The notes under the pieces: model-generated | Told to the model about the DNA's origin: nothing | Seen by the model: only the letters and a program-made list of their open reading frames with translations | The model's database searches: none | NCBI RefSeq assembly: GCF_011082725.1 | Contig: NZ_CP049715.1 | Coordinates: 186,001-250,000, forward strand | Reading direction: 5' to 3' | Source of the DNA: Apibacter sp. B3706 | Lineage (GTDB): Bacteria; Bacteroidota; Bacteroidia; Flavobacteriales; Weeksellaceae | Length of the DNA: 64,000 nt | In this document: piece after piece, positions 1-64,000 of the stretch | Layout of the letters: the number at the start of each line of letters is the position of its first letter | Position numbering within the stretch: position 1 is the first letter of the stretch | Position numbers and translations under genes: made by a program

Positions 1-40
1 ATTATACTTGAAAATATATAAGCTTTTATAAAATATAATA

Positions 41-73
41 AAAAGGCAGATTTAAAAAAATCTGCCTTTTTTA
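41..73. terminator. Intrinsic terminator at the left edge
   Basis: A perfect 10-base inverted repeat (AAAAGGCAGA at 41-50, TCTGCCTTTT at 61-70) with an A-rich loop runs into a T tract. It has A and T runs on both sides, so it could act in either direction. It probably ends a gene lying left of the window and isolates hypX. Confidence 0.8.
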
Positions 74-172
74 TTATCAATTCAGATAATAAGTTTTAAT
101 CGATTATAAACTATTTAATATAATTTAAATTTAAATTATATTAATATTATAAAAATATTTAATTGATTTATA

Positions 173-180
173 TATATTTG
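173..180 (+). promoter_or_regulatory. Promoter -7 element of hypX
   Basis: TATATTTG matches the Bacteroidetes -7 consensus TAnnTTTG, 46 bases before the hypX ATG. No clear -33 TTTG is seen at the usual distance. Confidence 0.45.
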
Positions 181-226
181 TTAGATAAACAAAAATTATA
201 TTTTGAATTAAATAATATTAGAAATC

Positions 227-1927
227 ATGAAGAATACATTAAATATTATCTTGCTTTCGTCAGCCTTTAATGGATTAACTCAAAGAGTCTGGCTTTCATT
301 GAAAGAAGCAGGATATCAGGTTAGTTTTTTACTTTTTACCACAGAGCAAGAGGTTATAGATTCAATCGAAACTGCCCATCCGGACCTTGTTATTTGTCCT
401 TTTTTAAAAGATAGAGTACCTGAAGTTCTTTGGAAAAATGAGACAAGACCTATTATAATTATCCATCCGGGTATTAGAGGAGATAGAGGAGCCTCTTCTT
501 TAGACTGGGCAATTTTAAGAAATTTTGACACATGGGGAGTAACTGCTTTACAAGCCGTAGAAGAAATGGATGCCGGACCCATTTGGGCAAGTCATGAATT
601 TAAAAAACCTGCTTTAATAAGAAAATCAGAGCTCTATAACAATTTTGTAAGTGATGCCGCTATAAAATGTATTTTTGAGGCTATTGATAAATTTATAAAT
701 AAAGAAAAACCCATCCCATTAGATTATAATAACGAAAATGTAAAGGGGAGGCTAGAACCTAATATGAAACAATCGGACCGTCATTTTGAATGGACTAGTT
801 CGGCAAAAGAAATTTTAAATATAGTAAATTCAGCAGAAGGAATTCCGGGAGTATTAGCAGAAATAGAAGGTGAAAAATTTTATATATATGATGCTTATTT
901 GGATCATCGTGAAGGTGAAGCGGGAAAACTTTTAGCCCGCCGTGAAGATGCAGTTTTAATTGGAACAGGAGAAAAAAGCTTATGGATTGGTTCGTTAAAA
1001 AGAGCAGCTAAAGACCAATTGCCCTTTAAACTACCGGCTGTACAAGTTTTAAAAGAAAAAGCAGAAAGTCTAAAAGATTTAACCCTTTCATTGTACAATA
1101 CGGTTTTATCTAATGAGGAATACTGTACAATACATTATTCCCAAAAAGGAAAAATAGGAGAGTTAACCTTTAATTTTTATAATGGTGCTATGAGTACCCA
1201 ACAATGTGAAAGGCTGATAAAAGCTATTCAATTTGCTAAAGAACAGGAAACTAATGTGTTGATAATTAAAGGGGGATATAATGCTTTTTCCAATGGTGTA
1301 CACCTTAATACGATAGAAGCAGCAGAAAATCCGGCAGAAGAGGCCTGGAAAAATATACATGCTATAGACGATGTATGTTTAGAACTTTTAGATACGAAAC
1401 AATGGGTAATTGCCGGTGTGACAGGAAGTGCCGGAGCGGGGGGAGTAATGTTAGCTTTAACAGCTGATTTTGTAGCTGCAAGAGATGGAATAATACTTAA
1501 TCCTCATTATGCCACGATGGGATTATATGGTTCAGAATATTGGACATATACTTTGCCTAAACGGGTAGGAGAGCAACAGGCTAGAAGGTTAACCGAAGAA
1601 TGTTTACCCGTAAGTGTAACCCGAGCATTGGAGATTGGATTAATTGATTCTATAGGTCCCAGAGAAATACACAATTTCAATGAATGGTTATGGGTACAAG
1701 CTAAAAAAGCAGAAGAAGTAAATAAAAAAGCCTCGAAAAAACCTTTTGATTCGGAAAAAGCAGCTGAGTGTAGAAAAAAAGAATTAGAAGAGATGAAAGA
1801 AGATATGCTTTACGACCGAAATTCTTTTTCTGTAAAAAGAAATTGTTTTGTGCTTAAAAAAAGAGCTTGTAATACTCCGGATCGATTGATCGCCAATTGG
1901 GCAAGAGTTAAACAAAATAAGGAATAA
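227..1927 (+). CDS. hypX: HypX-like hydrogenase maturation protein (formyl-THF to CO)
   Basis: This 566-residue protein has two domains. Residues 1-290 resemble a formyl-tetrahydrofolate hydrolase/transferase, with His80 in IIIIHPGIRGDRG and Asp115 in EEMDAGPIW. Residues about 297-510 resemble the enoyl-CoA hydratase (crotonase) fold, with the glycine-rich stretch GVTGSAGAGGVM. That order and length are typical of HypX/HoxX, which in the family makes the CO ligand of [NiFe] hydrogenase from formyl-THF under oxic conditions. The gene stands alone between two terminators and no other hyp or hydrogenase gene is in the window, so its hydrogenase must lie elsewhere. The family assignment is fairly sure; the physiological role is inferred. 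Confidence 0.85.
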   Translation: MKNTLNIILLSSAFNGLTQRVWLSLKEAGYQVSFLLFTTEQEVIDSIETAHPDLVICPFLKDRVPEVLWKNETRPIIIIHPGIRGDRGASSLDWAILRNFDTWGVTALQAVEEMDAGPIWASHEFKKPALIRKSELYNNFVSDAAIKCIFEAIDKFINKEKPIPLDYNNENVKGRLEPNMKQSDRHFEWTSSAKEILNIVNSAEGIPGVLAEIEGEKFYIYDAYLDHREGEAGKLLARREDAVLIGTGEKSLWIGSLKRAAKDQLPFKLPAVQVLKEKAESLKDLTLSLYNTVLSNEEYCTIHYSQKGKIGELTFNFYNGAMSTQQCERLIKAIQFAKEQETNVLIIKGGYNAFSNGVHLNTIEAAENPAEEAWKNIHAIDDVCLELLDTKQWVIAGVTGSAGAGGVMLALTADFVAARDGIILNPHYATMGLYGSEYWTYTLPKRVGEQQARRLTEECLPVSVTRALEIGLIDSIGPREIHNFNEWLWVQAKKAEEVNKKASKKPFDSEKAAECRKKELEEMKEDMLYDRNSFSVKRNCFVLKKRACNTPDRLIANWARVKQNKE

Positions 1928-1930
1928 TAA

Positions 1931-1957
1931 AAAACCATCTCAATTGAGATGGTTTTT
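1931..1957. terminator. Bidirectional terminator between hypX and tRNA-Cys
   Basis: The palindrome AACCATCTCAATTGAGATGGTT has A and T tracts on both flanks. It follows the hypX stop directly and also lies just past the 3' end of the leftward tRNA-Cys, so it can serve both converging transcripts. Confidence 0.85.
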
Positions 1958-1961
1958 ATTG

Positions 1962-2032
1962 AGGCTTCGAGCGGATTCGAACCGCTGTACAAGGTTTTGC
2001 AGACCTCTGCCTAGCCACTCGGCCACGAAGCC
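1962..2032 (-). tRNA. tRNA-Cys (anticodon GCA)
   Basis: On the minus strand a 71-nt cloverleaf is present. The 7-bp acceptor stem pairs GGCTTCG with CGAAGCC, the anticodon loop carries GCA (plus-strand 1998-2000), and the T loop reads GGTTCGAATCC. The CCA end is not encoded. A TAGATTTG promoter element lies just upstream and a terminator just downstream. Confidence 0.95.
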
Positions 2033-2046
2033 GTTTTGTTGGATTG

Positions 2047-2054
2047 CAAATCTA
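2047..2054 (-). promoter_or_regulatory. Promoter -7 element of tRNA-Cys
   Basis: On the minus strand this reads TAGATTTG, matching TAnnTTTG, 15 bases before the mature tRNA 5' end. No good -33 TTTG is seen. Confidence 0.55.
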
Positions 2055-2081
2055 CAATTTTTTTTGAATTAAAATTAAAAT

Positions 2082-2441
2082 CTAATAAAATTTCTTTTTA
2101 AAAGTTACTTTTACCTGATCTAAATTTACATGTAGAGGAGGGTTTACCTTTGCAACAGAGACTTTTATAGCTTTTACCTTTTTACATTGAAATTTAATTT
2201 CTCTTATAATTCGATTGGCAACATGTTCTAAAAGATTAGAACGAATAGCCATTTGATCTTTAACTATTTGTGCAACAATTCCGTAATTAACAGTGTCATT
2301 AAGCTCATCAGATCTTCCGGATTTTTCTAAGTTTAACCATATTGTCACATTAACTATATAAAAAGAACCAATTTTAGCTTCTTCTTCTAAGCATCCATGA
2401 TAGGCGTAAATTTTTATATTTTTTAATTTTATTTTTTGCAT
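2082..2441 (-). CDS. folB: Dihydroneopterin aldolase
   Basis: The enzyme cleaves 7,8-dihydroneopterin to 6-hydroxymethyl-dihydropterin and glycolaldehyde in folate synthesis. At 119 residues it has the usual FolB length. Visible family marks are the N-terminal IYAYHGCLEEE with the conserved Glu (residues 19-21), Tyr53 in VNYG, and the catalytic-type Lys98 in VSVAKVNPP. Its ATG directly follows the metF stop codon, so the two are surely one transcript, and pairing with a folate enzyme fits. I am confident of the assignment. Confidence 0.93.
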   Translation of the reverse strand: MQKIKLKNIKIYAYHGCLEEEAKIGSFYIVNVTIWLNLEKSGRSDELNDTVNYGIVAQIVKDQMAIRSNLLEHVANRIIREIKFQCKKVKAIKVSVAKVNPPLHVNLDQVKVTFKKKFY

Positions 2442-3395
2442 TTAAAAAAGTTGTTTAGCAATTTTTCTTATATTTTCAGATCTTCCCATAGAATAAAAAT
2501 GAAGTACAGGAACTCCTTGCTTCATTAATTCCTTGCATTGACTAACCGTCCATTCTATTCCCACCTCATATACTGCTTTGTTATCCTTACATTTTTCAAC
2601 GGCCATAACTAATTCTTGAGGCATATCTATGTGAAAAATGTTTGGAAGAATGGTGAGATGTTTTTTTATGGATACAGGCTTTATGCCGGGTATGATCGGA
2701 ACAGTAATTCCGACATTTCTACACTTCTTTACAAACTCAAAATATTTAGTATTATCATAAAACAGTTGAGTAACAATGTAATCAGCTCCGGCATCAATTT
2801 TTTGCTTTAAATAATTTAAATCCGTATCTAAATTAGGGCTTTCAAAATGTTTTTCAGGATATCCGGCTATGCCAATACAAAAATCAGTAGCTCCATGAGC
2901 GTATTCTTCATGAAGATATTTACCTGAATTCATGTTTTGAACTTGAGACACCAGTTCATTAGCATATGAATGTCCTTGAGAGTGTGGTTTAAATATACCC
3001 TCACTTTTAATGGGATCTCCTCGTAAAACTAAAATATTATCAATACCTAAAAAATTAAAATCGATAAGAATATTTTCAGTTTCTTCTTTATTAAACCCAC
3101 CACATATTAAATGAGGCACTGCATCAACTTTATACTTTTGTTGAATTGCAGCACATATACCCACTGTACCGGGACGTTTTCTTGTAACAATTTTTTGTAT
3201 CAATCCATTAGGTAACTCTCTATATTCGTATTCTTCTCTATGATAGGTTACATCAATGAAAGGAGGATTAAATTCCATTAAAGGATCAATATTGGAAAAT
3301 ATATTTTGTAAATCTTCTCCTTTTTTAGGCGGGAGTATTTCGAAGGAAAATAAAGTTTTTCCCTTTGCTTTGGAAATATGTTCTGTAACTTTCAT
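2442..3395 (-). CDS. metF: 5,10-methylenetetrahydrofolate reductase
   Basis: This 317-residue flavoprotein reduces methylene-THF to methyl-THF, the methyl donor for methionine synthase. It has the TIM-barrel family marks: FSFEILPPKKGED near the N terminus, VTYHREEY, LVLRGDP, IGIAGYPEKH, GADYIVTQLFYD and PIIPGIKP. It is the first gene of a tight metF-folB pair. Both halves of its partner enzyme MetH are also in this window, at 19.8-20.8 kb and 32.0-34.7 kb, but not adjacent. Confidence 0.95.
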   Translation of the reverse strand: MKVTEHISKAKGKTLFSFEILPPKKGEDLQNIFSNIDPLMEFNPPFIDVTYHREEYEYRELPNGLIQKIVTRKRPGTVGICAAIQQKYKVDAVPHLICGGFNKEETENILIDFNFLGIDNILVLRGDPIKSEGIFKPHSQGHSYANELVSQVQNMNSGKYLHEEYAHGATDFCIGIAGYPEKHFESPNLDTDLNYLKQKIDAGADYIVTQLFYDNTKYFEFVKKCRNVGITVPIIPGIKPVSIKKHLTILPNIFHIDMPQELVMAVEKCKDNKAVYEVGIEWTVSQCKELMKQGVPVLHFYSMGRSENIRKIAKQLF

Positions 3396-3488
3396 ATTAA
3401 TTATTTTTGTTCAAAACAGGCCATTTTATTGGGAGATGAAAAATATTTTTAGTTGTTATTATTATCATTTATAGTTTTTTCATTATAA

Positions 3489-3965
3489 TTATAAAGCACT
3501 TTCATTAAAAGAAAAGGGTAGTAAATCTGCACATTGATTAAATTTAATTACTTTTCCTTTCATACCGGTAAAAAGAAATTCAATAGGCATTTTTTGTCTG
3601 AATTCATATTCAATAAGTACTTGTCTACAGGCTCCACAAGGAGAGACAGGAATGGAACTGTTATCATCTTTTCCGGCAACTACAGCCATTTTTATTATTT
3701 TAGCAGACGGATAATTTGCTATAGTATAAAAAATAGCGGTCCTTTCAGCACATAAACCACTGGGATAAGCGGCATTCTCTTGATTGTTACCTGTTAAGAT
3801 TTTACCATTATCTAATAATAAGGCGGCTCCAACTTTAAAATATGAATAATTGGCATAAGCAGAATTACGGGCTTCTTTAGCCTGATTAATAACTACTAAG
3901 TCTTGGTCGGAAAGATCTTCCCATTGGGAATACTCTTCATATTTTAGATCTAAGACTTTAATCAT
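3489..3965 (-). CDS. cdd: Cytidine deaminase
   Basis: It deaminates cytidine and deoxycytidine to uridine and deoxyuridine in pyrimidine salvage. At 158 residues it is of the short homotetrameric type. The zinc site is clear: Cys72 and the proton-shuttling Glu74 in LCAERTAIF, then Cys110 and Cys113 in SPCGACRQVL. An N-terminal extension of about 25 residues precedes the usual start of the fold. It stands alone between metF and ndk with spacers of about 90-110 bases. Confidence 0.95.
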   Translation of the reverse strand: MIKVLDLKYEEYSQWEDLSDQDLVVINQAKEARNSAYANYSYFKVGAALLLDNGKILTGNNQENAAYPSGLCAERTAIFYTIANYPSAKIIKMAVVAGKDDNSSIPVSPCGACRQVLIEYEFRQKMPIEFLFTGMKGKVIKFNQCADLLPFSFNESAL

Positions 3966-4074
3966 GTTTAATACTTATTATGTGCACCTAAGTTACTAAT
4001 AAATTATAAAAATGGGTAAAATAATTATCCTGTATGATTTATTTGCTAAAACAAAAAAACTATAAAACAGATTT

Positions 4075-4500
4075 TTATAAGAGAGAAAAGATTTCTCTTT
4101 CTGCAAAATGAAAATGAGCTTCAATCGCTGCATTTTCGTCGCTGTCTGATCCATGAATGGCATTTCGTTGTGTGCTTTCAGCATATTTTTTGCGGATAGT
4201 ACCTTCTTCTGCCTGATCGGGATTGGTAGCACCGATTAACTTTCTAAAATTTTCCACAGCATTTTCCTTTTTTAAAACAGCTGCAATTATAGGTCCGGAG
4301 GTCATAAAATTCACTAAGTCTTCAAAAAAAGGTTTGCCTTGATGTACTGAATAGAATCTTTGGGCATCTGCTAAGGTGAGGGAGGTTAGTTTTAAAGCAA
4401 TGATACTAAAACCGGCTTCAGTAATATCTTTTAAAATAGTTCCCGTTAGCCCTTTAGAAACAGCATCGGGTTTTATCATAGTAAGAGTAAAATTGGACAT
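4075..4500 (-). CDS. ndk: Nucleoside diphosphate kinase
   Basis: It transfers the gamma phosphate of ATP to nucleoside diphosphates through a phospho-histidine. The 141-residue length is standard. Seen are the [10 protein letters not shown] start, and RNAIHGSDS with the catalytic His116 and the following SDS loop. The terminator of the upstream aceF operon lies about 60 bases before it, so it has its own transcript. The promoter is not obvious. Confidence 0.96.
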
Positions 4501-4552
4501 AAAAATATATATTTAAAAAAGTTAAGATAAGTAATAATAAAATAAAGTTAAA

Positions 4553-4590
4553 AAAAAACACTCAATTCTGTAAAGAATTGAGTGTTTTTT
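4553..4590 (-). terminator. Terminator of the pdhA-aceF operon
   Basis: A long stem (ACACTCAATTCT pairing with AGAATTGAGTGT) flanked by A and T runs lies about 20 bases past the aceF stop codon on the minus strand. Confidence 0.9.
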
Positions 4591-4609
4591 AATTAAATAT
4601 TTTAATCTC

Positions 4610-6235
4610 TTAAGCCAATAATGATACCGGATTTTCAAGATACATTTTAAGAGTTTGTAAAAACTGAGCTCCGGTAGCACCATCTACTACACGGTGATCA
4701 CATGCCAATGATATTTGCATTGTGTTACCAACCACAATTTGTCCGTTTTTAACTACCGGTTTTTGTATGATAGCTCCCACGGATAAAATACATGAATTCG
4801 GTTGATTAATAATAGAATTGAAAGATTCCACTCCAAACATTCCTAAGTTAGAAATAGTGAAAGTAGATCCGTCCATTTCATTAGCTTTTAATTTTTTATC
4901 TCTAGCTCTTCCGGCTAAGTCTTTTACTGCTGATGAAATTTGAGTTAAAGATAAGTAATCGGTGTTTTTAATTACCGGAACTACTAATCCGTCTTCAACT
5001 GCTACGGCAACTCCTACATTTATGTTTCCACGGTGGATAATTTTAGTATCGGACCAAGTACTATTAATTTGTGGATGTTTTCTTAAAGCAATTGCAACGG
5101 CTTTAATTACAATATCGTTAAAAGATACTTTGGTATCAGGAAGGCTATTGATAGCTTTTCTAGCTTCCATAGCATTATCCATATTGATTTCAAATACCAA
5201 ATTGTAATGAGGAGCAGTAAATAAACTGTGGCTAAGACTTTTAGCAATAGCATTTCTCATGGAAGAGTTTGGAGTTTCAGTGTCTACACCCGGAGTTATT
5301 TGCGGAGCAACCGGCGCAGATTTAGCTGAAGAGGAAGTAGCTGTAGTTGTAGAAGCTGTTGGAACAAAATTTTCAACATCTTTTCTAATAATTCTTCCAT
5401 TGTCTCCACTTCCTTTAATTTGATCTAGGCTAATTCCTTTTTCTTTAGCAATTTTCTTTGCTAAAGGAGAAGCGAAAATTTTACCGTTGCCGGATGAAAC
5501 TGTATTAGCTTCAGAAGAAGGTTTAGAGTCATTGGATGCGACAGCTGTCGGCTCAGAAGCAGCAGGTTTAGAAGTTGCAGTAGAAGCAGCAGAGCCTCCG
5601 GCAATAATTCCGCTAACATCCGTACCTGCAGGTCCTACGATAGCCAATAAAGATTCAATTGGAGCAGAATCTCCTTCTTTTACTCCTTGGTATAATAAAA
5701 CACCGCCGTTACCATCGTATTCAAAATCTTGAACCGCTTTATCTGTTTCTATTTCAGCAATAACATCGCCTTCTTTAATGGTATCACCAACCTTAACATT
5801 CCATTTAGAAACTTTACCTTCAGTCATGGTATCACTAAGTCTGGGAACTTTGATAATTTCCACATCTTTAGGGATTTCTACAGAAGCAGAAGGGATAGAA
5901 GTTGTATTCGTATTGCTAGAATCGTTATTAGTTGTTGGTTCAGAAGATGAAGAATTGCTGTTAGCACCTCCAATTAATGCGCTAATGTCTTCCCCTGCTT
6001 TTCCGATAATAGCTAACAGAGAATCCACCGGTGCAGCATCACCTTCTTTAACTCCTTGATATAAAAGGATACCATCATCACCATCATAATCAAAATCCTG
6101 AACAGCTTTATCTGTTTCAATTTCTGCTAAGATATCGCCTTCTTTTACAGGATCTCCTACTTTTAGGTTCCATTTAGATACTTTTCCCTCAGTCATGGTA
6201 TCACTCAGACGAGGCATTTTTATAACTTCAGCCAT
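4610..6235 (-). CDS. aceF: Pyruvate dehydrogenase E2, two-lipoyl dihydrolipoamide acetyltransferase
   Basis: This is the 541-residue core of the pyruvate dehydrogenase complex, which moves acetyl groups from lipoyl arms to CoA. Domains in order: lipoyl domain 1 (Lys43 in ETDKAVQDF), a Ser/Thr/Asn linker, lipoyl domain 2 (Lys166 in the same motif), a second Ala/Ser-rich linker, a peripheral-subunit-binding domain (FASPLAKKIAKEKGI) and a C-terminal catalytic domain with ACDHRVVDGA (His514, Asp518). The two lipoyl domains are nearly the same sequence. It follows pdhA by 22 bases. E1-beta and E3 are not in the window. Confidence 0.95.
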   Translation of the reverse strand: MAEVIKMPRLSDTMTEGKVSKWNLKVGDPVKEGDILAEIETDKAVQDFDYDGDDGILLYQGVKEGDAAPVDSLLAIIGKAGEDISALIGGANSNSSSSEPTTNNDSSNTNTTSIPSASVEIPKDVEIIKVPRLSDTMTEGKVSKWNVKVGDTIKEGDVIAEIETDKAVQDFEYDGNGGVLLYQGVKEGDSAPIESLLAIVGPAGTDVSGIIAGGSAASTATSKPAASEPTAVASNDSKPSSEANTVSSGNGKIFASPLAKKIAKEKGISLDQIKGSGDNGRIIRKDVENFVPTASTTTATSSSAKSAPVAPQITPGVDTETPNSSMRNAIAKSLSHSLFTAPHYNLVFEINMDNAMEARKAINSLPDTKVSFNDIVIKAVAIALRKHPQINSTWSDTKIIHRGNINVGVAVAVEDGLVVPVIKNTDYLSLTQISSAVKDLAGRARDKKLKANEMDGSTFTISNLGMFGVESFNSIINQPNSCILSVGAIIQKPVVKNGQIVVGNTMQISLACDHRVVDGATGAQFLQTLKMYLENPVSLLA

Positions 6236-6257
6236 AATTTGGTTTTGATTCGTGTTT

Positions 6258-7262
6258 TTATTGGTTTTCTAATTTATCTAAAAAAGGATAATTCGGCTCA
6301 GAGTATATATATTTATATAATACGTCATCATCAGCGTAAGGAGCATCTTCTGCAAACTTACCAACTTCATTCATTTCATCCTTTAATCTTTTATCTATTT
6401 CATCTAATTCTTCGATGCTTGCCCAATTATTAGACAAAATTTTATGTTTTACGAATAGAATCGGGTCTTCTTTTTTATGCTCTTCCACTTCTTCTTTCGT
6501 TCTGTAAGGCTCAGCATCAGACATGGAATGTCCTCGGAAACGATACGTTCTAGCCTCAAGGAATGTAGGGCCATCACCTCTTCTTGCTCTTTCAATAGCT
6601 TCGTAAGCTGCTTCTGCAACTGTCTCAGGATTCATTGCATCCACTGGAGCGCATGGCATTTCATACCCTAGTCCTAATTGGTAAATATCCAAATTATTAG
6701 TAGTTCTTTCAACTGATGTACCCATAGCATATTGATTGTTTTCACAAACAAATACTACCGGTAATTTCCAGTTCATAGCCATATTGAAAGTTTCATGTAG
6801 AGTACCTTGTCTTACTGCACCGTCACCCATGTAGCAAATAGTAACCGCGTCGCGTTCAAAATATTTATCTGCGAAGGCTATACCGGCACCTAACGGGATA
6901 TGACCACCTACAATACCATGTCCACCGTAAACATTGTGTTCACGGCTGAAAAGGTGCATAGATCCACCCAATCCTTGAGATGAACCGGTGGCTTTACCGC
7001 ATAATTCAGACATGGCTACTTTAGGATCCAGCCCCATGGCTAATGCATGAGCATGACAACGATAAGAGGTTATAATCTTGTCTTTGGTTATATCCATTGC
7101 ATGAGTAAAACCTGCTGCAATTGCCTCTTGGCCATTATATAAATGCAAAAAACCTCTGATTTTATCTTTTAAATATAGAGAACGAGCTTTGTCCTCAAAT
7201 CTTCTCCACATAGTCATATCCTCAAACCACTTGAGGTATACTTCTTTACTAAATTCTTTCAT
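6258..7262 (-). CDS. pdhA: Pyruvate dehydrogenase E1 component, alpha subunit
   Basis: This 334-residue thiamine-diphosphate subunit decarboxylates pyruvate together with E1-beta. It shows the ThDP/Mg motif MGDGAVRQG followed by ENNQYAMGT, and the RYRFRGHSMSDAEPYR loop with Ser residues of the kind phosphorylated in relatives. I place the start at the ATG at 7262 (MKEFSKEVYL). A GTG at 7280 would also be in frame, but a strong promoter ends at 7282, which would leave almost no leader. It is the first gene of the pdhA-aceF operon; pdhB must lie elsewhere, as in many Flavobacteriia. Confidence 0.95.
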   Translation of the reverse strand: MKEFSKEVYLKWFEDMTMWRRFEDKARSLYLKDKIRGFLHLYNGQEAIAAGFTHAMDITKDKIITSYRCHAHALAMGLDPKVAMSELCGKATGSSQGLGGSMHLFSREHNVYGGHGIVGGHIPLGAGIAFADKYFERDAVTICYMGDGAVRQGTLHETFNMAMNWKLPVVFVCENNQYAMGTSVERTTNNLDIYQLGLGYEMPCAPVDAMNPETVAEAAYEAIERARRGDGPTFLEARTYRFRGHSMSDAEPYRTKEEVEEHKKEDPILFVKHKILSNNWASIEELDEIDKRLKDEMNEVGKFAEDAPYADDDVLYKYIYSEPNYPFLDKLENQ

Positions 7263-7281
7263 CCTTGTACAATTTGACACG

Positions 7282-7313
7282 CAAATTTACATCAAATACT
7301 ATGAACTAACAAA
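7282..7313 (-). promoter_or_regulatory. Promoter of pdhA-aceF
   Basis: On the minus strand TTTG (7313-7310), a 20-base spacer and TAAATTTG (7289-7282) match the Bacteroidetes -33/-7 pattern. It lies 20 bases before the chosen pdhA ATG. Confidence 0.75.
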
Positions 7314-7585
7314 ATTTAGATTTTATAAGTTTAAATACTTATATTATGATTATTTATATTAAATTATTTATAATAGTAATTATTTATTTTTATTTAATGC
7401 TGATTTAATAATTGAGTATGATAATTTATTCATATTATTATTTGTTTTATTTTTATTTAGTAGAAATATTATTTGTCTAATTTTTCAATGCATTAAATTT
7501 TATTTCGATATATATCTGATCATTTAAAAGAATTATTATAGAAGTTATAGTTATGAAAAACTATTCATTAAATAAAATTTAATCA
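7314..7585. other. AT-rich divergent spacer
   Basis: The stretch separates the leftward pdhA promoter from the rightward efflux-operon promoter. It is almost entirely A/T with no ORF of note and no clear hairpin. Operators for the TetR regulator would be expected at its right end, but I see no convincing dyad. Confidence 0.5.
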
Positions 7586-7616
7586 TTTGATTAAATCAAA
7601 AATTTAAATATATTTG
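7586..7616 (+). promoter_or_regulatory. Promoter of the TetR/efflux operon
   Basis: TTTG (7586-7589), a 19-base spacer and TATATTTG (7609-7616) match the Bacteroidetes consensus. It lies 81 bases before the regulator's ATG. Confidence 0.75.
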
Positions 7617-7697
7617 CATTAAAATATATTTAGTGGTATAAAAAATGCAATACGATTGCAATGAATAAATTATAAAATTGGAAATGAAAATCAGGAT

Positions 7698-8309
7698 ATG
7701 GTCAGAGATGTTTCAACAGAGCAAAAAATTAAAGAAGCTGCAAAGCGCGTTTTTCAAAAAAAAGGTTTTGGTTTAACTCGTACCCGAGATATAGCAAAAG
7801 AGGCGGGTATCAATTTGGCTCTGCTAAATTATTATTACAGAAGTAAAGAAAATTTATTTGAAATAGTGATGCAGGAGAGCATAGAAGAAATGTTTTCTTA
7901 TCTGGAACATATAATGAATAATAAGCAAACAACCTTGACCGAGAAAATAGATGCAGGAGTCTTAAGATATATAGAAGGAATGTCCAAAAATTCAAATTTG
8001 CCTCTTTTTTTATTCAGTGAATTACAGGCTAATCCTCAACATCTTTTTGATAGCGTTAAAATTCCTGAAGGTTTTATCCAAGAGACTTATATGTTTAAAC
8101 AGATTAATGAGCAAATAAATAAAGAAAAGTTAAATTTTACAGCTATACATTTTTTTATAAATCTTGTTTCCATGTCTATTTTTCCGATAATAGGGCAACC
8201 CTTTATAAAATATGTAACTAAAATGGATGAAAAAAGTTTTACAGATTTCATCGAACAACGAAAAACTTTAGTTCCAATCTGGTTAAAGTCAATGTTAAAG
8301 CTAGTATAA
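7698..8309 (+). CDS. TetR-family transcriptional regulator
   Basis: This is a 203-residue TetR/AcrR-type repressor. The N-terminal helix-turn-helix spans about residues 8-55 (EQKIKEAAKRVFQKKGF, then TRTRDIAKEAGINLALLNYYY with the typical YYY of the recognition helix). The C-terminal ligand domain is divergent. It is the first gene of a six-gene efflux operon, and the next gene starts 10 bases after its stop. It most likely represses its own operon in response to an exported compound, as CecR does for ybhGFSR in E. coli; the ligand cannot be read from sequence. Confidence 0.9.
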   Translation: MVRDVSTEQKIKEAAKRVFQKKGFGLTRTRDIAKEAGINLALLNYYYRSKENLFEIVMQESIEEMFSYLEHIMNNKQTTLTEKIDAGVLRYIEGMSKNSNLPLFLFSELQANPQHLFDSVKIPEGFIQETYMFKQINEQINKEKLNFTAIHFFINLVSMSIFPIIGQPFIKYVTKMDEKSFTDFIEQRKTLVPIWLKSMLKLV

Positions 8310-8319
8310 TAATGAGATT

Positions 8320-9585
8320 ATGAAAACTAAAACGTATATTTTTTTACAAGTATGTTTACTTCCTTGTCTATTGTTTTCACAGTTATCGGTAATAAATCTG
8401 GAAGAATGTCAGGAAAAAGCAAGAGAAAATTATCCGTTAATTAAACAATATGATTTAATTTCTCTAGCCGAAGACTATACTTTGGACAATTTGGCAAAAA
8501 ATTACTTGCCGCAAATTTCTCTCGGTGGACAGGCTTCTTATCAAACTCAAGTAACTAAAATACCCATAAAGATTCCGGGTTACAATATTCCCGAAATGGA
8601 CAAAGATCAATACAAAATAACTTTAGATGTTACACAATTGCTATGGGATGGAGGAGCAACGCGATCTCAAAAAAAAAATACCCAAGCGAATTCAGATTTT
8701 GAAAAGCAAAAGCTTGAAGTAAACTTATATACTGTAAGGGAAAAAATTAATCAATTGTATTTTGGAATTCTAACGATTGACAAGCAATTAAATCAATTGG
8801 ATGTTTTAAACTCCGATTTACAAACCAATTATAACCTGGTTAGTGCCATGCTAAAAAATGGTGTTGCCATGGTATCTGATTTAGATTTGGTTAAAGTGGA
8901 ATTATTAAATACCGATCAAAAAAGAATTGAGCTTACCACTTTACGAATGGCTTATATAAAAATGCTTTCTTTATTTATACATGAAGAAATAAGTCAAGGA
9001 GTTGAACTGAAACTTCCGGACAAAAGTATCAATTTTGATCAAGAGATTTCTCGTCCCGAATTAAGGATGTATGATAAGCAAAATTTAGTATATGAAGCTA
9101 AAGAAAGTACAATAAAAGCTAAAAATATGCCTAAATTTTCACTTTTTGCTCAAGGAGGATATGGAAAACCCGGTTTAAATATGTTGAACTCAGATTTTAA
9201 AACGTATGCTATTGGCGGGGTGCGTTTAAGTTGGAATTTTGGAAACTTATACACAAAGAAAAACGAATATCGATTGTTAAAAAATGACAGGAATTCACTT
9301 CAATCTCAAAGAGAAACCTTTTTATTTAACACCCATGTTCAGCTTACCCAAATTCAGAATGAAATAAATAAATATCAACAATTGATGGTAAAAGATGATG
9401 AAATTATTCGGTTGAGGAATAGTGTTAAAAAGGCCGGAGAAAGTAAGTATAAAAATGGAATTTACAATATGAATGATTTAATCGGAGATATTAATGCAGA
9501 AAATCAGGCACGAGTAACACAGTCTATACATGAAATGCAATATTTACAAAGTATCTATAATTATAAATATACACAAGGAAATTAG
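8320..9585 (+). CDS. TolC-family outer-membrane efflux channel
   Basis: This 421-residue protein has a signal peptide (cleavage near LLFSQLSVINLEE) and the OEP alpha-helical/beta-barrel pattern of TolC: NLEECQEKARENYP at the start, long amphipathic helices, DVTQLLWDGG, and a second half beginning near ARNMP-type sequence (KAKNMPKFSLFAQGGYG) with VRLSWNF. It would form the outer-membrane exit duct for the adaptor and ABC genes that follow. The adaptor gene starts 4 bases after its stop. Confidence 0.9.
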   Translation: MKTKTYIFLQVCLLPCLLFSQLSVINLEECQEKARENYPLIKQYDLISLAEDYTLDNLAKNYLPQISLGGQASYQTQVTKIPIKIPGYNIPEMDKDQYKITLDVTQLLWDGGATRSQKKNTQANSDFEKQKLEVNLYTVREKINQLYFGILTIDKQLNQLDVLNSDLQTNYNLVSAMLKNGVAMVSDLDLVKVELLNTDQKRIELTTLRMAYIKMLSLFIHEEISQGVELKLPDKSINFDQEISRPELRMYDKQNLVYEAKESTIKAKNMPKFSLFAQGGYGKPGLNMLNSDFKTYAIGGVRLSWNFGNLYTKKNEYRLLKNDRNSLQSQRETFLFNTHVQLTQIQNEINKYQQLMVKDDEIIRLRNSVKKAGESKYKNGIYNMNDLIGDINAENQARVTQSIHEMQYLQSIYNYKYTQGN

Positions 9586-9589
9586 AACT

Positions 9590-10486
9590 ATGAGACAGTT
9601 AATAATATTTACCCTGGGAACGTTTATGTTCCTGTTATCTTGTAATCGAAATAAGTTTGAGCATGATGCGTCGGGAACGTTTGAAGCAACTGAAGTAATT
9701 GTTTCATCGGAAGCTAACGGTAAATTGGAATCTTTTCAATTAACGGAAGGAGATCAATTGGCCAAAGGACAATACGTTGGATATGTTGACAGCATTCAGC
9801 TGTATTTAAAGAAAAGACAATTATTAGCCACCAATAAAGCCATACAGGTAAAAAGACCGGACATATCCGTCCAAGTTTCTTCCATAAAAGAACAAATTGC
9901 GAAAGCTGAATTTGAAAAAAGAAGAATTCAAAGATTATTGGCAGATAATGCAGCTACTCAAAAACAACTGGATGATGCAAATTCACAAATTGAAGTTCTT
10001 AAAAAATCTTTAAATGCGCAAGAAAATTCACTTTCAACATCGGTTAACAGTCTCAATGAGGAAAGTAACACCAATACAGTTCAAGTATCCCAAATAGAAG
10101 ATCAATTAAAAAAATGTAAAATTATTAATCCAATTCAGGGTACTGTTTTAAACAAATTTGTAGAAGAAAAAGAAGTTGTTACCCAAGGTAAAGCACTCTA
10201 TAAAATTGCAGATACCAAAAATTTATTTTTACGAGCATATATAGTTTCAGAACAATTAGAAAAAATTAAAATAGGACAGAAAGTAAAAGTATTTATAAAT
10301 ATTTCAGAAGATAAACAAAAATCCTATCAGGGCACTATTACATGGATATCCGATAAAGCCGAGTTCACTCCAAAAACTATTCAGACCCAAGATGAGCGTC
10401 AAAATTTAGTGTATGCGGTAAAAATCGCAGTAACAAATACTGACGGGCTTATTAAAATAGGTATGTATGGTGATGTAGATTTCTGA
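9590..10486 (+). CDS. HlyD-family periplasmic adaptor lipoprotein
   Basis: This 298-residue membrane-fusion protein links the ABC transporter to the TolC-like channel. I take the ATG at 9590 because it gives a clean lipoprotein signal (LGTFMFLLSC, lipid-modified Cys18). An upstream in-frame ATG at 9530 would overlap the tolC-like gene and put 20 non-signal residues in front. A lipoyl-like half (GTFEATEVIVSSEANGKL), a coiled coil at about residues 90-165, and a second lipoyl half (IINPIQGTVLNKFVEE) are visible. It is the ybhG equivalent of this operon. Confidence 0.9.
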   Translation: MRQLIIFTLGTFMFLLSCNRNKFEHDASGTFEATEVIVSSEANGKLESFQLTEGDQLAKGQYVGYVDSIQLYLKKRQLLATNKAIQVKRPDISVQVSSIKEQIAKAEFEKRRIQRLLADNAATQKQLDDANSQIEVLKKSLNAQENSLSTSVNSLNEESNTNTVQVSQIEDQLKKCKIINPIQGTVLNKFVEEKEVVTQGKALYKIADTKNLFLRAYIVSEQLEKIKIGQKVKVFINISEDKQKSYQGTITWISDKAEFTPKTIQTQDERQNLVYAVKIAVTNTDGLIKIGMYGDVDF

Positions 10487-10551
10487 TAAGTTCTATATTC
10501 ATTTTCTATAAGGAAACAAGAATAAATTCTAGTGAAGATATAATAAAGATA

Positions 10552-11463
10552 ATGAGTGTTATTTCCATACAAAATATTTCAAAAACCTATACGGGTAAAG
10601 TTCCGGTTGAAGCTTTACAAGATATATCTATTGAAATTAATAAAGGAGAATTATTTGGTTTAATAGGTCCCGATGGAGCAGGAAAGACCACTCTATTTAG
10701 AATATTAACCACTTTGTTGGTGGCTGATAAAGGAGAGGCATTTGTAGATGGGTTTGATGTAAAGAAAAACTTTTTACAAATACGGGAAAGAGTCGGGTAT
10801 ATGCCCGGTAAATTTTCGCTTTATCAAGATTTAAGTATTGAAGAGAATCTTAATTTTTTTGCTCGAGTATTCAATACAACGGTAGAAAAAAATTATGATT
10901 TAATTAAAGATATATATGTTCAAATCGAACCCTTCAAGAAGAGAAGAGCAGGTAAACTTTCGGGAGGAATGAAACAAAAACTAGCCCTATGTTGTGCCTT
11001 AATACATAAGCCTTCGGTTTTATTTTTAGATGAGCCGACCACAGGAGTAGATCCCGTATCCAGGAAAGAATTTTGGGATATGTTAACCCGACTTAAACAA
11101 CAGGGAATTACTATTATGGTTTCTACACCTTATATGGATGAAGCAAGTTTATGTGATAAGATTGCGCTAATTCAAGAAGGAAAAATACTTTCTGTCAATA
11201 CTCCTAAGCAGATTACGCAAGAATATCCGTATAAATTATATTCGGTGCGATCTGATAATAATTATAAACTTCTTCAGCAATTACGCAAACAAAAAGAAAT
11301 AAACAGCTGTTATATATTCGGAGAATATTTGCACGTGACATTTAAAAATGAAAAGGTTACGATAGAGGGAGCTGAAGTAAAAGAAATTGAACCGGGAATC
11401 GAAGATTGTTTTATTTATTTAATGAATAAAAATGAAAACCATAGTAACGAAAGGGTTAACTAA
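10552..11463 (+). CDS. ABC transporter ATP-binding protein (first ATPase)
   Basis: The 303-residue ATPase has Walker A GPDGAGKTTL, signature LSGGMKQKLAL and Walker B VLFLDEPTTGVDP. The family switch His is replaced: the loop reads VSTPYMDEA where VTTHYMDEA is expected. It pairs with the second ATPase, whose gene overlaps its 3' end by 32 bases. In E. coli the two domains are fused in YbhF; here they are separate genes. It powers the two ABC-2 permeases downstream. Confidence 0.93.
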   Translation: MSVISIQNISKTYTGKVPVEALQDISIEINKGELFGLIGPDGAGKTTLFRILTTLLVADKGEAFVDGFDVKKNFLQIRERVGYMPGKFSLYQDLSIEENLNFFARVFNTTVEKNYDLIKDIYVQIEPFKKRRAGKLSGGMKQKLALCCALIHKPSVLFLDEPTTGVDPVSRKEFWDMLTRLKQQGITIMVSTPYMDEASLCDKIALIQEGKILSVNTPKQITQEYPYKLYSVRSDNNYKLLQQLRKQKEINSCYIFGEYLHVTFKNEKVTIEGAEVKEIEPGIEDCFIYLMNKNENHSNERVN

Positions 11464-12163
11464 AAAATTTGGCGATTTTATTGCAGTCAATCATATAAGC
11501 TTTGAAGTATCCAAAGGTGAAATTTTTGGTTTTTTGGGAGCAAATGGTGCAGGAAAAACAACAGCCATACGAATGCTTTGTGGATTGTTATCTCCCACCT
11601 CAGGGGAAGGAATTGTTGCAGGATACGATATTTACAAAGAGTCGAATAAGATTAAAAAAAATATCGGATATATGAGCCAAAAATTTTCGTTATATGAAGA
11701 TTTAACCATTAAAGAAAATATGCGATTGTTTGGTGGTATTTATGGAATGAGCACTAAAGATATTAAAGTAAAAACAGAACAATGCTTAGAGGAACTTTCC
11801 TTAAAAACAGAAAGGGATGTTTTGGTTAAATCTTTACCCTTAGGAATTAAACAAAAAGTTTCTTTTGCAGTGTCGACCTTTCATTCTCCTGAAATTGTTT
11901 TTTTGGATGAACCCACCGGAGGAGTAGACCCCATAGCAAGACGTACTTTTTGGGAAATGATTTATAAGGCATCCAATAACGGGATAACCATTTTTGTTAC
12001 GACTCACTATATGGATGAAGCAGAATATTGTAATCGGGTTTCAATTATGGTCGATGGTAAAATTGAAGCATTGGATACGCCTGCGGGACTTCGTCATAAA
12101 TATCATGCGGAAACTATGGATGAAGTTTTTCAAATATTGGCAAGAGGAGCAAAAAGAGAATAG
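11432..12163 (+). CDS. ABC transporter ATP-binding protein (second ATPase)
   Basis: The 243-residue ATPase has Walker A GANGAGKTTA, Walker B IVFLDEPTGGVDP and the switch His in VTTHYMDEA. Its signature motif is degenerate (LPLGIKQKV instead of LSGGQ). The first ATPase has a good signature but lacks the switch His, so together they look like an asymmetric heterodimer with one competent and one weak ATP site. This is an inference from the motifs. Confidence 0.93.
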   Translation: MKTIVTKGLTKKFGDFIAVNHISFEVSKGEIFGFLGANGAGKTTAIRMLCGLLSPTSGEGIVAGYDIYKESNKIKKNIGYMSQKFSLYEDLTIKENMRLFGGIYGMSTKDIKVKTEQCLEELSLKTERDVLVKSLPLGIKQKVSFAVSTFHSPEIVFLDEPTGGVDPIARRTFWEMIYKASNNGITIFVTTHYMDEAEYCNRVSIMVDGKIEALDTPAGLRHKYHAETMDEVFQILARGAKRE

Positions 12164-12199
12164 ATTTTAACTAAATAAAGGAAAAAATAAGAATAGGGC

Positions 12200-13306
12200 A
12201 TGAATCAATTTTTTAGTTTTATAAAGAAAGAAATCTTTCACATCACCCGTGATTTTAGAACTATGCTTATGCTTTTAATTATGCCTATAGCACTTCTTAT
12301 GATATTTGGGTTTGCTATTACGACAGAAATTAAAAATACCTCTTTCATTGTATTAGATAATTCTAAAACCATCCAATCCATACAACTTATAGAACAAATA
12401 AATGCCAGTAAATATTTTGACCTTACAGGCTACCTGGACAAATTAGAACAGGTTGAACAACGTTTTCGCCTAGGAAAAGCTAAATTGGCGGTGGTTATTC
12501 CTCAAGGATTTGATAAAGACTTGTATCATCAAGGAACTAGTGATGTTCAACTTATTGTAGATGCATCAGATCCTAATGAAGCATCTACTATTGTTAGCTA
12601 CTTGCAACAAATTATAGCGGAATATCAAAAACTACAAATGAATAAAGCGAGTTCAGGTTCTTATGTAATTAAAAGTCAGGTTAAAATGCTTTATAATCCA
12701 CAATTAAAAAGTGCGTATAATTTTGTGCCGGGAATTATGGGATTGGTTCTTATGTTAATTTGTTCAATGATGACATCTATTTCTATTGTAAAAGAAAAAG
12801 AACAAGGAACTATGGAGATATTATTAGTTTCTCCTCTAAAACCCATAAGCATCGTATTAGCGAAAGTGGTTCCTTATTTCCTGATCTCCATTATTGACGT
12901 TTTTTCTATATTAATTATATCTGTTACCATCTTGGAAGTGCCAATTGAAGGAAATTTACTTTTACTTCTTTTTCTATGTACAATTTTCATTCTATCCACC
13001 TTATCGTTAGGGATTTTAATTTCATCCATAACGGAAACCCAACAGGCTGCCATGTTAATTTCGGGTATGGGATTATTGCTTCCCACATTATTGCTTTCTG
13101 GATTAATATTTCCCGTCGAAAATATGCCCTTACCGCTTAGAATAATATCAACCATTTTACCCGCTACCTGGTTTATTACTGCCGTTAAAGATGTAATGAT
13201 TAAAGGGCTTGGTTTTTTTGCTATCTGGCAAGAGTGTCTGATACTTATTGGTATGACTCTTTTCTTATTAGTGGTAAGTATCAAAATGTTTAAAAACAGG
13301 TTATGA
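12200..13306 (+). CDS. ABC-2 type permease (first)
   Basis: This 368-residue inner-membrane protein has the ABC-2 layout: one N-terminal membrane helix (RTMLMLLIMPIALLMIFGFA), a large extracytoplasmic domain at about residues 50-170, then five helices after the hallmark VKEKEQGTMEILLVSPL. It is most like YbhS. Its stop overlaps the start of the next permease by four bases (ATGA), indicating translational coupling. Confidence 0.92.
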   Translation: MNQFFSFIKKEIFHITRDFRTMLMLLIMPIALLMIFGFAITTEIKNTSFIVLDNSKTIQSIQLIEQINASKYFDLTGYLDKLEQVEQRFRLGKAKLAVVIPQGFDKDLYHQGTSDVQLIVDASDPNEASTIVSYLQQIIAEYQKLQMNKASSGSYVIKSQVKMLYNPQLKSAYNFVPGIMGLVLMLICSMMTSISIVKEKEQGTMEILLVSPLKPISIVLAKVVPYFLISIIDVFSILIISVTILEVPIEGNLLLLLFLCTIFILSTLSLGILISSITETQQAAMLISGMGLLLPTLLLSGLIFPVENMPLPLRIISTILPATWFITAVKDVMIKGLGFFAIWQECLILIGMTLFLLVVSIKMFKNRL

Positions 13307-14403
13307 GAACATTAAAATTTTTATTAGAAAAAGAATTCCTTCAGATATTCAGGAATAAAACTATTTTGAGATTGGTATTTTTTATGCCTGTTTTTCAATT
13401 ATTAGTATTGCCATGGGCAGCCACTTTTGAACAGAAAAATATCTTATTAAGCATAATAGATAACGATCACAGTTCTGCTTCCAGAGAATTGATACAAAAA
13501 GTAATTTCATCCGGATATTTTAAATTGGCCAATTATTCATCGTCTTATTCAGATGCATTGAAGATCGTTGAAAAAAATGAAGCAGACTTGATTTTAGAAA
13601 TTCCCCATAATTTTGAAAATACCTTTATAAGAGAAAAATCAACCGATGTTATGCTATCGGTAAATGCCATAAACGGACAAAAAGCAGGATTGGGATCTTC
13701 GTATTTAGGACAAATCTTAGCAGCTTACAATCGGGAACTGGTTAGTCAGTCTCAAGGTTCGGGACAAATTATTGTTAAGCCTTATTATATGTATAATACA
13801 GAAATGAATTATCGTAATTTTATGGTACCCGGTATTTTGGTTATGCTACTCAGTATTATAGGCGGAGCGCTTTCTTCCTTGAATATTGTTAAAGAAAAAG
13901 AAGCAGGAACCATTGAGCAAATCAATGTTACACCTATTCCAAAATATATTTTTATTATAGGAAAATTGATTCCATTTTGGGTTATGGGAATGTTTATACT
14001 AACTGTTGGTATGCTAATAGCCTGGTTGGTATACGGGTTAGTTCCGGCCGGTCATGCTCTAATAATTTATATATTTTGTTTTTTCTACCTGATTGCATTT
14101 ACCGGATTTGGGTTAATAATTTCAAATTTTTCATCTACACAACAACAGGCCATGTTTGTGTTGTTTTTTATTATAATTATATTTTTCTTATTGGGCGGAC
14201 TTTATACTCCGATAAGCAGTATGCCCAGATGGGCGCAAATCGTTACCATGTTTAATCCGGTACGTTACTTTATTGAAGTGATGAGGCTGGTTTATATGAA
14301 AGGAAGTACCTTGGCTGATATCTCTCATCAATTATATATAATTATTATCTTTGCTGTAGTGTTAAATGTAGGTGCAATTGTAAGCTACAAAAAAACAAAT
14401 TGA
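13303..14403 (+). CDS. ABC-2 type permease (second)
   Basis: This 366-residue paralogue of the preceding permease has the same layout and the hallmark VKEKEAGTIEQINVTPIP, and is most like YbhR. The two would form a heterodimeric channel. It is the last gene of the efflux operon; no terminator hairpin is obvious behind it, so some read-through into the symporter-thioesterase gene 111 bases downstream is possible. Confidence 0.92.
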   Translation: MRTLKFLLEKEFLQIFRNKTILRLVFFMPVFQLLVLPWAATFEQKNILLSIIDNDHSSASRELIQKVISSGYFKLANYSSSYSDALKIVEKNEADLILEIPHNFENTFIREKSTDVMLSVNAINGQKAGLGSSYLGQILAAYNRELVSQSQGSGQIIVKPYYMYNTEMNYRNFMVPGILVMLLSIIGGALSSLNIVKEKEAGTIEQINVTPIPKYIFIIGKLIPFWVMGMFILTVGMLIAWLVYGLVPAGHALIIYIFCFFYLIAFTGFGLIISNFSSTQQQAMFVLFFIIIIFFLLGGLYTPISSMPRWAQIVTMFNPVRYFIEVMRLVYMKGSTLADISHQLYIIIIFAVVLNVGAIVSYKKTN

Positions 14404-14430
14404 GAGTCTGAAAGAGTTATTTAAAGGCAT

Positions 14431-14442
14431 AGAACATGTTCT
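14431..14442. promoter_or_regulatory. Perfect 12-bp palindrome before the fusion gene
   Basis: AGAACATGTTCT is a perfect dyad in the 111-base gap between the last permease gene and the next start codon. It could be an operator. There is no T tract, so it is unlikely to be a terminator. Confidence 0.35.
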
Positions 14443-14514
14443 TTATAAGTTTCTTAAGCATTATTTTTGACATTAATAAATTAATGAAACAACATATACT
14501 TTAAACTAAAAGTA

Positions 14515-16389
14515 ATGAAATCTAAAATCATAAATTCTTTTTTTTGGGGAAATTCGGTTGCTCTATCCTGGTTGTGGGGATTAGGACTGTTTTTTTCCGT
14601 GCAAATAACTTATTTATTCGGTTTAACAGGTCTATTGGGTTTTGCTTTGTTAAACTCAATCGGATTATTTTTATTTGGTTATGGTACTCAAAAAATTGCC
14701 AATCGGGATAAAGGACAAGAATCATTAGAACGTTTTTATAAAAAATGGTATAAGCCGTTTCGCCTCAGTTTATATTTATATCAGTTATTGGCAATTACTT
14801 TAACCGTTTTTGCTACTGTAAAATATTTGTTTATTCCTTTGCTTACTTCTTATTGGCCGGGCTGGGATGATGGGGGAAGTATATTACAAATTTTTTCTTT
14901 ATTACTTGTGGTTTCATTGGTTATTTCTGCTTCCTGTTTACTGGGTGAAGAATTTTCGATTAAATCTATTAAATACTGGCATCTATTAATTGGAGCAGTT
15001 TTATTAGTCATAATTGTTTCCTTATTATCTTATTTACAACCTAAAGAAATATACAATTATCAAGCATGGGTAAAAAGTGAAACTCAAAAACCTATTTTCA
15101 TAGGCTATATGGTAGCCATTTTTGTTGGTTTTTTTGTAGGGCCTTGGCTGGATTTACAACAATGGCAGCGAGCTATACAAATGAGAAAAGAAGAAACCAA
15201 TATATGTACCGGATATTTTTTCGGATCCGTTATATTTTTTTTCCTGCTTATTTTTCATGGATTAATGGCAAGTTTTGTTTTTAACAGTAATTGGTTTAAT
15301 CCGAATATGGCATCGATTGGATTGGGAGGTATAAAATACGGTCATGAGCAAATTGTAAATTATATGATCCACTTTCGATCTACACTTCCCGAATGGGTTC
15401 CGCTTTCCTATTATTTATTTATAGTATTCGCAGTATTAACAACTTTAGATAGCGGATATGTTTCGACTCGGTGGTTTGTGAAAGAAGTTTCCAAATCCAG
15501 TAATAGTCCTGTTTTATCCATAATACCTAAAGGAATTGCAGATTCTCCCATCCCTACCTATATTTTGGCGGGTTTAATTACGATATTCTCTGTATTGGCA
15601 AATTTTGAATTGGAATATTTTATGGTATTTTATGCCACTTTTTTTGTGGCTTATGCCTCATTAGGTATAGCGCGTTGTTTTGTACCCAATTCACAGCATT
15701 CTTTACCTCAAGTGAAACTTTTTTCGATTGGAGCACTTTCATTAGTAATATTTGCCGGAGGTTATTTTATGCAAATGGCCGTATTGATGATAATAGGCTC
15801 AATACTTCCAATACTCTATGTGTTTTGGTTGGTTTTAAATACTGACTTACTACGAGTCGTGAAAGAGAAAGTTGAAGAAGTGATAGATGCTGCGTCCGAA
15901 ATTCCTGTATTAAAAAATTTATCTAAAGCAACTCATACAGCTATTAACGGGAAAACCTTGGAAGTTAGCACGGGAAGTCATTTTGAAGGTAAATGGTTTG
16001 TGCATTCCTTTATGGCAACCTATGCAGATACCAACTCAGTTGGAAATGTTTATTTTGGAGTTTATGCTCTTTGGGTTGGAAAGACGCGCGAATTATTTTT
16101 TAATTACGTATTACCCGATTTTAATTTAAAAGATACAACCTATTTAATATTAACACGATCTTTTGAACATAAATACATTACTGAAACTCGAGAATTCGAA
16201 CGGATAAGCGTAAAAATACGAGCTTCGGAATATAATCGAAAGATTGCCACTTTGGAACATCAAGTTTTCGATTCCGCCGGAAATTTATTGGGTAAAGGAA
16301 AACAACAATTAATATTTGTTTCTCCTAAAGATTACCGATTATTGGATATTCCTCCCGAAGTTATAAAAGCTTTTATGCCTTATATGTAA
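14515..16389 (+). CDS. Symporter-like membrane protein fused to a hot-dog thioesterase
   Basis: The 624-residue protein has two parts. Residues 1-445 form about 12 membrane helices in a layout like the sodium:solute symporter family, with GPWLDLQQWQRAIQM at about 209-223 and TTLDSGYVSTRW near 309-320 resembling family signature spots. After a short linker, residues about 490-605 look like a hot-dog acyl-thioesterase: YADTNSVGNVYFGVYALW with Asp505 at the catalytic position, then GKTRELFF. This matches the pattern ETNLVGNVYY of enediyne-type thioesterases and the broader FadM/YbgC group. The substrate is unknown. It directly follows the efflux operon in the same direction but may have its own promoter. 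The reading frame is intact, so the fusion looks genuine. Confidence 0.75.
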   Translation: MKSKIINSFFWGNSVALSWLWGLGLFFSVQITYLFGLTGLLGFALLNSIGLFLFGYGTQKIANRDKGQESLERFYKKWYKPFRLSLYLYQLLAITLTVFATVKYLFIPLLTSYWPGWDDGGSILQIFSLLLVVSLVISASCLLGEEFSIKSIKYWHLLIGAVLLVIIVSLLSYLQPKEIYNYQAWVKSETQKPIFIGYMVAIFVGFFVGPWLDLQQWQRAIQMRKEETNICTGYFFGSVIFFFLLIFHGLMASFVFNSNWFNPNMASIGLGGIKYGHEQIVNYMIHFRSTLPEWVPLSYYLFIVFAVLTTLDSGYVSTRWFVKEVSKSSNSPVLSIIPKGIADSPIPTYILAGLITIFSVLANFELEYFMVFYATFFVAYASLGIARCFVPNSQHSLPQVKLFSIGALSLVIFAGGYFMQMAVLMIIGSILPILYVFWLVLNTDLLRVVKEKVEEVIDAASEIPVLKNLSKATHTAINGKTLEVSTGSHFEGKWFVHSFMATYADTNSVGNVYFGVYALWVGKTRELFFNYVLPDFNLKDTTYLILTRSFEHKYITETREFERISVKIRASEYNRKIATLEHQVFDSAGNLLGKGKQQLIFVSPKDYRLLDIPPEVIKAFMPYM

Positions 16390-16729
16390 TTTAATATTTC
16401 CAAGAATTTCTAAACTATTACAAGGTTGTGACTTATTTTAATTCGATCTTCAAAAGAATATAAATTAATTACTTAAAACAGTAGAACCTAAAAAAGCTGT
16501 AATAAAAAATAATAAGTTAATATTCAAAAAAATTTACTCATCCTTATGCCGAAAATGTCTTTTTCAGTATTTACAAAATTTATCCTACATTCATTGTAAA
16601 TGGATAATAATATTTAATATATTACAAGTTAATGAGACATTAATCGGTTGATTGTCAAAAACTAAATTTATATATTTAACGTTTTTGATAAATTTAAATG
16701 AAAATAATAGGTTATAGCTTACTTATTAC
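16390..16729. other. Convergent AT-rich spacer
   Basis: The spacer lies between the 3' ends of the fusion gene and the symporter gene. I see no ORF and no strong hairpin with a T tract. Confidence 0.4.
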
Positions 16730-18127
16730 TTAGGCTTTCTGAACATTTTCTTCTTCCAACAGCTTTTTTTCTGCTCCTTCAGGATCAAACTCTCCTTCCC
16801 ATCGGGCAATTACAGCAGTAGCTAAACAATTTCCAATTACATTTACCGTAGCACGAGCCATATCCATTAACGTATCAATTCCTAATATCATTAAAATGGG
16901 CCATTCTTGCAGATTAAAAGTACTTGCCGTACCCATTAAGATAACTAAAGAAGCACGAGGCACTCCGGCTACACCTTTGCTGGTTACGATTAAGGTAAGT
17001 ATCATAATTAATTGGGTAGTAAAGGATACATGAACTCCCGTTGCTTGTGCTACAAATATAATAGCTAAAGATAAATATAAAGTAGTTCCATCTAAATTAA
17101 AGCTATACCCGGTCGGCATTACAAAAGCAATCACTTTTCGAGGAACGCCGAGTCTTTCCATCGCAATCATGGCTTTGGGTAGAGCAGCTTCTGAACTAGC
17201 CGTTGAAAAAGCTAAAAATGCCACATCTTTGATTTCTTTAATGAATCGTTTTATAGGCATTTTTATAAGTAAAGCTATCGGAAGGAATACGATGAGAACA
17301 AATACGATGAGAGCACCATATAGAGTTAATAACAACTTAATAAGTGGGATTAAGGCATCCAGTCCCATATGTGCAATAGTATAAGCCATAGCGCCCAAGA
17401 CACCGAAAGGAGCAAAATACATGATGATATTAGTAAATTTAAACATCGTATCGGCAAGACTGTCTGTAAAATTTACTAAATACATTCGCTTTTCTTTGGT
17501 TACCATTATAAGGGCTACTCCAAATAAGATACTAAATATGACGATTTGTAATACTTGCCCTTCTGCGACAGACTTTGCTATATTTTCAGGGAAAATATGC
17601 AGTACAATATCCTCCCAAGATTGGGATGCTACTTGTGGTAATTGTTCATGGGCTATATTTATTTTTTTCGTTCCTACTCCTGCTTGAGTGAGGTTGATGG
17701 CTGCTAGTCCGATAAAAAGCGCAAAGGTAGTAACGATTTCAAAATAAACCAGAGATTTCCAACCCATTCTACCTACTTGTTTAATATCTGAATGACTGGC
17801 TATACCATGAACTAGGGTCGCAAAAATCAAAGGAGCAATAATCGTTTTTATCAGCTTAAGAAATACTTTACTTAATATATCGAATTTTCCGCTAACTCCC
17901 GGAAAATCATACCCTAAACAAGCACCAACTAGTAACGCTACAAAAATCCATATGGTTAAATTTTTCTTTTTAAATGCAAAGATGATTATTGAAATCATAA
18001 ATAACCAACGACAAGCGAAAAAAAGATTTTCCGGAATAACTCCAAAAAAGTAGTTGATTAGGTACAGTGCGCCTGTAATAGTAATAAAAATAAAAGGGAG
18101 TATATTAAAAAAACGAGATATATTCAT
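16730..18127 (-). CDS. Dicarboxylate/amino acid:cation symporter (DAACS family)
   Basis: The 465-residue inner-membrane carrier of the GltP/DctA type would take up glutamate, aspartate or C4-dicarboxylates with H+ or Na+. Family marks are the serine-rich re-entrant loop AFSTASSEAALPKAM, the unwound motif GYSFNLDGTTLYLSLA, and GVAGVPRASLVIL in the second re-entrant hairpin. Two extra N-terminal helices precede the usual first helix. It ends in an acidic cytoplasmic tail. A TATATTTG element lies about 64 bases upstream. Confidence 0.93.
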   Translation of the reverse strand: MNISRFFNILPFIFITITGALYLINYFFGVIPENLFFACRWLFMISIIIFAFKKKNLTIWIFVALLVGACLGYDFPGVSGKFDILSKVFLKLIKTIIAPLIFATLVHGIASHSDIKQVGRMGWKSLVYFEIVTTFALFIGLAAINLTQAGVGTKKINIAHEQLPQVASQSWEDIVLHIFPENIAKSVAEGQVLQIVIFSILFGVALIMVTKEKRMYLVNFTDSLADTMFKFTNIIMYFAPFGVLGAMAYTIAHMGLDALIPLIKLLLTLYGALIVFVLIVFLPIALLIKMPIKRFIKEIKDVAFLAFSTASSEAALPKAMIAMERLGVPRKVIAFVMPTGYSFNLDGTTLYLSLAIIFVAQATGVHVSFTTQLIMILTLIVTSKGVAGVPRASLVILMGTASTFNLQEWPILMILGIDTLMDMARATVNVIGNCLATAVIARWEGEFDPEGAEKKLLEEENVQKA

Positions 18128-18190
18128 GTAAGTTTATGATTTTTTATAAAATTTTACGAAATTATTACCCATTTATAGATAATAATTTAA

Positions 18191-18198
18191 CAAATATA
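18191..18198 (-). promoter_or_regulatory. Promoter -7 element of the DAACS symporter gene
   Basis: It reads TATATTTG on the minus strand, matching TAnnTTTG, 64 bases before the start codon. Confidence 0.5.
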
Positions 18199-18244
18199 TT
18201 AAAATAAAATTTTTTATAAAAACTCTTACATGAATATTAGCATT

Positions 18245-18898
18245 TTATTTATCCTTTTTAACAATAAATTTATTACGTAAAATTTCTAAAATGGCAGGCA
18301 AAATAGATACTACAATAATTAAAATCATTAATAGAGGTAAATTATTTTTAACCCATCCAATGTTGCCTACAAAATATCCCAAGAATAAGAAAATAAACAC
18401 CCATACAACGCCTCCTATAATATTATAGGAAATAAAGTATTTATAACTCATACGTCCCATTCCGGCAACAAAAGGAGCAAAGGTTCTAACAATAGGAACA
18501 AAACGGGCAAGTATAATGGTTTTGCCTCCGTGTTTTTCATAAAATTCATGAGTCTTTTGAAGATAGCTTTGCTTAAATATTTTAGAATTGGGATTACTGA
18601 ATAGTTTATGTCCAAAATATTTTCCTATCTCAAAATTGACCGTATCACCAATAATAGCTCCAACCACAAATAATAGGGCTAATAAATAGATGCTAAATTC
18701 ATCACTGGAAGCAGCAAGAGCTCCCGCGGAAAATAATAAAGAATCACCGGGTAAGAAAGGGGTAATTACTAATCCGGTTTCACAAAAAATGATTAAAAAA
18801 AGAATAGCATAAACCCAATTTCCGTAGTTGCGCATTAATTCATCTAAATGAACATTTATATGAAGAATAAAATCAACTAAATAGTGTAAAGTTTCCAT
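18245..18898 (-). CDS. DedA-family membrane protein
   Basis: The 217-residue protein has the DedA/VTT layout with a re-entrant loop near [17 protein letters not shown], conserved [13 protein letters not shown], and the hallmark [17 protein letters not shown]. Family members are linked to envelope integrity, and some are undecaprenyl-phosphate or phospholipid flippases. It lies 117 bases upstream of the symporter gene on the same strand, but the symporter appears to have its own promoter. Confidence 0.93.
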
Positions 18899-19220
18899 GA
18901 ATAATATTGATACTGGTTATTTTAATAAATAGTAATAAAAAATAGTAAAATTTTTAATTAAGATTGCAAATATAGTAAAAACGAACAGGGAAGTTAAATG
19001 AAATAAAAAATAAAACACTGTACTATAAATCTATTTACAAAATGACAAAATGGCGTAAAAAATAATATTTAAATCAAAAAATAAGACAAAATGACATTAT
19101 TTTAAAATTTGCTTTTTATCTAAAAGGTTTTGTTTTAATAAATTACAATTCTTTTTAAGTATTTGGTCTGTAATTTGAAAATCATAAAACATAAAAATCT
19201 TAAAAAAATAAATAAAAGTT
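18899..19220. other. Divergent spacer between dedA and hsp20
   Basis: A minus-strand promoter element for dedA is present at 18967-18974. On the plus strand a near-match TAATTTG (about 19172) precedes hsp20 but lacks one base of the consensus. No small gene is seen. Confidence 0.4.
18967..18974 (-). promoter_or_regulatory. Promoter -7 element of dedA
   Basis: It reads TATATTTG on the minus strand, 69 bases before the dedA ATG. Confidence 0.5.
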
Positions 19221-19637
19221 ATGGCAGATTTAATTAAAAGCAACAACAAAAGTTTTGGAAATTTATTAGATGAATTTTTCTCAAATGCTCCTGCATGGAA
19301 TAGAGCAGAAGTAAAATTTCCACCTGTAAATATTTCTGAAGATAAAGCCAATTTTGAAGTGGATTTATACGCTCCGGGATTGAAAAAAGAAGATTTTAAA
19401 GTTAATTTAGAAAAAGGATTACTAACGATTAGTTATGATAAAAAAGCTGAAACGCATAATAAAAAATCTCACAGAACTGAATATTACCAGTCTAGCTTTA
19501 AACGTAGTTTTACTTTAGATGACAGTAATATAGATGCAGCCAAAATACATGCTACCTATCATGATGGAGTTTTAAAATTAGTTTTACCTAAGAAAGAACA
19601 AACAGAAATTGCACCTAAACAAATTGAAGTAAAATAA
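19221..19637 (+). CDS. Small heat-shock protein, Hsp20/alpha-crystallin family
   Basis: The 138-residue holdase chaperone has a short N-terminal arm, then the alpha-crystallin domain from about residue 32 (PPVNISEDKANFEVDLYAPG) with GLLTISYDKK, the Tyr/Phe-rich SFKRSFTLDD and the closing beta-strand DGVLKLVLPKKE. It keeps misfolded proteins soluble for refolding. It is a single gene followed by its own terminator. Confidence 0.95.
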   Translation: MADLIKSNNKSFGNLLDEFFSNAPAWNRAEVKFPPVNISEDKANFEVDLYAPGLKKEDFKVNLEKGLLTISYDKKAETHNKKSHRTEYYQSSFKRSFTLDDSNIDAAKIHATYHDGVLKLVLPKKEQTEIAPKQIEVK

Positions 19638-19679
19638 AATTTTACTTATATATTTACCTATCAATATTTATAGTTAGTT

Positions 19680-19716
19680 AAAGGGGTTAAAGTTTTTATG
19701 CTTTAGCTCCTTTTTT
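19680..19716 (+). terminator. Terminator of hsp20
   Basis: AAAGGGGTTAAAG pairs with CTTTAGCTCCTTT (with G-U pairs) around a short loop and ends in a six-T tract. Confidence 0.75.
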
Positions 19717-19768
19717 ATGGATTATAGCGCGGAAATAAATCTATATAAATAACACTCATAAAAACCCA

Positions 19769-20767
19769 TTATTTGGTAAAAGATATTGTTCGAGGAGTAT
19801 AGTTTGAAGCCAATTCACTAAAAAGCTTAATATGATCAGGAGTTGTTCCACAACATCCACCCAAAATATTCACCAGTTGATTTTCCAAATATAATTGAAC
19901 TTTTTCAGCCATCATTTCCGGCGTTTCATCATATCCGCCTAAAGGATTGGGTAATCCGGCATTAGGATAGGCGCTAAGGTAAAAAGGTGCTTTATTAGCC
20001 AATATTTCCAAATATTGAAAAAGTTGTTCAGCACCCAAAGCACAGTTTAATCCAATGGACAATAAAGGTAAATGTGATAAAGAAACTAAAAAGGCTTCCG
20101 TCGTTTGTCCGGATAATGTCCTTCCCGCCGCATCAGTAATTGTGCCTGAAGCCATTAGGGGAAGTTTTTTGCCGGTTTTATCGAAAGCTTCCTCAATACC
20201 AAAAAAAGCAGCCTTAGCATTTAAAGTATCAAAGATAGTTTCCACTAAAAGAATATCGGCTCCGGCTTGAATAAGAGATACTGCTTGTTCTTTATAAATT
20301 TCCGCTAAATAATCAAAATCTACTTCACGGTAAGCAGGGTCATTAACATCAGGAGAAATAGAAGCGGTTTTTGAGGTCGGGCCCATGGAACCGGCAATAA
20401 AAAGAGGTTTTGTGCCATTTTTGTTCCAATATTCCTCTCGGGCCTGTTTAGCTACTTGAACAGAAGCAAAATTAAGCTCATGTACCCAATCCTGCATATC
20501 ATAGTCAGTCATGGAAATTCGGTTCGAATTAAATGTATTCGTTTCGATAATATCAGCTCCTGCCTCAAAATATTCCAAATGAATATTTTTAATAATATCC
20601 GGTTGTGTAATGGACAACAAATCATTATTTCCCTTTAAATCTGTTTTCCAATCCCTAAATCTAGCGCCTCTATAATCTTCTTCATTTAATTTAAAACGTT
20701 GAATCATGGTTCCCATGGCTCCGTCCAAGATCAGAATCTTATGTTTAATGAGTTCTTCTATTTTCAT
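19769..20767 (-). CDS. Homocysteine S-methyltransferase module (MetH N-terminal half)
   Basis: The 332-residue protein corresponds to the zinc/homocysteine-binding domain of cobalamin-dependent methionine synthase. It shows LILDGAMGTMIQ, GGCCGTTPDHI with Cys305 and Cys306, and GLNCALG with Cys242 as the third zinc ligand. It lacks the folate, B12 and reactivation domains, which sit in a separate gene at 32008-34671. I place the start at the ATG at 20767: the in-frame codons up to 20797 overlap a promoter element at 20787-20794. Split MetH occurs in Bacteroidetes, but the halves are often neighbours; here 11 kb lies between them. Confidence 0.92.
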   Translation of the reverse strand: MKIEELIKHKILILDGAMGTMIQRFKLNEEDYRGARFRDWKTDLKGNNDLLSITQPDIIKNIHLEYFEAGADIIETNTFNSNRISMTDYDMQDWVHELNFASVQVAKQAREEYWNKNGTKPLFIAGSMGPTSKTASISPDVNDPAYREVDFDYLAEIYKEQAVSLIQAGADILLVETIFDTLNAKAAFFGIEEAFDKTGKKLPLMASGTITDAAGRTLSGQTTEAFLVSLSHLPLLSIGLNCALGAEQLFQYLEILANKAPFYLSAYPNAGLPNPLGGYDETPEMMAEKVQLYLENQLVNILGGCCGTTPDHIKLFSELASNYTPRTISFTK

Positions 20768-20786
20768 GTTACAAGTTACCTTCATA

Positions 20787-20794
20787 CAAAAGTA
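20787..20794 (-). promoter_or_regulatory. Promoter -7 element of the MetH N-terminal gene
   Basis: It reads TACTTTTG on the minus strand, matching TAnnTTTG, 20 bases before the chosen ATG. It argues against a longer reading frame starting at 20797. Confidence 0.55.
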
Positions 20795-20930
20795 CATAAA
20801 ACATTATAAGTTTCTTAAAATTAAAATTCTTATAAACTATTTGTGTGTACACTTGCAATTAAAACAGATAAATACAATTGAATAAATAAAAAGGATCGAA
20901 ATGAGAAAATCAAGAGTAGTTTATGAGCAA

Positions 20931-20965
20931 AAAAACAGACTGAATTTAAATTCAGTCTGTTTTTT
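20931..20965 (-). terminator. Terminator of the yceI-like gene
   Basis: A perfect stem of ACAGACTGAATTT against AAATTCAGTCTGT, with A and T tracts on both flanks, lies 14 bases past the stop codon. Confidence 0.9.
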
Positions 20966-20978
20966 ACTATTATATTAT

Positions 20979-21494
20979 TTATTGAGCGATAAACTCTAAA
21001 TTTATTTGCAATTTAACTTCATTGCTCACTACCAAACCTCCAGCTTCAGTCATTTGACTCCAGTTTAAACCAAAATCTTTACGATTTAATTTTCCGGTAA
21101 ATTCAAATCCGGCTCGTTGATTATTCCATGGATCTTTGATGATTCCTCCAAAATCTGCATCTAAGGTAATTTCTTTACTTACATCTCTGATAGTAAGGAT
21201 GCCTGTGATTTTATTGTCTTTAATACCGGAATCGCTGGTAAAAGTCAGTTTAGGATAATGAGAAACGTCAAAGAAATCTTCTGATTTTAAATGTGTATCT
21301 CGATCAGCAATTTTTGTATTGATAGAATCAACATCGATGGAAAAATCAAATTTTGCATTTGAGAAATCATCACTTTCAGATTCTATGGAACCTTGAAATT
21401 TGGTAAATTCTCCGGTTACGGTTGATATTACCATGTGCTTTACTTTGAAAAAGATCTCGGAGTGAGCGGGATCAGTTAACCATTTTGTTTTCAT
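20979..21494 (-). CDS. YceI-family protein
   Basis: The 171-residue protein has the YceI lipocalin-like beta-barrel pattern, which binds polyisoprenoid lipids in studied members. It begins WLTDPAHSEIFFKVKHMV and continues with VTGEFTKFQGSI, DRDTHLKSEDFFDVSHYP, and a C-terminal FTGKLNRKDFGLNWS. No signal peptide is present, so it would be cytoplasmic, unlike E. coli YceI. The exact role is unknown. It is a single gene with a strong terminator. Confidence 0.93.
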   Translation of the reverse strand: MKTKWLTDPAHSEIFFKVKHMVISTVTGEFTKFQGSIESESDDFSNAKFDFSIDVDSINTKIADRDTHLKSEDFFDVSHYPKLTFTSDSGIKDNKITGILTIRDVSKEITLDADFGGIIKDPWNNQRAGFEFTGKLNRKDFGLNWSQMTEAGGLVVSNEVKLQINLEFIAQ

Positions 21495-21824
21495 GTTACA
21501 TTTTTTATTAGTAATGAATAATCTTTTAACTATTGATACTTATAGATCAGATATTTTTAAAACATATACTGTACCATATATAAATAAATGATAAGGATAA
21601 TGGTTATTATTTTTTAATCGATTTCTTGAAAAGAAATTAATAGAAATTTTTTATCATTTTTCCAAAGTAGTTGTTTAGGATGTAATAATTCAATAATTTA
21701 AGATTCCGAAAACATTTACAATGATAATAAGTGATTAGACCTTATTTTCTCTTTTGATTTTTTTTAAAATTTTTCGCGGATGGGCACTATTTATTACTGA
21801 TATTTTTTAAAAATAAGTAGGAGA
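21495..21824. other. AT-rich spacer between yceI and dprA
   Basis: I see no ORF, hairpin or promoter with both elements. It should carry the yceI promoter near its left end. Confidence 0.4.
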
Positions 21825-22910
21825 TCAAAGTAAAGAAAAATATTTTCCGGGTAGGGTTTCAATGATGTTTTTAAGTTCTAATTGTAACAAAATCGGCATG
21901 AGTTGAAACGTAGGTAAATTTAATTCTAAAGATAAGGCATCAATTTGCAATTTCCCTTTACGTTTTAACAATTCAATAATTTTTAATTCTTGATCTGTGA
22001 GATCAATCCATAATTCTTGTTGTAAATTTTTTATAGGAGCTTCTCCAAATAAGGATACCACATCTTCAGGACGGGTGAGTATTTGAGCTTCCAAGTTTCT
22101 GATAAGCTGGTTGCATCCCTGACTGCAAGTATCCGTAACTTTTCCGGGCAAAGCAAATACCTCACGATGATACGAATTAGCAAATTTCACAGTGGAAATG
22201 GCACCGCCTCCGTATCCTGATTCTACAATGACCGTTACAGAAGACAACCCGGCAATGATACGATTACGCTGTATAAAATTAGCTCTTTCGGGTTTTGTAT
22301 TAGATGCAAATTCGCTAAGGATACCTCCGTTTTGTATCATTCTTTCTGCTAATCCTTTGTGTTGTGGCGGGTAAAGAGTAGATAGGCCGTGAGCAAGTAC
22401 TCCCAGAGTGGGAATGGCAAGTTCATTAGCTTTCTTATGAGCGCATCCATCCACTCCTAAAGCCAATCCGCTGACAATATTGATTTTTTTGTTTTGAAAG
22501 CATTCTACTAATTTTTTTGTAAAATTTTCGCCGTAAGAGGTCATTTTACGAGTCCCTACTATGCTTACTGCGGGTAGCTTCCAATTTATAGCACCTTTAT
22601 AATAGAGTATTACAGGAGCATCCGAACATTCCTTTAATAAGTTAGGATAGGAATCATCCCATAGATGCACTATTTGAATATTATTAGAAATGCAATAACC
22701 AAACTCTTTATAAGCTTGATCTAAAAGCGATTGATTACCTAAATGTTGAATGGTTTTATGACCTATATGATACACAGAAAGCAATTCTTGAGAAGTTGCA
22801 GACCAAACATTTTGTGCGCTTCCGAAATGGCTTATTAATTTCTTAATCGTCATATCGCCGATATGAGGACACATTCGTAGGGCAATAAGATGTACAATTT
22901 CCTGATTCAT
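21825..22910 (-). CDS. dprA: DNA-processing protein DprA
   Basis: The 361-residue protein loads RecA onto incoming single-stranded DNA in natural transformation. Residues 1-75 hold helix-hairpin-helix-like sequence (MCPHIGDMTIKKLISHFG). The Rossmann-type core follows with VSIVGTRKMTSYG, VSGLALGVDGCAHKKA, GVLAHGLSTLYPPQ and FIQRNRIIAGLS. A C-terminal winged-helix region (about 300-361) ends it. It is a single gene. It suggests competence potential, but no other competence gene is in the window. Confidence 0.94.
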   Translation of the reverse strand: MNQEIVHLIALRMCPHIGDMTIKKLISHFGSAQNVWSATSQELLSVYHIGHKTIQHLGNQSLLDQAYKEFGYCISNNIQIVHLWDDSYPNLLKECSDAPVILYYKGAINWKLPAVSIVGTRKMTSYGENFTKKLVECFQNKKINIVSGLALGVDGCAHKKANELAIPTLGVLAHGLSTLYPPQHKGLAERMIQNGGILSEFASNTKPERANFIQRNRIIAGLSSVTVIVESGYGGGAISTVKFANSYHREVFALPGKVTDTCSQGCNQLIRNLEAQILTRPEDVVSLFGEAPIKNLQQELWIDLTDQELKIIELLKRKGKLQIDALSLELNLPTFQLMPILLQLELKNIIETLPGKYFSLL

Positions 22911-23090
22911 TAGTAGATAGCTTTATCAATAGTCTGGATAAAGATAAAGAAAAAATATCGATGAAAAAGAATTTATGGAAAATGTGACGGCTATATTTTT
23001 ATAAATCAGATTAAAAATTCAACCTTATCAACAGATTTTAGTAAAAATAAAAATTTACTCAATCAGGTAAACCATCAATTCAAATAGGAA

Positions 23091-24071
23091 TTAAATTGCT
23101 TGATCAGCAAGGAGGTTGTCAAATATTTGGTTCAATTCTTCTAACGTTAGAGCTGAAAGCAATTGAGTTTTATAGATTTTAAAATTAGGAATTCCCCTAA
23201 AATAATTAGAATAATGTTGACGCATTTCTAAAAGGCCGGTGCGTTCGCCTTTCCATTCCACTGACCAATTAGCATGATTTTTAACAGCTTCAATACGTTG
23301 TTGCAAATCGGGCGGTGGAAGCTCTTCTCCGTTTTTCAGATAATGTTTAATTTGGCTGAATATCCAAGGATTTCCAATAGCAGCTCTTCCAATCATAATA
23401 CCGTCAACTCCATAGGTGTCTTTATATTCTTTCGCTTTTTTAGCAGAGTTGATATCACCATTGCCAAAAATAGGAATTTTAATTCTTGGATTGTTTTTAA
23501 CCCGCGCAATATGAGACCAATCAGAGTGACCTTTATACATTTGAGATCGTGTTCGTGCATGAATAGTCAGTGCTTGTATTCCTTCGTCTTGCAAACGTTC
23601 AGCAATTTCATCAATAGTAATGGAAGATTCATCCCATCCTAAACGGGTTTTGACGGTTACCGGAAGATGAGTACTTCGTACAACAGCTCGAGTTAAACGA
23701 ACCATTAAATCAATGTCTTTCAGCACTCCCGCACCTGCTCCTTTGCAGGCAACTTTTTTAACCGGACACCCAAAATTAATGTCAACTAAATCAGGTTGTA
23801 CGGTTTCAACTATTTTGGAAGATAGAGACATAGCCTCTTCATCTCCGCCAAATATTTGTATTCCTATAGGACGTTCGTAATCGAATATATCAAGCTTTTT
23901 CTTACTTTTTATGGCATCTCGTATCAGACCCTCCGAGGAAATAAATTCGGAATACATGAGATCTGCTCCATGCATTTTACACAAACGACGGAAGGGTGGG
24001 TCGCTAACATCTTCCATAGGTGCCAAAATAAAGGGAAAGTCGGGTAATTCTATGTTTCCTATTTTAACCAA
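23091..24071 (-). CDS. dusB: tRNA-dihydrouridine synthase (DusB-like)
   Basis: The 326-residue FMN enzyme reduces specific uridines in the tRNA D-loop. It has the TIM barrel with ILAPMEDVSDPPFRRL, DINFGCPVKKVACKGAGAG (Cys102 in the NxGCP motif), TVKTRLGWD, TIHARTR, FGNGDI and GIMIGRAAIGNPWIF. The start is a TTG at 24071; it gives the normal family N terminus MVKIGNIELPDFP and a promoter element ends 16 bases upstream, so the rare start is well supported. Confidence 0.94.
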   Translation of the reverse strand: MVKIGNIELPDFPFILAPMEDVSDPPFRRLCKMHGADLMYSEFISSEGLIRDAIKSKKKLDIFDYERPIGIQIFGGDEEAMSLSSKIVETVQPDLVDINFGCPVKKVACKGAGAGVLKDIDLMVRLTRAVVRSTHLPVTVKTRLGWDESSITIDEIAERLQDEGIQALTIHARTRSQMYKGHSDWSHIARVKNNPRIKIPIFGNGDINSAKKAKEYKDTYGVDGIMIGRAAIGNPWIFSQIKHYLKNGEELPPPDLQQRIEAVKNHANWSVEWKGERTGLLEMRQHYSNYFRGIPNFKIYKTQLLSALTLEELNQIFDNLLADQAI

Positions 24072-24087
24072 TTATTTAAAATTTTTG

Positions 24088-24095
24088 CAAAGATA
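24088..24095 (-). promoter_or_regulatory. Promoter -7 element of dusB
   Basis: It reads TATCTTTG on the minus strand, 16 bases before the TTG start, so the leader must be very short. Confidence 0.5.
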
Positions 24096-24165
24096 TAATC
24101 TGCCATTTAAAATACCTAAGGTCTGTAAAAAATACAAGGGTATGAAAAGATTATCGGGTTGAAAA

Positions 24166-25449
24166 TTAAAAATTTATATCCCAAATACCTACAATTCTTT
24201 CCAATCTTACTAATGCAGAACAGAAATTATATAAGGTTTGATAATAATTTTCCTGTACATCATTATACGTTCTTTGTGCGTCTAAGACTTCAAGAAGAGA
24301 CGTATTACCTCTTTTATAGGAGTAAATTTTACCTTCAAGAATGGCCTTGGACTCGGAAAGCAAACCATTGGAAAACTGCTGCATTTGTTTTTTGGTATTT
24401 ACATAATTTTGATACGCCTGAGTAACTTCAGTTTGAATTTGAAGTTCCACTTGCTTATATTCTAAATCTGCTTGTTGAATGGTATAATGTGCTGTTTGCA
24501 CTTCCCCTTTTCGATTGTTTAAAAAACGAAGAGGTATGGAAAGTCCGGCTGTTACCCCCGTATGATATGGTGAAGGCGCTTCTTCATTAGTAGCTTTTCC
24601 GTTAAATTGCATTCCGGCACTAATTCCTAAATCCATTATCCGATTAGCTTTCGCTAACTTCAGCATTTTTTGTGAAACTTCTTTATTTTGTAAAGCGGCT
24701 TGTAAATCGGCACGATTATTTTGTGCGGTTGTTATCAAATCAGCCAAATCAAAATCTCTGGTAAAGTCGGTAAAATTGCTGTTAGCTGTATATAAAGTAT
24801 CTTTTTGAGATTTACCCATGACTAAATTTAAGGCAACTAAAGAGTTTTTCCATTCCGACTCGGCTTTAAAGACTTCATTGAGCATGAATTGAGCTTCCAA
24901 CTTACTTTGTTTAGAATCTGTTAGAGTAATATCTCCTAATTTATATCGAATGCTGTCGGATGCAGCTAAATTGGATAACGTTTTATAAGAATTGAGTTGT
25001 ACATCCAACAGGTTTTTATTTTGAATACATTCCAAAAACTGCAAAGAAGCATCCGCATATAAATTTCGTAAGTAATCTTGTAACAAATAGCGATTTAAAT
25101 CAACTTGACTTTTAGCTAAGTCGATACGGGCTTTTCGTTTTCCTCCCAGCTCGATAGTCCATCCTAAGCCGGTTTCCAAATTGTTACCCATATGTTTTTG
25201 GTTGCTGTTTCCTTCTATATTCCATTCAATATCAGGAATAATTTTCGCATTTTCAACCTCTGCTTCAGCGAGATTTACCGTATATTTTTGTGCTGCGTAT
25301 TCCAAATTGTTATTCTTAACCTGCTGAATAAAATCAATATAGTTCAGTTGTTTTTTAGCAAAGGTGGTATCAACAACTTGAGCCGGTACTATTATCGGTA
25401 TAAACAGGAGGCATATGAATATCGATAGAATCGTATACTTTAATTTCAT
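24166..25449 (-). CDS. Outer-membrane efflux channel of the metal RND system
   Basis: The 427-residue TolC/CusC-type channel has a signal peptide (cleavage near FIPIIVPAQVVDTTF), long coiled helices and repeated OEP halves. It is the last gene of the leftward adaptor-pump-channel operon, 12 bases after the pump stop codon. It gives the tripartite system its outer-membrane duct. It is only distantly like the TolC-like protein at 8.3 kb, so the two efflux systems appear to have dedicated channels. Confidence 0.9.
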   Translation of the reverse strand: MKLKYTILSIFICLLFIPIIVPAQVVDTTFAKKQLNYIDFIQQVKNNNLEYAAQKYTVNLAEAEVENAKIIPDIEWNIEGNSNQKHMGNNLETGLGWTIELGGKRKARIDLAKSQVDLNRYLLQDYLRNLYADASLQFLECIQNKNLLDVQLNSYKTLSNLAASDSIRYKLGDITLTDSKQSKLEAQFMLNEVFKAESEWKNSLVALNLVMGKSQKDTLYTANSNFTDFTRDFDLADLITTAQNNRADLQAALQNKEVSQKMLKLAKANRIMDLGISAGMQFNGKATNEEAPSPYHTGVTAGLSIPLRFLNNRKGEVQTAHYTIQQADLEYKQVELQIQTEVTQAYQNYVNTKKQMQQFSNGLLSESKAILEGKIYSYKRGNTSLLEVLDAQRTYNDVQENYYQTLYNFCSALVRLERIVGIWDINF

Positions 25450-25461
25450 AAATTTCAGATT

Positions 25462-28400
25462 TTAAATTTCTTCCGTTTGTTCATCTTTTCCCCATTTGTT
25501 TTCTATAATATAATATAGAGCCGGTAAGGCAAACAAGGTAATAACAGTTGAAAATAATAGTCCATATACAATTACGGTAGCCAAAGGACGTTGTACATCC
25601 GAACCAATACCCGTAGCTAAAGAAGCAGGGAGCAAACCTAAAATAGCCACTGTTGCAGTCATTAGTACCGGTCTGAATCGGTCTTTTGCACCCAATAGTA
25701 CCGCCCGGAGAAGTGTTTGTCCTTGTTTTCGTAAAAAGTTAATATGCGAAATCATAATTACGCCATTTTGTATAGCTACTCCCGATAAAGCAATAAATCC
25801 AACTGCTGAAGAAACATTTAAAGTCATGCCCCTTACATTTAATGCTAACATTCCGCCAAATAAAGCCAAAGGAACAATGCTCATTAGCAAACCGGCTTGC
25901 CTGAAATTTCCGAAGGCACTGTATAATAAGATAAACATAATTCCCAAAGACAAAGGAATGATAAAGGCCAAACGAGCATAAGCCCTGTTTTGGTTTTCAA
26001 ATTGTCCTCCCCATTTGATATGGTATTTTTCGTGATTATATTTTACTTCTTTTTCTATTTTATGTTGTGCTTCTACTAAGAATTTACCTAAGTCTCGATC
26101 TCGCAAATTAAGTTTTACCGTTAAATGCCTTTTATTCATTTCTCTCGTAATGGTACTTTCTCCGGTACTTAACTTGATATCGCAAACTTGTGATAGTGGT
26201 ATTTTGGCTCCTGTTTCAGAGGTAAGCATCAAATTTGAAATTTTATCAGGCGTATTTCTGCTGTTTTCATCGTAACGACAGATGATATCGTATACTTTAT
26301 TTCCTATAAAAATTTGAGAAATGGCTTTCCCGCCAATGGCTACTTCAATAAGTTCTGCAACATCCGCTACATTTAAACCGTATTGGGCAATTTTGTCCCT
26401 GTTTGCAATTATTTGAAGTTGAGGTAAGGGCGGTTCTTGATCGATAGCTAAATCTACTGCTCCTTTAACAGTTTTTAAAGTTTTCATAACATCCTCGGCA
26501 ATTCTTCGAGTTTCCCCGAAATCATCTCCGTAAATTTTTACTACCAGCTCACTATGAGCTCCGGATATTTTATCCATTACCCCATCTATCATAGGTTGAG
26601 AAAACCCGACGGTAAAACCGGGAAGTTTTGAATATTCTTTTTCCAGTTCAGCAATAAGGTCGTATTTGGTTTTTCCTTTTTTCCATTCCTTGTAAGGCTT
26701 TAATCCAATAGAAACCTCAAAATGAGATGCCGTCCATGGGTCGGTACCGTCGTCATTTCTACCGGCTTGTACCGTGATATAAGTTACTTCATCATATTTC
26801 ATGGTACGTGCGCGTAGCGTGTCGCTTAATTCTTTAGACTTTTCAACAGAAATACCCGGAGGAAGCTGAACTTGAAGCCATATAGATCCCTCATCCAAAG
26901 GAGGCAGAAAATCTTTTCCAACATAAAAAGCCAGTAGAAAAGTAACTCCCAGTAAAATACCTAAAGGAAGAAATATTTTTTTCGGAGCTTTCATAATCCT
27001 TTGTATGTTTATAAAATAGCGATCGGTCAGCTTTTCCAGCCATTTATTATGATAGAGTTTTTGGGGTTTTTTGTATATAAAATAGGCCAATCCGGGAATC
27101 AATAATAAGGCAACGAGCAGGGCACCAAATAAAGCATAGCTGACTGTAAATGCCATCGGAGTAAATAATTTTTTTTCAACTCTTTCGAAGGCAAAAAGAG
27201 GCAGATAAGCAGTAATAATGATGATGGTGGAAAATAAAATAGGTTTTGCAACCTCGGCAGCCCTTTGTGCAATGGTTTTTTCTTGCAATTCTTCATTAGG
27301 TTCTTCTTCTCGTTTCCGCAATATGGTTTCCATCATAACGATGGCACCGTCTACAATGATTCCAAAATCTATAGCACCCAAAGAAAGCAAATTTGCGGGA
27401 ATATGTGTGAAGTACATCAAGATGAATGCAATGAGAAGGGAAAGTGGAATGGTTACGGCAACCAACAAAGCACCTCTCCAACTTCCTAAAAAAACTATTA
27501 GTACAACAATAACCAGTGACATCCCTTCAAACAGGGTGTGCGAAACAGTATTCAAGGTGGTGTTCACCAATTCGGTTCTGTCTAAAAACGGATGTATTTT
27601 TACGCCTTCCGGTAAGATTTGAGTATTCAAATCGTTTACCGCTTCATGAACTCCTTCTAAAACCTTAGAAGGATTTTGTCCTTTTAATAAAAGTACGATT
27701 CCTTCAATACTCTCAGAATAATTTCTTTTTTTATCTGTATAACCTAAAATCCCTTTTCGTTCAATGTTTCCGTATTTAAGCTTTCCTATGTCATTTAATA
27801 AAATAGGAACTCCATTTTCCGATTTGACTACTATTTTACCGATATCTTCCAGGTTTTTAACTAATCCGATTCCACGAATAACATATCCTAAATCTCCATG
27901 AGGTAAAATACTTCCACCTGCATTAACATTGTTATTTTCAATGGTTTTAATGACTTCTCCTAACGATAATTGATACTGATCGAGTTTTTTGGGATCCAGC
28001 TCAATTTGAAACTGGGTAGTAATTCCTCCGAAATTTGTTACATCGGCAACTCCTGCTACTTGCTTAATTCGTGGAATAATTACGAAATTTTGCAGATCGG
28101 TCAATTCGCGTAAATCGTGCGTTTTACTTTCTATTATATATCGATAAATTTCTCCTATAGGAGAAGTTAAAGGGTCTAATTCGGGAGTTGCTTCATAAGG
28201 TAATTCTACATCATTTAATCGTTCTTGTATTCTCATCCTTGCCCAATAATCATCTACACCGTCTTCAAAAACGATGGTAATAATGGAAAGTCCGAAGGTG
28301 CTTTTACTGCGCATTACATGCATTCCCGGAAGACCGTTTAGGGCCCGTTCCACCGGAATGGTTATTTGTTGTTCTATTTCTTCCGCCGCTAATCCGGGAA

Positions 28401-28554
28401 CTTGGGTGACCACTTGAGATGTTACATCCGCGATATCCGGATAGGCTTCAATGGAAAGGTGTTTCCAGGAATAATACCCGAATAGAGCAAGCATAACAAA
28501 AAGGGCAACCAGTACCCAACGTTTGTGTATAGTTGTTTGAATAAGTTTATTCAT
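25462..28554 (-). CDS. Heavy-metal RND efflux pump (CzcA/CusA family)
   Basis: The 1030-residue inner-membrane proton antiporter has the RND layout: a helix at residues 12-30, a large periplasmic loop, helices, and a repeat of both. The heavy-metal subgroup motif DFGIIVDGAIVMMET carries Asp396, Asp402 and Glu409, matching the proton-relay acids of CzcA. The metal cannot be named safely: the region QPMIDGVMDKISGAHSE differs from typical Czc sequence and I did not find the full Cus methionine set. The C-terminal part is intact (VYGLLFSTVITLFALPALY). It sits between its adaptor (15 bases upstream) and channel genes. Confidence 0.94.
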   Translation of the reverse strand: MNKLIQTTIHKRWVLVALFVMLALFGYYSWKHLSIEAYPDIADVTSQVVTQVPGLAAEEIEQQITIPVERALNGLPGMHVMRSKSTFGLSIITIVFEDGVDDYWARMRIQERLNDVELPYEATPELDPLTSPIGEIYRYIIESKTHDLRELTDLQNFVIIPRIKQVAGVADVTNFGGITTQFQIELDPKKLDQYQLSLGEVIKTIENNNVNAGGSILPHGDLGYVIRGIGLVKNLEDIGKIVVKSENGVPILLNDIGKLKYGNIERKGILGYTDKKRNYSESIEGIVLLLKGQNPSKVLEGVHEAVNDLNTQILPEGVKIHPFLDRTELVNTTLNTVSHTLFEGMSLVIVVLIVFLGSWRGALLVAVTIPLSLLIAFILMYFTHIPANLLSLGAIDFGIIVDGAIVMMETILRKREEEPNEELQEKTIAQRAAEVAKPILFSTIIIITAYLPLFAFERVEKKLFTPMAFTVSYALFGALLVALLLIPGLAYFIYKKPQKLYHNKWLEKLTDRYFINIQRIMKAPKKIFLPLGILLGVTFLLAFYVGKDFLPPLDEGSIWLQVQLPPGISVEKSKELSDTLRARTMKYDEVTYITVQAGRNDDGTDPWTASHFEVSIGLKPYKEWKKGKTKYDLIAELEKEYSKLPGFTVGFSQPMIDGVMDKISGAHSELVVKIYGDDFGETRRIAEDVMKTLKTVKGAVDLAIDQEPPLPQLQIIANRDKIAQYGLNVADVAELIEVAIGGKAISQIFIGNKVYDIICRYDENSRNTPDKISNLMLTSETGAKIPLSQVCDIKLSTGESTITREMNKRHLTVKLNLRDRDLGKFLVEAQHKIEKEVKYNHEKYHIKWGGQFENQNRAYARLAFIIPLSLGIMFILLYSAFGNFRQAGLLMSIVPLALFGGMLALNVRGMTLNVSSAVGFIALSGVAIQNGVIMISHINFLRKQGQTLLRAVLLGAKDRFRPVLMTATVAILGLLPASLATGIGSDVQRPLATVIVYGLLFSTVITLFALPALYYIIENKWGKDEQTEEI

Positions 28555-28569
28555 GTTTTTCTTTTTGTT

Positions 28570-29694
28570 TTATTGGGCTTCCAGTAAATATATTCCTCCT
28601 TCGGTCACTATATTTTCTCCTGCTTTAATTCCCTTTTTTATTTCGGTTTTGTCTTTTGAAATATCTTTGGTTTCAACCTTTTTCTTGATGAATTTATTTT
28701 TATCTACTTGTACAAATACAAATTGATCATCGTTTACTTGATAGATTGCCCGGGTAGGAACTGTTAAAGTTTCTTCCGGTTCATTTTTAAAATGAACGTT
28801 TACATACATTCCCGGTTTCAGGGCTCTGTCCGAATTGTCGCATTCAACCAATACTTCAACACTTCGGGTGTCTTCATCCACCATTTCATTGACGTGGAAT
28901 ATTTTGCCGGTTATATTTTTATCGGGAAAAGCGTCTGCCTGTATGGTAACTTCTTTTAGTTTATTAATGAATCCTAAGTCTTTTTCTTTTATTTGTCCGG
29001 CAATCCATACTTTATTTAATTCTGCTATGGTGGCTATTGGTTCAGCTTCTTCTTTGATATATTGACCGATAACTATTTTGCTGGTAATAATTTCCCCTTT
29101 GATTGGAGAGGTAACAACTAAGGGTTGCCCTAGTTTTAAACTGCCGGGATTTATATTAAAAACTTTTAACGCAGCTTTTGCATTTTCAAGTGCGGATCTT
29201 TTGGTTTCGTAATCGGTTTTAGCTTCTTCTACCACTCGTTGTATTCCTACTCCGTGCTCTAATAGGTCTTTTTGTCTTTTAAGATTTAAATTTGATAAGG
29301 AATATTCTTGTTGTGCTTCAAAATAATCTTTTTGTGCATTGAAATATTCGGGAGAGCTGATGGCGAAAAGAGGTGAACCCACGTCTACCTTTTGTCCGAG
29401 CTTTACAAAGGATTGGGTAATTCTGCCTGCAAACGGAGGTACTATTTCCGCATAACCGGTTGGTATGGCCCTGACGACTCCTACGGTCGTTAAGTCGGGA
29501 CTTAACCATTCACTTTTTACGGGTTCTATTTTTAAGTGATTTTTTATGTTAGAATTATCCGGTAAAATAATTGTGTTTCCACTAACAGTAAATTCCGGTC
29601 TTTCTTCTTCTGTATTTTGTTTATGGCATGAAAAAGTTATAAAGCATAATCCTAAAATTAGTAAGTTGATGTTTCGGATTTTTATAGTTTTCAT
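28570..29694 (-). CDS. Membrane-fusion adaptor lipoprotein of the metal RND system
   Basis: The 374-residue CusB/CzcB-type adaptor has a lipoprotein signal (LCFITFSCHKQ, Cys23). Next come a barrel-sandwich half (IVPPFAGRITQSFVKLGQKV), a helical hairpin at about 120-180, the second half (VVTSPIKGEIITSKIVIG), a beta-barrel domain and a membrane-proximal domain. It lacks an extended Met- or His-rich N terminus, so it gives no clue to the metal. It is the first gene of the three-gene operon. Confidence 0.92.
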   Translation of the reverse strand: MKTIKIRNINLLILGLCFITFSCHKQNTEEERPEFTVSGNTIILPDNSNIKNHLKIEPVKSEWLSPDLTTVGVVRAIPTGYAEIVPPFAGRITQSFVKLGQKVDVGSPLFAISSPEYFNAQKDYFEAQQEYSLSNLNLKRQKDLLEHGVGIQRVVEEAKTDYETKRSALENAKAALKVFNINPGSLKLGQPLVVTSPIKGEIITSKIVIGQYIKEEAEPIATIAELNKVWIAGQIKEKDLGFINKLKEVTIQADAFPDKNITGKIFHVNEMVDEDTRSVEVLVECDNSDRALKPGMYVNVHFKNEPEETLTVPTRAIYQVNDDQFVFVQVDKNKFIKKKVETKDISKDKTEIKKGIKAGENIVTEGGIYLLEAQ

Positions 29695-29735
29695 ATTTTC
29701 CGCCTTTTTTAAAAATTCTTAATTTTTTTTGTATA

Positions 29736-29743
29736 CAAAAATA
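29736..29743 (-). promoter_or_regulatory. Possible promoter -7 element of the metal efflux operon
   Basis: It reads TATTTTTG on the minus strand, 42 bases before the adaptor ATG. The region between the kinase stop and this site is where the response regulator would be expected to bind. Confidence 0.4.
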
Positions 29744-29823
29744 AGGTAACTAATTGTTAATGAATATTAAAAAAGATTTAAAAAAAAATTAGAATTTTAT
29801 TAGAAAAGAATGCAATACAAAGG

Positions 29824-31182
29824 TTATAATAGAATGATAAGGGTAGTACCTTGATGCAATTGACTGGTTACGTTGATAGTTCCGGAATGCAGTTCAATAA
29901 TTTTTTTAGTAAGAGAAAGGCCGATTCCGTTTCCGTAGGTAAAGCTTTTATTTTTTCCTCTGTAAAAAGGAGTGAAAATTTTGGTGATATCTTCCGTTGG
30001 AATTCCAATTCCACGGTCTGAAAATTTCAGTTGAAGTTTTGAATTACTAGTTGAAATGGATATATGGCACAGGTGATCTTCGGAAAACTTACATCCGTTT
30101 TCAATAAGATTAATAAAGGCTACTTTTAACAAATATTCGTTGCCCATTAGTACTGTTTCACTATCGAGAATGAAATCATCTTCAAAAGATAATTTTGTTT
30201 GATAGGCAGCATTTGCTTGTTGTATTTGACTGCAGGCATCTATAAGGATTTCATCGATCCTTGTTGGCTTAAATGTTATTTTAGAGGGATCATAACTGGC
30301 TTTTGCCAGATCAAGCAAATTATTAGATAATTTGGTGATTTTTTTAGCATCTGATAAGGAGTTTTTCAAAATCCTTTGATATTCTTCCGTTGTTTTTTGA
30401 TGATGTAAAGAAAGTTCCAGTTCAGCAATAATGGCTGCTAACGGGGTTCGTAATTCATGGGAAATATTGGAAACAAAATGTTTTTGCGTTTCAAAAGAAT
30501 TTTCCAACCGATTCAGCATTTGATTAAATGTAATTGCCAATTCGGAAAGCTCATCCTTTTCAGGTTTGGTTTTTAATCTAACCGTTAAATGATTGGCTGA
30601 TATTTTTTTCATTTCCGTGGTTAGATTTTTAATTGGTTGGAATACTTTTTTAGAAAAATAAAATCCGACAAGGATGATAAAAAGTATGGAAAATATAAAG
30701 ATAATACATGAATTTCTTAATAAGGACTTGAGTTCATTGTATCCGTATTGGTCATAGGCAGCCGCAGTAATTATGTATTTGTTGTTATTATAGGAATAGA
30801 TAAGCCCTATTACTTGCCAGTCGCCCTGATGAAATTTGATCTCTCCTTTGGTATAAATTTCATGAATCATGTCAGGAGTTTCTTTCACAAAATCAATATC
30901 TACCGCATCATGATAGAGAAGATGAAATTCTTTATCGTATACAGCTACTTCAACCTCTTGAATTGTTTGATAATTGTTATGATAAATTTGTTGAAGAGTT
31001 TGTGGGGGTACTTTCGCTTTAAAATAAAGATTTGCTTTGGTTATGGCTTCTTTTTTTAATAAAGAATAAAATTCATTGTCTCTGTTTTGTTTGGCTGAAA
31101 TATAAATGATACTGGCAAATATCAGCAATATGGATGCTGTAATCAAAGAAAACAATAGGGTGATCTGAGTACGAATTTTCAT
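29824..31182 (-). CDS. Sensor histidine kinase (CusS-like)
   Basis: The 452-residue kinase has membrane helices at about residues 7-30 and 157-176 with a periplasmic sensor of about 125 residues between them. A HAMP linker (about 177-230), the phospho-acceptor box SNISHELRTPLAA with His242, and an ATPase domain (NLIENGCKFSE, FSDRGIGIP, GNGIGLSLTKKI) follow. The sensor loop contains several His residues (YHNNYQ, FHLLYHD, FHQGDW) that might bind metal, which is inference. Its start overlaps the response-regulator stop by four bases. Confidence 0.93.
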   Translation of the reverse strand: MKIRTQITLLFSLITASILLIFASIIYISAKQNRDNEFYSLLKKEAITKANLYFKAKVPPQTLQQIYHNNYQTIQEVEVAVYDKEFHLLYHDAVDIDFVKETPDMIHEIYTKGEIKFHQGDWQVIGLIYSYNNNKYIITAAAYDQYGYNELKSLLRNSCIIFIFSILFIILVGFYFSKKVFQPIKNLTTEMKKISANHLTVRLKTKPEKDELSELAITFNQMLNRLENSFETQKHFVSNISHELRTPLAAIIAELELSLHHQKTTEEYQRILKNSLSDAKKITKLSNNLLDLAKASYDPSKITFKPTRIDEILIDACSQIQQANAAYQTKLSFEDDFILDSETVLMGNEYLLKVAFINLIENGCKFSEDHLCHISISTSNSKLQLKFSDRGIGIPTEDITKIFTPFYRGKNKSFTYGNGIGLSLTKKIIELHSGTINVTSQLHQGTTLIILL

Positions 31183-31856
31183 GTATCGGATTTTAATATA
31201 AATCCCATACCGGAGCGAGTATGAATAAGTTTTTTTTCAAAATCTTTATCTACTTTTTTTCGTAAGTAGTTAATATACACATCTATAAAATTAGTTCCCG
31301 TATCAAAATGAGTATTCCATACTTTTTCGGCAATTTCCGTTCTGGAAATAATTCTGCCTTGATTTTGTAATAAAAATTCCAGGAGTTTAAATTCTTTTAG
31401 GGTAAGATTTAATTCTTTATTGCTTCTTGTCACAATTTTCGTCTGCAAATTCATTTCCAGATCACAAAATTTTAAGATAAATCCTAATTTATTTTTGGAT
31501 GATCTTTTTAACAGAGCTTTTATTCTTGCAGTCAACTCTCTCATTTCAAAAGGCTTGACTAGATAATCGTCTGCTCCGGCATCAAAACCGTCAATTATAT
31601 CGTCGGTAGTTCCCAATGCGGTTAACATGATAATGGGAAGTTCCGGTTTTAACATTCTTATTTCTTTACAAAGAGCTATTCCATTAATTTCAGGCAATAT
31701 AATATCCGTAATTATCAGGTCAAAATCATGGCAGAGAAACAAATTTTTTGCCGATAAACCGTCATAAGCTAAGGTTACAGTAAATCCTTGTTCCTTAAGA
31801 CCCTTTTTTATCAGTTCCGAAACTCTTAAATCGTCTTCAACTAATAGAATATTCAT
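31179..31856 (-). CDS. OmpR/CusR-type response regulator
   Basis: The 225-residue regulator has a receiver domain (acidic VEDD at 7-9, phospho-acceptor Asp51 in LIITDIILPEINGI, Lys101 in LVKPF) and a C-terminal winged helix (LNLTLKEFKLLEFLLQNQG through TRSGMGFILK). It is transcribed first in the regulator-kinase pair, immediately upstream of the metal RND operon on the same strand. By context it activates that operon. Confidence 0.94.
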   Translation of the reverse strand: MNILLVEDDLRVSELIKKGLKEQGFTVTLAYDGLSAKNLFLCHDFDLIITDIILPEINGIALCKEIRMLKPELPIIMLTALGTTDDIIDGFDAGADDYLVKPFEMRELTARIKALLKRSSKNKLGFILKFCDLEMNLQTKIVTRSNKELNLTLKEFKLLEFLLQNQGRIISRTEIAEKVWNTHFDTGTNFIDVYINYLRKKVDKDFEKKLIHTRSGMGFILKSDT

Positions 31857-31861
31857 AATTG

Positions 31862-31869
31862 CAAATGTA
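31862..31869 (-). promoter_or_regulatory. Promoter -7 element of the two-component operon
   Basis: It reads TACATTTG on the minus strand and sits just six bases before the ATG, implying a near-leaderless transcript if used. Confidence 0.4.
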
Positions 31870-32007
31870 CCTTTTCTTTTTATATTAGATAAGGAATTAT
31901 TGGCTTAGTAATGTTCTCTATAAAGAAAAGTAGTCTCTTGTTTAGCTTTTATAAATATTTAATTCATTCCTTTTAAAAACAAGAATAAAAGTGAGATAGT
32001 AAGATTC

Positions 32008-34671
32008 TTAGGCTAAATTAGGTTTAAGCCAATATTGTGCATCTTCAAGTTTTATTTCTTTACGTTTAGCATAATCTTTAACTTGTTCTTGCGTAATTTT
32101 ACCTAATCCGAAATAGTTAGATTGTGGATTGGCAAAATAATATCCCGAAATTGAAGAAGCCGGATACATTGCAAGACTCTCAGTCAATTGTACTCCAATA
32201 CGATCCGTAACATCCAACAATTCCCAAATAGTGAGCTTTTCTAAATGATCCGGACAAGCAGGATAACCGGGAGCGGGACGTATGCCTTGATATTTTTCTT
32301 TAAATAGTGATTGATTGTCCAAGATTTCATCGGGAGCATATCCCCAAATTTCTTTTCTTACCTTATGATGCATGTATTCAGCCAAGGCTTCCACAAATCT
32401 ATCCGAAACAGCTTTTATCATAATAGCCGAATAATCGTCATGGTTTGTTTCGTAATGTTTGGCCAAGGCTTCTGCTCCAAAAATAGAAACAGCGAAACAT
32501 CCTATATAGTCGTGTAAATTTTCTTTGTTTTTAGGTAAAATAAAGTCGGATAGGGCTAAATTCGGTTTGCCTTCGGACTTTACAGATTGCTGCCGTAAGG
32601 TTCGAAATGTATGAACTAGTTTATTGTCATTCGAGTAAATTTCAATATCGTCTTGTTCATTGGAATTGGCTTTAAATAATCCAATTACGGCTTTGGGTTG
32701 CAATAGTTTTTCAGCAATTACTTTTTCAATCATTTGTAACGCATCATGATATAATTTTGTGGCTTCTTCACCGGTTACTTCATCTGAAAGCAAATCGGGA
32801 TATTTTCCTGTCAGTTGCCAAGTTCTAAAAAAGGGTTGCCAATCGATATATTCCGTCAGATCTTCCAGGTGTATGGAGGAAAAAACTTGCACACCTAGCT
32901 GTTTGGGTTTACAGGGAATGTATTGATTCCAATCAATAGTTAGTTTATTTTTACGAGCTTGTTCTAGCGTAAGATATTCTTTTTCAGTACTTCTATTTAA
33001 ATAGCCTTCTCTTAAATGGGCATATTCTTCTGATATTTTTTTCTTAAAATCCTCGCTTTGTGAAGAGAGTAAAGAAGATGCAACGGTAACAGACTTAGAG
33101 GCATCTAAGACATGAACAACTGTATGACTATATTTAGGGGCAATTTTTAAGGCGGTATGGATTTTTGAAGTAGTAGCTCCTCCAATCATGACCGGAAATG
33201 AAAGATTTCTTCTTTCGAGTTCTTCAACCACGTGGATCATTTCATCTAAAGAAGGAGTAATTAAACCGCTAAGTCCAATCAAATCCACCTTCTCACGGAT
33301 GGCGGTTTCGATAATTGTTTCCTTAGGAACCATAACTCCTAAATCTATAATTTCATAGTTATTACAAGCCAATACGACTCCGACTATATTTTTACCGATA
33401 TCATGAACATCACCTTTAACGGTAGCCATAAGTATTTTACCGTTAGATTGAGATTCTCCGTTTTTTTCTGCTTCAATGAAAGGTTGTAAGTATGCAACGG
33501 CCTTTTTCATTACTCGAGCAGTTTTAACCACTTGAGGAAGAAACATTTTACCCGCTCCAAATAACTCGCCAACCGTATTCATTCCATCCATTAAAGGGCC
33601 TTCAATTACATCCAAAGGTTTATTGGCTTGTAAACGGGCTTCTTCAACATCTTGTTCAATGTAGTCCGCATTGCCCTTTATCAAAGCAAATTCCAATCTT
33701 TTTTCAATCGGCCACGACCTCCATTCTTCTATTTTTTGCTCTTTTGTATCCTTATTTTCAACAATAGTTTCTGCATATTCTATAAGCCTTTCGGTAGCTT
33801 CTTCATCTCTATCAAATAAGACGTCTTCAATCTTTTTTAGTAATTGCGGTTCAATCTCTTGATAAATGGCCAGTTGGGTGGGATTGACAATTCCCATATC
33901 CAATCCGTATTGGATGGCATGATATAGAAATGCTGCATTAATCGATTCCCGAACTTTATTATTCCCTCTAAACGAAAAGGATACATTACTTACTCCTCCC
34001 GAAACGAAACACCCCGGAAGATTTTCTTTCACCCATTGAGTTCCTTCAAAAAAATCAAGCGCATTTCTTCGGTGTTCTTTCATTCCGGTACCTACCGGGA
34101 AAATATTTAGGTCGAAGATGATATCATAAGGGTTAATGTTTAATTGATGAACCAAAATATTATAGGAGCGTTGGGATATAATTTTTCGTTTTTCCAAATT
34201 ATTGGCTTGTCCTTCTTCATCAAATGCCATAACAATCATAGCCGCGCCGTATCGTTTGATTATTTTGGCTTTTTTTATAAATTCTTCTTCTCCTTCTTTT
34301 AGGCTGATGGAATTAACTATTCCTTTTCCTTGAATGTTTTTTAATCCGGCTTCAATGACTTCCCAATTTGATGAATCGATAACGATAGGAACTCGTGCTA
34401 TATCGGGTTCAGAAGCAATCAAACGTAAAAAGGTAGTCATAGCTTTCACGCCGTCAATTAAGCCTTCATCCATGCAAATATCAATGATCTGAGCTCCTCC
34501 TTCCACTTGATCTCGGGCAATTGAAAGAGCTTCATCGAATTTTTCATTTTTTATCAGATTTAAAAATTTACGCGATCCGGTAACATTGGTCCTTTCACCG
34601 ATGTTTATAAAATTGCTTCCAGGATAAACAGTAAAAACTTCTAATCCTGATAATTTTAATGTATTCTGCAT
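32008..34671 (-). CDS. metH: Methionine synthase, cobalamin-dependent, C-terminal modules
   Basis: This 887-residue protein carries three of the four MetH modules. These are a pterin (methyl-THF) domain ([26 protein letters not shown]), a cobalamin cap and B12 domain with the axial His423 in [13 protein letters not shown], and the AdoMet reactivation domain ([13 protein letters not shown]). The homocysteine domain is a separate gene at 19769-20767. I place the start at the ATG at 34671; a TTG at 34683 is in frame but a promoter element ends at 34692. No cobalamin riboswitch is visible upstream. It methylates homocysteine with methyl-THF from MetF. Confidence 0.95.
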
Positions 34672-34691
34672 GGGGTAATTCAAAGAATAAA

Positions 34692-34699
34692 CAAAGTTA
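34692..34699 (-). promoter_or_regulatory. Promoter -7 element of metH
   Basis: It reads TAACTTTG on the minus strand, 20 bases before the ATG; this decides the start in favour of 34671. Confidence 0.5.
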
Positions 34700-34811
34700 C
34701 GATTTTTGTAACTTATCTTGTTGAATGTTTTATGCTATTCGTTATTACTTATTTTATGAAGAAAACATTGTTTAATTTAATGTATGTTATTCTTGTAAAT
34801 CTTATTTTTTA

Positions 34812-37607
34812 TTAAAAAATCAATAAAGTTTCTTTAAGTCCACTGAGCGTTAGTTTCCATAGAAAATTAAAAAATGATTTGTCTTTACTTCTTTCTACTT
34901 TTTTAATTTTCGACATTTTTAGGGAGTCTTTTGAATTTTTTATTAAGGCAAGATTTGCAAGAGAAGAAAGGAATTTTTTTTCTCTTTCACCATCCTTTTT
35001 ATATAGGGTAATTTTTAAATTTTTATAATTCATACCGAATGTACCGTTTCCAACTGTATTATCGCCATTAAAATTAAATGAGACTTTTTGGATATCTCCG
35101 TTTGCCGATATATGTAAATACGGTTTTATAAATGGATTCAATTTTTCGGCAGGAAGTCCGTATAAATTTCCTTTAACGGTAAAATTATCCGATTTATTTA
35201 ATGTATTAAATTTCCAACTGGCAGATAGTTTTCCGGATTTCATGAAAGTACTTTTAAAATCTATGACTACATCGGGTAAATGAGAAACATTATATCCACC
35301 GGAAATATTTTTGATTTTTGCATTGATATTGGTAAAGAAAATTTTTCCAATATTGTTAGTAAGGGATTCTTCTTCATACGTTAAGGAAGAATTATAAAAA
35401 TGAATTTCTTTAATATTTAACTTAAATTTTAATTTTCTAAGTTTTTCGCTGAAAAAAGGTTTGTAAACTGGTTTGTAAACATTGTCAGGAATGTCGTATT
35501 GATGGATAGTGGTTTGCATATTTTCAACGATGACTTTAGGAGCAATAAAATCGATTTGTTTATCTAATGGACCCCAATTTATTTTGGGTATTGCAATTTT
35601 GGAAAGATTTACCGTATAAGCATCAATACCCTTTTTTTTCATAAAATTCAATTGACTTTTTTGGGGCCGTATATTTATAGTGTTTGCATATAGGGAAGTA
35701 TGGGTAAGTAACAGATGGTTCATTTGTAACGTATGAGATCCCATATCATAATAAATATTTTTGCCTGTTATATTAAATTTTGAAAAAGAAAAAGGGAAAC
35801 CGAAGGTATGGATATCGGATGAGTCCTTTACCTTAATATCGTATAGTGAAAGCTTTAAATCTTTTACTGATGTAGTGAGTGTTGTATTGGCTGCGTTATA
35901 TTGATTGATGGAGGATTTGCCGATTAAAAATGTATCTAAACGAATTTCTGTATCCAGGTCGTACGTGTTGAAATGTATATTTTTTGATTTGACTTTAACT
36001 TTTGGATTTTGAAATACAGAAGCTTTCATTTCATTTATAATCAGAGAAGAAGCTTGTAAACTGAATTTATTGTTATTCAAATCCCAATTTATCCTCGGGA
36101 GTAGTATATGATCCATATGGATTTTATAAAGGTTTTTGCTTACTTTTTGTGCTGCAAATTTTTGAGGAGATATAGTTGGAAGAATGTTTAAATTCTTTGC
36201 TTCAAATTTATTGTCAGATAAAATCATTTTATCTATTTTGAAATTATAATATTTAAATCCCGTATAAAATATATGGTTTGCTTCCAATTGAAAATTTGAG
36301 TAGGAGAAAGGAATATATTTTTTTGTATTAGTAAATATCGTATTGATATTTATATCATGAATCGAATAATTAATGTTTCCCATTTCCAATAATGAGTTAT
36401 TAGCCGGATTGAAATATTGTATATGTGAATTAGCTATGATGAAATTTTTTATCTCAAGAACATCGTCGAATAAATAGGTAAATTTGCCTGCATTGTTTTT
36501 AGCTGATTTAGTTTCATAAGGTTGTTTTATAATTAAAAAATTATCATATAATTTTAAACGTTCCAGGGTGATTTTATCATTAACTTTGTTGATTATTTTT
36601 AGAATTTCGATATTTACATTATTGCTTGTTAAATGATTATTGAAATTTAATTTCGATTTAAGTATTTGGATGGTATCAATACTCAAATTAAAAGGGATTA
36701 TTCGGTCAATATGCTCCGTAATGTTTTTAGGTTTTGAATTTGAATTTTTTTCAATGATTGCGATATGAGTGGAATCAACTTCAATTTTAGAGGTTTTAAG
36801 ATAAAAGTAACCGTTTTTATCATATCCCCAATCTAAATTTTTGACCTTTGCGGTCGGGACCTCTATAGAAAGTAAGGTTTTTTGAAAATAATTTCCGGTT
36901 TTAAAATTCTCTTCGGATATATTCGGATATAAAAGTATTTGATTGGTTTCAAGAAATCCGTTGGTAAACTTAAACTTTTTTAATTGTAATTGGTGAATTT
37001 CATCGAGCTGATAAAATATATCTGACACTTCCAATTTTACTTTATCGTAAGTAAGCGGTATACGTTTTTCATTATCTACCATATCCCATAATACCCCGGA
37101 AAGATGAAGGTTTAGATTTCGTAAAGAAGCTTTTTTAGCTCCGTCTGCCTTGTCGTAAAGAGCTAAATTTCCTTTGTTAATTTCAAATTTTCCAATTTGA
37201 ATTGAATTTCCAAGTTTGTACCTTACTAAATCATTTTTGTGATTTAATGAATCCGCATATTGTTTACAAACAATATCCGGTTGGTCAATTTCGATGAGAT
37301 CTGCCGCTAAATCTTTGAACAGTAAAAATCGTATAAATTTTACCCCGTGTATTACTATTTTCTTTACTTTGATGGTATAAATGCCCTTTTTGTTGGACTT
37401 GGGAGCAATATTGATATCACTTATGTTCATTTCTCCCTGGAGTAGCGAATAAGTAACATCAGAATAATTAAAATTATATGGTGTATCATTTCTTTTAGAA
37501 ATGAAATCAGGTAAACTGTTTTTAATCCAACTATTAATTCCAAAGTTAAGTACAACTCCCAGAATAAAGAGAAAAATTAATCCTAATGAAATTTTTTTCC
37601 ATTTCAT
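34812..37607 (-). CDS. AsmA/TamB-like envelope protein with internal repeats
   Basis: The 931-residue protein has a single N-terminal membrane helix (about residues 5-27) and a long beta-rich extracytoplasmic region, the layout of AsmA-like lipid-transport proteins. A repeat recurs near residues 190-290, 440-535 and 610-705: each has a HIFY-like start (DIFYQ, HIFYTG, NIYYDM), an LLYPNIS or ILPTIS-like turn, an IPKINW/LPRINW/VKNLDW motif, and a strand ending near NEM or VENM. Residues 43-115 look like a shorter copy. The C-terminal segment (about 790-900) resembles the AsmA C-terminal domain. It is monocistronic and divergent from the T9SS cargo genes. The function is not established. Confidence 0.65.
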   Translation of the reverse strand: MKWKKISLGLIFLFILGVVLNFGINSWIKNSLPDFISKRNDTPYNFNYSDVTYSLLQGEMNISDINIAPKSNKKGIYTIKVKKIVIHGVKFIRFLLFKDLAADLIEIDQPDIVCKQYADSLNHKNDLVRYKLGNSIQIGKFEINKGNLALYDKADGAKKASLRNLNLHLSGVLWDMVDNEKRIPLTYDKVKLEVSDIFYQLDEIHQLQLKKFKFTNGFLETNQILLYPNISEENFKTGNYFQKTLLSIEVPTAKVKNLDWGYDKNGYFYLKTSKIEVDSTHIAIIEKNSNSKPKNITEHIDRIIPFNLSIDTIQILKSKLNFNNHLTSNNVNIEILKIINKVNDKITLERLKLYDNFLIIKQPYETKSAKNNAGKFTYLFDDVLEIKNFIIANSHIQYFNPANNSLLEMGNINYSIHDININTIFTNTKKYIPFSYSNFQLEANHIFYTGFKYYNFKIDKMILSDNKFEAKNLNILPTISPQKFAAQKVSKNLYKIHMDHILLPRINWDLNNNKFSLQASSLIINEMKASVFQNPKVKVKSKNIHFNTYDLDTEIRLDTFLIGKSSINQYNAANTTLTTSVKDLKLSLYDIKVKDSSDIHTFGFPFSFSKFNITGKNIYYDMGSHTLQMNHLLLTHTSLYANTINIRPQKSQLNFMKKKGIDAYTVNLSKIAIPKINWGPLDKQIDFIAPKVIVENMQTTIHQYDIPDNVYKPVYKPFFSEKLRKLKFKLNIKEIHFYNSSLTYEEESLTNNIGKIFFTNINAKIKNISGGYNVSHLPDVVIDFKSTFMKSGKLSASWKFNTLNKSDNFTVKGNLYGLPAEKLNPFIKPYLHISANGDIQKVSFNFNGDNTVGNGTFGMNYKNLKITLYKKDGEREKKFLSSLANLALIKNSKDSLKMSKIKKVERSKDKSFFNFLWKLTLSGLKETLLIF

Positions 37608-37627
37608 ACAATTGGATTCTTTTTTAT

Positions 37628-37635
37628 CAAATATA
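37628..37635 (-). promoter_or_regulatory. Promoter -7 element of the AsmA-like gene
   Basis: It reads TATATTTG on the minus strand, 20 bases before the ATG. Confidence 0.5.
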
Positions 37636-37745
37636 TATAAAAAATAAATCCAAGAATAATAAAATAAAAATAAAAGTGAATTATTGGGTTGGAAAAGTAA
37701 ATGATAAGAGAATTATAATTTTGAAAAGATTTAAATCCTAGATAA

Positions 37746-37771
37746 TATTTTATCCAAGATTACTATCTTTA
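37746..37771 (+). promoter_or_regulatory. Conserved upstream block, copy 1 (module A1-B1)
   Basis: A 26-base block, TTTTATCCAAGATTACTA at its core, precedes A1 by 26 bases and recurs nearly unchanged before A2 at 40587-40613. It is probably the promoter or an activator site. It lacks the usual TAnnTTTG, so control may differ from the housekeeping genes. Confidence 0.5.
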
Positions 37772-37797
37772 ACCCATTAATAATTAAAAGATGATCT

Positions 37798-39180
37798 ATG
37801 AAAAAAATTTTATTAGTTTTATGGGTAAGTGTTCTTACTTTACAAAATTTTAATGCGCAAAATTCAAAAGCAGTTTGGGAGAAAAAATTAGATGAGGGAA
37901 ATCTTTGTTATCCTAGCATTAATGATATGGCCAAAACCCGATCTAGGGGAGTTGCGCTAATTGGAGATTGTCCTTTAGCATTAGGGATATTATCTAAAAT
38001 ATTTTTTCTAAACCCAAACGGTGAATTAATCAAGGAAAATTTCTTAGATACTGATTTAAATGGTGGAATCAGAATAGCTAATAAGATAATTCCCAATTCT
38101 GACGGTTATGTTATTTTTGGTATAGATGAAAAGAAATTTTCAGATAAATCAAAAAATAAATTGGATAATTTATGGATGATGCAGACCGATTGCAATGGTG
38201 GTGTAATAGAAACAAAAATTATTTGGAGTAAGAAATCTTTTGATAAGAATAATAGTGGATATGGAACGATTGAAATTCTATCTGTTAAAACAATTAGTGA
38301 CGGTTACTTACTTACAGCAAAAATATACGATGAAAACAATCAATTTGTTAAAGTTGTTTACAAACTTGATAAGAATGGTCAAGTTTTATGGGAAGTTAAT
38401 TTTGATGAAAAGTTAAGTTTTGAATATTTTGAGGTACTAAAAGAAACTGTTCATAACGAATACTGTATAATAGGGTATATTAAAGAAAGTTATAGATCAT
38501 CCAATAAAAATTTTTATGTCAAGTTAGACAAGGAAGGAAAGATTTTGACTCAACATGAAATAGTTGAGTTGGGTGATTTTAAAATGAAACCCATCACAAA
38601 TAAAAAAAATAAGCTCTTATTTTCAGTTAAAAATGAAGAAAATAAATTTATGGTAGTTGAGCTAAATGAAGATGGAAAAGTGATATCTAAGATTATCTAT
38701 GATAAGGTTATGGAAAATGATTCCACTTGGATGGAAACTGATGATGATTGCTATCTTATCGGAGGAAATGAATTTGTTAAAATAAATAAAAAGGGAGAAA
38801 TCATATGGAAAGAAAAAGTAAATAATAATTATGGTTATAATAATCTATTTAATTTAGGAAATAATGAATATATAGCTTTTAATAATTTTAATATTTTAAA
38901 ACTTAAGGATCAGCAGCCATTCTTAGGAATAGATGATGTTACTGAAAAAAGAGAGAACGTATTTTTATATCCTAATCCGGTTGACAGCTATTTATATATA
39001 AATGTTCCAAAAGGAGAAAAAATCAAAAAAATATTGGTAACCGATATTAGTGGGAAAAAGGTGTTTGAACACAATACATATCAGGATAAATTAGATGTTT
39101 CAATGTGTCTGCCTGGTGTATACTTTTTAAAAATAGAAACCGAATCTAAAGTATATGTTCAAAAAATACTTAAAAAGTAA
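37798..39180 (+). CDS. Secreted propeller-like protein with T9SS sorting domain (A1)
   Basis: The 460-residue protein has a signal peptide (LLVLWVSVLTLQNFNAQ), a body of repeated strands with about six motifs of the kind xxLDKNGQVLWE (LNPNGELI, LDKNGQVLW, LDKEGKIL, LNEDGKVI, INKKGEIIW), and a C-terminal type A sorting domain (LYPNPVDSYLYI, DISGKKV, LPGVYFLKI, VQKILKK). It should cross the outer membrane by the type IX system and stay on the surface or be released. The repeats suggest a beta-propeller. No enzyme motif is seen. It is 42 bases upstream of B1. The function is unknown. Confidence 0.85.
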   Translation: MKKILLVLWVSVLTLQNFNAQNSKAVWEKKLDEGNLCYPSINDMAKTRSRGVALIGDCPLALGILSKIFFLNPNGELIKENFLDTDLNGGIRIANKIIPNSDGYVIFGIDEKKFSDKSKNKLDNLWMMQTDCNGGVIETKIIWSKKSFDKNNSGYGTIEILSVKTISDGYLLTAKIYDENNQFVKVVYKLDKNGQVLWEVNFDEKLSFEYFEVLKETVHNEYCIIGYIKESYRSSNKNFYVKLDKEGKILTQHEIVELGDFKMKPITNKKNKLLFSVKNEENKFMVVELNEDGKVISKIIYDKVMENDSTWMETDDDCYLIGGNEFVKINKKGEIIWKEKVNNNYGYNNLFNLGNNEYIAFNNFNILKLKDQQPFLGIDDVTEKRENVFLYPNPVDSYLYINVPKGEKIKKILVTDISGKKVFEHNTYQDKLDVSMCLPGVYFLKIETESKVYVQKILKK

Positions 39181-39222
39181 AAAATTATTTTTTATTTAAT
39201 AATTCACCAAAAAATAGAGACA

Positions 39223-40413
39223 ATGAAAAATATAATTATACTACTAAGCATATTATCTTTTACAACTGTATATGCGCAAAACCCTAAGATTAATACCTTA
39301 AATACTTTTGAAGGTCCGAGTCAAGTAAAAACTATTATAAAGAATACGAAAGGCAATTATGTGCTATTAGAAAATATATGGTGTTTTGAGCCTGAATTTG
39401 GAAATGTTTATTCCATAATAATAAATGAATTAAATGATGAAGGCAAGGTTATATGGTCAAGAAATTTAGAAAAAGTAAATTCAGATGAAAAAGGTATTTT
39501 TTTAATAGAGAATGATAAAGGGTATTCAATTTTTACAGAGGATGGTCAATTGATCAAAATTGATAATTCAGGAATTATTTATTTTAGAAAGAAAACAGGT
39601 TTTATGATGCCTCGAAATATATTGGCATCAAATAAAGGAGGTTTTTTTATTTCAAACACTTTTAATAAAGAGGATATATGGATATCAAAGCTAAATTCAC
39701 AAGGTGAAATAGAATGGGAAATAACTAAAGATCAGTATAAGGCAGTATATGTTTCAATCAGACAAAAATCTGTAAACGGAAATTATTTGGCGTTAGTAAA
39801 AAAGAAAGATAAATCAGATGTTTCAAATTTCTATATAATGGAATTTACTGATTATGGTGAAATAATATCAGAAAAACAAATACCTAATCATATCATTTAT
39901 CAATCTAATAAAAATCTAGGTTTTTATCAAGACAGGTCCGGTAATTATTTAGTTTCCAGTACAGAAGATACTTCTGATCATGAAGTCAAATATGATTTTA
40001 GTTCAGAAGATATCAGATTAGTGAAATTAGATAAAGATTTTAATGTAATATTTAATAAATTATATGGTTATGCAATAGGTAATGACTTTTATTCAACCTA
40101 TTTAGGAAAAATTATTGAATCGGAAGAAGGAGGATATCTTTTTAGCTGTAGGGAAACATTTAATACAACAACTTATTTTGATAGCAGTATATTTAAAATT
40201 GATGAGAATGGAAATTTACAATGGTATGAATCTTTTCATCTTAATAAGGCTACTTTTATTGATTCTTTAATTCCAATGGGTAAAAATACCTATATGGTTT
40301 CTGTCTACTCAGAGTTTAATCCAATGGATTATTTTTCAGAATCAAAAATTTTTAAAATTACAGATATTTTAAATTCTAACTTTAATCCGTTGTTGTGTCC
40401 GGCAGAAGATTAA
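39223..40413 (+). CDS. Secreted propeller-like partner without sorting domain (B1)
   Basis: The 396-residue protein has a signal peptide (ILLSILSFTTVYAQ) and the same kind of repeats as A1 (LNDEGKVIWS, IDNSGIIYF, LNSQGEIEWE, IDENGNLQWYES), but no T9SS domain; it ends FNPLLCPAED. It is therefore expected to stay in the periplasm, unless it is escorted out by another route or by the A protein. It shares the A1 transcript and ends at a strong terminator. The function is unknown. Confidence 0.8.
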   Translation: MKNIIILLSILSFTTVYAQNPKINTLNTFEGPSQVKTIIKNTKGNYVLLENIWCFEPEFGNVYSIIINELNDEGKVIWSRNLEKVNSDEKGIFLIENDKGYSIFTEDGQLIKIDNSGIIYFRKKTGFMMPRNILASNKGGFFISNTFNKEDIWISKLNSQGEIEWEITKDQYKAVYVSIRQKSVNGNYLALVKKKDKSDVSNFYIMEFTDYGEIISEKQIPNHIIYQSNKNLGFYQDRSGNYLVSSTEDTSDHEVKYDFSSEDIRLVKLDKDFNVIFNKLYGYAIGNDFYSTYLGKIIESEEGGYLFSCRETFNTTTYFDSSIFKIDENGNLQWYESFHLNKATFIDSLIPMGKNTYMVSVYSEFNPMDYFSESKIFKITDILNSNFNPLLCPAED

Positions 40414-40450
40414 AGATTAAAAAAAGTGATTTAAAATTTTATTAATTATA

Positions 40451-40486
40451 AAACTAGATTATTTGAAAAATAATCTAGTTTTTTTA
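40451..40486 (+). terminator. Terminator of module A1-B1
   Basis: A perfect 13-base stem, AAACTAGATTATT with AATAATCTAGTTT, has a 5-base loop and a T tract. Confidence 0.9.
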
Positions 40487-40586
40487 TGAAATATAAAAAA
40501 TAAATTTATTACTCTAAACAACATAGTTTCCATTTGTTTATAGTCGGATAATACTTTTTTAAAATAAATATTAAAATCCCGTAGAG

Positions 40587-40613
40587 TATTTTATCCAAGA
40601 TTACTACTTTTAT
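40587..40613 (+). promoter_or_regulatory. Conserved upstream block, copy 2 (module A2-B2)
   Basis: It repeats the block at 37746-37771 (TATTTTATCCAAGATTACTA, then a TTTTA), 23 bases before the A2 start codon. Confidence 0.5.
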
Positions 40614-40636
40614 GCACTAAAAAATAAAAGTGATTT

Positions 40637-42031
40637 ATGAAAAAAATTTTACTAGTTCTATGGGCAAGCGTTCTTACCTTGCAAGAAAGTAATGCGCAAA
40701 GTGCAGAGGTACTTTGGGATAAAGAAATTGGTTCTTTAGTCGAGGATTTTAACAAGCTATCTAATGGTGGATTTGCATTAGCTACTTTTAAAGAGGAAAA
40801 TTTTTTGGATAACAAGGTTTATTCACATTCAAAATTAATTTTAACGGATTCTCTAGGGAAAAATCTAAAAGAAACCTATTTAGGTAAGGATATCTATGGA
40901 GGAAATAGATATGTTTATAAAATAATAGCAAAACAGGATGGTTATACAATTTTTGGACTGGATAGAAATCACTATTCGGATATAGAGGAAAATGATAGAA
41001 GTGGTGTATGGATGATGGATGCAGATTGTAATGGTACTGAAATCTCTTCAAAAGTAGTCAGGCCGATTAATTGGGAAAATAATTCATGTGGGTTGGATAA
41101 ATGCTTAATAGAGATAAATTTTCTTCAACCTGTTGAAGATGGTTATATAATAAATGTAATAGACTATTCTGATTATTATAATATTGGTGATAATAGTGTA
41201 CTTTTTAAAATTGATAAATTAGGGCAATTAAAGTGGAAAAATGAATTAAAATTTATAGAAGCTCTATCCATGAGAGAAACCATAGATAATGAATATATCT
41301 TTATAGCAAAATTCTGTGATCATAACAGGTCTTGTAAAAATTATTTATTAAAATTAAATAAAGAAGGTGATATACTCATTAAAAAAGAAATTTTGGATTT
41401 AAATGAAATTAGTTATATCACTAATAAAAACAAAAAATTTTTATTTTCATATTTTAACGAGAATAATAAACTTCAGATAGTTGAACTAAATGATGAAGGG
41501 GAAATTATATTTAAAAGTCACTATGATGAGATTAGTAAACAATACTGCAAATTAATTGAAACTGAAGATAATAACTTTTTTGTATTATTAAGTAATGAAC
41601 TTATTAAAATTAATAAGAAAGGGAATATCCTATGGCAGCAAGATATAAATATAAAATGTGGAAATTATCAAATTTCCAATTTGGGAAATAATGAATATTT
41701 AATTTTCGGAGGATATAGTGGATTGAATAAAAATAATGGTTTTGTTATTAAAATAAAAGATAATCAGACTTATCTGGGAATTGAGGATCAGGATAAAAAA
41801 AATGAATCAATATATTTATACCCCAACCCGGTTGAAACCTATTTATATATAAAAACACCCGATAATCAAATAGTTAAAAAAATAATTATAACAGATATTA
41901 CGGGGAAAATACTAATAGAAAGAAGAGAGATGCAAGATAAAATAAATATGTCAATGTATGCTCCGGGTATATATGTTATCAAAATTGAAACCGAAAACAG
42001 TCATTATATACAAAAAGTATTAAAAAGGTAG
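40637..42031 (+). CDS. Secreted propeller-like protein with T9SS sorting domain (A2)
   Basis: The 464-residue paralogue of A1 has a nearly identical signal peptide (LLVLWASVLTLQESNAQ), about six propeller-type motifs (IDKLGQLKWK, LNKEGDIL, LNDEGEII, INKKGNILWQ) and a type A sorting domain (LYPNPVETYLYI, DITGKIL, APGIYVIKI, QKVLKR). It has additional Cys pairs in the middle (NSCGLDKC, CDHNRSC) that A1 lacks. It is 23 bases upstream of B2. The function is unknown. Confidence 0.85.
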   Translation: MKKILLVLWASVLTLQESNAQSAEVLWDKEIGSLVEDFNKLSNGGFALATFKEENFLDNKVYSHSKLILTDSLGKNLKETYLGKDIYGGNRYVYKIIAKQDGYTIFGLDRNHYSDIEENDRSGVWMMDADCNGTEISSKVVRPINWENNSCGLDKCLIEINFLQPVEDGYIINVIDYSDYYNIGDNSVLFKIDKLGQLKWKNELKFIEALSMRETIDNEYIFIAKFCDHNRSCKNYLLKLNKEGDILIKKEILDLNEISYITNKNKKFLFSYFNENNKLQIVELNDEGEIIFKSHYDEISKQYCKLIETEDNNFFVLLSNELIKINKKGNILWQQDINIKCGNYQISNLGNNEYLIFGGYSGLNKNNGFVIKIKDNQTYLGIEDQDKKNESIYLYPNPVETYLYIKTPDNQIVKKIIITDITGKILIERREMQDKINMSMYAPGIYVIKIETENSHYIQKVLKR

Positions 42032-42054
42032 ATAATTTAATTTGAAAATATAAA

Positions 42055-43263
42055 ATGAAAAATATAATTATAATAATAAGTATTTTATTTATAACTAATT
42101 TATCGGCGCAATTTCCAACATTAGTAGAAAAAAATTCTTTTGAAAATTTTGAAATATCCTCACTAATAAAAACTAAAAATGGAAGTTTTGTTTTAACAGG
42201 TTTCTTTTGTCCAATATTGGAAGTAAATGAGGAAAAAGGTGAAGAAATTAATTACAAGAATCGATTATGGAGTGCAGAATTAGATCAAAACGGGAAAACT
42301 ATATGGTCAAAAATTTTAACCGATGGAATAAAAGATAGTATAATTGGAAAATACATAGCAGAAGGAAATTCGGGCTTCTTAATATTAACAAAAAATTTAG
42401 GTAATAATCAACATCAGTTAGTTAAAATTAATAATTCTGGTGATATATTATGGAAGAAAAATGTAGGAAAATCTTCAAAATTAATATCAGCTAATAAAGG
42501 AGGTTATATTCTATTAGGAAAATATAATAAAGAAAATAATTGGATATATAAATTAAATGAAAATGGAGAAGAGCAATGGAAAATATCAATGTCCCAATTT
42601 AATAACCAAAAGATGGTGGATGTTATAAACACAATAGATTACCAATATATTGTATTAGCCTATGACATTAATGAAATAGGTGAAAAAAAATGGAATCTGG
42701 TTAAGTTTAATGATGAAGGTAAAATAACTTGGAAAAAAAAATTAGTGAGTAATATTTTTGCAAATTCTGATTATAAATTAGGCAATTTTATTCAAGATAA
42801 ATTAGGAAATTATATAATAGCGACTACGGAAAAATATGTAATACATTCTGATATAAGAATAACAAAAGTAAATGAAAAAGGTGCAATTTTATACAGTAAA
42901 CTGTATGGGTTTGATATAGGTAAAGATAAGCCAATTAATGAAATTGCTTATGGAATTATCGAAGCGGAAAATGGTGGATATATCTTTGGGGGCAGAATTT
43001 ATGAATTTGCAACTTCCGTGGGTAGAGATGTTTTATGTTTATTTAGAATTGATGAAAATGGAAATTTTTTATGGTTTGATAGTTATAGGAAATTTAAATA
43101 TAATAATATCATTTCTTTTCAAACTTTAAATGATAATAAATATATTATAGGATTAACTTCAAATTGGGATGATGAGAGAAATAAAAATTATACTTTCATA
43201 TTATCTTTAACAGATAATTTTGATGCTAAAAACGATCCAATGCTTTGTCCATTAGTCGAATAA
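42055..43263 (+). CDS. Secreted propeller-like partner without sorting domain (B2)
   Basis: The 402-residue paralogue of B1 has a signal peptide (IIISILFITNLSAQ) and repeats LDQNGKTIWS, INNSGDILWK, LNENGEEQWK, FNDEGKITWK and IDENGNFLWFDS. It has the same closing motif (DPMLCPLVE against NPLLCPAED in B1). The conserved C-terminal Cys-Pro is the most striking shared residue pair. It is co-transcribed with A2. The function is unknown. Confidence 0.8.
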   Translation: MKNIIIIISILFITNLSAQFPTLVEKNSFENFEISSLIKTKNGSFVLTGFFCPILEVNEEKGEEINYKNRLWSAELDQNGKTIWSKILTDGIKDSIIGKYIAEGNSGFLILTKNLGNNQHQLVKINNSGDILWKKNVGKSSKLISANKGGYILLGKYNKENNWIYKLNENGEEQWKISMSQFNNQKMVDVINTIDYQYIVLAYDINEIGEKKWNLVKFNDEGKITWKKKLVSNIFANSDYKLGNFIQDKLGNYIIATTEKYVIHSDIRITKVNEKGAILYSKLYGFDIGKDKPINEIAYGIIEAENGGYIFGGRIYEFATSVGRDVLCLFRIDENGNFLWFDSYRKFKYNNIISFQTLNDNKYIIGLTSNWDDERNKNYTFILSLTDNFDAKNDPMLCPLVE

Positions 43264-43308
43264 TTATTTAATCGGCATTTGATAGTCTAAAAAAATTAAA
43301 ACATATGT

Positions 43309-43344
43309 AAACTAGATTATTTTTTGAATAATCTAGTTTTTTTT
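43309..43344 (+). terminator. Terminator of module A2-B2
   Basis: It has the same 13-base stem as the terminator at 40451-40486, with a TTTTG loop and a T tract. Confidence 0.9.
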
Positions 43345-43359
43345 GTGAAATATAAGAAA

Positions 43360-43367
43360 TACATTTG
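43360..43367 (+). promoter_or_regulatory. Promoter -7 element of the EamA permease gene
   Basis: It reads TACATTTG, 20 bases before the ATG. A TTTG at 43342-43345 is only 14 bases upstream, so the -33 element is uncertain. A decayed copy of this stretch follows the first module at 40487-40510. Confidence 0.55.
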
Positions 43368-43387
43368 CAGCAAATTTTGCACTAAAA

Positions 43388-44335
43388 ATGAGGGCAGCAA
43401 GGTATATATTATTACGCTTACCAAGAAAGTCAAAAGCACTGGTTGGGAAATATGGAAAAGGATCCTTTTTTAAAGGATCATTGAGCGCAATTATTTCATC
43501 CATGACCTATGGATTAATTCCTTTATTTAGCATTCCTTTAATGAAAAAAGGATTGAATTTTGATACTGTTTTGTTTTATCGATTTTTATTAGCATGTATT
43601 GCTGTCGCAATACTGATGAAAATAAAAAAAGTACATTTTTCAGTTTCCTTGAAAGAATTTAAAGCATTAACAGTTCTAAGTTTACTTTGTAATACTTGTT
43701 CACTCTTTTTCTTTCTATCCTATACGTATTTAGGAGGAGGAGTTACCACTACCGTCCATTTTTTATATCCTGTTTTTGTTACCATCATTATGGGAATCTT
43801 TTTTCGTGAAAAAATTTCCGTTAAAGGTTTTATTTCAATACTATTGGCTGTAGTTGGTGTTGCACTTTTATCTTTGGGAGAAGGAATTGGTCACATCAAT
43901 TTCAAAGGAATTGTGTTTGCTCTTTCAGCAGCAATATTTTATGCATTTTTCCTGGTATTATCCGTTAAATCAACGGTAAAAGATATGCCGGTGCTTAGAT
44001 ATACCTTTTATATTCAAGTTATTGGCGTGGTTTATCTTCTTATATTCTGTTTATTGACCGGTTCTTTTCAATGGTTTCCGGTAAAAGATACTTCATGTGT
44101 TCTAAATATAACATTATTAGCTTTAATTCCCACTATAGTATCAATTATAACTTTAGTTGAGGCAGTTAGAAGAATAGGATCTACTCTTACCTCAGTTTTA
44201 GGCGCATTTGAGCCCATTACCGCTGTTATTATAGGAGTAGTAGTGTTTTCAGAACCCTTTTCCTCCATGATGTTAGTTGGTATTCTCCTCATAATAACGG
44301 GTGTTTTTGGGATTATAGTATCTCAAAAAAAGTAA
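43388..44335 (+). CDS. EamA/DMT-family permease
   Basis: The 315-residue protein has ten predicted membrane helices in two EamA repeats, each ending in a GYxL-type turn (for example LLAVVGVALLSLGEG and LIITGVFGIIV). Family members export amino acids or other metabolites. It has a basic N-terminal extension of about 30 residues (RYILLRLPRKSKALVG) before the first helix, longer than usual; no other ATG lies closer to the helix, so I keep this start. Confidence 0.88.
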   Translation: MRAARYILLRLPRKSKALVGKYGKGSFFKGSLSAIISSMTYGLIPLFSIPLMKKGLNFDTVLFYRFLLACIAVAILMKIKKVHFSVSLKEFKALTVLSLLCNTCSLFFFLSYTYLGGGVTTTVHFLYPVFVTIIMGIFFREKISVKGFISILLAVVGVALLSLGEGIGHINFKGIVFALSAAIFYAFFLVLSVKSTVKDMPVLRYTFYIQVIGVVYLLIFCLLTGSFQWFPVKDTSCVLNITLLALIPTIVSIITLVEAVRRIGSTLTSVLGAFEPITAVIIGVVVFSEPFSSMMLVGILLIITGVFGIIVSQKK

Positions 44336-44428
44336 TGATATGATTTAATTTATTTTTACAATATTAAACAATACAAATAGTAAGCTTCAATTTTATTTAG
44401 CACTAGACTGTTAAATTTAATAAAAAAT

Positions 44429-45760
44429 CTATTTTCTGTAATCATCGTATAAAAGAATCCAATCGGAATGCTTAAAATAATCCCAGCTTACATCTGCTAA
44501 ATCAATTTTTGGGTCAATAAACCTCTTATAGGGATGAGCATTCACGGATACTTGAGTATCGGCATAAATTTCTACATCTATATGACGCAATTTGAAATCC
44601 TCTTTTACATATTGAGCTGCTTGCCATATAAAGTCAGGGTAACAATTGATTCTAAGTATTTGTTTATCAGTAAATATATCCTGCATACGAAACGGTAGAA
44701 TTTTTTTAGTTTTTTTATCAATAACAGTAAAATGTGTTGACCCATTACGTTGTCTCAGCATCATTCTCCAACTTAACCGATGCCCCTCTTCAGTCCAAAA
44801 TACATTTCCTTTAATGAAATAATGGCGTATTGGCAAAATCAATTGAATGGTGAAATAAATTACTAAGAGAAAATACACTGTTTTTTTATTAGAGTAATTA
44901 TATTTATTTTCTTCGAAAGAAAGATTTGGACGCTTTTTGAAAAATATTTTACGGATGGTTTCCGGAGGATAGAAAAAAACGGTAAAGCTTAAGGCAAAAT
45001 AGGGGAAAATTCCTACGTTTAGAATAAACGAATTAGCAAGATGAAAAATTAAACAGGCAATTAAGGCTAACGTTCGGGTTTTTTTCCAAAGCATTAAAGG
45101 AACAACCAATCCGTCAAATAAAATTCCAAGATAAGCTATAGAAATATAAAACCATTTTTGGGTAAAAAATTGGCCGATCAAAGGGATATTTGTTTTATTG
45201 GAATATAATAAACGCGTAAAGGTTCCATCTAACCAATCAGGATAAAGTTTGGCAATACACGCAAAAAAATATAAAATGGATATTTGAAATAATAAAACGA
45301 ATGAGCACCATTGAGGCATGGTCAATGACCTTATATTTTTATTTCTTCTTGAGTCCAAAGAATAATAAGCATTCGCAGGTAAAAAGAGCATAATAATACA
45401 TATTAGAATTAAAAAATAATAATGATTATTATAGGCAGTTTTTTGCATTAAATATTGAGCCGTCCACAATATAGTAAAGCATGAAAGACTTAAACGATAT
45501 CTATAACCTATCATAACCAAAAGTCCCAATATACCTAAACAAATAAAATAAAGATACATACCATATCCCGGTAGAGGGTGGAGCCAAGTAAAACCAATAA
45601 ACGGGAAAAAGACTTTAGGAGTAATTAAATTGATATTTACCCAACCTGTTAAAATTGCCCCCCAAGTTTCCGTCAATAGCAAAAATCCAAATAGTATACG
45701 GAATACAATCAATGGCGAATTATCTATTTTGCGAAATAAACTTTGTCTTGATAGTACCAT
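44429..45760 (-). CDS. Vitamin K-dependent gamma-carboxylase-like (HTTM) membrane protein
   Basis: The 443-residue multi-helix protein has the HTTM-domain marks of bacterial relatives of gamma-glutamyl carboxylase: YNNHYYFLILI at about residues 110-120, FFACIAKLYPDWLDG around the conserved Lys171, and WTEEGHRLSW at 322-331. The C terminus carries a soluble domain. No vitamin K is made or recycled by neighbours, and the bacterial substrate is unknown. It is monocistronic and convergent with the EamA gene. Confidence 0.82.
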   Translation of the reverse strand: MVLSRQSLFRKIDNSPLIVFRILFGFLLLTETWGAILTGWVNINLITPKVFFPFIGFTWLHPLPGYGMYLYFICLGILGLLVMIGYRYRLSLSCFTILWTAQYLMQKTAYNNHYYFLILICIIMLFLPANAYYSLDSRRNKNIRSLTMPQWCSFVLLFQISILYFFACIAKLYPDWLDGTFTRLLYSNKTNIPLIGQFFTQKWFYISIAYLGILFDGLVVPLMLWKKTRTLALIACLIFHLANSFILNVGIFPYFALSFTVFFYPPETIRKIFFKKRPNLSFEENKYNYSNKKTVYFLLVIYFTIQLILPIRHYFIKGNVFWTEEGHRLSWRMMLRQRNGSTHFTVIDKKTKKILPFRMQDIFTDKQILRINCYPDFIWQAAQYVKEDFKLRHIDVEIYADTQVSVNAHPYKRFIDPKIDLADVSWDYFKHSDWILLYDDYRK

Positions 45761-45815
45761 GCTATATTTATTTGTTATATAATAAAGGTAGTAAATAAAA
45801 AGTAATTCAAAATAA

Positions 45816-46067
45816 ATGATTTCGAGTAAATTTAATAATGATATAATTCCTATTGCTAAATGGATTCTTAAAATAAGAAAAAGATATTTAGTATTAATTA
45901 CCTTAGAATTTCCAAATATTGATGATCAAGTAAGGCCACTTATACAAAGAAATCGTTTAACTGTTACCAATGATGACTTGGTAAGAAATTTAATTTTGAT
46001 TAGATCTTATTATAATGCATATGATTTATTACAATTGAGCACAGCATTAAACTTTTTAAAAATTTAA
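45816..46067 (+). CDS. Possible small protein, unknown
   Basis: An open frame of 83 codons follows 55 bases after the divergent HTTM gene start. It encodes a basic N-terminal half (AKWILKIRKRYLVL) and a mixed C-terminal half with no signal or metal motif. The stop codon overlaps the 5' arm of a strong hairpin at 46066-46090, which suits a real transcript end. I do not recognise it and it may be spurious. Confidence 0.4.
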   Translation: MISSKFNNDIIPIAKWILKIRKRYLVLITLEFPNIDDQVRPLIQRNRLTVTNDDLVRNLILIRSYYNAYDLLQLSTALNFLKI

Positions 46068-46090
46068 AGCGGCCATACAATGACCGCTTT
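46066..46090. terminator. Hairpin terminator usable on both strands
   Basis: AAAGCGGCCAT and ATGACCGCTTT pair with one mismatch around a three-base loop. T-rich sequence follows on both strands. It could end the small ORF on the plus strand or a small RNA on the minus strand. Confidence 0.7.
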
Positions 46091-46163
46091 ATTTGTTTTC
46101 ACAGCATAGAAAGAATATCTATCTGTGAATGCTCAAAATTATAATTATAAGATAAAATAAATA
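46066..46163 (-). ncRNA. Candidate small RNA
   Basis: On the minus strand a TATATTTG element at 46177-46170 points at about 100 bases with no ORF. These contain a long hairpin (TTCACAG/CTGTGAA closing at 46098-46104 and 46123-46129, with ATAGA/TCTAT inside) and end in the hairpin at 46066-46090. This is the layout of a short structured RNA. There is no -33 element, and the 5' end is a guess. Confidence 0.35.
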
Positions 46164-46169
46164 TTAATG

Positions 46170-46177
46170 CAAATATA
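46170..46177 (-). promoter_or_regulatory. Orphan promoter -7 element
   Basis: It reads TATATTTG on the minus strand with GC following, exactly like the tRNA-Ser element, but no protein gene lies downstream before the terminator at 46066-46090. Confidence 0.4.
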
Positions 46178-46539
46178 GTAAATTTATTTTAATATGCTAT
46201 TATAAATATTTATTTATATATTTAATTATTATAATTAATAGAATAAATGAATATATTTATTTAAATATTCTATGGTTAAAGTACGTTAAATAAAGGGTTA
46301 AACAATAATTAGAAATTATAAATTTATTTCATAAAAATTTATTTATTATTCATAATGATATAAAATAATAAAATTGAATTTTTTACTTTAAAATTTTTTG
46401 TCTTTTAAAAAAGTATGATTAACAATCAACGTTGTTCTTGGTTATATGTAAGAGATAGTAGGGATATAGAAAGATGAATATTTGAAAACGATGATTTCTA
46501 TTATGAGAAAAAACTGAATGTAGTAAAAACTTCTGAAAA
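46178..46539. other. Gene-poor AT-rich spacer
   Basis: I see no ORF, RNA or strong hairpin between the candidate small RNA and the end of the flippase gene. Confidence 0.4.
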
Positions 46540-48060
46540 TTAGTTCTTTTTGCGTTTTTTCAGTTGTACGAGTTTTTTCTTAAAAATTTTTACATCCCTA
46601 TATTCAATTTTTAAAGTCAGGTATAAGAAAATAAAAAATAAAATATTACCAACCCCAATTCTTACTGCCATGCGATTGCTGCAATAATAGGCAATAAAGC
46701 TTAACAATGAACTTCCACCTATATAAAAAATCAGTTTTCGGTAATTGTAGGGTATGGGATACTCTTTTTGTCCCCAAAAATAGGATATAAGCATCATGGT
46801 TAAGTATGAAACAAAAGTTGCAATTGCGCACGCCCAATAGCCAAGATCCGTATATTTCAATCCAATAAAATTTAAAGCAACAGTTATAAACGCGCCAATT
46901 CCCGATATAATTGCACCATAATGAGTATTGTCAGATAATTTATACCAAATGGATAAATTGAGATATATTCCCAGAAACGTAGACCCTATTAATAGAACTG
47001 GTACAACCTGGAAGCCGCTCCAATAGTCGGTGTTTCTAATATAAAGACGACCGATCCAATCTAAGTTGGCTACTAAGAATAATAAAATAAAGGCACTAAA
47101 TATAGCATAATACTTCATTAAAGTAGCATACGTTTTTCCTGAATTTTTGTCGTCAGCGTGAGAAAAAAAGAAAGGCTCAACACCCAACAGGTAAGCAGTC
47201 TTAAACAACGTTATAAAAGTAGCAATTTTGTATACAGCGCTGTAAATACCCATTTGAACTTCGGCAATGCCTTCCGGAAGGATATATTTAATAAATTGTC
47301 GATCCATGGTTTCATTAATAATTCCGGCTAGACCGGCAATGGTAATTGGCCATGCATATTTTAACATCTTTTTCCATAAAGAAAATTCAAAAGCATATTT
47401 ACCATCAAGCATCGTGGGAATTAAAGCAAAGAATGTAATAATACTTGCAAATAAGTTTGCAGCAAAAGCATAACCTATTCCATAATCAAAATTGTAAATC
47501 TTACTAAAAAAAACAGCGCCAATTCCACCATTTTCAATTTGTTTAGGAATCCAAAATATTAATATAATTGTGGAAAAGAACATGGTTACTGAATTCAGTA
47601 TTTTTAAAGAAGCAAAATATAATGATCTGTTTTGAATCCTGAGTTTTGCAAAAGGAACAGCTGAAATAGCATCAGCAGCAAGAATAAATAGAAACCATAC
47701 TAAAAAAATTACCTCATCAGGGTGTTTAAATGCTGAGGCTAAGGGGTGTCTGGCAAGTATGCCAAACACTAAGAATAAGAGAGAAACAATGCAAACAGAT
47801 GTAAATGAAGTAAAATAAACTGCATTTTGTCTTTTTTCGTGGTCTTTAAATTTTTGAAAAAAACGAAAGAAAGTAGTTTCCATTCCATGGGTAAGTAAAA
47901 CAGAAAGTATACCCGCGGCTGAATAAAAATCAGCATATATTGAATATTTAGACGGACCGAAAGCTCGCACTAACATTGGAGTAAGGATAAATGGAAATAC
48001 CCGGACTAAAACATTGCTTAATCCATATATTAATGTCTGACTAAATAACTTCTTATACAA
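46540..48060 (-). CDS. Polysaccharide flippase (Wzx/MATE-like)
   Basis: The 506-residue protein has 12-14 membrane helices in the oligosaccharide flippase layout (SQTLIYGLSNVLVRVFPF at the start, GLAGIINETMDRQFIKYILP in the middle). It would move lipid-linked sugar repeats across the inner membrane. The start is TTG at 48060: a stop lies five codons upstream and the next Met (residue 29) is inside the first helix. No glycosyltransferase or polymerase genes surround it, so it is an orphan here. The C terminus is very basic. Confidence 0.85.
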   Translation of the reverse strand: MYKKLFSQTLIYGLSNVLVRVFPFILTPMLVRAFGPSKYSIYADFYSAAGILSVLLTHGMETTFFRFFQKFKDHEKRQNAVYFTSFTSVCIVSLLFLVFGILARHPLASAFKHPDEVIFLVWFLFILAADAISAVPFAKLRIQNRSLYFASLKILNSVTMFFSTIILIFWIPKQIENGGIGAVFFSKIYNFDYGIGYAFAANLFASIITFFALIPTMLDGKYAFEFSLWKKMLKYAWPITIAGLAGIINETMDRQFIKYILPEGIAEVQMGIYSAVYKIATFITLFKTAYLLGVEPFFFSHADDKNSGKTYATLMKYYAIFSAFILLFLVANLDWIGRLYIRNTDYWSGFQVVPVLLIGSTFLGIYLNLSIWYKLSDNTHYGAIISGIGAFITVALNFIGLKYTDLGYWACAIATFVSYLTMMLISYFWGQKEYPIPYNYRKLIFYIGGSSLLSFIAYYCSNRMAVRIGVGNILFFIFLYLTLKIEYRDVKIFKKKLVQLKKRKKN

Positions 48061-48313
48061 TGAGTTCTTTTTAAATTATTTCTGTTTCAGTTACGATAAA
48101 TGTAATAATATAATTTTTAATTTTATATTATTGACAAATTTAATAAATTTGATTAGGTTTACAGATGTCAATTTTAAAATAGGGTAAAAGCTTAATGAAA
48201 TTTATAATGAACTAACAGAGAGGTTTATAAGATTATTAAGTTCGCAATTGATATTGCATAGGCCTATATAAATATAATTATCTAAATAGCTACTAGGCAA
48301 GCTAAAATTACAA

Positions 48314-48862
48314 ATGAAAAAAATATATTTTCTTCACGGATATCAAACTTCAGGAAAAAAATTCAATTGCTTACAAAATTTTTATCGCAATAGTAAAGAA
48401 TTTAGTCTTATATATTGGGAATGGGATGAATTTATGGACATTCCCAAATTTTTAGAAGAAAAAGCAAAAATTTTCGAGGAAGATAAAGGAGATAAAATTA
48501 TTATGGCAGACAGTATGGGGGCAAATCTTGCTTGGAATTTGGTAAATTTCTTTAAAGATATTCATTATGTTATGACTAATCCTGTTTTCTCTTCGGAACA
48601 AATTAAAGATCAAAAACGGATTCCTCCCGAAATGAAAGAAAAAATATTTTCGGCTACTTCTGAAAATATTTTAAACAAAAATATACATCTTATTATCTCT
48701 AAAAATGATGAAGTTCTTTATCCGGAATGTTATAAAAAAGTATTTGGTGAGTCTTTAAAGGTGTTGGAATTGGATGATTTACATGCCATTTTTCATATGG
48801 CTGAGTATATGCCTTTAATTCATCAAGTAATTTGTGAGGCATTTGAAAAATCCAAACGGTAA
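48314..48862 (+). CDS. YqiA-like alpha/beta hydrolase
   Basis: The 182-residue protein resembles the small YqiA/UPF0227 esterases. It has YFLHGYQTSGKKF at the N terminus, a nucleophile elbow MADSMGANLAW with Ser in an ADSMG (not GxSxG) setting, NPVF after the following strand, an Asp in ISKNDEVLYP and a late His in DDLHAIFH, so all three catalytic positions appear filled. It has no signal peptide. Its context gives no function. Confidence 0.75.
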   Translation: MKKIYFLHGYQTSGKKFNCLQNFYRNSKEFSLIYWEWDEFMDIPKFLEEKAKIFEEDKGDKIIMADSMGANLAWNLVNFFKDIHYVMTNPVFSSEQIKDQKRIPPEMKEKIFSATSENILNKNIHLIISKNDEVLYPECYKKVFGESLKVLELDDLHAIFHMAEYMPLIHQVICEAFEKSKR

Positions 48863-49421
48863 AAATTAATATTTATACTAGCTTCATAGAATTTTATTAA
48901 AAATAAATATTTGCATTATCGTCCAATAAAGATCTTGTTTAAAATTTATCAATATTAGTATACTATTTAATTGAAAATACACATATAAATGTTAACTGTC
49001 TTTTATAAAAGTATACATATGATTAGTTAATCTTACTTATGAAGTAGTTAACAAAAGATAATTATTTAAAATCTATAAAAAGATCTCTATAAGTTTTGTA
49101 AATCTTTTAGCATGATTACTAAAAGTTTCTAAAACGGATTTATAAACTACATTATATGTTTAATATAGATATGTGTTTTAAAATTATTTCTTACTAGAAT
49201 TCATAGAACTGTTTATTAATAAAGAACAACACTTTAAAATTATAAAAAACAATACCCGACTATACAATAGTTTACATTTTGTATAGTTAAAAATTAGCAA
49301 AATAAAATTTTAAGAATGTATTGTAATACATTCTGAATAAACAAGATATTAAAATTTTATGATTCTTATAGCAATGAAATTTGAAATGGTAAGAACTTAA
49401 AAATTAATATCAGTTAGTTTT
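48863..49421. other. Long gene-poor spacer with two inverted repeats
   Basis: The 559-base convergent spacer has no ORF of note. At 49259-49287, ACTATACAA pairs with TTGTATAGT across 11 bases. At 49313-49334, AGAATGTATT pairs perfectly with AATACATTCT across GT. Neither is followed by a clear T tract on the minus strand. Confidence 0.5.
49313..49334. repeat. Perfect 22-bp dyad
   Basis: Two 10-base arms (AGAATGTATT and AATACATTCT) flank GT. It lies 88 bases beyond the 3' end of the ketoacyl-synthase gene. It could be an operator, or a stem that protects or ends that transcript. Confidence 0.4.
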
Positions 49422-50366
49422 TTAATTAAATTTAATTAAGCATGTACCGCAAGAATAGCCGCCTCCAAAAACGGAAAGACATACAAGATCACCTTCTTTA
49501 AAAATATCATAATTCTGAGCAAAAACCAAAGGGGCACTTGCACACCCTGTATTGCCTAATTCTTCCACATTTGTAAGCGATTTATTTTCAGCTAACCCTA
49601 ATTCATGACATACATTATTTAAAATTCTTTTATTTGCTTGATGACCGATAAAATAAGTTAGATCAGATATCGTATAACCATTTTTCTTGATTATAGCATC
49701 TGTTAGCTTTGTTAAATATATACACGCTTGAGTAAATACATCTTTACCATAAGGCATATGTAAACCATTTTTAGGCTCCATAGTAACCGCTTTAGGTCCA
49801 TAGCCTATATTACCAAGACCAAGTGTATTAATATCTAAAACTTCAGCTTCATTTGGACGCATAGGTTCTGAGGAAAAAAATAGAGCAACGGCAGCATCCC
49901 CCCATAAATGTCCGGATTGAATGTCTTTATCATCTGAATAGCTGGAGTTTCTATCAGCACTTATTAATAATGCTTTTGAAGATATTTTGCTTTTAAAAAA
50001 AGAATTAATAATTTCCATACCATTGATGGCAGAAGAACATGCAGAAGATACATAAAAAGCTTTGGCATTGTTGATGTTAAACTCTTTTTGAATAATATGA
50101 GCTGTAGTACCCACCGTATCATTGGGTGTATAAGAAGCAAATACAATTAAATCTACTTCACTAATGTCGTAAGGCAAATTTTTAACAGCATCTTCAACGG
50201 CTTTAATGCTCATGTAGTCTATAGTTTCTTCTTCTGAAGCTCTGGCTCGGGTCAAAATCCCGGTCCTCTTAAAATACCAATCTTCGGATAAATCATTAAG
50301 TTTTGCAAAATAACTATTAGTAACTCTCTTAGTAGGTATATAACATCCTTTAGAATTTATAAACAT
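49422..50366 (-). CDS. 3-oxoacyl-ACP synthase III-like enzyme (FabH/KAS III fold)
   Basis: The 314-residue condensing enzyme has the full KAS III triad: Cys110 in VSSACSSAINGM, His242 in FIGHQANKRIL and Asn272 in ELGNTGCASAP. It ends with a GGGYSCG active-site loop. The N-terminal half has WYFKRTGI, as in FabH. It stands alone without acyl carrier, reductase or other fab genes, so it is likely a second, specialised KAS III rather than the housekeeping copy, which is an inference. A TATATTTG element precedes it. Confidence 0.88.
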   Translation of the reverse strand: MFINSKGCYIPTKRVTNSYFAKLNDLSEDWYFKRTGILTRARASEEETIDYMSIKAVEDAVKNLPYDISEVDLIVFASYTPNDTVGTTAHIIQKEFNINNAKAFYVSSACSSAINGMEIINSFFKSKISSKALLISADRNSSYSDDKDIQSGHLWGDAAVALFFSSEPMRPNEAEVLDINTLGLGNIGYGPKAVTMEPKNGLHMPYGKDVFTQACIYLTKLTDAIIKKNGYTISDLTYFIGHQANKRILNNVCHELGLAENKSLTNVEELGNTGCASAPLVFAQNYDIFKEGDLVCLSVFGGGYSCGTCLIKFN

Positions 50367-50784
50367 TTTAAAATATTTAATTATTAAAATTTTTGCAAAT
50401 ATAGTCTTCTAATAAGTTATTTTTTAATTTATTTAGCTGAGTTTTATTAAAAGAACGCATATATTAACATATTATTAAGGGTAATTTAACATCAAATTTT
50501 ATGCCATTGCTAATTATTTGTAAAATTAATTTAAAAAAAATGATTATAATTTAACTAATTGGCTAAATTTATATTTATAATGTATTTTTTGTTTTTAAGA
50601 AAATATTGAATCATCTGCGAATATTTTTTTTAATAATAAGATTAAATTATCTTTATTATTGCGAAAAAATATGGGTTTATATCCTATATATATTCAGAAA
50701 AATTATTATAATTGTAGCCTAAAATACCTAATAATAGTATAATTATTTGTGAGTCAATACCTAACTACAAATTTTAACATATAA
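50367..50784. other. Divergent AT-rich spacer
   Basis: It holds the ketoacyl-synthase promoter element at 50396-50403 and presumably the promoter of the hydrolase gene on the right. Nothing else is recognisable. Confidence 0.4.
50396..50403 (-). promoter_or_regulatory. Promoter -7 element of the ketoacyl-synthase gene
   Basis: It reads TATATTTG on the minus strand, 30 bases before the ATG. Confidence 0.5.
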
Positions 50785-52002
50785 ATGAAATATTTAGACT
50801 TGTTTAATTATTTAAAGAAAATTGAAAATTATACAGCGGATGAAATTGAAATAGACGAGAATTTGGTTATTAGAAACTTTTCATTTAAATCAAATTATCG
50901 ATTTATACTTCCAGGTGGTTTAGGTAATAATGATGATTATGAGTTCTTAAGTAATCCAATTAACGATCATGATCCGGATGTCATACAAAAGATGCTTAAT
51001 AAAAAAGATGCAGATATATCCGAGAATATTGATTTTCGTTATCATATAATAATGCCTAAAAAAGAAAAAAAGGCAAAAGAAATAATTATTCTATTTCATG
51101 GGTTTAATGAAAAGTATTGGAGTAAGTATTTACCCTGGGCAACCTATTTAGCAGAAAAAACCGGAAAAGCTATTGTTTTATTTCCAATGGCATTTCATAT
51201 GAATAGGGCTCCCTTGTTGTGGAGTAATTCCAGAGAAATGTATCGGGTAAGTGAGGAACGAAAAAAAAGAATTCCCATACTTATATGTTCCAGCCTTTCA
51301 AATGTAGCAATAAGTACACGTATAAATAATAAACCTCAAAGGTTTATTTGGTCGGGTTTACAATCCTATTACGATGTTATTGATTTTGTTGAAGATATTA
51401 AAGAAGATCTACATCCGGCAATTGATAAAGATGCTAAAATTGACTTTTTTGCCTATTCCATTGGTGCTTTTTTAGCTGAAGTTTTAAAAATGAGTAACAG
51501 AAACGGTTATTTCTCAGATACCAAATGTGCCATTTTTTGTGGAGGTGCCGTATTTAACCGATTAACACCCGTTTCCAAATTTATTTTGGATAGTGAAGCC
51601 GGAGTTGGGTTATATTCCTTTATTGTTGAACATATGGAAAGTCATATGAAAAGAGACGAGATTCTTCGACACTATATGTATACTGAACCGGAGGGGCCTA
51701 ATTTCAGGAGTATGCTTTGTTATAAAAACCTAATTAAAGAAAGGGAAGAAACATTTAGAAAAATCAGCGATCAATTTTATGTAATTACTTTGGCTAAAGA
51801 TGAAGTGATCCCTTCCTACGAAATTATGAATACATTGCAAGGAACGGCAAGAGATATTCCGGTAAAAATTGAATTAATGGATTATCCATACACATATATT
51901 CACGAAGACCCATTTCCTTGTGGAAAAGAAATCTCAGATGAAGTTGATGAATGTTTTACCTTTACATTTGATAAAATTTGTAATTTCTTAATGGAAAAAT
52001 AA
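50785..52002 (+). CDS. Alpha/beta hydrolase-like protein, unknown
   Basis: The 405-residue protein has no signal peptide. It has an N-terminal region of about 95 residues of unknown type, then an alpha/beta-hydrolase core with IILFHGFNEKYW, a nucleophile elbow FAYSIGAFLAEVL, an Asp in LAKDEVIPSY and a late His in YPYTYIHEDPFP. The residues between the first strand and the elbow form an unusually long insertion (about 100 residues) that may be a lid. It is monocistronic with long spacers on both sides. No substrate can be suggested. Confidence 0.65.
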   Translation: MKYLDLFNYLKKIENYTADEIEIDENLVIRNFSFKSNYRFILPGGLGNNDDYEFLSNPINDHDPDVIQKMLNKKDADISENIDFRYHIIMPKKEKKAKEIIILFHGFNEKYWSKYLPWATYLAEKTGKAIVLFPMAFHMNRAPLLWSNSREMYRVSEERKKRIPILICSSLSNVAISTRINNKPQRFIWSGLQSYYDVIDFVEDIKEDLHPAIDKDAKIDFFAYSIGAFLAEVLKMSNRNGYFSDTKCAIFCGGAVFNRLTPVSKFILDSEAGVGLYSFIVEHMESHMKRDEILRHYMYTEPEGPNFRSMLCYKNLIKEREETFRKISDQFYVITLAKDEVIPSYEIMNTLQGTARDIPVKIELMDYPYTYIHEDPFPCGKEISDEVDECFTFTFDKICNFLMEK

Positions 52003-52553
52003 ATTATTGTTCTTCCATCTATTTAAAAATATCTTTTTTCTTGGTATAAAAAATAAAACCTATTTTAAATTTAGTAGCAGATTATCCGGGTTTAGCTTGA
52101 TGTATACTAAATTAGAATTGGAATTTTTTATATTAAATCATATAATGCTTAAAAAAACATAATATATTCTGCAAATTGAAATCAATAGATGGTAAGTTTT
52201 AAAAAATTTCCGACTAAATCTAATAGGTATATTATATAGAGTAGATTTAAAAAAATTCATCGATTTTAAATAACCGATAAATTGTCTATTGATTATTAAT
52301 TAAACATTTTTGTTCTTTATAAATTTTAATTACATAAATTATTTTATGGTTCTTATTTAAACATTTAACGTTTTAGCTATCAAGAAGTAAAGGGTTAAAA
52401 TTTTTACGAACCTAATTAATAATTTATAATTTTTATATAAGAAATTTAAGAAATCTTCAAAATTTTAGGTATAAAAGGCTAATTAATTGTGAAAAATTTT
52501 ATAATTTTAAAAAATACAATTAATAATAATACTATAACTACTAAAATTTGATT
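52003..52553. other. Long AT-rich spacer
   Basis: The 551 bases show no convincing ORF, hairpin or complete promoter. A near-match TAAAATTTG lies right before the next gene at about 52542. Confidence 0.4.
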
Positions 52554-54413
52554 ATGAGCAAGCCTAACTATTTGATTATTTTCTTATTATTTATTTACAC
52601 ACTTAATGCGCAAGTAGGAATCGGAAATGAATTTCCGGATCCCCAAACCATGTTAGATATCTCTTCCCCTAAAAATAACAAGGGAATTTTAATACCAAGA
52701 CTAAGTCAGAAACAAAGAGATTCTATTGAAACCGCTGTTAGCAAAAATGGTTTGTTGATATTTAATACAACTGAAAACTGCTTTAATTACTGGAATAAGA
52801 TCGAAGCGAGATGGATAAGTATTTGCGGTAATAAGTTAAATGCTGATTTCAGCATAGATTGTTCCACTATTAAAGTATTAGGAAATTATGTTAACGATGA
52901 AGCTCTTACCGCGGAAAATAAAATCGCTGTAACGGTGCATGTTACTAAACCGGGGCCCTATACAATTAGTGCTGTTTCTTCTCCGGATAACAGGTATTTT
53001 TTTTCTAAATCAGGAGAATTTCTTTCAACAGGGACTTACACAATTGAAATTCCGGGATATGGTACTCCTATAGATTTTACCCCTGAAAATAATTCAGGAG
53101 ATGAATTTACTTTAACAACTCAGGAAATAAATGAAGTTAATTCATGTAAATTTAATGTCATTGTAAAACAGCGGGTAATGAAATCGGCATATAATTTAGA
53201 TTGTTCTTCTATATCCGTTAAGGGATCTTATACAAGTGGATCTCAATTATCGCCTAATAATTATATTGAAGTAACCATAGGTTTTAATCCGATTAACATT
53301 GGAGCTCCATTATCTTTATATACAAATATTGTTGATGGTATTGGTTTTAAGACTGAAAATTTAACATTAGAAGGAGATCAGCAGAACAATAATAATATAA
53401 TAACTCAAACGGTAAAGCTGAAAGGATATGGAATTCCGGAAGGTTATTCACCCAAAGAGTTAACTATATATTCTAACAGTGAATTATCAACCAGTTGTTC
53501 AGCATCGGTACCCATGACTTATTATTATGATTATGTGAAATTATATGCTACCGGTGCGGGAGTATATAATGCTTTGTCAACCGGTCCATATGGTGGTAAT
53601 TTATCTTTAATGGTAAATAGTTCCGAAAATTTTGGTCCTTCACCAAACAGTATAGTTAAATTTAAAGGATGGATTGATAATAAAAATATATTAGATTCTC
53701 CCAAAGAAACAGAGTTAGAAAATTTGTTGCTGGGGGATAATCCACCGGATATACTTATTACCGGGCAAACATCTGAAATCACGCTTAAATCAGCTCCAAT
53801 TTATGTAGAGTATCTTAAAAGAAAAGGGATTGTGCTTCTTTTTATAGAAGATCAAAGTCGTGTAGAACGTTTTTTTAAAGCTTTATATCCTGATTTGGCG
53901 ATCAAAGGCTCATTGTATACTGATCAAAAAGGAAATGGTATTGTATGGGATTTTACAGACGCAGATAGTTCTGTTTTAAATGGTCCTTTTGGAGACATAC
54001 GAGGAAAAAAATGGGGTGATGATGCTAGTCAAACAGTAGTTTTAGAATCATTGCCTATAGAAGATCTTGAAATATTTTCAGGAACTGAAGATGGAAGAAT
54101 TTCTGCATTTAAACATAAAAAATATAATTTAATCTTTGTTGGAGATGGAGGATTTAATTCGTCACTAACTAATTATCCCAATAAAATGAATGGAAATGAT
54201 GCAAGTTCTTATAAATATCCTATGTTAATAGATAAAGTTACAATTAACGATTATACATATCCTTATTATCCAATACCCAAGCCTAATTATGGGAATGTTA
54301 ATATAGGAGGGCCTATTCATACTATATATAATTCAATTTTTACCGCAAATGCAATTGCTTGGGCTATAGAAACAGCTCAAACCAACGGAATTAATTCTCA
54401 GTCAAGAGAATAA
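52554..54413 (+). CDS. Large secreted protein with two Ig-like repeats
   Basis: The 619-residue protein has a signal peptide (YLIIFLLFIYTLNAQ). I take the ATG at 52554; the TTG two codons earlier adds nothing. Residues about 20-90 hold the Bacteroidetes stretch seen in many surface and tail-associated proteins (GILIPRLSQKQRDSI, GLLIFNTTENCFNYWN). Two homologous beta domains follow at about 98-212 and 213-325, each starting with DCS(T/S)I.V.G and ending in a Cys strand. The last 295 residues contain alpha/beta segments (PPDILITGQTSEITL, GIVLLFIEDQSRVERFF, YNLIFVGDGGFN) like a ThuA- or glutaminase-type Rossmann domain. There is no T9SS domain at the C terminus. The function is unknown. Confidence 0.75.
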   Translation: MSKPNYLIIFLLFIYTLNAQVGIGNEFPDPQTMLDISSPKNNKGILIPRLSQKQRDSIETAVSKNGLLIFNTTENCFNYWNKIEARWISICGNKLNADFSIDCSTIKVLGNYVNDEALTAENKIAVTVHVTKPGPYTISAVSSPDNRYFFSKSGEFLSTGTYTIEIPGYGTPIDFTPENNSGDEFTLTTQEINEVNSCKFNVIVKQRVMKSAYNLDCSSISVKGSYTSGSQLSPNNYIEVTIGFNPINIGAPLSLYTNIVDGIGFKTENLTLEGDQQNNNNIITQTVKLKGYGIPEGYSPKELTIYSNSELSTSCSASVPMTYYYDYVKLYATGAGVYNALSTGPYGGNLSLMVNSSENFGPSPNSIVKFKGWIDNKNILDSPKETELENLLLGDNPPDILITGQTSEITLKSAPIYVEYLKRKGIVLLFIEDQSRVERFFKALYPDLAIKGSLYTDQKGNGIVWDFTDADSSVLNGPFGDIRGKKWGDDASQTVVLESLPIEDLEIFSGTEDGRISAFKHKKYNLIFVGDGGFNSSLTNYPNKMNGNDASSYKYPMLIDKVTINDYTYPYYPIPKPNYGNVNIGGPIHTIYNSIFTANAIAWAIETAQTNGINSQSRE

Positions 54414-55095
54414 ATCGTTTGAAACCATGTAAAACAGTATAGTTTTTTAAGTTTCCGTTTGATTAACTAAAATAATATTTTTAGTAAAAGGTTACTGAAT
54501 TATTGTAATAGTTTTATGTATTTAAACTCAATAAAAAAATTAAAATTTAGAAAGAAATTCTGATTTAAAAGAAAATAAATATAATTCTTAAATTAGATAA
54601 TTAGCTTTATGTTACTTTTACTTTTGATTCTAAGTTTGCAATTTCAACAATTTTAAGAGTAGTTTTTAATCACATCTGATGTTTCCATAGATGTTCACTA
54701 GGAATCGTGCGATAATGTGTGATATTAATAATATTAATATATATTAGATCAATATTTATATTCATTATTTAATAAATTTCACTTGATAATAATAATTAAT
54801 TATTTATTCAGTTAATTAAAAATAATTATAATTACACATTTTATTTTATTTGTAATTTTGAGGAAGTTTATAGATTAAGATTAAGCTGTTAGCTTTTTAT
54901 TTTGTTATCTGAATTCTACCAAATTTAAATATATATGATAATAAGTAGAAACGATGGCAAATATCCAATGGAGGAAAAATACTTGTTCATTTATTTTAGG
55001 TTCTTTCAGATTACAATTAAGAGACTACAAACTCACAGCTTATTTTTATTAAAAAAATTGACTTTTGAGTTTGAAGTCCTTAAATAACTATAATC
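54414..55095. other. Long AT-rich spacer
   Basis: The 682 bases hold no convincing gene. A 32-codon open frame at 54954-55052 exists but has no family marks. No T-tract hairpin marks the end of the preceding gene. Confidence 0.4.
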
Positions 55096-55287
55096 ATGAA
55101 AAAATTATTAATTATTACATCTTTTACTTTAACAGCTGTGAGCTTTCTAACTTCATTTACAAATTCAGAAAAGATATCACAAGAAAGAAATTGCCAGTAC
55201 GGTCAATGTATTAAAATAAAAAAAGACGGGTACCAATGCCGAAATTGTGCACAACAAGGAAGCTATTATTGTTGGTCACACCGTTAG
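55096..55287 (+). CDS. Small secreted Cys-rich protein
   Basis: The 63-residue protein has a signal peptide (about residues 1-24) and a mature part of about 38 residues with five Cys and a terminal His: CQYGQCIKIKKDGYQC, then RNCAQQGSYYCWSH. The pattern KxGxQC...C..QGSYYCWxH resembles a small putative metal-binding motif seen in many hypothetical and phage-related bacterial proteins (KxGxxCxxxAxxGSxYCWQH). Here it is exported, which is unusual for a zinc motif; disulfides are an alternative. The role is unknown. Confidence 0.6.
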   Translation: MKKLLIITSFTLTAVSFLTSFTNSEKISQERNCQYGQCIKIKKDGYQCRNCAQQGSYYCWSHR

Positions 55288-55486
55288 ATATTTACATTGG
55301 AAAAATAAGAAATCAATCAATTAATAAGAAAATTTTTATTGTGATATTTCCAAATCTAAATTTATAAAAAGGTATTTGATTTTAAATCTCAATATTTTTA
55401 TATTTTAAAATTTGAATTAAATATGTTTAGATATAAATGTATTGAGATTTTTTAAATTAAATAATTATCAATTCAAAGAAAATAAA

Positions 55487-55955
55487 ATGAATGATAAATA
55501 TAATATTCGATTTATACATTTATTTAAATGGTCCGCAAAAAGGTTATGATTTAAAAAGATTTAGGAAAGAAATCTCAACTGATCCTGAGTATAATAAACG
55601 TGTTTATAAATATATTGGAGGTAAAAAAGCAGGAATTAATTACGATGCCTTTGCTGCTGCTACCGGGCTAACGGATTATTTGAAAAGAAAAAAAATAAAT
55701 TCAAAGAAAGTTATCAACCCAATGATCCTAATAACTCCGCTGATCAAATTTATGAGGCAGATTATGCATATGTCGAAAAAAGTAAACCAAATAAAAGAAA
55801 CTAAAGTAAAACAGGTTAATTCACAACGAGGGGAACATATACAATATGTATTTTCAAATTATGGAATAATTATATATATATTAGTTATTGTAATAGGTTT
55901 TACATGTAAAAGACTACTGTTGAATAATAAAATAAATAAGAAAAATCAAGAATAA
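55487..55955 (+). pseudogene. Frameshifted small membrane-anchored protein
   Basis: One frame stays open from 55491 to 55955 (154 codons), but protein-like sequence switches frame. From the ATG at 55487, another frame reads MNDKYNIRFIHLFKW. The main frame then gives NGPQKGYDLKRFRKEIS through YDAFAAATGL. At 55679-55804 a different frame gives acidic, natural-looking FEKKKNKFKESYQPND and ADQIYEADYAYVEKSKP, whereas the main frame there is an odd basic string. After about 55805 the main frame resumes with a membrane helix (GIIIYILVIVIGF). A run of eight A at 55688-55695 is near one switch. It may be a decayed gene or carry homopolymer sequencing errors; a real 154-residue protein is less likely. 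Confidence 0.5.
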
Positions 55956-56388
55956 ACATATCAATAGTAAATATTTTTAATTTCATTTAAAATTAATGTA
56001 ACGATTGTTTTATGATGGAATAATCTTATGCATTAAAATAATTTATTTAAAAATATATTTTATTGTAAAATAAATCCGTAAAATTTAGATAATAATATAC
56101 TTTTGGTTGAAAATCTAGCATCAAGCTTAATATATTTAAGGATTTATGACTGACTTTAATAGTGTAAATAAATGGATAGAATTAGTAGTTAGCGATTTAA
56201 AAGGAAAATATAACTCTGTAAATGCCCTTTTTTGTAACTAATATGAGTTAATCTATTTTATATTACAAGTTGTTACAAAATTTTTGTTACAAATTTAAAA
56301 AAGTGTAACAAAAAAATGGCAGAATATGACAGAATATGGCACAGGTAAAAAAACGTAAAAAAGAGCTATAAACCGCGTAAAAACAAGA
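55956..56388. other. Gene-poor spacer next to tRNA-Ser
   Basis: A 31-codon frame at 56146-56241 (MTDFNSVNKWIELVVSDLKG at its start) looks protein-like and may be the remnant of a larger gene. To its right are three TGTTACA or TGTAACA sites at 56271-56310. Nothing else is recognisable. Confidence 0.45.
56271..56310. repeat. Cluster of TGTTACA sites
   Basis: TGTTACA occurs at 56271-56277 and 56285-56291, and its reverse complement TGTAACA at 56304-56310; a partial site TGTAAC lies at 56233. The copies are 14 and 19 bases apart. They could be a multi-site operator. Confidence 0.4.
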
Positions 56389-56411
56389 AAACCCGCTATT
56401 TAAGCGGGTTT
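56389..56411 (-). terminator. Terminator of tRNA-Ser
   Basis: The 9-base stem AAACCCGCT/AGCGGGTTT with loop ATTTA lies six bases past the tRNA 3' end. Confidence 0.85.
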
Positions 56412-56416
56412 ATTAG

Positions 56417-56501
56417 CGGAGAGAGAGGGATTCGAACCCCCGGACCTGTTACAGTCAACGGTTTTCAAGACCGCCGCAATCGACCACTCTGCCATCTCTC
56501 C
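56417..56501 (-). tRNA. tRNA-Ser (anticodon UGA)
   Basis: An 85-nt class II tRNA lies on the minus strand. The acceptor stem pairs GGAGAGA with TCTCTCC with discriminator G, the anticodon is TGA (plus-strand 56465-56467), the long variable arm is present, and the T loop reads GGTTCGAATCC. CCA is not encoded. A complete promoter and a terminator flank it. Confidence 0.95.
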
Positions 56502-56535
56502 GGCTACCTTATAGGTAGGTTATTTTTAACGGTTG

Positions 56536-56566
56536 CAAATATACAAACCTTTTTTCTTTTTCCAAA
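56536..56566 (-). promoter_or_regulatory. Promoter of tRNA-Ser
   Basis: On the minus strand TTTG (56566-56563), a 19-base spacer and TATATTTG (56543-56536) give the same geometry as the efflux-operon promoter. The -33 element lies just outside the lysA stop codon. Confidence 0.8.
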
Positions 56567-56570
56567 TTTT

Positions 56571-57785
56571 TTAAATAGAAATTTCCTCCGTAGTAGTTAA
56601 TAAATCGTCTAAATTTTCTCTTCGTCTGATTAAGTGAGGTTTACCGTTTATTAATAAAACCTCAGCAGGTTTCAATCTTGAGTTATAATTGGAGGACATG
56701 GAGAAACAATAAGCCCCTGCATTTTGGAAACAAAGCAAATCACCTTCGTGTATTTCGCTTATCTTTCGATTCGTTCCAAAAGTATCGGTTTCACAAATAT
56801 AGCCTACCACAGTATAAAATCGGTGTCTTCCTTCAGGATTGGAAAGATTAGTAATGGTATGGTGAGCATTATAAAACATAGGGCGTATCAAATGATTAAA
56901 ACCGCTGTCAACTTCAGCAAAAACAGTTGAAGTAGTTTGCTTGATTACATTTACTGAAACAATAAAAAATCCGGATTGACTAACTAAAAATTTACCCGGC
57001 TCAAACATAAGGGTCAATTCATGAGGATATGTTTTTTGAAACTCATTTAAACGCTCTCCCAATTTTTTACCCAAATAATTAATATCGGTTTCATGATCTC
57101 CTTCCTTATAAGCAACTTTAAATCCGCTTCCGAAATCAATATAATCTAGATCATGAAATTCCTTAGCAACATTAAAAAGTATTTCAGCTCCTTTAAGAAA
57201 AACTTCCACATCAAGTATATCGGAACCTGTGTGCATGTGTACTCCTTCCACTTTGATTCCCGTATTATTTACGATTCGCAAAACATGAGGAAGCTGATGA
57301 ATAGAAATTCCAAATTTCGAATCAATATGGCCGGTTGAAATTTTAGTGTTTCCACCTGCCATAATGTGAGGATTAATTCGAATGCAAACAGGATAATTTT
57401 TTATTTCATGACCAAAAGTTTCTAAAATCGAAAGATTATCAATATTGATACGAACGCCTAACTGAACGGCTTGTTTAATCTCTTGAAAAGAAACCCCGTT
57501 GGGAGTGTAAATAATTTCTTTTGGTTCGAATCCGGCTCTTAAACCCAACTGAACTTCTTGTATGGATACAGTGTCCAATCCGGAACCAATACTTTTAATG
57601 AATTTTAAAATATTAAGATTGGTATTAGCTTTACACGCATAATTTAACTTGACTTTTTTAACGCTTTTAAATGCTTTAACTAGCCTGTTATATTGATTTT
57701 TAATTATATCGGCATCATAAACATAAAGAGGAGTGCCAAATTCTTTGGCTAAATTTTCAAGTTGTTGTATTCTTGCTAATTCCAT
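56571..57785 (-). CDS. lysA: Diaminopimelate decarboxylase
   Basis: The 404-residue PLP enzyme makes lysine from meso-diaminopimelate. Visible are the PLP Lys52 in LNYACKANTN, HIGSD-like THMHTGSDI, the glycine-rich IDFGSGF, FEPGKFLVSQSG and the catalytic CETDTFG. It is close to 400 residues, as in the Bacteroidetes branch. It is a single gene just upstream of tRNA-Ser on the same strand. Confidence 0.94.
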   Translation of the reverse strand: MELARIQQLENLAKEFGTPLYVYDADIIKNQYNRLVKAFKSVKKVKLNYACKANTNLNILKFIKSIGSGLDTVSIQEVQLGLRAGFEPKEIIYTPNGVSFQEIKQAVQLGVRINIDNLSILETFGHEIKNYPVCIRINPHIMAGGNTKISTGHIDSKFGISIHQLPHVLRIVNNTGIKVEGVHMHTGSDILDVEVFLKGAEILFNVAKEFHDLDYIDFGSGFKVAYKEGDHETDINYLGKKLGERLNEFQKTYPHELTLMFEPGKFLVSQSGFFIVSVNVIKQTTSTVFAEVDSGFNHLIRPMFYNAHHTITNLSNPEGRHRFYTVVGYICETDTFGTNRKISEIHEGDLLCFQNAGAYCFSMSSNYNSRLKPAEVLLINGKPHLIRRRENLDDLLTTTEEISI

Positions 57786-57852
57786 AGTTTTATAAAAATA
57801 TACAGTTTGTAAAGTTATAAAAAAGTAGATAGCTAAATAAATTAATAAGAAT

Positions 57853-58869
57853 TTATTTTAAGCGCGTGTACGTATTCCTTTTTTCAACAAAGTATTGAAA
57901 TATAATGTATTTTTTGTTATAATAATTTTTGATTCCGGCTTTACGTTTTTTTAAAAATTTAGGCAACATTCGATAAACAGCAAAATGAGCCCGAACGATA
58001 GCCCAACAATGTTTCCAACCATTTGAAAAAAGAAATCTAATTCCTGCCAATCCATCTAATAACAACCGGAATAAAATAATCCATACCACTTGATCGGACG
58101 GTAAATTCTTAATAAGCATCAAAAGATTATTCCTGAAATTAAGATAAGTCTTTTCAGGATTGTAAACATCCAAAGTGCCACCACCCACATGATATACCGT
58201 AGACTCAGAACAATAATAAATAATTTTACCTTTATTTTTTAATCTCCAGCAAAGATCAATCTCTTCCATATGAGCAAAAAAATCGGAATCGAATCCTTCA
58301 TTTTCCCAAAAATCCTCCCTTCTTATAAATAAACAAGCTCCGGTTGCCCAAAATATTTCGCAGTTATCATTATATTGTCCCGTATCTTTTTCGAGATTGA
58401 AAAAAACTCTTCCACGACAAAACAGATAACCTAAATTATCTATAAAACCACCTGCAGCTCCTGCAAATTCAAAATGATCTTTTTCCTTGTAACTTCTAAT
58501 TTTAGGCTGAATAGCTGAAATATTCGAATTGTCTTGAAATAATTTTAAAATGGGTACTGTCCAGTTTTCAGTAACTTGCACATCAGAATTTAATAAACAA
58601 TAAATATCTTCCGAAATAAATTTTAAACCTTCATTATATCCACCCGCATAACCATAATTTTTATTGTTTTGTATGATTTTTACCGACGGAAAATTTTTTT
58701 GCAAGTAATATATAGAATCATCCGTTGAGGCATTATCAATTACATATATAGATGAGCCCGGACTGTAATCGATTACCTTTTGTAAAAATTTCTCAAACCA
58801 GCCAATTCCATTATAGTTAAGTATAGCAATTGCTAAAGTTGATAATCTATTCCGCTTGTGTATTTCCAT
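57853..58869 (-). CDS. Family 2 glycosyltransferase
   Basis: The 338-residue GT-A enzyme has the N-terminal nucleotide-sugar fold (LAIAILNYNGIGWFEKFL, VIDNASTDDS), the metal-binding position in LLNSDVQV, and the acceptor-side motif FFAHMEEIDLCWRLKNKG, typical of rhamnosyl-type GT2 enzymes. The C-terminal part (about 250-320) has a hydrophobic helix likely to touch the membrane. Its start overlaps the end of the acyltransferase gene by 37 bases, so the two are coupled and probably act on the same envelope glycolipid; the sugar is unknown. Confidence 0.9.
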   Translation of the reverse strand: MEIHKRNRLSTLAIAILNYNGIGWFEKFLQKVIDYSPGSSIYVIDNASTDDSIYYLQKNFPSVKIIQNNKNYGYAGGYNEGLKFISEDIYCLLNSDVQVTENWTVPILKLFQDNSNISAIQPKIRSYKEKDHFEFAGAAGGFIDNLGYLFCRGRVFFNLEKDTGQYNDNCEIFWATGACLFIRREDFWENEGFDSDFFAHMEEIDLCWRLKNKGKIIYYCSESTVYHVGGGTLDVYNPEKTYLNFRNNLLMLIKNLPSDQVVWIILFRLLLDGLAGIRFLFSNGWKHCWAIVRAHFAVYRMLPKFLKKRKAGIKNYYNKKYIIFQYFVEKRNTYTRLK

Positions 58870-59708
58870 CTTTTATGAGACCAAAGCCAAAGACTTGGAT
58901 TGGATTTTATATTTTGTTCTAATTCAGAGTAAAATTTTTCGACAATTTCGTTTTCCCTGAATTGGTCGCCATCAGGAAGAATACGTTTCAAATGAGCTTC
59001 ATATTTTCCTCTTTTCACCTTAACCATATCAACATACACAATCGCATAATCTTTTTTTCGAGCAATTTTATCATATCCATTAAAAGCGGGAGTTATTCGA
59101 TTAAAAAAATTTAATTCATAATGAATTCTACTTTTAAAAGGGCTTTGATCTGCAACAAACAAAAATACATGAGAACCGTCATTAGGCAATTTAATCATGG
59201 ATCTTACCACCTCTTTAACCGAAAGAGGAACAGTTCCAAACCTGGCGCGCGATTCATGTACTTCCTGATCAAAAAAATTATTTGCCACTTTTTTATATAC
59301 AGCATATGAATGCTTCTGACTTAAATCCATGGAAATTCCTGTTAACCACTCCCAATTGAACATATGTCCGATAAGCATAATGATATCTTTTTTTTCTTTA
59401 TGGCATTGTTGCGAAACTTCCAAATTTACAAATTTGATTCTCTCATCATAATCTTCCTCCTTCATCGAAAATGTTTTAATCAGTTCAATCATAAAATCCA
59501 TAAAATTTCTGTAAAACTGTTTTTGAATTTTCAATCTTTCTTCCTTGGTTTTATCAGGAAAAGCAATTAAGAGATTATTTCTGACAATTTTTTTTCTATA
59601 ACCAATGATATAATAAATGATAAAATATAAAAATGTTGAGATACCATATAGAACGGGAAAAGATACTTTGGATATCTGAAGTAATATATTCTTAATTAAC
59701 CTTTTCAA
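58833..59708 (-). CDS. LpxL/HtrB-like lipid A acyltransferase
   Basis: The 291-residue membrane-bound acyltransferase has an N-terminal helix (about 12-36), the catalytic HX4E motif in LIGHMFNWEW and the conserved FLFVADQSP. In Gram-negatives it adds a secondary acyl chain to lipid A. The start is TTG at 59708; no ATG occurs before the first helix and a promoter element lies 19 bases upstream. It is the first gene of the pair with the glycosyltransferase. Confidence 0.88.
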   Translation of the reverse strand: MKRLIKNILLQISKVSFPVLYGISTFLYFIIYYIIGYRKKIVRNNLLIAFPDKTKEERLKIQKQFYRNFMDFMIELIKTFSMKEEDYDERIKFVNLEVSQQCHKEKKDIIMLIGHMFNWEWLTGISMDLSQKHSYAVYKKVANNFFDQEVHESRARFGTVPLSVKEVVRSMIKLPNDGSHVFLFVADQSPFKSRIHYELNFFNRITPAFNGYDKIARKKDYAIVYVDMVKVKRGKYEAHLKRILPDGDQFRENEIVEKFYSELEQNIKSNPSLWLWSHKRWKYTSGIDYQL

Positions 59709-59726
59709 AACAATTGAATATTAAAA

Positions 59727-59734
59727 CAAAAGTA
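59727..59734 (-). promoter_or_regulatory. Promoter -7 element of the acyltransferase-glycosyltransferase pair
   Basis: It reads TACTTTTG on the minus strand, 19 bases before the TTG start. Confidence 0.45.
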
Positions 59735-59779
59735 GTAAAGAATTTTATAATTTAAATTTTCTATTGGATAAACCATTGA

Positions 59780-60796
59780 TTAAGATTGATATAAAAAACT
59801 GTTAATTTTTTCTTGTAACCAATTAATCCAATTCTCATCTTCATTCAGGCATTTTATATAATGAAATTCTTTGCCACCGCAATCCATAAATAATTTTTTA
59901 TCCGTTATCGCAAGTTCTTCCAAAGTTTCAAGACAATCGGATACAAAAGCAGGTGCCACAACCGCTATTTTAGATACCCCTTCAGAAGGAAGAGATTCCA
60001 AAGTTTTATCAGTATAAGGTTTTAGCCAGGGATCTCTGCCTAATCTGGATTGAAAGGTTTGCCTGATTTTAGATGTATCTAAACCTAATTTTTGGCGAAC
60101 TTTTTCGGTAACGTAATAGCATTGATGTCGGTAGCAGTAGGGATGAGATGCCAATCCTTTTTCGAAACAACAAGTATCGTCAATTCGGCACTGCTTAGTC
60201 GGATCGGTTTTGTAAATATGACGTTCTGGAAGACCGTGATAACTGAATAAAATCAAATCGTAGGATTCGGGCAGCTGTTTTTTTATAGAATTGCTTAAAA
60301 CCTCTAAATATTCTTCATCATTATAAAAAGGAGGTAGAAAGCTCATTGATATATCCGGGTAATACTTTTTTTGAATTTCTTTAGTCTTTTCTACTACAGT
60401 TTCAGTTGTGCTCATTGCATATTGAGGGTATAATGGAATAACCAAAACTTCTGAAACTCCTTGATTTTTTAATTCGAGCAGACCATTTTGAATGGAAGGT
60501 TCTTGATATCTCATCGCTAATGCAATGGGATATTTTAACTTTTTTTGCAATAGTTGAGTAATTCTTTTTGAAATTACAACTAAAGGAGAGCCTTCCTTCC
60601 ACCAAATATTTTGATAGGCATGAGCAGATTCTTTAGGTCTTTTAGGTAAGATCATGCATTCCACAATGAATTTACGAATTAACCACGGCGCATCAATTAC
60701 CCGTTTGTCCATTAGGAACTCACGCAAATAAACTCGAACATCTTGTTCTGATGGAGTTTTTGGTGATCCCAGATTGACCAAAAGTATCCCTTTCAT
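59780..60796 (-). CDS. hemH: Ferrochelatase
   Basis: The 338-residue enzyme inserts Fe2+ into protoporphyrin IX, the last step of heme synthesis. It begins GILLVNLGSPKTP and has the catalytic His in LFSYHGLPERH, then TFQSRLGRDPWLKPYT and a C-terminal VVAPAFVSDCLETLEE. The Cys-rich stretch CRIDDTCCF...CYRHQCYY is the usual insert of this branch. It is a single gene with a TATTTTTG element upstream. Confidence 0.95.
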   Translation of the reverse strand: MKGILLVNLGSPKTPSEQDVRVYLREFLMDKRVIDAPWLIRKFIVECMILPKRPKESAHAYQNIWWKEGSPLVVISKRITQLLQKKLKYPIALAMRYQEPSIQNGLLELKNQGVSEVLVIPLYPQYAMSTTETVVEKTKEIQKKYYPDISMSFLPPFYNDEEYLEVLSNSIKKQLPESYDLILFSYHGLPERHIYKTDPTKQCRIDDTCCFEKGLASHPYCYRHQCYYVTEKVRQKLGLDTSKIRQTFQSRLGRDPWLKPYTDKTLESLPSEGVSKIAVVAPAFVSDCLETLEELAITDKKLFMDCGGKEFHYIKCLNEDENWINWLQEKINSFLYQS

Positions 60797-60818
60797 CTTT
60801 TTTTAGTATATATAATTA

Positions 60819-60826
60819 CAAAAATA
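60819..60826 (-). promoter_or_regulatory. Promoter -7 element of hemH
   Basis: It reads TATTTTTG on the minus strand, 22 bases before the ATG. Confidence 0.4.
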
Positions 60827-60963
60827 AGAATCTATTGGTAATAAATTTCTTTTTCTCATAATAAGAACTGATTATATTATAAAATAATTAATTAATTCGT
60901 AATACACACCTTATAGAAAAATAGAATGATAAACTTTTTTTAAAAAAAATGTTTAAATTGAAT

Positions 60964-62229
60964 TTAACTGAAAAGGTTGGGTTCTGAAATAACAAATTTT
61001 TGTAACTTATTTAAAATGAAAAATTTATTACGTATTTGAAGTAAAATTTCAGCATTTATGGTGGATGGTACCATAATTTTTTTTATTTGTTCTACATTTT
61101 TTATTTGTGTGTGCAGAGAATAAAAACCGTATCCTTTAAAATGACCGTTTTCAAAAAACAAAAAAGATTTTTCACCTAATGTTCTTCCCTTATCTGTTAA
61201 TAAAATATACGTATCTTCTTGAAAATTTATTTCTGAAAGTATATTTACACCACTGTCTATTTTTTTTTGTAAAGAAAGTAATGCATCTTCGGCTTTATCT
61301 AAGGTTTCAAAAGCGAATAAAGCATATTTTTTATTTTTAAAATTGATTAAATCAATGCTTAAAGTGGGTGGCGTAAAGAAAATACCGAATATAGTAGTAT
61401 AATTTTCTTTAGTAGGCTTATAAAGGGGGCGATTAATTTTAATTTCATTTAAAGCCTTTATGTTCGCAATAATTTCATTTCCGGTAAGCTCAAAACTGAT
61501 TTCTTTGGTTTTAACTTGTAAAATTCTTGACCTTTTACTTTTTGAAGTTAAAATCTGTCTGGCTTTAGTAGAAATATCTAAACCTTTATCGATGTATATA
61601 ATTTTGTCATTTTCATCATGAAAATAAAAAACTCCGGTTTCAAGGGGAAGCTTTTCTAAAAAAGAAAGTATTTTTTTATTTAAAGATTGGTAGTTGCTAT
61701 GCTTTATGGATGATCCAATAATATTTTTATGTAAATCTTTAGCTAATAAAAGCTGAAATAATTTAACGGTAGCGCGAGCATCTCCATGAGCTCTGTGTCT
61801 ATCGCTTACAGGAATTCCCAGCGAATCACAAAGTTTACCTAAAGAATAGGAGGTCATACCCGGAATTAGATTTCGGCTTAATGTGATAGTATCCAGGGTG
61901 GGGCGTTGATAATCATATCCTAAACGAGAGAATTCACTGCGTATTACACGATAATCGAAACTAATATTATGTCCAACAAGAATGGCATCATCCGTGATTT
62001 CAACAATTCGCTTTGCCAATTCATAAAATTTGGGTGAAGTTTTTACCATTTTTTGCGTAATGCCCGTGAGCTTTTGAACATAAAAATGTATTTCCTTTTC
62101 AGGGTTGACTAAAGAGCTAAAAGAATCTGTAATTTTTTCTCCATCGAATCTATATATGGCGATTTCAATTAAACTTTCTTCATTAAATTTACCACCGCTG
62201 GTTTCCACATCTAAAATTGCATAGTCCAT
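60964..62229 (-). CDS. DnaQ-type exonuclease with a degenerate GIY-YIG domain
   Basis: The 421-residue protein opens with a DEDDh 3'-5' exonuclease domain (about 1-165): Asp7 and Glu9 in ILDVETSGG, Asp92 in GHNISFDYR, His145 and Asp150 in HRAHGDARAT. Next, at about 194-235, LPLETGVFYFHDENDK then IIYIDKG follows the pattern of GIY-YIG nucleases (LPxxxGVYxF, YIGK), but the second Gly is Asp and the catalytic Arg is not clear. The remaining 180 residues are unassigned. The layout recalls the DnaQ-UvrC/Cho-type fusions. It follows the HerA-like gene by 26 bases. Confidence 0.82.
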   Translation of the reverse strand: MDYAILDVETSGGKFNEESLIEIAIYRFDGEKITDSFSSLVNPEKEIHFYVQKLTGITQKMVKTSPKFYELAKRIVEITDDAILVGHNISFDYRVIRSEFSRLGYDYQRPTLDTITLSRNLIPGMTSYSLGKLCDSLGIPVSDRHRAHGDARATVKLFQLLLAKDLHKNIIGSSIKHSNYQSLNKKILSFLEKLPLETGVFYFHDENDKIIYIDKGLDISTKARQILTSKSKRSRILQVKTKEISFELTGNEIIANIKALNEIKINRPLYKPTKENYTTIFGIFFTPPTLSIDLINFKNKKYALFAFETLDKAEDALLSLQKKIDSGVNILSEINFQEDTYILLTDKGRTLGEKSFLFFENGHFKGYGFYSLHTQIKNVEQIKKIMVPSTINAEILLQIRNKFFILNKLQKFVISEPNLFS

Positions 62230-62255
62230 ATAAAAATATCTATACTCGTCAAAAA

Positions 62256-63815
62256 TTAATTTTTTCTTCTTGTATTTTTTTTTATCCCTAAAGCTCCGAA
62301 AAACATTTTTGACCCTTCTCGTACAAATGTTCTTCCGATATCTCTAACAAATGGTGAATTCATTATTTTTTCAAATAAAGAGGGTTCGGATTTTTGAGTA
62401 GTTGTATTTCCTTTTTTGTTCGTTTGAGTTTCTGTAGTTGTAGAATTTTTATCATCAGAAACGGCATTCATTCTTTCACTAAGAATTTCATAAGCACTTT
62501 CTTTATTAATATTTTCCGCATATTTTTTAACCAAGTCTGAATTATTTACAATCTCATCAATTTCATCGGAAGTAAGTACATCCATACGAGAACTCGGTGA
62601 GATCATGAATGTATCTGCCAAAGGAGTAGGGATTCCTTTTTCATCTAATGAAGTTACAAATGCTTCTCCTATACCTAATTGTTGTATCAGATCATTGGCT
62701 TTATAATACGTAGAAGTCGGATAATTTTCTACCGCTTTGTTTATCTCTTTTTTGTCCTTTGCGGTAAAGCCTCGCAAAGCATGTTGTATCTTTAATCCTA
62801 ACTGACTTAAAACGCCATCGGGAACATCTCCCGGAACCTGGGTGCAGAAATATAATCCAATACCTTTGGAACGTATAAGCTTAACCATAGTTTCAATCTG
62901 ATTAAGTAAAGCTTTAGAAGCCTCATTAAATATAAGATGGGCCTCGTCTATAAAAATGGCAAGTTTAGGTTTGTCAAGATCACCTACCTCAGGAAAGGTC
63001 TGATATATTTCAGACAATAAGCTCAACATAAAAGTTGAAAAAAATTGGGGTTGATTTTGAATATCTGTTAAACGAATAATACTCACAACTCCCAACCCGT
63101 TTCTAACTTCCAATAAATCGTCTGTATTAAAGCTGGGTTCTCCAAAAAAACGACCGGCGCCTTGTTGTTCTAAAGAAACAATCTTTCTTAAAATTGAACC
63201 TAAAGAGCTGGGAGCAATTGAACCGTAATTTTGAGCTAATTCCGATTTACCTTGATCATTGTCGGAGACAAATTGTAAAACTTTTCGTAAATCGTCAAGA
63301 TCAAGTAAGGGAAGTTTTTTATCATCACAATATTTAAAAAGTATTGACATGATACTGGTTTGAACATCATTAAGTTCAAGGATTTTACTTAATAATATAG
63401 GACCAAATTCAGTAATCGTAGCTCTGAGTTTGACTCCCTTTTCTTGTGAAATAGTTAGTAATTCCACTGGGAAACCTTGCGTATGGTAAGATAAACCTAA
63501 TTTTTTATAACGTTCCAGTATTTTTGGGTTATTAGGATCACCGGCTTTTGCAATACCGCTTAAATCCCCTTTAATATCCATTAATAAGGTTGGAACACCT
63601 TTAAGAGAAAGTTGCTCGGCCAATACCTGAAGAGTTTTGGTTTTTCCGGTGCCCGTAGCACCCGCAATTAAACCGTGTCGGTTTATCATTTTTAAAGGAA
63701 CTGATATTTCAACTTCCGGTACTATTTGGCCATCTAACATAGCTTTTCCAAGCATTATTTTCTCTCCCTTATAATTATAACGAGAAGTAAGGTCTTTAAT
63801 AAACATTTCTTTCAT
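62256..63815 (-). CDS. HerA-like ATPase (DUF853/YjgR family)
   Basis: The 519-residue RecA-fold ATPase has Walker A GATGTGKTKTL (Lys58), Walker B LAIFIDEAHLIF, and FCTQVPGDVPDGVLSQLG with a sensor-type Gln and an arginine region in QHALRGFTAKDKKEI. Relatives are YjgR of E. coli, whose role is unsettled, and HerA DNA translocases. The C-terminal tail is Thr/Gln/Lys-rich and low complexity. It is the first gene of a two-gene unit with the exonuclease, which suits a joint task on DNA, by analogy with HerA working with a nuclease; this is inference. Confidence 0.88.
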   Translation of the reverse strand: MKEMFIKDLTSRYNYKGEKIMLGKAMLDGQIVPEVEISVPLKMINRHGLIAGATGTGKTKTLQVLAEQLSLKGVPTLLMDIKGDLSGIAKAGDPNNPKILERYKKLGLSYHTQGFPVELLTISQEKGVKLRATITEFGPILLSKILELNDVQTSIMSILFKYCDDKKLPLLDLDDLRKVLQFVSDNDQGKSELAQNYGSIAPSSLGSILRKIVSLEQQGAGRFFGEPSFNTDDLLEVRNGLGVVSIIRLTDIQNQPQFFSTFMLSLLSEIYQTFPEVGDLDKPKLAIFIDEAHLIFNEASKALLNQIETMVKLIRSKGIGLYFCTQVPGDVPDGVLSQLGLKIQHALRGFTAKDKKEINKAVENYPTSTYYKANDLIQQLGIGEAFVTSLDEKGIPTPLADTFMISPSSRMDVLTSDEIDEIVNNSDLVKKYAENINKESAYEILSERMNAVSDDKNSTTTETQTNKKGNTTTQKSEPSLFEKIMNSPFVRDIGRTFVREGSKMFFGALGIKKNTRRKN

Positions 63816-64000
63816 TATAAGAAAATTATAATTATTATAAAGTTGTAAAGTTAGTGTTTTTATATAGTATGTAAGAGGATATCTTTGCTAAATGTATATT
63901 ATTATATTACATTCCTATTTATGTATAAATTTAAAATGGCTATCCTTTAAATAAGTAATTAGATAATTTAAGTTATTTTTTGTAATTTGTGAATTTTATT

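What the first reader, a model, noticed from the sequence alone, without database searches (positions are those of the whole stretch)
14515..16389. Sodium/solute-symporter-like transporter fused to a hot-dog thioesterase
A single intact frame joins about 12 membrane helices of symporter type to a C-terminal domain with the YADTNSVGNVYF motif of acyl-thioesterases. I know of no described protein with this pairing. A cytosolic thioesterase fixed to a carrier could free an acid from its CoA or ACP thioester right where it is moved. The gene directly follows an export operon.
Basis: partly seen in the sequence, partly recalled or inferred. Interest (0 to 1): 0.65.

Follow-up and report, generated by a model that had tools for sequence, protein, structure and literature searches.

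The report
Carrier fused to acyl thioesterase
One bacterial membrane protein joins a sodium-symporter-type carrier to an enzyme domain that cuts acyl thioesters; the pairing is real and found in several bacterial phyla, but what it moves and what it cuts is still unknown.

Summary
ORF 14515-16389 (624 aa, Apibacter) is one open frame. Residues 1-442 model as a 12-helix LeuT-fold domain closest to solved sodium/solute symporters (pLDDT 90; VIA Z 30.2 to DUR3, 28.6 to CHT1; hhalign 99.0% to a Pfam-SSF protein), although no Pfam model catches it. Residues 490-624 are a hot-dog thioesterase (Pfam 4HBT_2) nearest CalE7/DynE7/SgcE10/EspE7. The fusion is no artefact: it is in 5 of 9 Apibacter genomes, on a Methylorubrum megaplasmid, and in 80 of the 80 loci kept from a scan of species genomes, mostly Verrucomicrobiota. 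In one verrucomicrobial order, 57 of 57 uninterrupted genes found with the carrier domain alone also hold the thioesterase. D505, N507, R525 and T547 are invariant in 52 of 52 sequences. Charge counts put the thioesterase in the cytosol. The upstream exporter operon was found only in Apibacter, so it says little about function. Best reading: a membrane-tethered acyl thioesterase working with an SSS-type carrier on an organic acid; substrate and coupling are inferred, not shown. Apibacter probably gained the gene from Verrucomicrobiota. A new variant of a known kind (SSS domain with a cytosolic partner, as in CbrA).

The parts
14515..16389 (+). fusion gene, 624 aa, carrier domain plus thioesterase in one frame
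   Evidence: same single frame in relatives
14515..15840 (+). residues 1-442, 12-helix SSS-type (LeuT-fold) carrier domain
   Evidence: AlphaFold2 pLDDT 90.4, pTM 0.90; VIA Z 30.2 to DUR3; hhalign 99.0% to an SSF protein; no Pfam match
15139..15165 (+). GPWLDLQQW (residues 209-217); every residue invariant but L214
   Evidence: 52-row alignment
15439..15459 (+). TTLDSGY (residues 309-315), core helix 8; T309/T310 are the candidate Na2-site hydroxyls
   Evidence: T309 is T or S in 51 of 52, T310 in 52 of 52; lines up with STLDSG of an SSF protein
15841..15981 (+). residues 443-489, linker, poorly predicted (445-486 under pLDDT 50), 44-102 residues long in the family
15982..16386 (+). residues 490-624, hot-dog acyl thioesterase domain (4HBT_2, CalE7/DynE7-like)
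16021..16056 (+). YADTNSVGNVYF (residues 503-514) with D505 and N507
   Evidence: D505 and N507 invariant in 52 of 52
16087..16089 (+). R525, in the column of the residue changed in EspE7 R35A
   Evidence: invariant in 52 of 52; alignment, entry title
14404..14514 (+). gap between the exporter operon and the gene; may hold a promoter of its own
   Evidence: sequence-level resemblance of the gaps in L015 and L016, judged by eye; promoter scan no better than shuffles
7698..14403 (+). neighbouring exporter operon (TetR, outer-membrane efflux protein, HlyD-type, two ABC ATPases, two ABC-2 permeases); context, not part of the fusion
   Evidence: kept in 4 of 5 Apibacter loci

Best explanation
SHOWN: one frame encodes an SSS-type (LeuT-fold) carrier domain and a 4HBT_2/CalE7-like hot-dog thioesterase; this fusion is conserved across several phyla, both halves are under purifying selection, and the thioesterase is predicted to lie in the cytosol. 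INFERRED: the protein is a membrane-tethered acyl-CoA or acyl-ACP thioesterase whose carrier half moves the acid (or an acid-like solute) that the thioesterase half releases, probably coupled to Na+ through the helix-8 site T309/T310, so that thioester cleavage at the inner mouth of the carrier sets the pool of free acid there. Apibacter probably gained the gene from Verrucomicrobiota. The confidence given is for the joint-handling mechanism; the architecture itself I hold at about 0.97.
For: 4HBT_2 match in 52 of 52 members; D505, N507, R525, T547 invariant; fold hits to CalE7, SgcE10, DynE7, EspE7. SSS fold Z 30.2 to 24, hhalign 99.0% to an SSF protein, helix-8 T/S pair conserved. Positive-inside count 18 in, 5 out. 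The halves evolve together: distance correlation 0.89, 0 of 2000 permutations as high; the thioesterase is the more conserved half in 1326 of 1326 pairs. All computable dN/dS among Apibacter under 0.12. The domains stay in one frame in 57 of 57 complete genes.
Against: No substrate, no activity and no coupling is shown. SSS carriers usually import solute with Na+, which does not fit simple export of a freed acid, and a thioesterase would undo the activation of an imported one. No gene neighbour is shared across phyla. The active-site region 501-520 of the model is poorly predicted (pLDDT 54-59, 508-511 under 50). Distant stand-alone relatives of the membrane half exist without a thioesterase (L104-L106), so the membrane half can work without one.
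Confidence: 0.4

Rival explanations
1. The hot-dog domain is mainly a sensor: it binds a cytosolic acyl-CoA and opens or closes the carrier, a feedback on uptake, in the way that signalling domains sit on the SSS domain of CbrA.
For: SSS domains fused to cytosolic signalling domains are known (CbrA, MxtR; passages of PMC7918813); the carrier's helix-8 segment is invariant.
Against: D505, N507, R525 and T547 are all invariant and the domain is the slower-evolving half, more than ligand binding alone would need.
Confidence: 0.2
2. The membrane half no longer transports and only anchors or localises the thioesterase at the membrane.
For: The thioesterase half is more conserved in 1326 of 1326 pairs; no Pfam or NCBIfam transporter model matches the membrane half.
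Against: W19, W21, G22, G24, Q30, D213, R219, H248, D312, Y315, E365, E367 and R387 are invariant over several phyla, and the model keeps the broken helices of the LeuT fold; a mere anchor would not need them.
Confidence: 0.15
3. Two independent activities joined only for co-expression: uptake of some solute, and a general acyl-CoA recycling thioesterase, without shared substrate or coupling.
For: No functional link between the halves is shown; the linker is long, of varying length and poorly predicted.
Against: No complete split pair was seen in one order (57 of 57), and the fusion persists across phyla, which suggests that being joined matters.
Confidence: 0.17
4. Sequencing, assembly or gene-calling artefact.
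For: None for this gene; L026 and L080 show a frame break near the gene start, on metagenome contigs.
Against: Same single frame in unrelated genomes and low dN/dS.
Confidence: 0.01

Closest known systems
Solute/sodium symporter family (SSS, TC 2.A.21, SLC5; Pfam SSF PF00474): DUR3, CHT1, SGLT1, SiaT
   Same: Fold over residues 2-442 (Z 30.2 to 24), profile-profile homology to an SSF protein, T/S pair on core helix 8.
   Different: Not matched by the SSF model (0 of 52); 12 helices, beginning at SSS core helix 1, so the extra N-terminal helix is missing (alignment starts at residue 47-93 of the SSS chains); carries a C-terminal thioesterase.
CalE7 / DynE7 / SgcE10 / EspE7 hot-dog thioesterases of enediyne pathways
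   Same: Nearest solved relatives by sequence and fold; D/E-T-N and W-x-G-x-x-R motifs.
   Different: Those are free-standing proteins; here the domain is joined to a carrier and no polyketide synthase gene lies next to it in the window.
CbrA / MxtR (SSS domain fused to sensor-kinase domains)
   Same: SSS-type membrane domain with a cytosolic C-terminal partner (passages of PMC7918813).
   Different: Partner is STAC-PAS-kinase, not an enzyme of acyl metabolism; 13 helices; no thioesterase.
Vectorial acylation systems (FATP/FadD) and LplT-Aas fusions (recalled, not from a call)
   Same: Movement of an acyl compound joined to an enzyme of acyl transfer.
   Different: Those attach the acyl group to CoA, ACP or lipid; here the enzyme domain would release it.

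Membership tests
SSS family (TC 2.A.21, Pfam SSF) | LeuT-type fold close to solved SSS transporters | tested here: met
   VIA Z 30.2 DUR3 (rmsd 3.6, 398 aligned), 28.6 CHT1, 25.7 SGLT1, 24.7 SiaT; other LeuT folds appear from rank 14, tied with the lower SSS rows
SSS family (TC 2.A.21, Pfam SSF) | Match to Pfam SSF above its cut-off | tested here: not met
   0 of 52 members match SSF; so I file it as SSS-type / SSS-related, not as a member of PF00474
SSS family (TC 2.A.21, Pfam SSF) | Sequence homology to an accepted SSF protein | tested here: met
   hhalign probability 99.0, E 2.9e-18, to L112, which is Pfam SSF at E 3.2e-28
SSS family (TC 2.A.21, Pfam SSF) | Two Ser/Thr of the Na2 site on core helix 8 | tested here: met
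   T309 is T/S in 51 of 52, T310 in 52 of 52; the site is described in PMC7918813 (passages); sequence level only
SSS family (TC 2.A.21, Pfam SSF) | Extra N-terminal helix before the LeuT core (13 or more helices) | tested here: not met
   12 helices in the model; the alignment begins at residue 47-93 of SSS chains; that 13 is usual is from PMC7918813 (CbrA/MxtR passage) and recall
SSS family (TC 2.A.21, Pfam SSF) | Na+-coupled solute transport | not testable with these tools
   needs a transport assay
4HBT_2 hot-dog thioesterases (PF13279) | Match above the curated cut-off | tested here: met
   35.6 bits, cut-off 25.5; 52 of 52 members match
4HBT_2 hot-dog thioesterases (PF13279) | Hot-dog fold | tested here: met
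   Foldseek: CalE7 2.6e-7, YbgC-type and others follow
4HBT_2 hot-dog thioesterases (PF13279) | Hydrolysis of an acyl thioester | not testable with these tools
   needs an enzyme assay
CalE7/DynE7 enediyne thioesterases | Conserved catalytic Asn and Arg | tested here: met
   N507 and R525 invariant in 52 of 52; R525 in the EspE7 R35A column; the catalytic role of Asn19/Arg37 in CalE7 is recalled, the paper was not held
CalE7/DynE7 enediyne thioesterases | Free-standing enzyme encoded beside an enediyne polyketide synthase | tested here: not met
   Fused to a carrier; no synthase gene nearby in the window; ketosynthase searches found no large synthase frame in 5 of 5 non-Apibacter carriers tested
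MenI (DHNA-CoA hydrolase) | NCBIfam MenI_Staph cut-off | tested here: not met
   26.2 of 225 bits

The most novel reading that the evidence does not exclude
Vectorial deacylation: the thioesterase cuts a particular acyl thioester while docked on the carrier, and the released acid is handed straight into the translocation path (or its release gates the carrier), so that thioester hydrolysis is coupled to movement of the acid across the membrane, the reverse of vectorial acylation.
Probability: 0.12. Interest if true: 0.85.

Novelty: new variant of a known kind. Interest (0 to 1): 0.55.

Why it matters
It is a conserved two-domain family spread over Verrucomicrobiota, Sumerlaeota, Bacteroidota and Pseudomonadota, whose membrane half no Pfam model catches, so automatic annotation is likely to show a thioesterase alone. 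If the halves are coupled, one purified protein would let thioester chemistry and solute transport be studied together. It also points to an unknown organic-acid step in bee-gut Apibacter and in freshwater and soil Verrucomicrobiota (habitats recalled, not from a call).

Tried and rejected
Membrane half: Pfam (52 members), NCBIfam and PHROGs (query only) gave no named family; one PHROG of unknown function covers residues 13-434 at E 6.1e-5 and was not followed. A sequence profile of it found no related PDB chain (one chance match at E 2.8), so its placement rests on fold and profile-profile evidence. Foldseek alone ranked NKCC1 first at poor rmsd; I relied on the VIA realignment.

Export-operon link: rejected as a functional clue. 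The whole operon was found beside the gene in 4 of 5 Apibacter loci and not in A. muscae; in other taxa only generic ABC ATPases (23-32% identity, 13 loci) matched, with many flanks short. ABC-2-type permease clusters do lie 2-5 kb away in several verrucomicrobial loci (clusters 15, 16, 18, 6-7 loci each, named by eye) but did not match the Apibacter permeases at E <= 1e-8. MenI role: rejected, 26 of 225 bits, and the gene is missing from 4 of 9 Apibacter genomes. Sole 4HBT_2 protein of the genome: rejected, two others exist. Partner of the PfaA-type synthase of Apibacter: large ketosynthase frames are in 5 of 5 Apibacter with the fusion, but also in 2 of 4 without it (G001 both frames, G002 the larger only; G005 and the 83%-complete G006 none), and in 0 of 5 non-Apibacter carriers tested; not supported as a general role. 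Shared neighbours across phyla: none found. A GH75-like lipoprotein gene follows on the same strand in 32 of 71 loci with at least 700 bp downstream: 31 titled as Verrucomicrobiota and L071 titled 'Proteobacteria bacterium'; L077 probably makes 33. Four of four longer copies scanned match PF07335, a truncated one (L065) does not. Its meaning is unknown.

Biases: the 80 loci are the best 80 of 132 confirmed against the full-length query, which favours fused genes. The domain-only searches are the fairer test: order of G449, 63 of 197 genomes by the membrane domain and 63 of 147 by the thioesterase; Verrucomicrobiota at large 7 of 240, 3 near-full and 4 short distant matches; Sumerlaeota 11 of 40; family of Arachidicoccus 2 of 147; Bacteroidota 1 of 395, the window itself, with a single sequence. 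Of the 4 distant matches I read three (L104-L106): stand-alone membrane proteins without a thioesterase. Rows left out before the 52-row alignment: L026, L061, L065, L080, L083, L087, L088, L093 (truncated or frame-broken) and rows at 90% identity or more to a kept one.

Full report
WHAT IS THERE. The window is G000:C1:186001-250000 of a 2.3-Mb single-contig genome; the named genomes with the closest copies of this gene are Apibacter mensalis, an uncultured Apibacter and A. muscae, so I take it as Apibacter. The frame 14515-16389 is open, 624 residues. It begins 111 bp after an exporter operon (TetR, outer-membrane efflux protein, ABC ATPase and two ABC-2 permeases by Pfam; the HlyD-type gene and the second ATPase by eye) and is followed by a dicarboxylate-symporter-type gene on the other strand.

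THE C-TERMINAL HALF. Residues 504-620 match Pfam 4HBT_2 with 35.6 bits, cut-off 25.5; all 52 aligned members match it. The nearest solved proteins by sequence are CalE7 (E 7.5e-8), SgcE10, the Actinomadura enzyme 5vpj, EspE7 and DynE7; a 20-row profile reaches 6.2e-14 with 5vpj. In the AlphaFold2 model of the whole protein (mean pLDDT 84.4, pTM 0.77) the domain is a hot dog and Foldseek ranks CalE7 first, E 2.6e-7; residues 501-520 are poorly predicted. D505, N507, R525 and T547 are invariant in 52 of 52. R525 lines up with the position changed in the EspE7 R35A entry. The catalytic role of Asn19 and Arg37 in CalE7 is my recall; the paper was not held. In the S. [quoted passage not shown]

THE N-TERMINAL HALF. 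No Pfam model matches it in 52 members, nor NCBIfam in the query, and a sequence profile finds no related PDB chain. Folded alone with 19 relatives it gives pLDDT 90.4 and pTM 0.90. VIA-align puts SSS transporters first: DUR3 Z 30.2 (rmsd 3.6, 398 aligned), CHT1 28.6, SGLT1 25.7, SiaT 24.7; other LeuT folds come in from rank 14, tied with the lower SSS rows. A profile search of one order also hit L112, a Pfam SSF protein at E 3.2e-28, and hhalign joins the two with probability 99.0, E 2.9e-18, our TTLDSGY on its STLDSG. In SSS proteins two Ser/Thr of core helix 8 bind the Na2 sodium (passages of PMC7918813); here T309 is T or S in 51 of 52 and T310 is invariant. With helix limits set by me from the model, K+R number 18 on inner and 5 on outer loops in the query, 14.5 and 4.9 on average in the family. 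Twelve helices then put both ends, and the thioesterase, in the cytosol.

IS THE FUSION REAL? Yes. Full-length single-frame relatives at 75-91% identity are in 4 other Apibacter genomes, 5 of 9 with this one. The Methylorubrum extorquens AM1 megaplasmid carries one at 30% over the full length, its thioesterase part at 55%. A scan of one genome per species for patterns of the membrane domain gave 132 confirmed places; of the best 80, all 80 hold both domains in one frame, two of them cut by a contig end inside the thioesterase. That ranking favours fused genes, so I also searched one verrucomicrobial order with each domain alone. The membrane domain gave 60 near-full matches in 197 genomes: 57 in frames of 597-829 aa, 3 in shorter frames that run into contig ends. 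The thioesterase, in 147 genomes, gave 57 full matches in those same 57 frames, 4 in short frames, and 4 partial matches, of which two (G820, G795) are unexplained fragments. No complete split pair was seen.

HISTORY. In a 54-row tree Apibacter sits beside three Verrucomicrobiales genomes, 100/99 support; their bin names suggest insect gut to me, which the records do not say. With the single sequence of the membrane half, 0 of 394 other sampled Bacteroidota matched; with the profile, 2 of 147 genomes of the Arachidicoccus family did. Transfer from Verrucomicrobiota is the simplest reading; the deep branches are unsure (long branches). The halves have travelled together: their distances correlate at 0.89 (0 of 2000 permutations as high), and the thioesterase is the more conserved half in 1326 of 1326 pairs, 74% against 54% mean identity. 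Among five Apibacter copies every computable dN/dS is under 0.12 in carrier, linker and thioesterase; many dS values were saturated.

HOW IT MAY WORK. Invariant active-site residues suggest an active thioesterase, and the invariant helix-8 segment and other core residues a working carrier; neither was tested. A cytosolic thioesterase on an SSS-type carrier most simply means that one organic acid is handled by both: released from CoA or ACP, and moved. Direction is the weak point, as SSS carriers usually import with Na+. A sensor role of the hot dog, an anchor role of the membrane half and two uncoupled activities stay open, at the odds given. Context does not decide: the exporter operon is limited to 4 of 5 Apibacter loci, a GH75-like lipoprotein follows in 32 of 71 loci, and I found no gene shared across phyla.

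KNOWN OR NEW? SSS domains fused to cytosolic signalling domains are known (CbrA, MxtR; passages of PMC7918813). I found no paper on an SSS-thioesterase protein with the searches, in an open-access library that lacks most subscription journals. Public genomes hold many copies, so the family is, as far as I could see, undescribed rather than unseen. I rate it a new variant of a known kind.

Noticed in passing
L125:1791-16692 (G000:C1:1823790-1838691), outside the window: A PfaA-type polyunsaturated-fatty-acid/polyketide synthase (2380 aa, NCBIfam TIGR02813 1030.6 bits, cut-off 1010.1) followed by a 1441-aa ketosynthase/acyltransferase/phosphopantetheinyl-transferase protein, an alpha/beta hydrolase and a UDP-glycosyltransferase-type protein; the next gene looks like a second glycosyltransferase by eye. 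A glycolipid-like gene cluster; large ketosynthase frames are in 7 of 9 Apibacter genomes.
   Followed up: partly
L028:9831-11132 and 31 further loci: In Verrucomicrobiota a lipoprotein-like GH75 (chitosanase-family, PF07335) gene follows the fusion gene directly on the same strand in 32 of 71 loci.
   Followed up: partly
L104:1426-2652, L105:712-1980, L106:631-1821: Stand-alone distant relatives of the membrane half (about 390-420 aa, no thioesterase); the one scanned (L104) has no Pfam match.
   Followed up: partly
window 227-1927: A 566-aa protein that by eye looks like HypX (formyltransferase plus enoyl-CoA-hydratase-like halves, a hydrogenase-maturation protein); not tested with any search (sequence).
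   Followed up: no
window 19769-20797: A 342-aa protein that by eye looks like the homocysteine-methyltransferase domain of MetH on its own, with a MetF-like gene at 2442-3395; a split MetH is possible, not tested (sequences).
   Followed up: no
window 14431-14442: Perfect 12-bp palindrome AGAACATGTTCT between the exporter operon and the fusion gene; not seen in the same gap of three other Apibacter, so perhaps chance.
   Followed up: partly
window 14515-15840: PHROG family phrog_20720 (unknown function) matches residues 13-434 at E 6.1e-5, so phages or prophages may carry SSS-like proteins related to this half.
   Followed up: no
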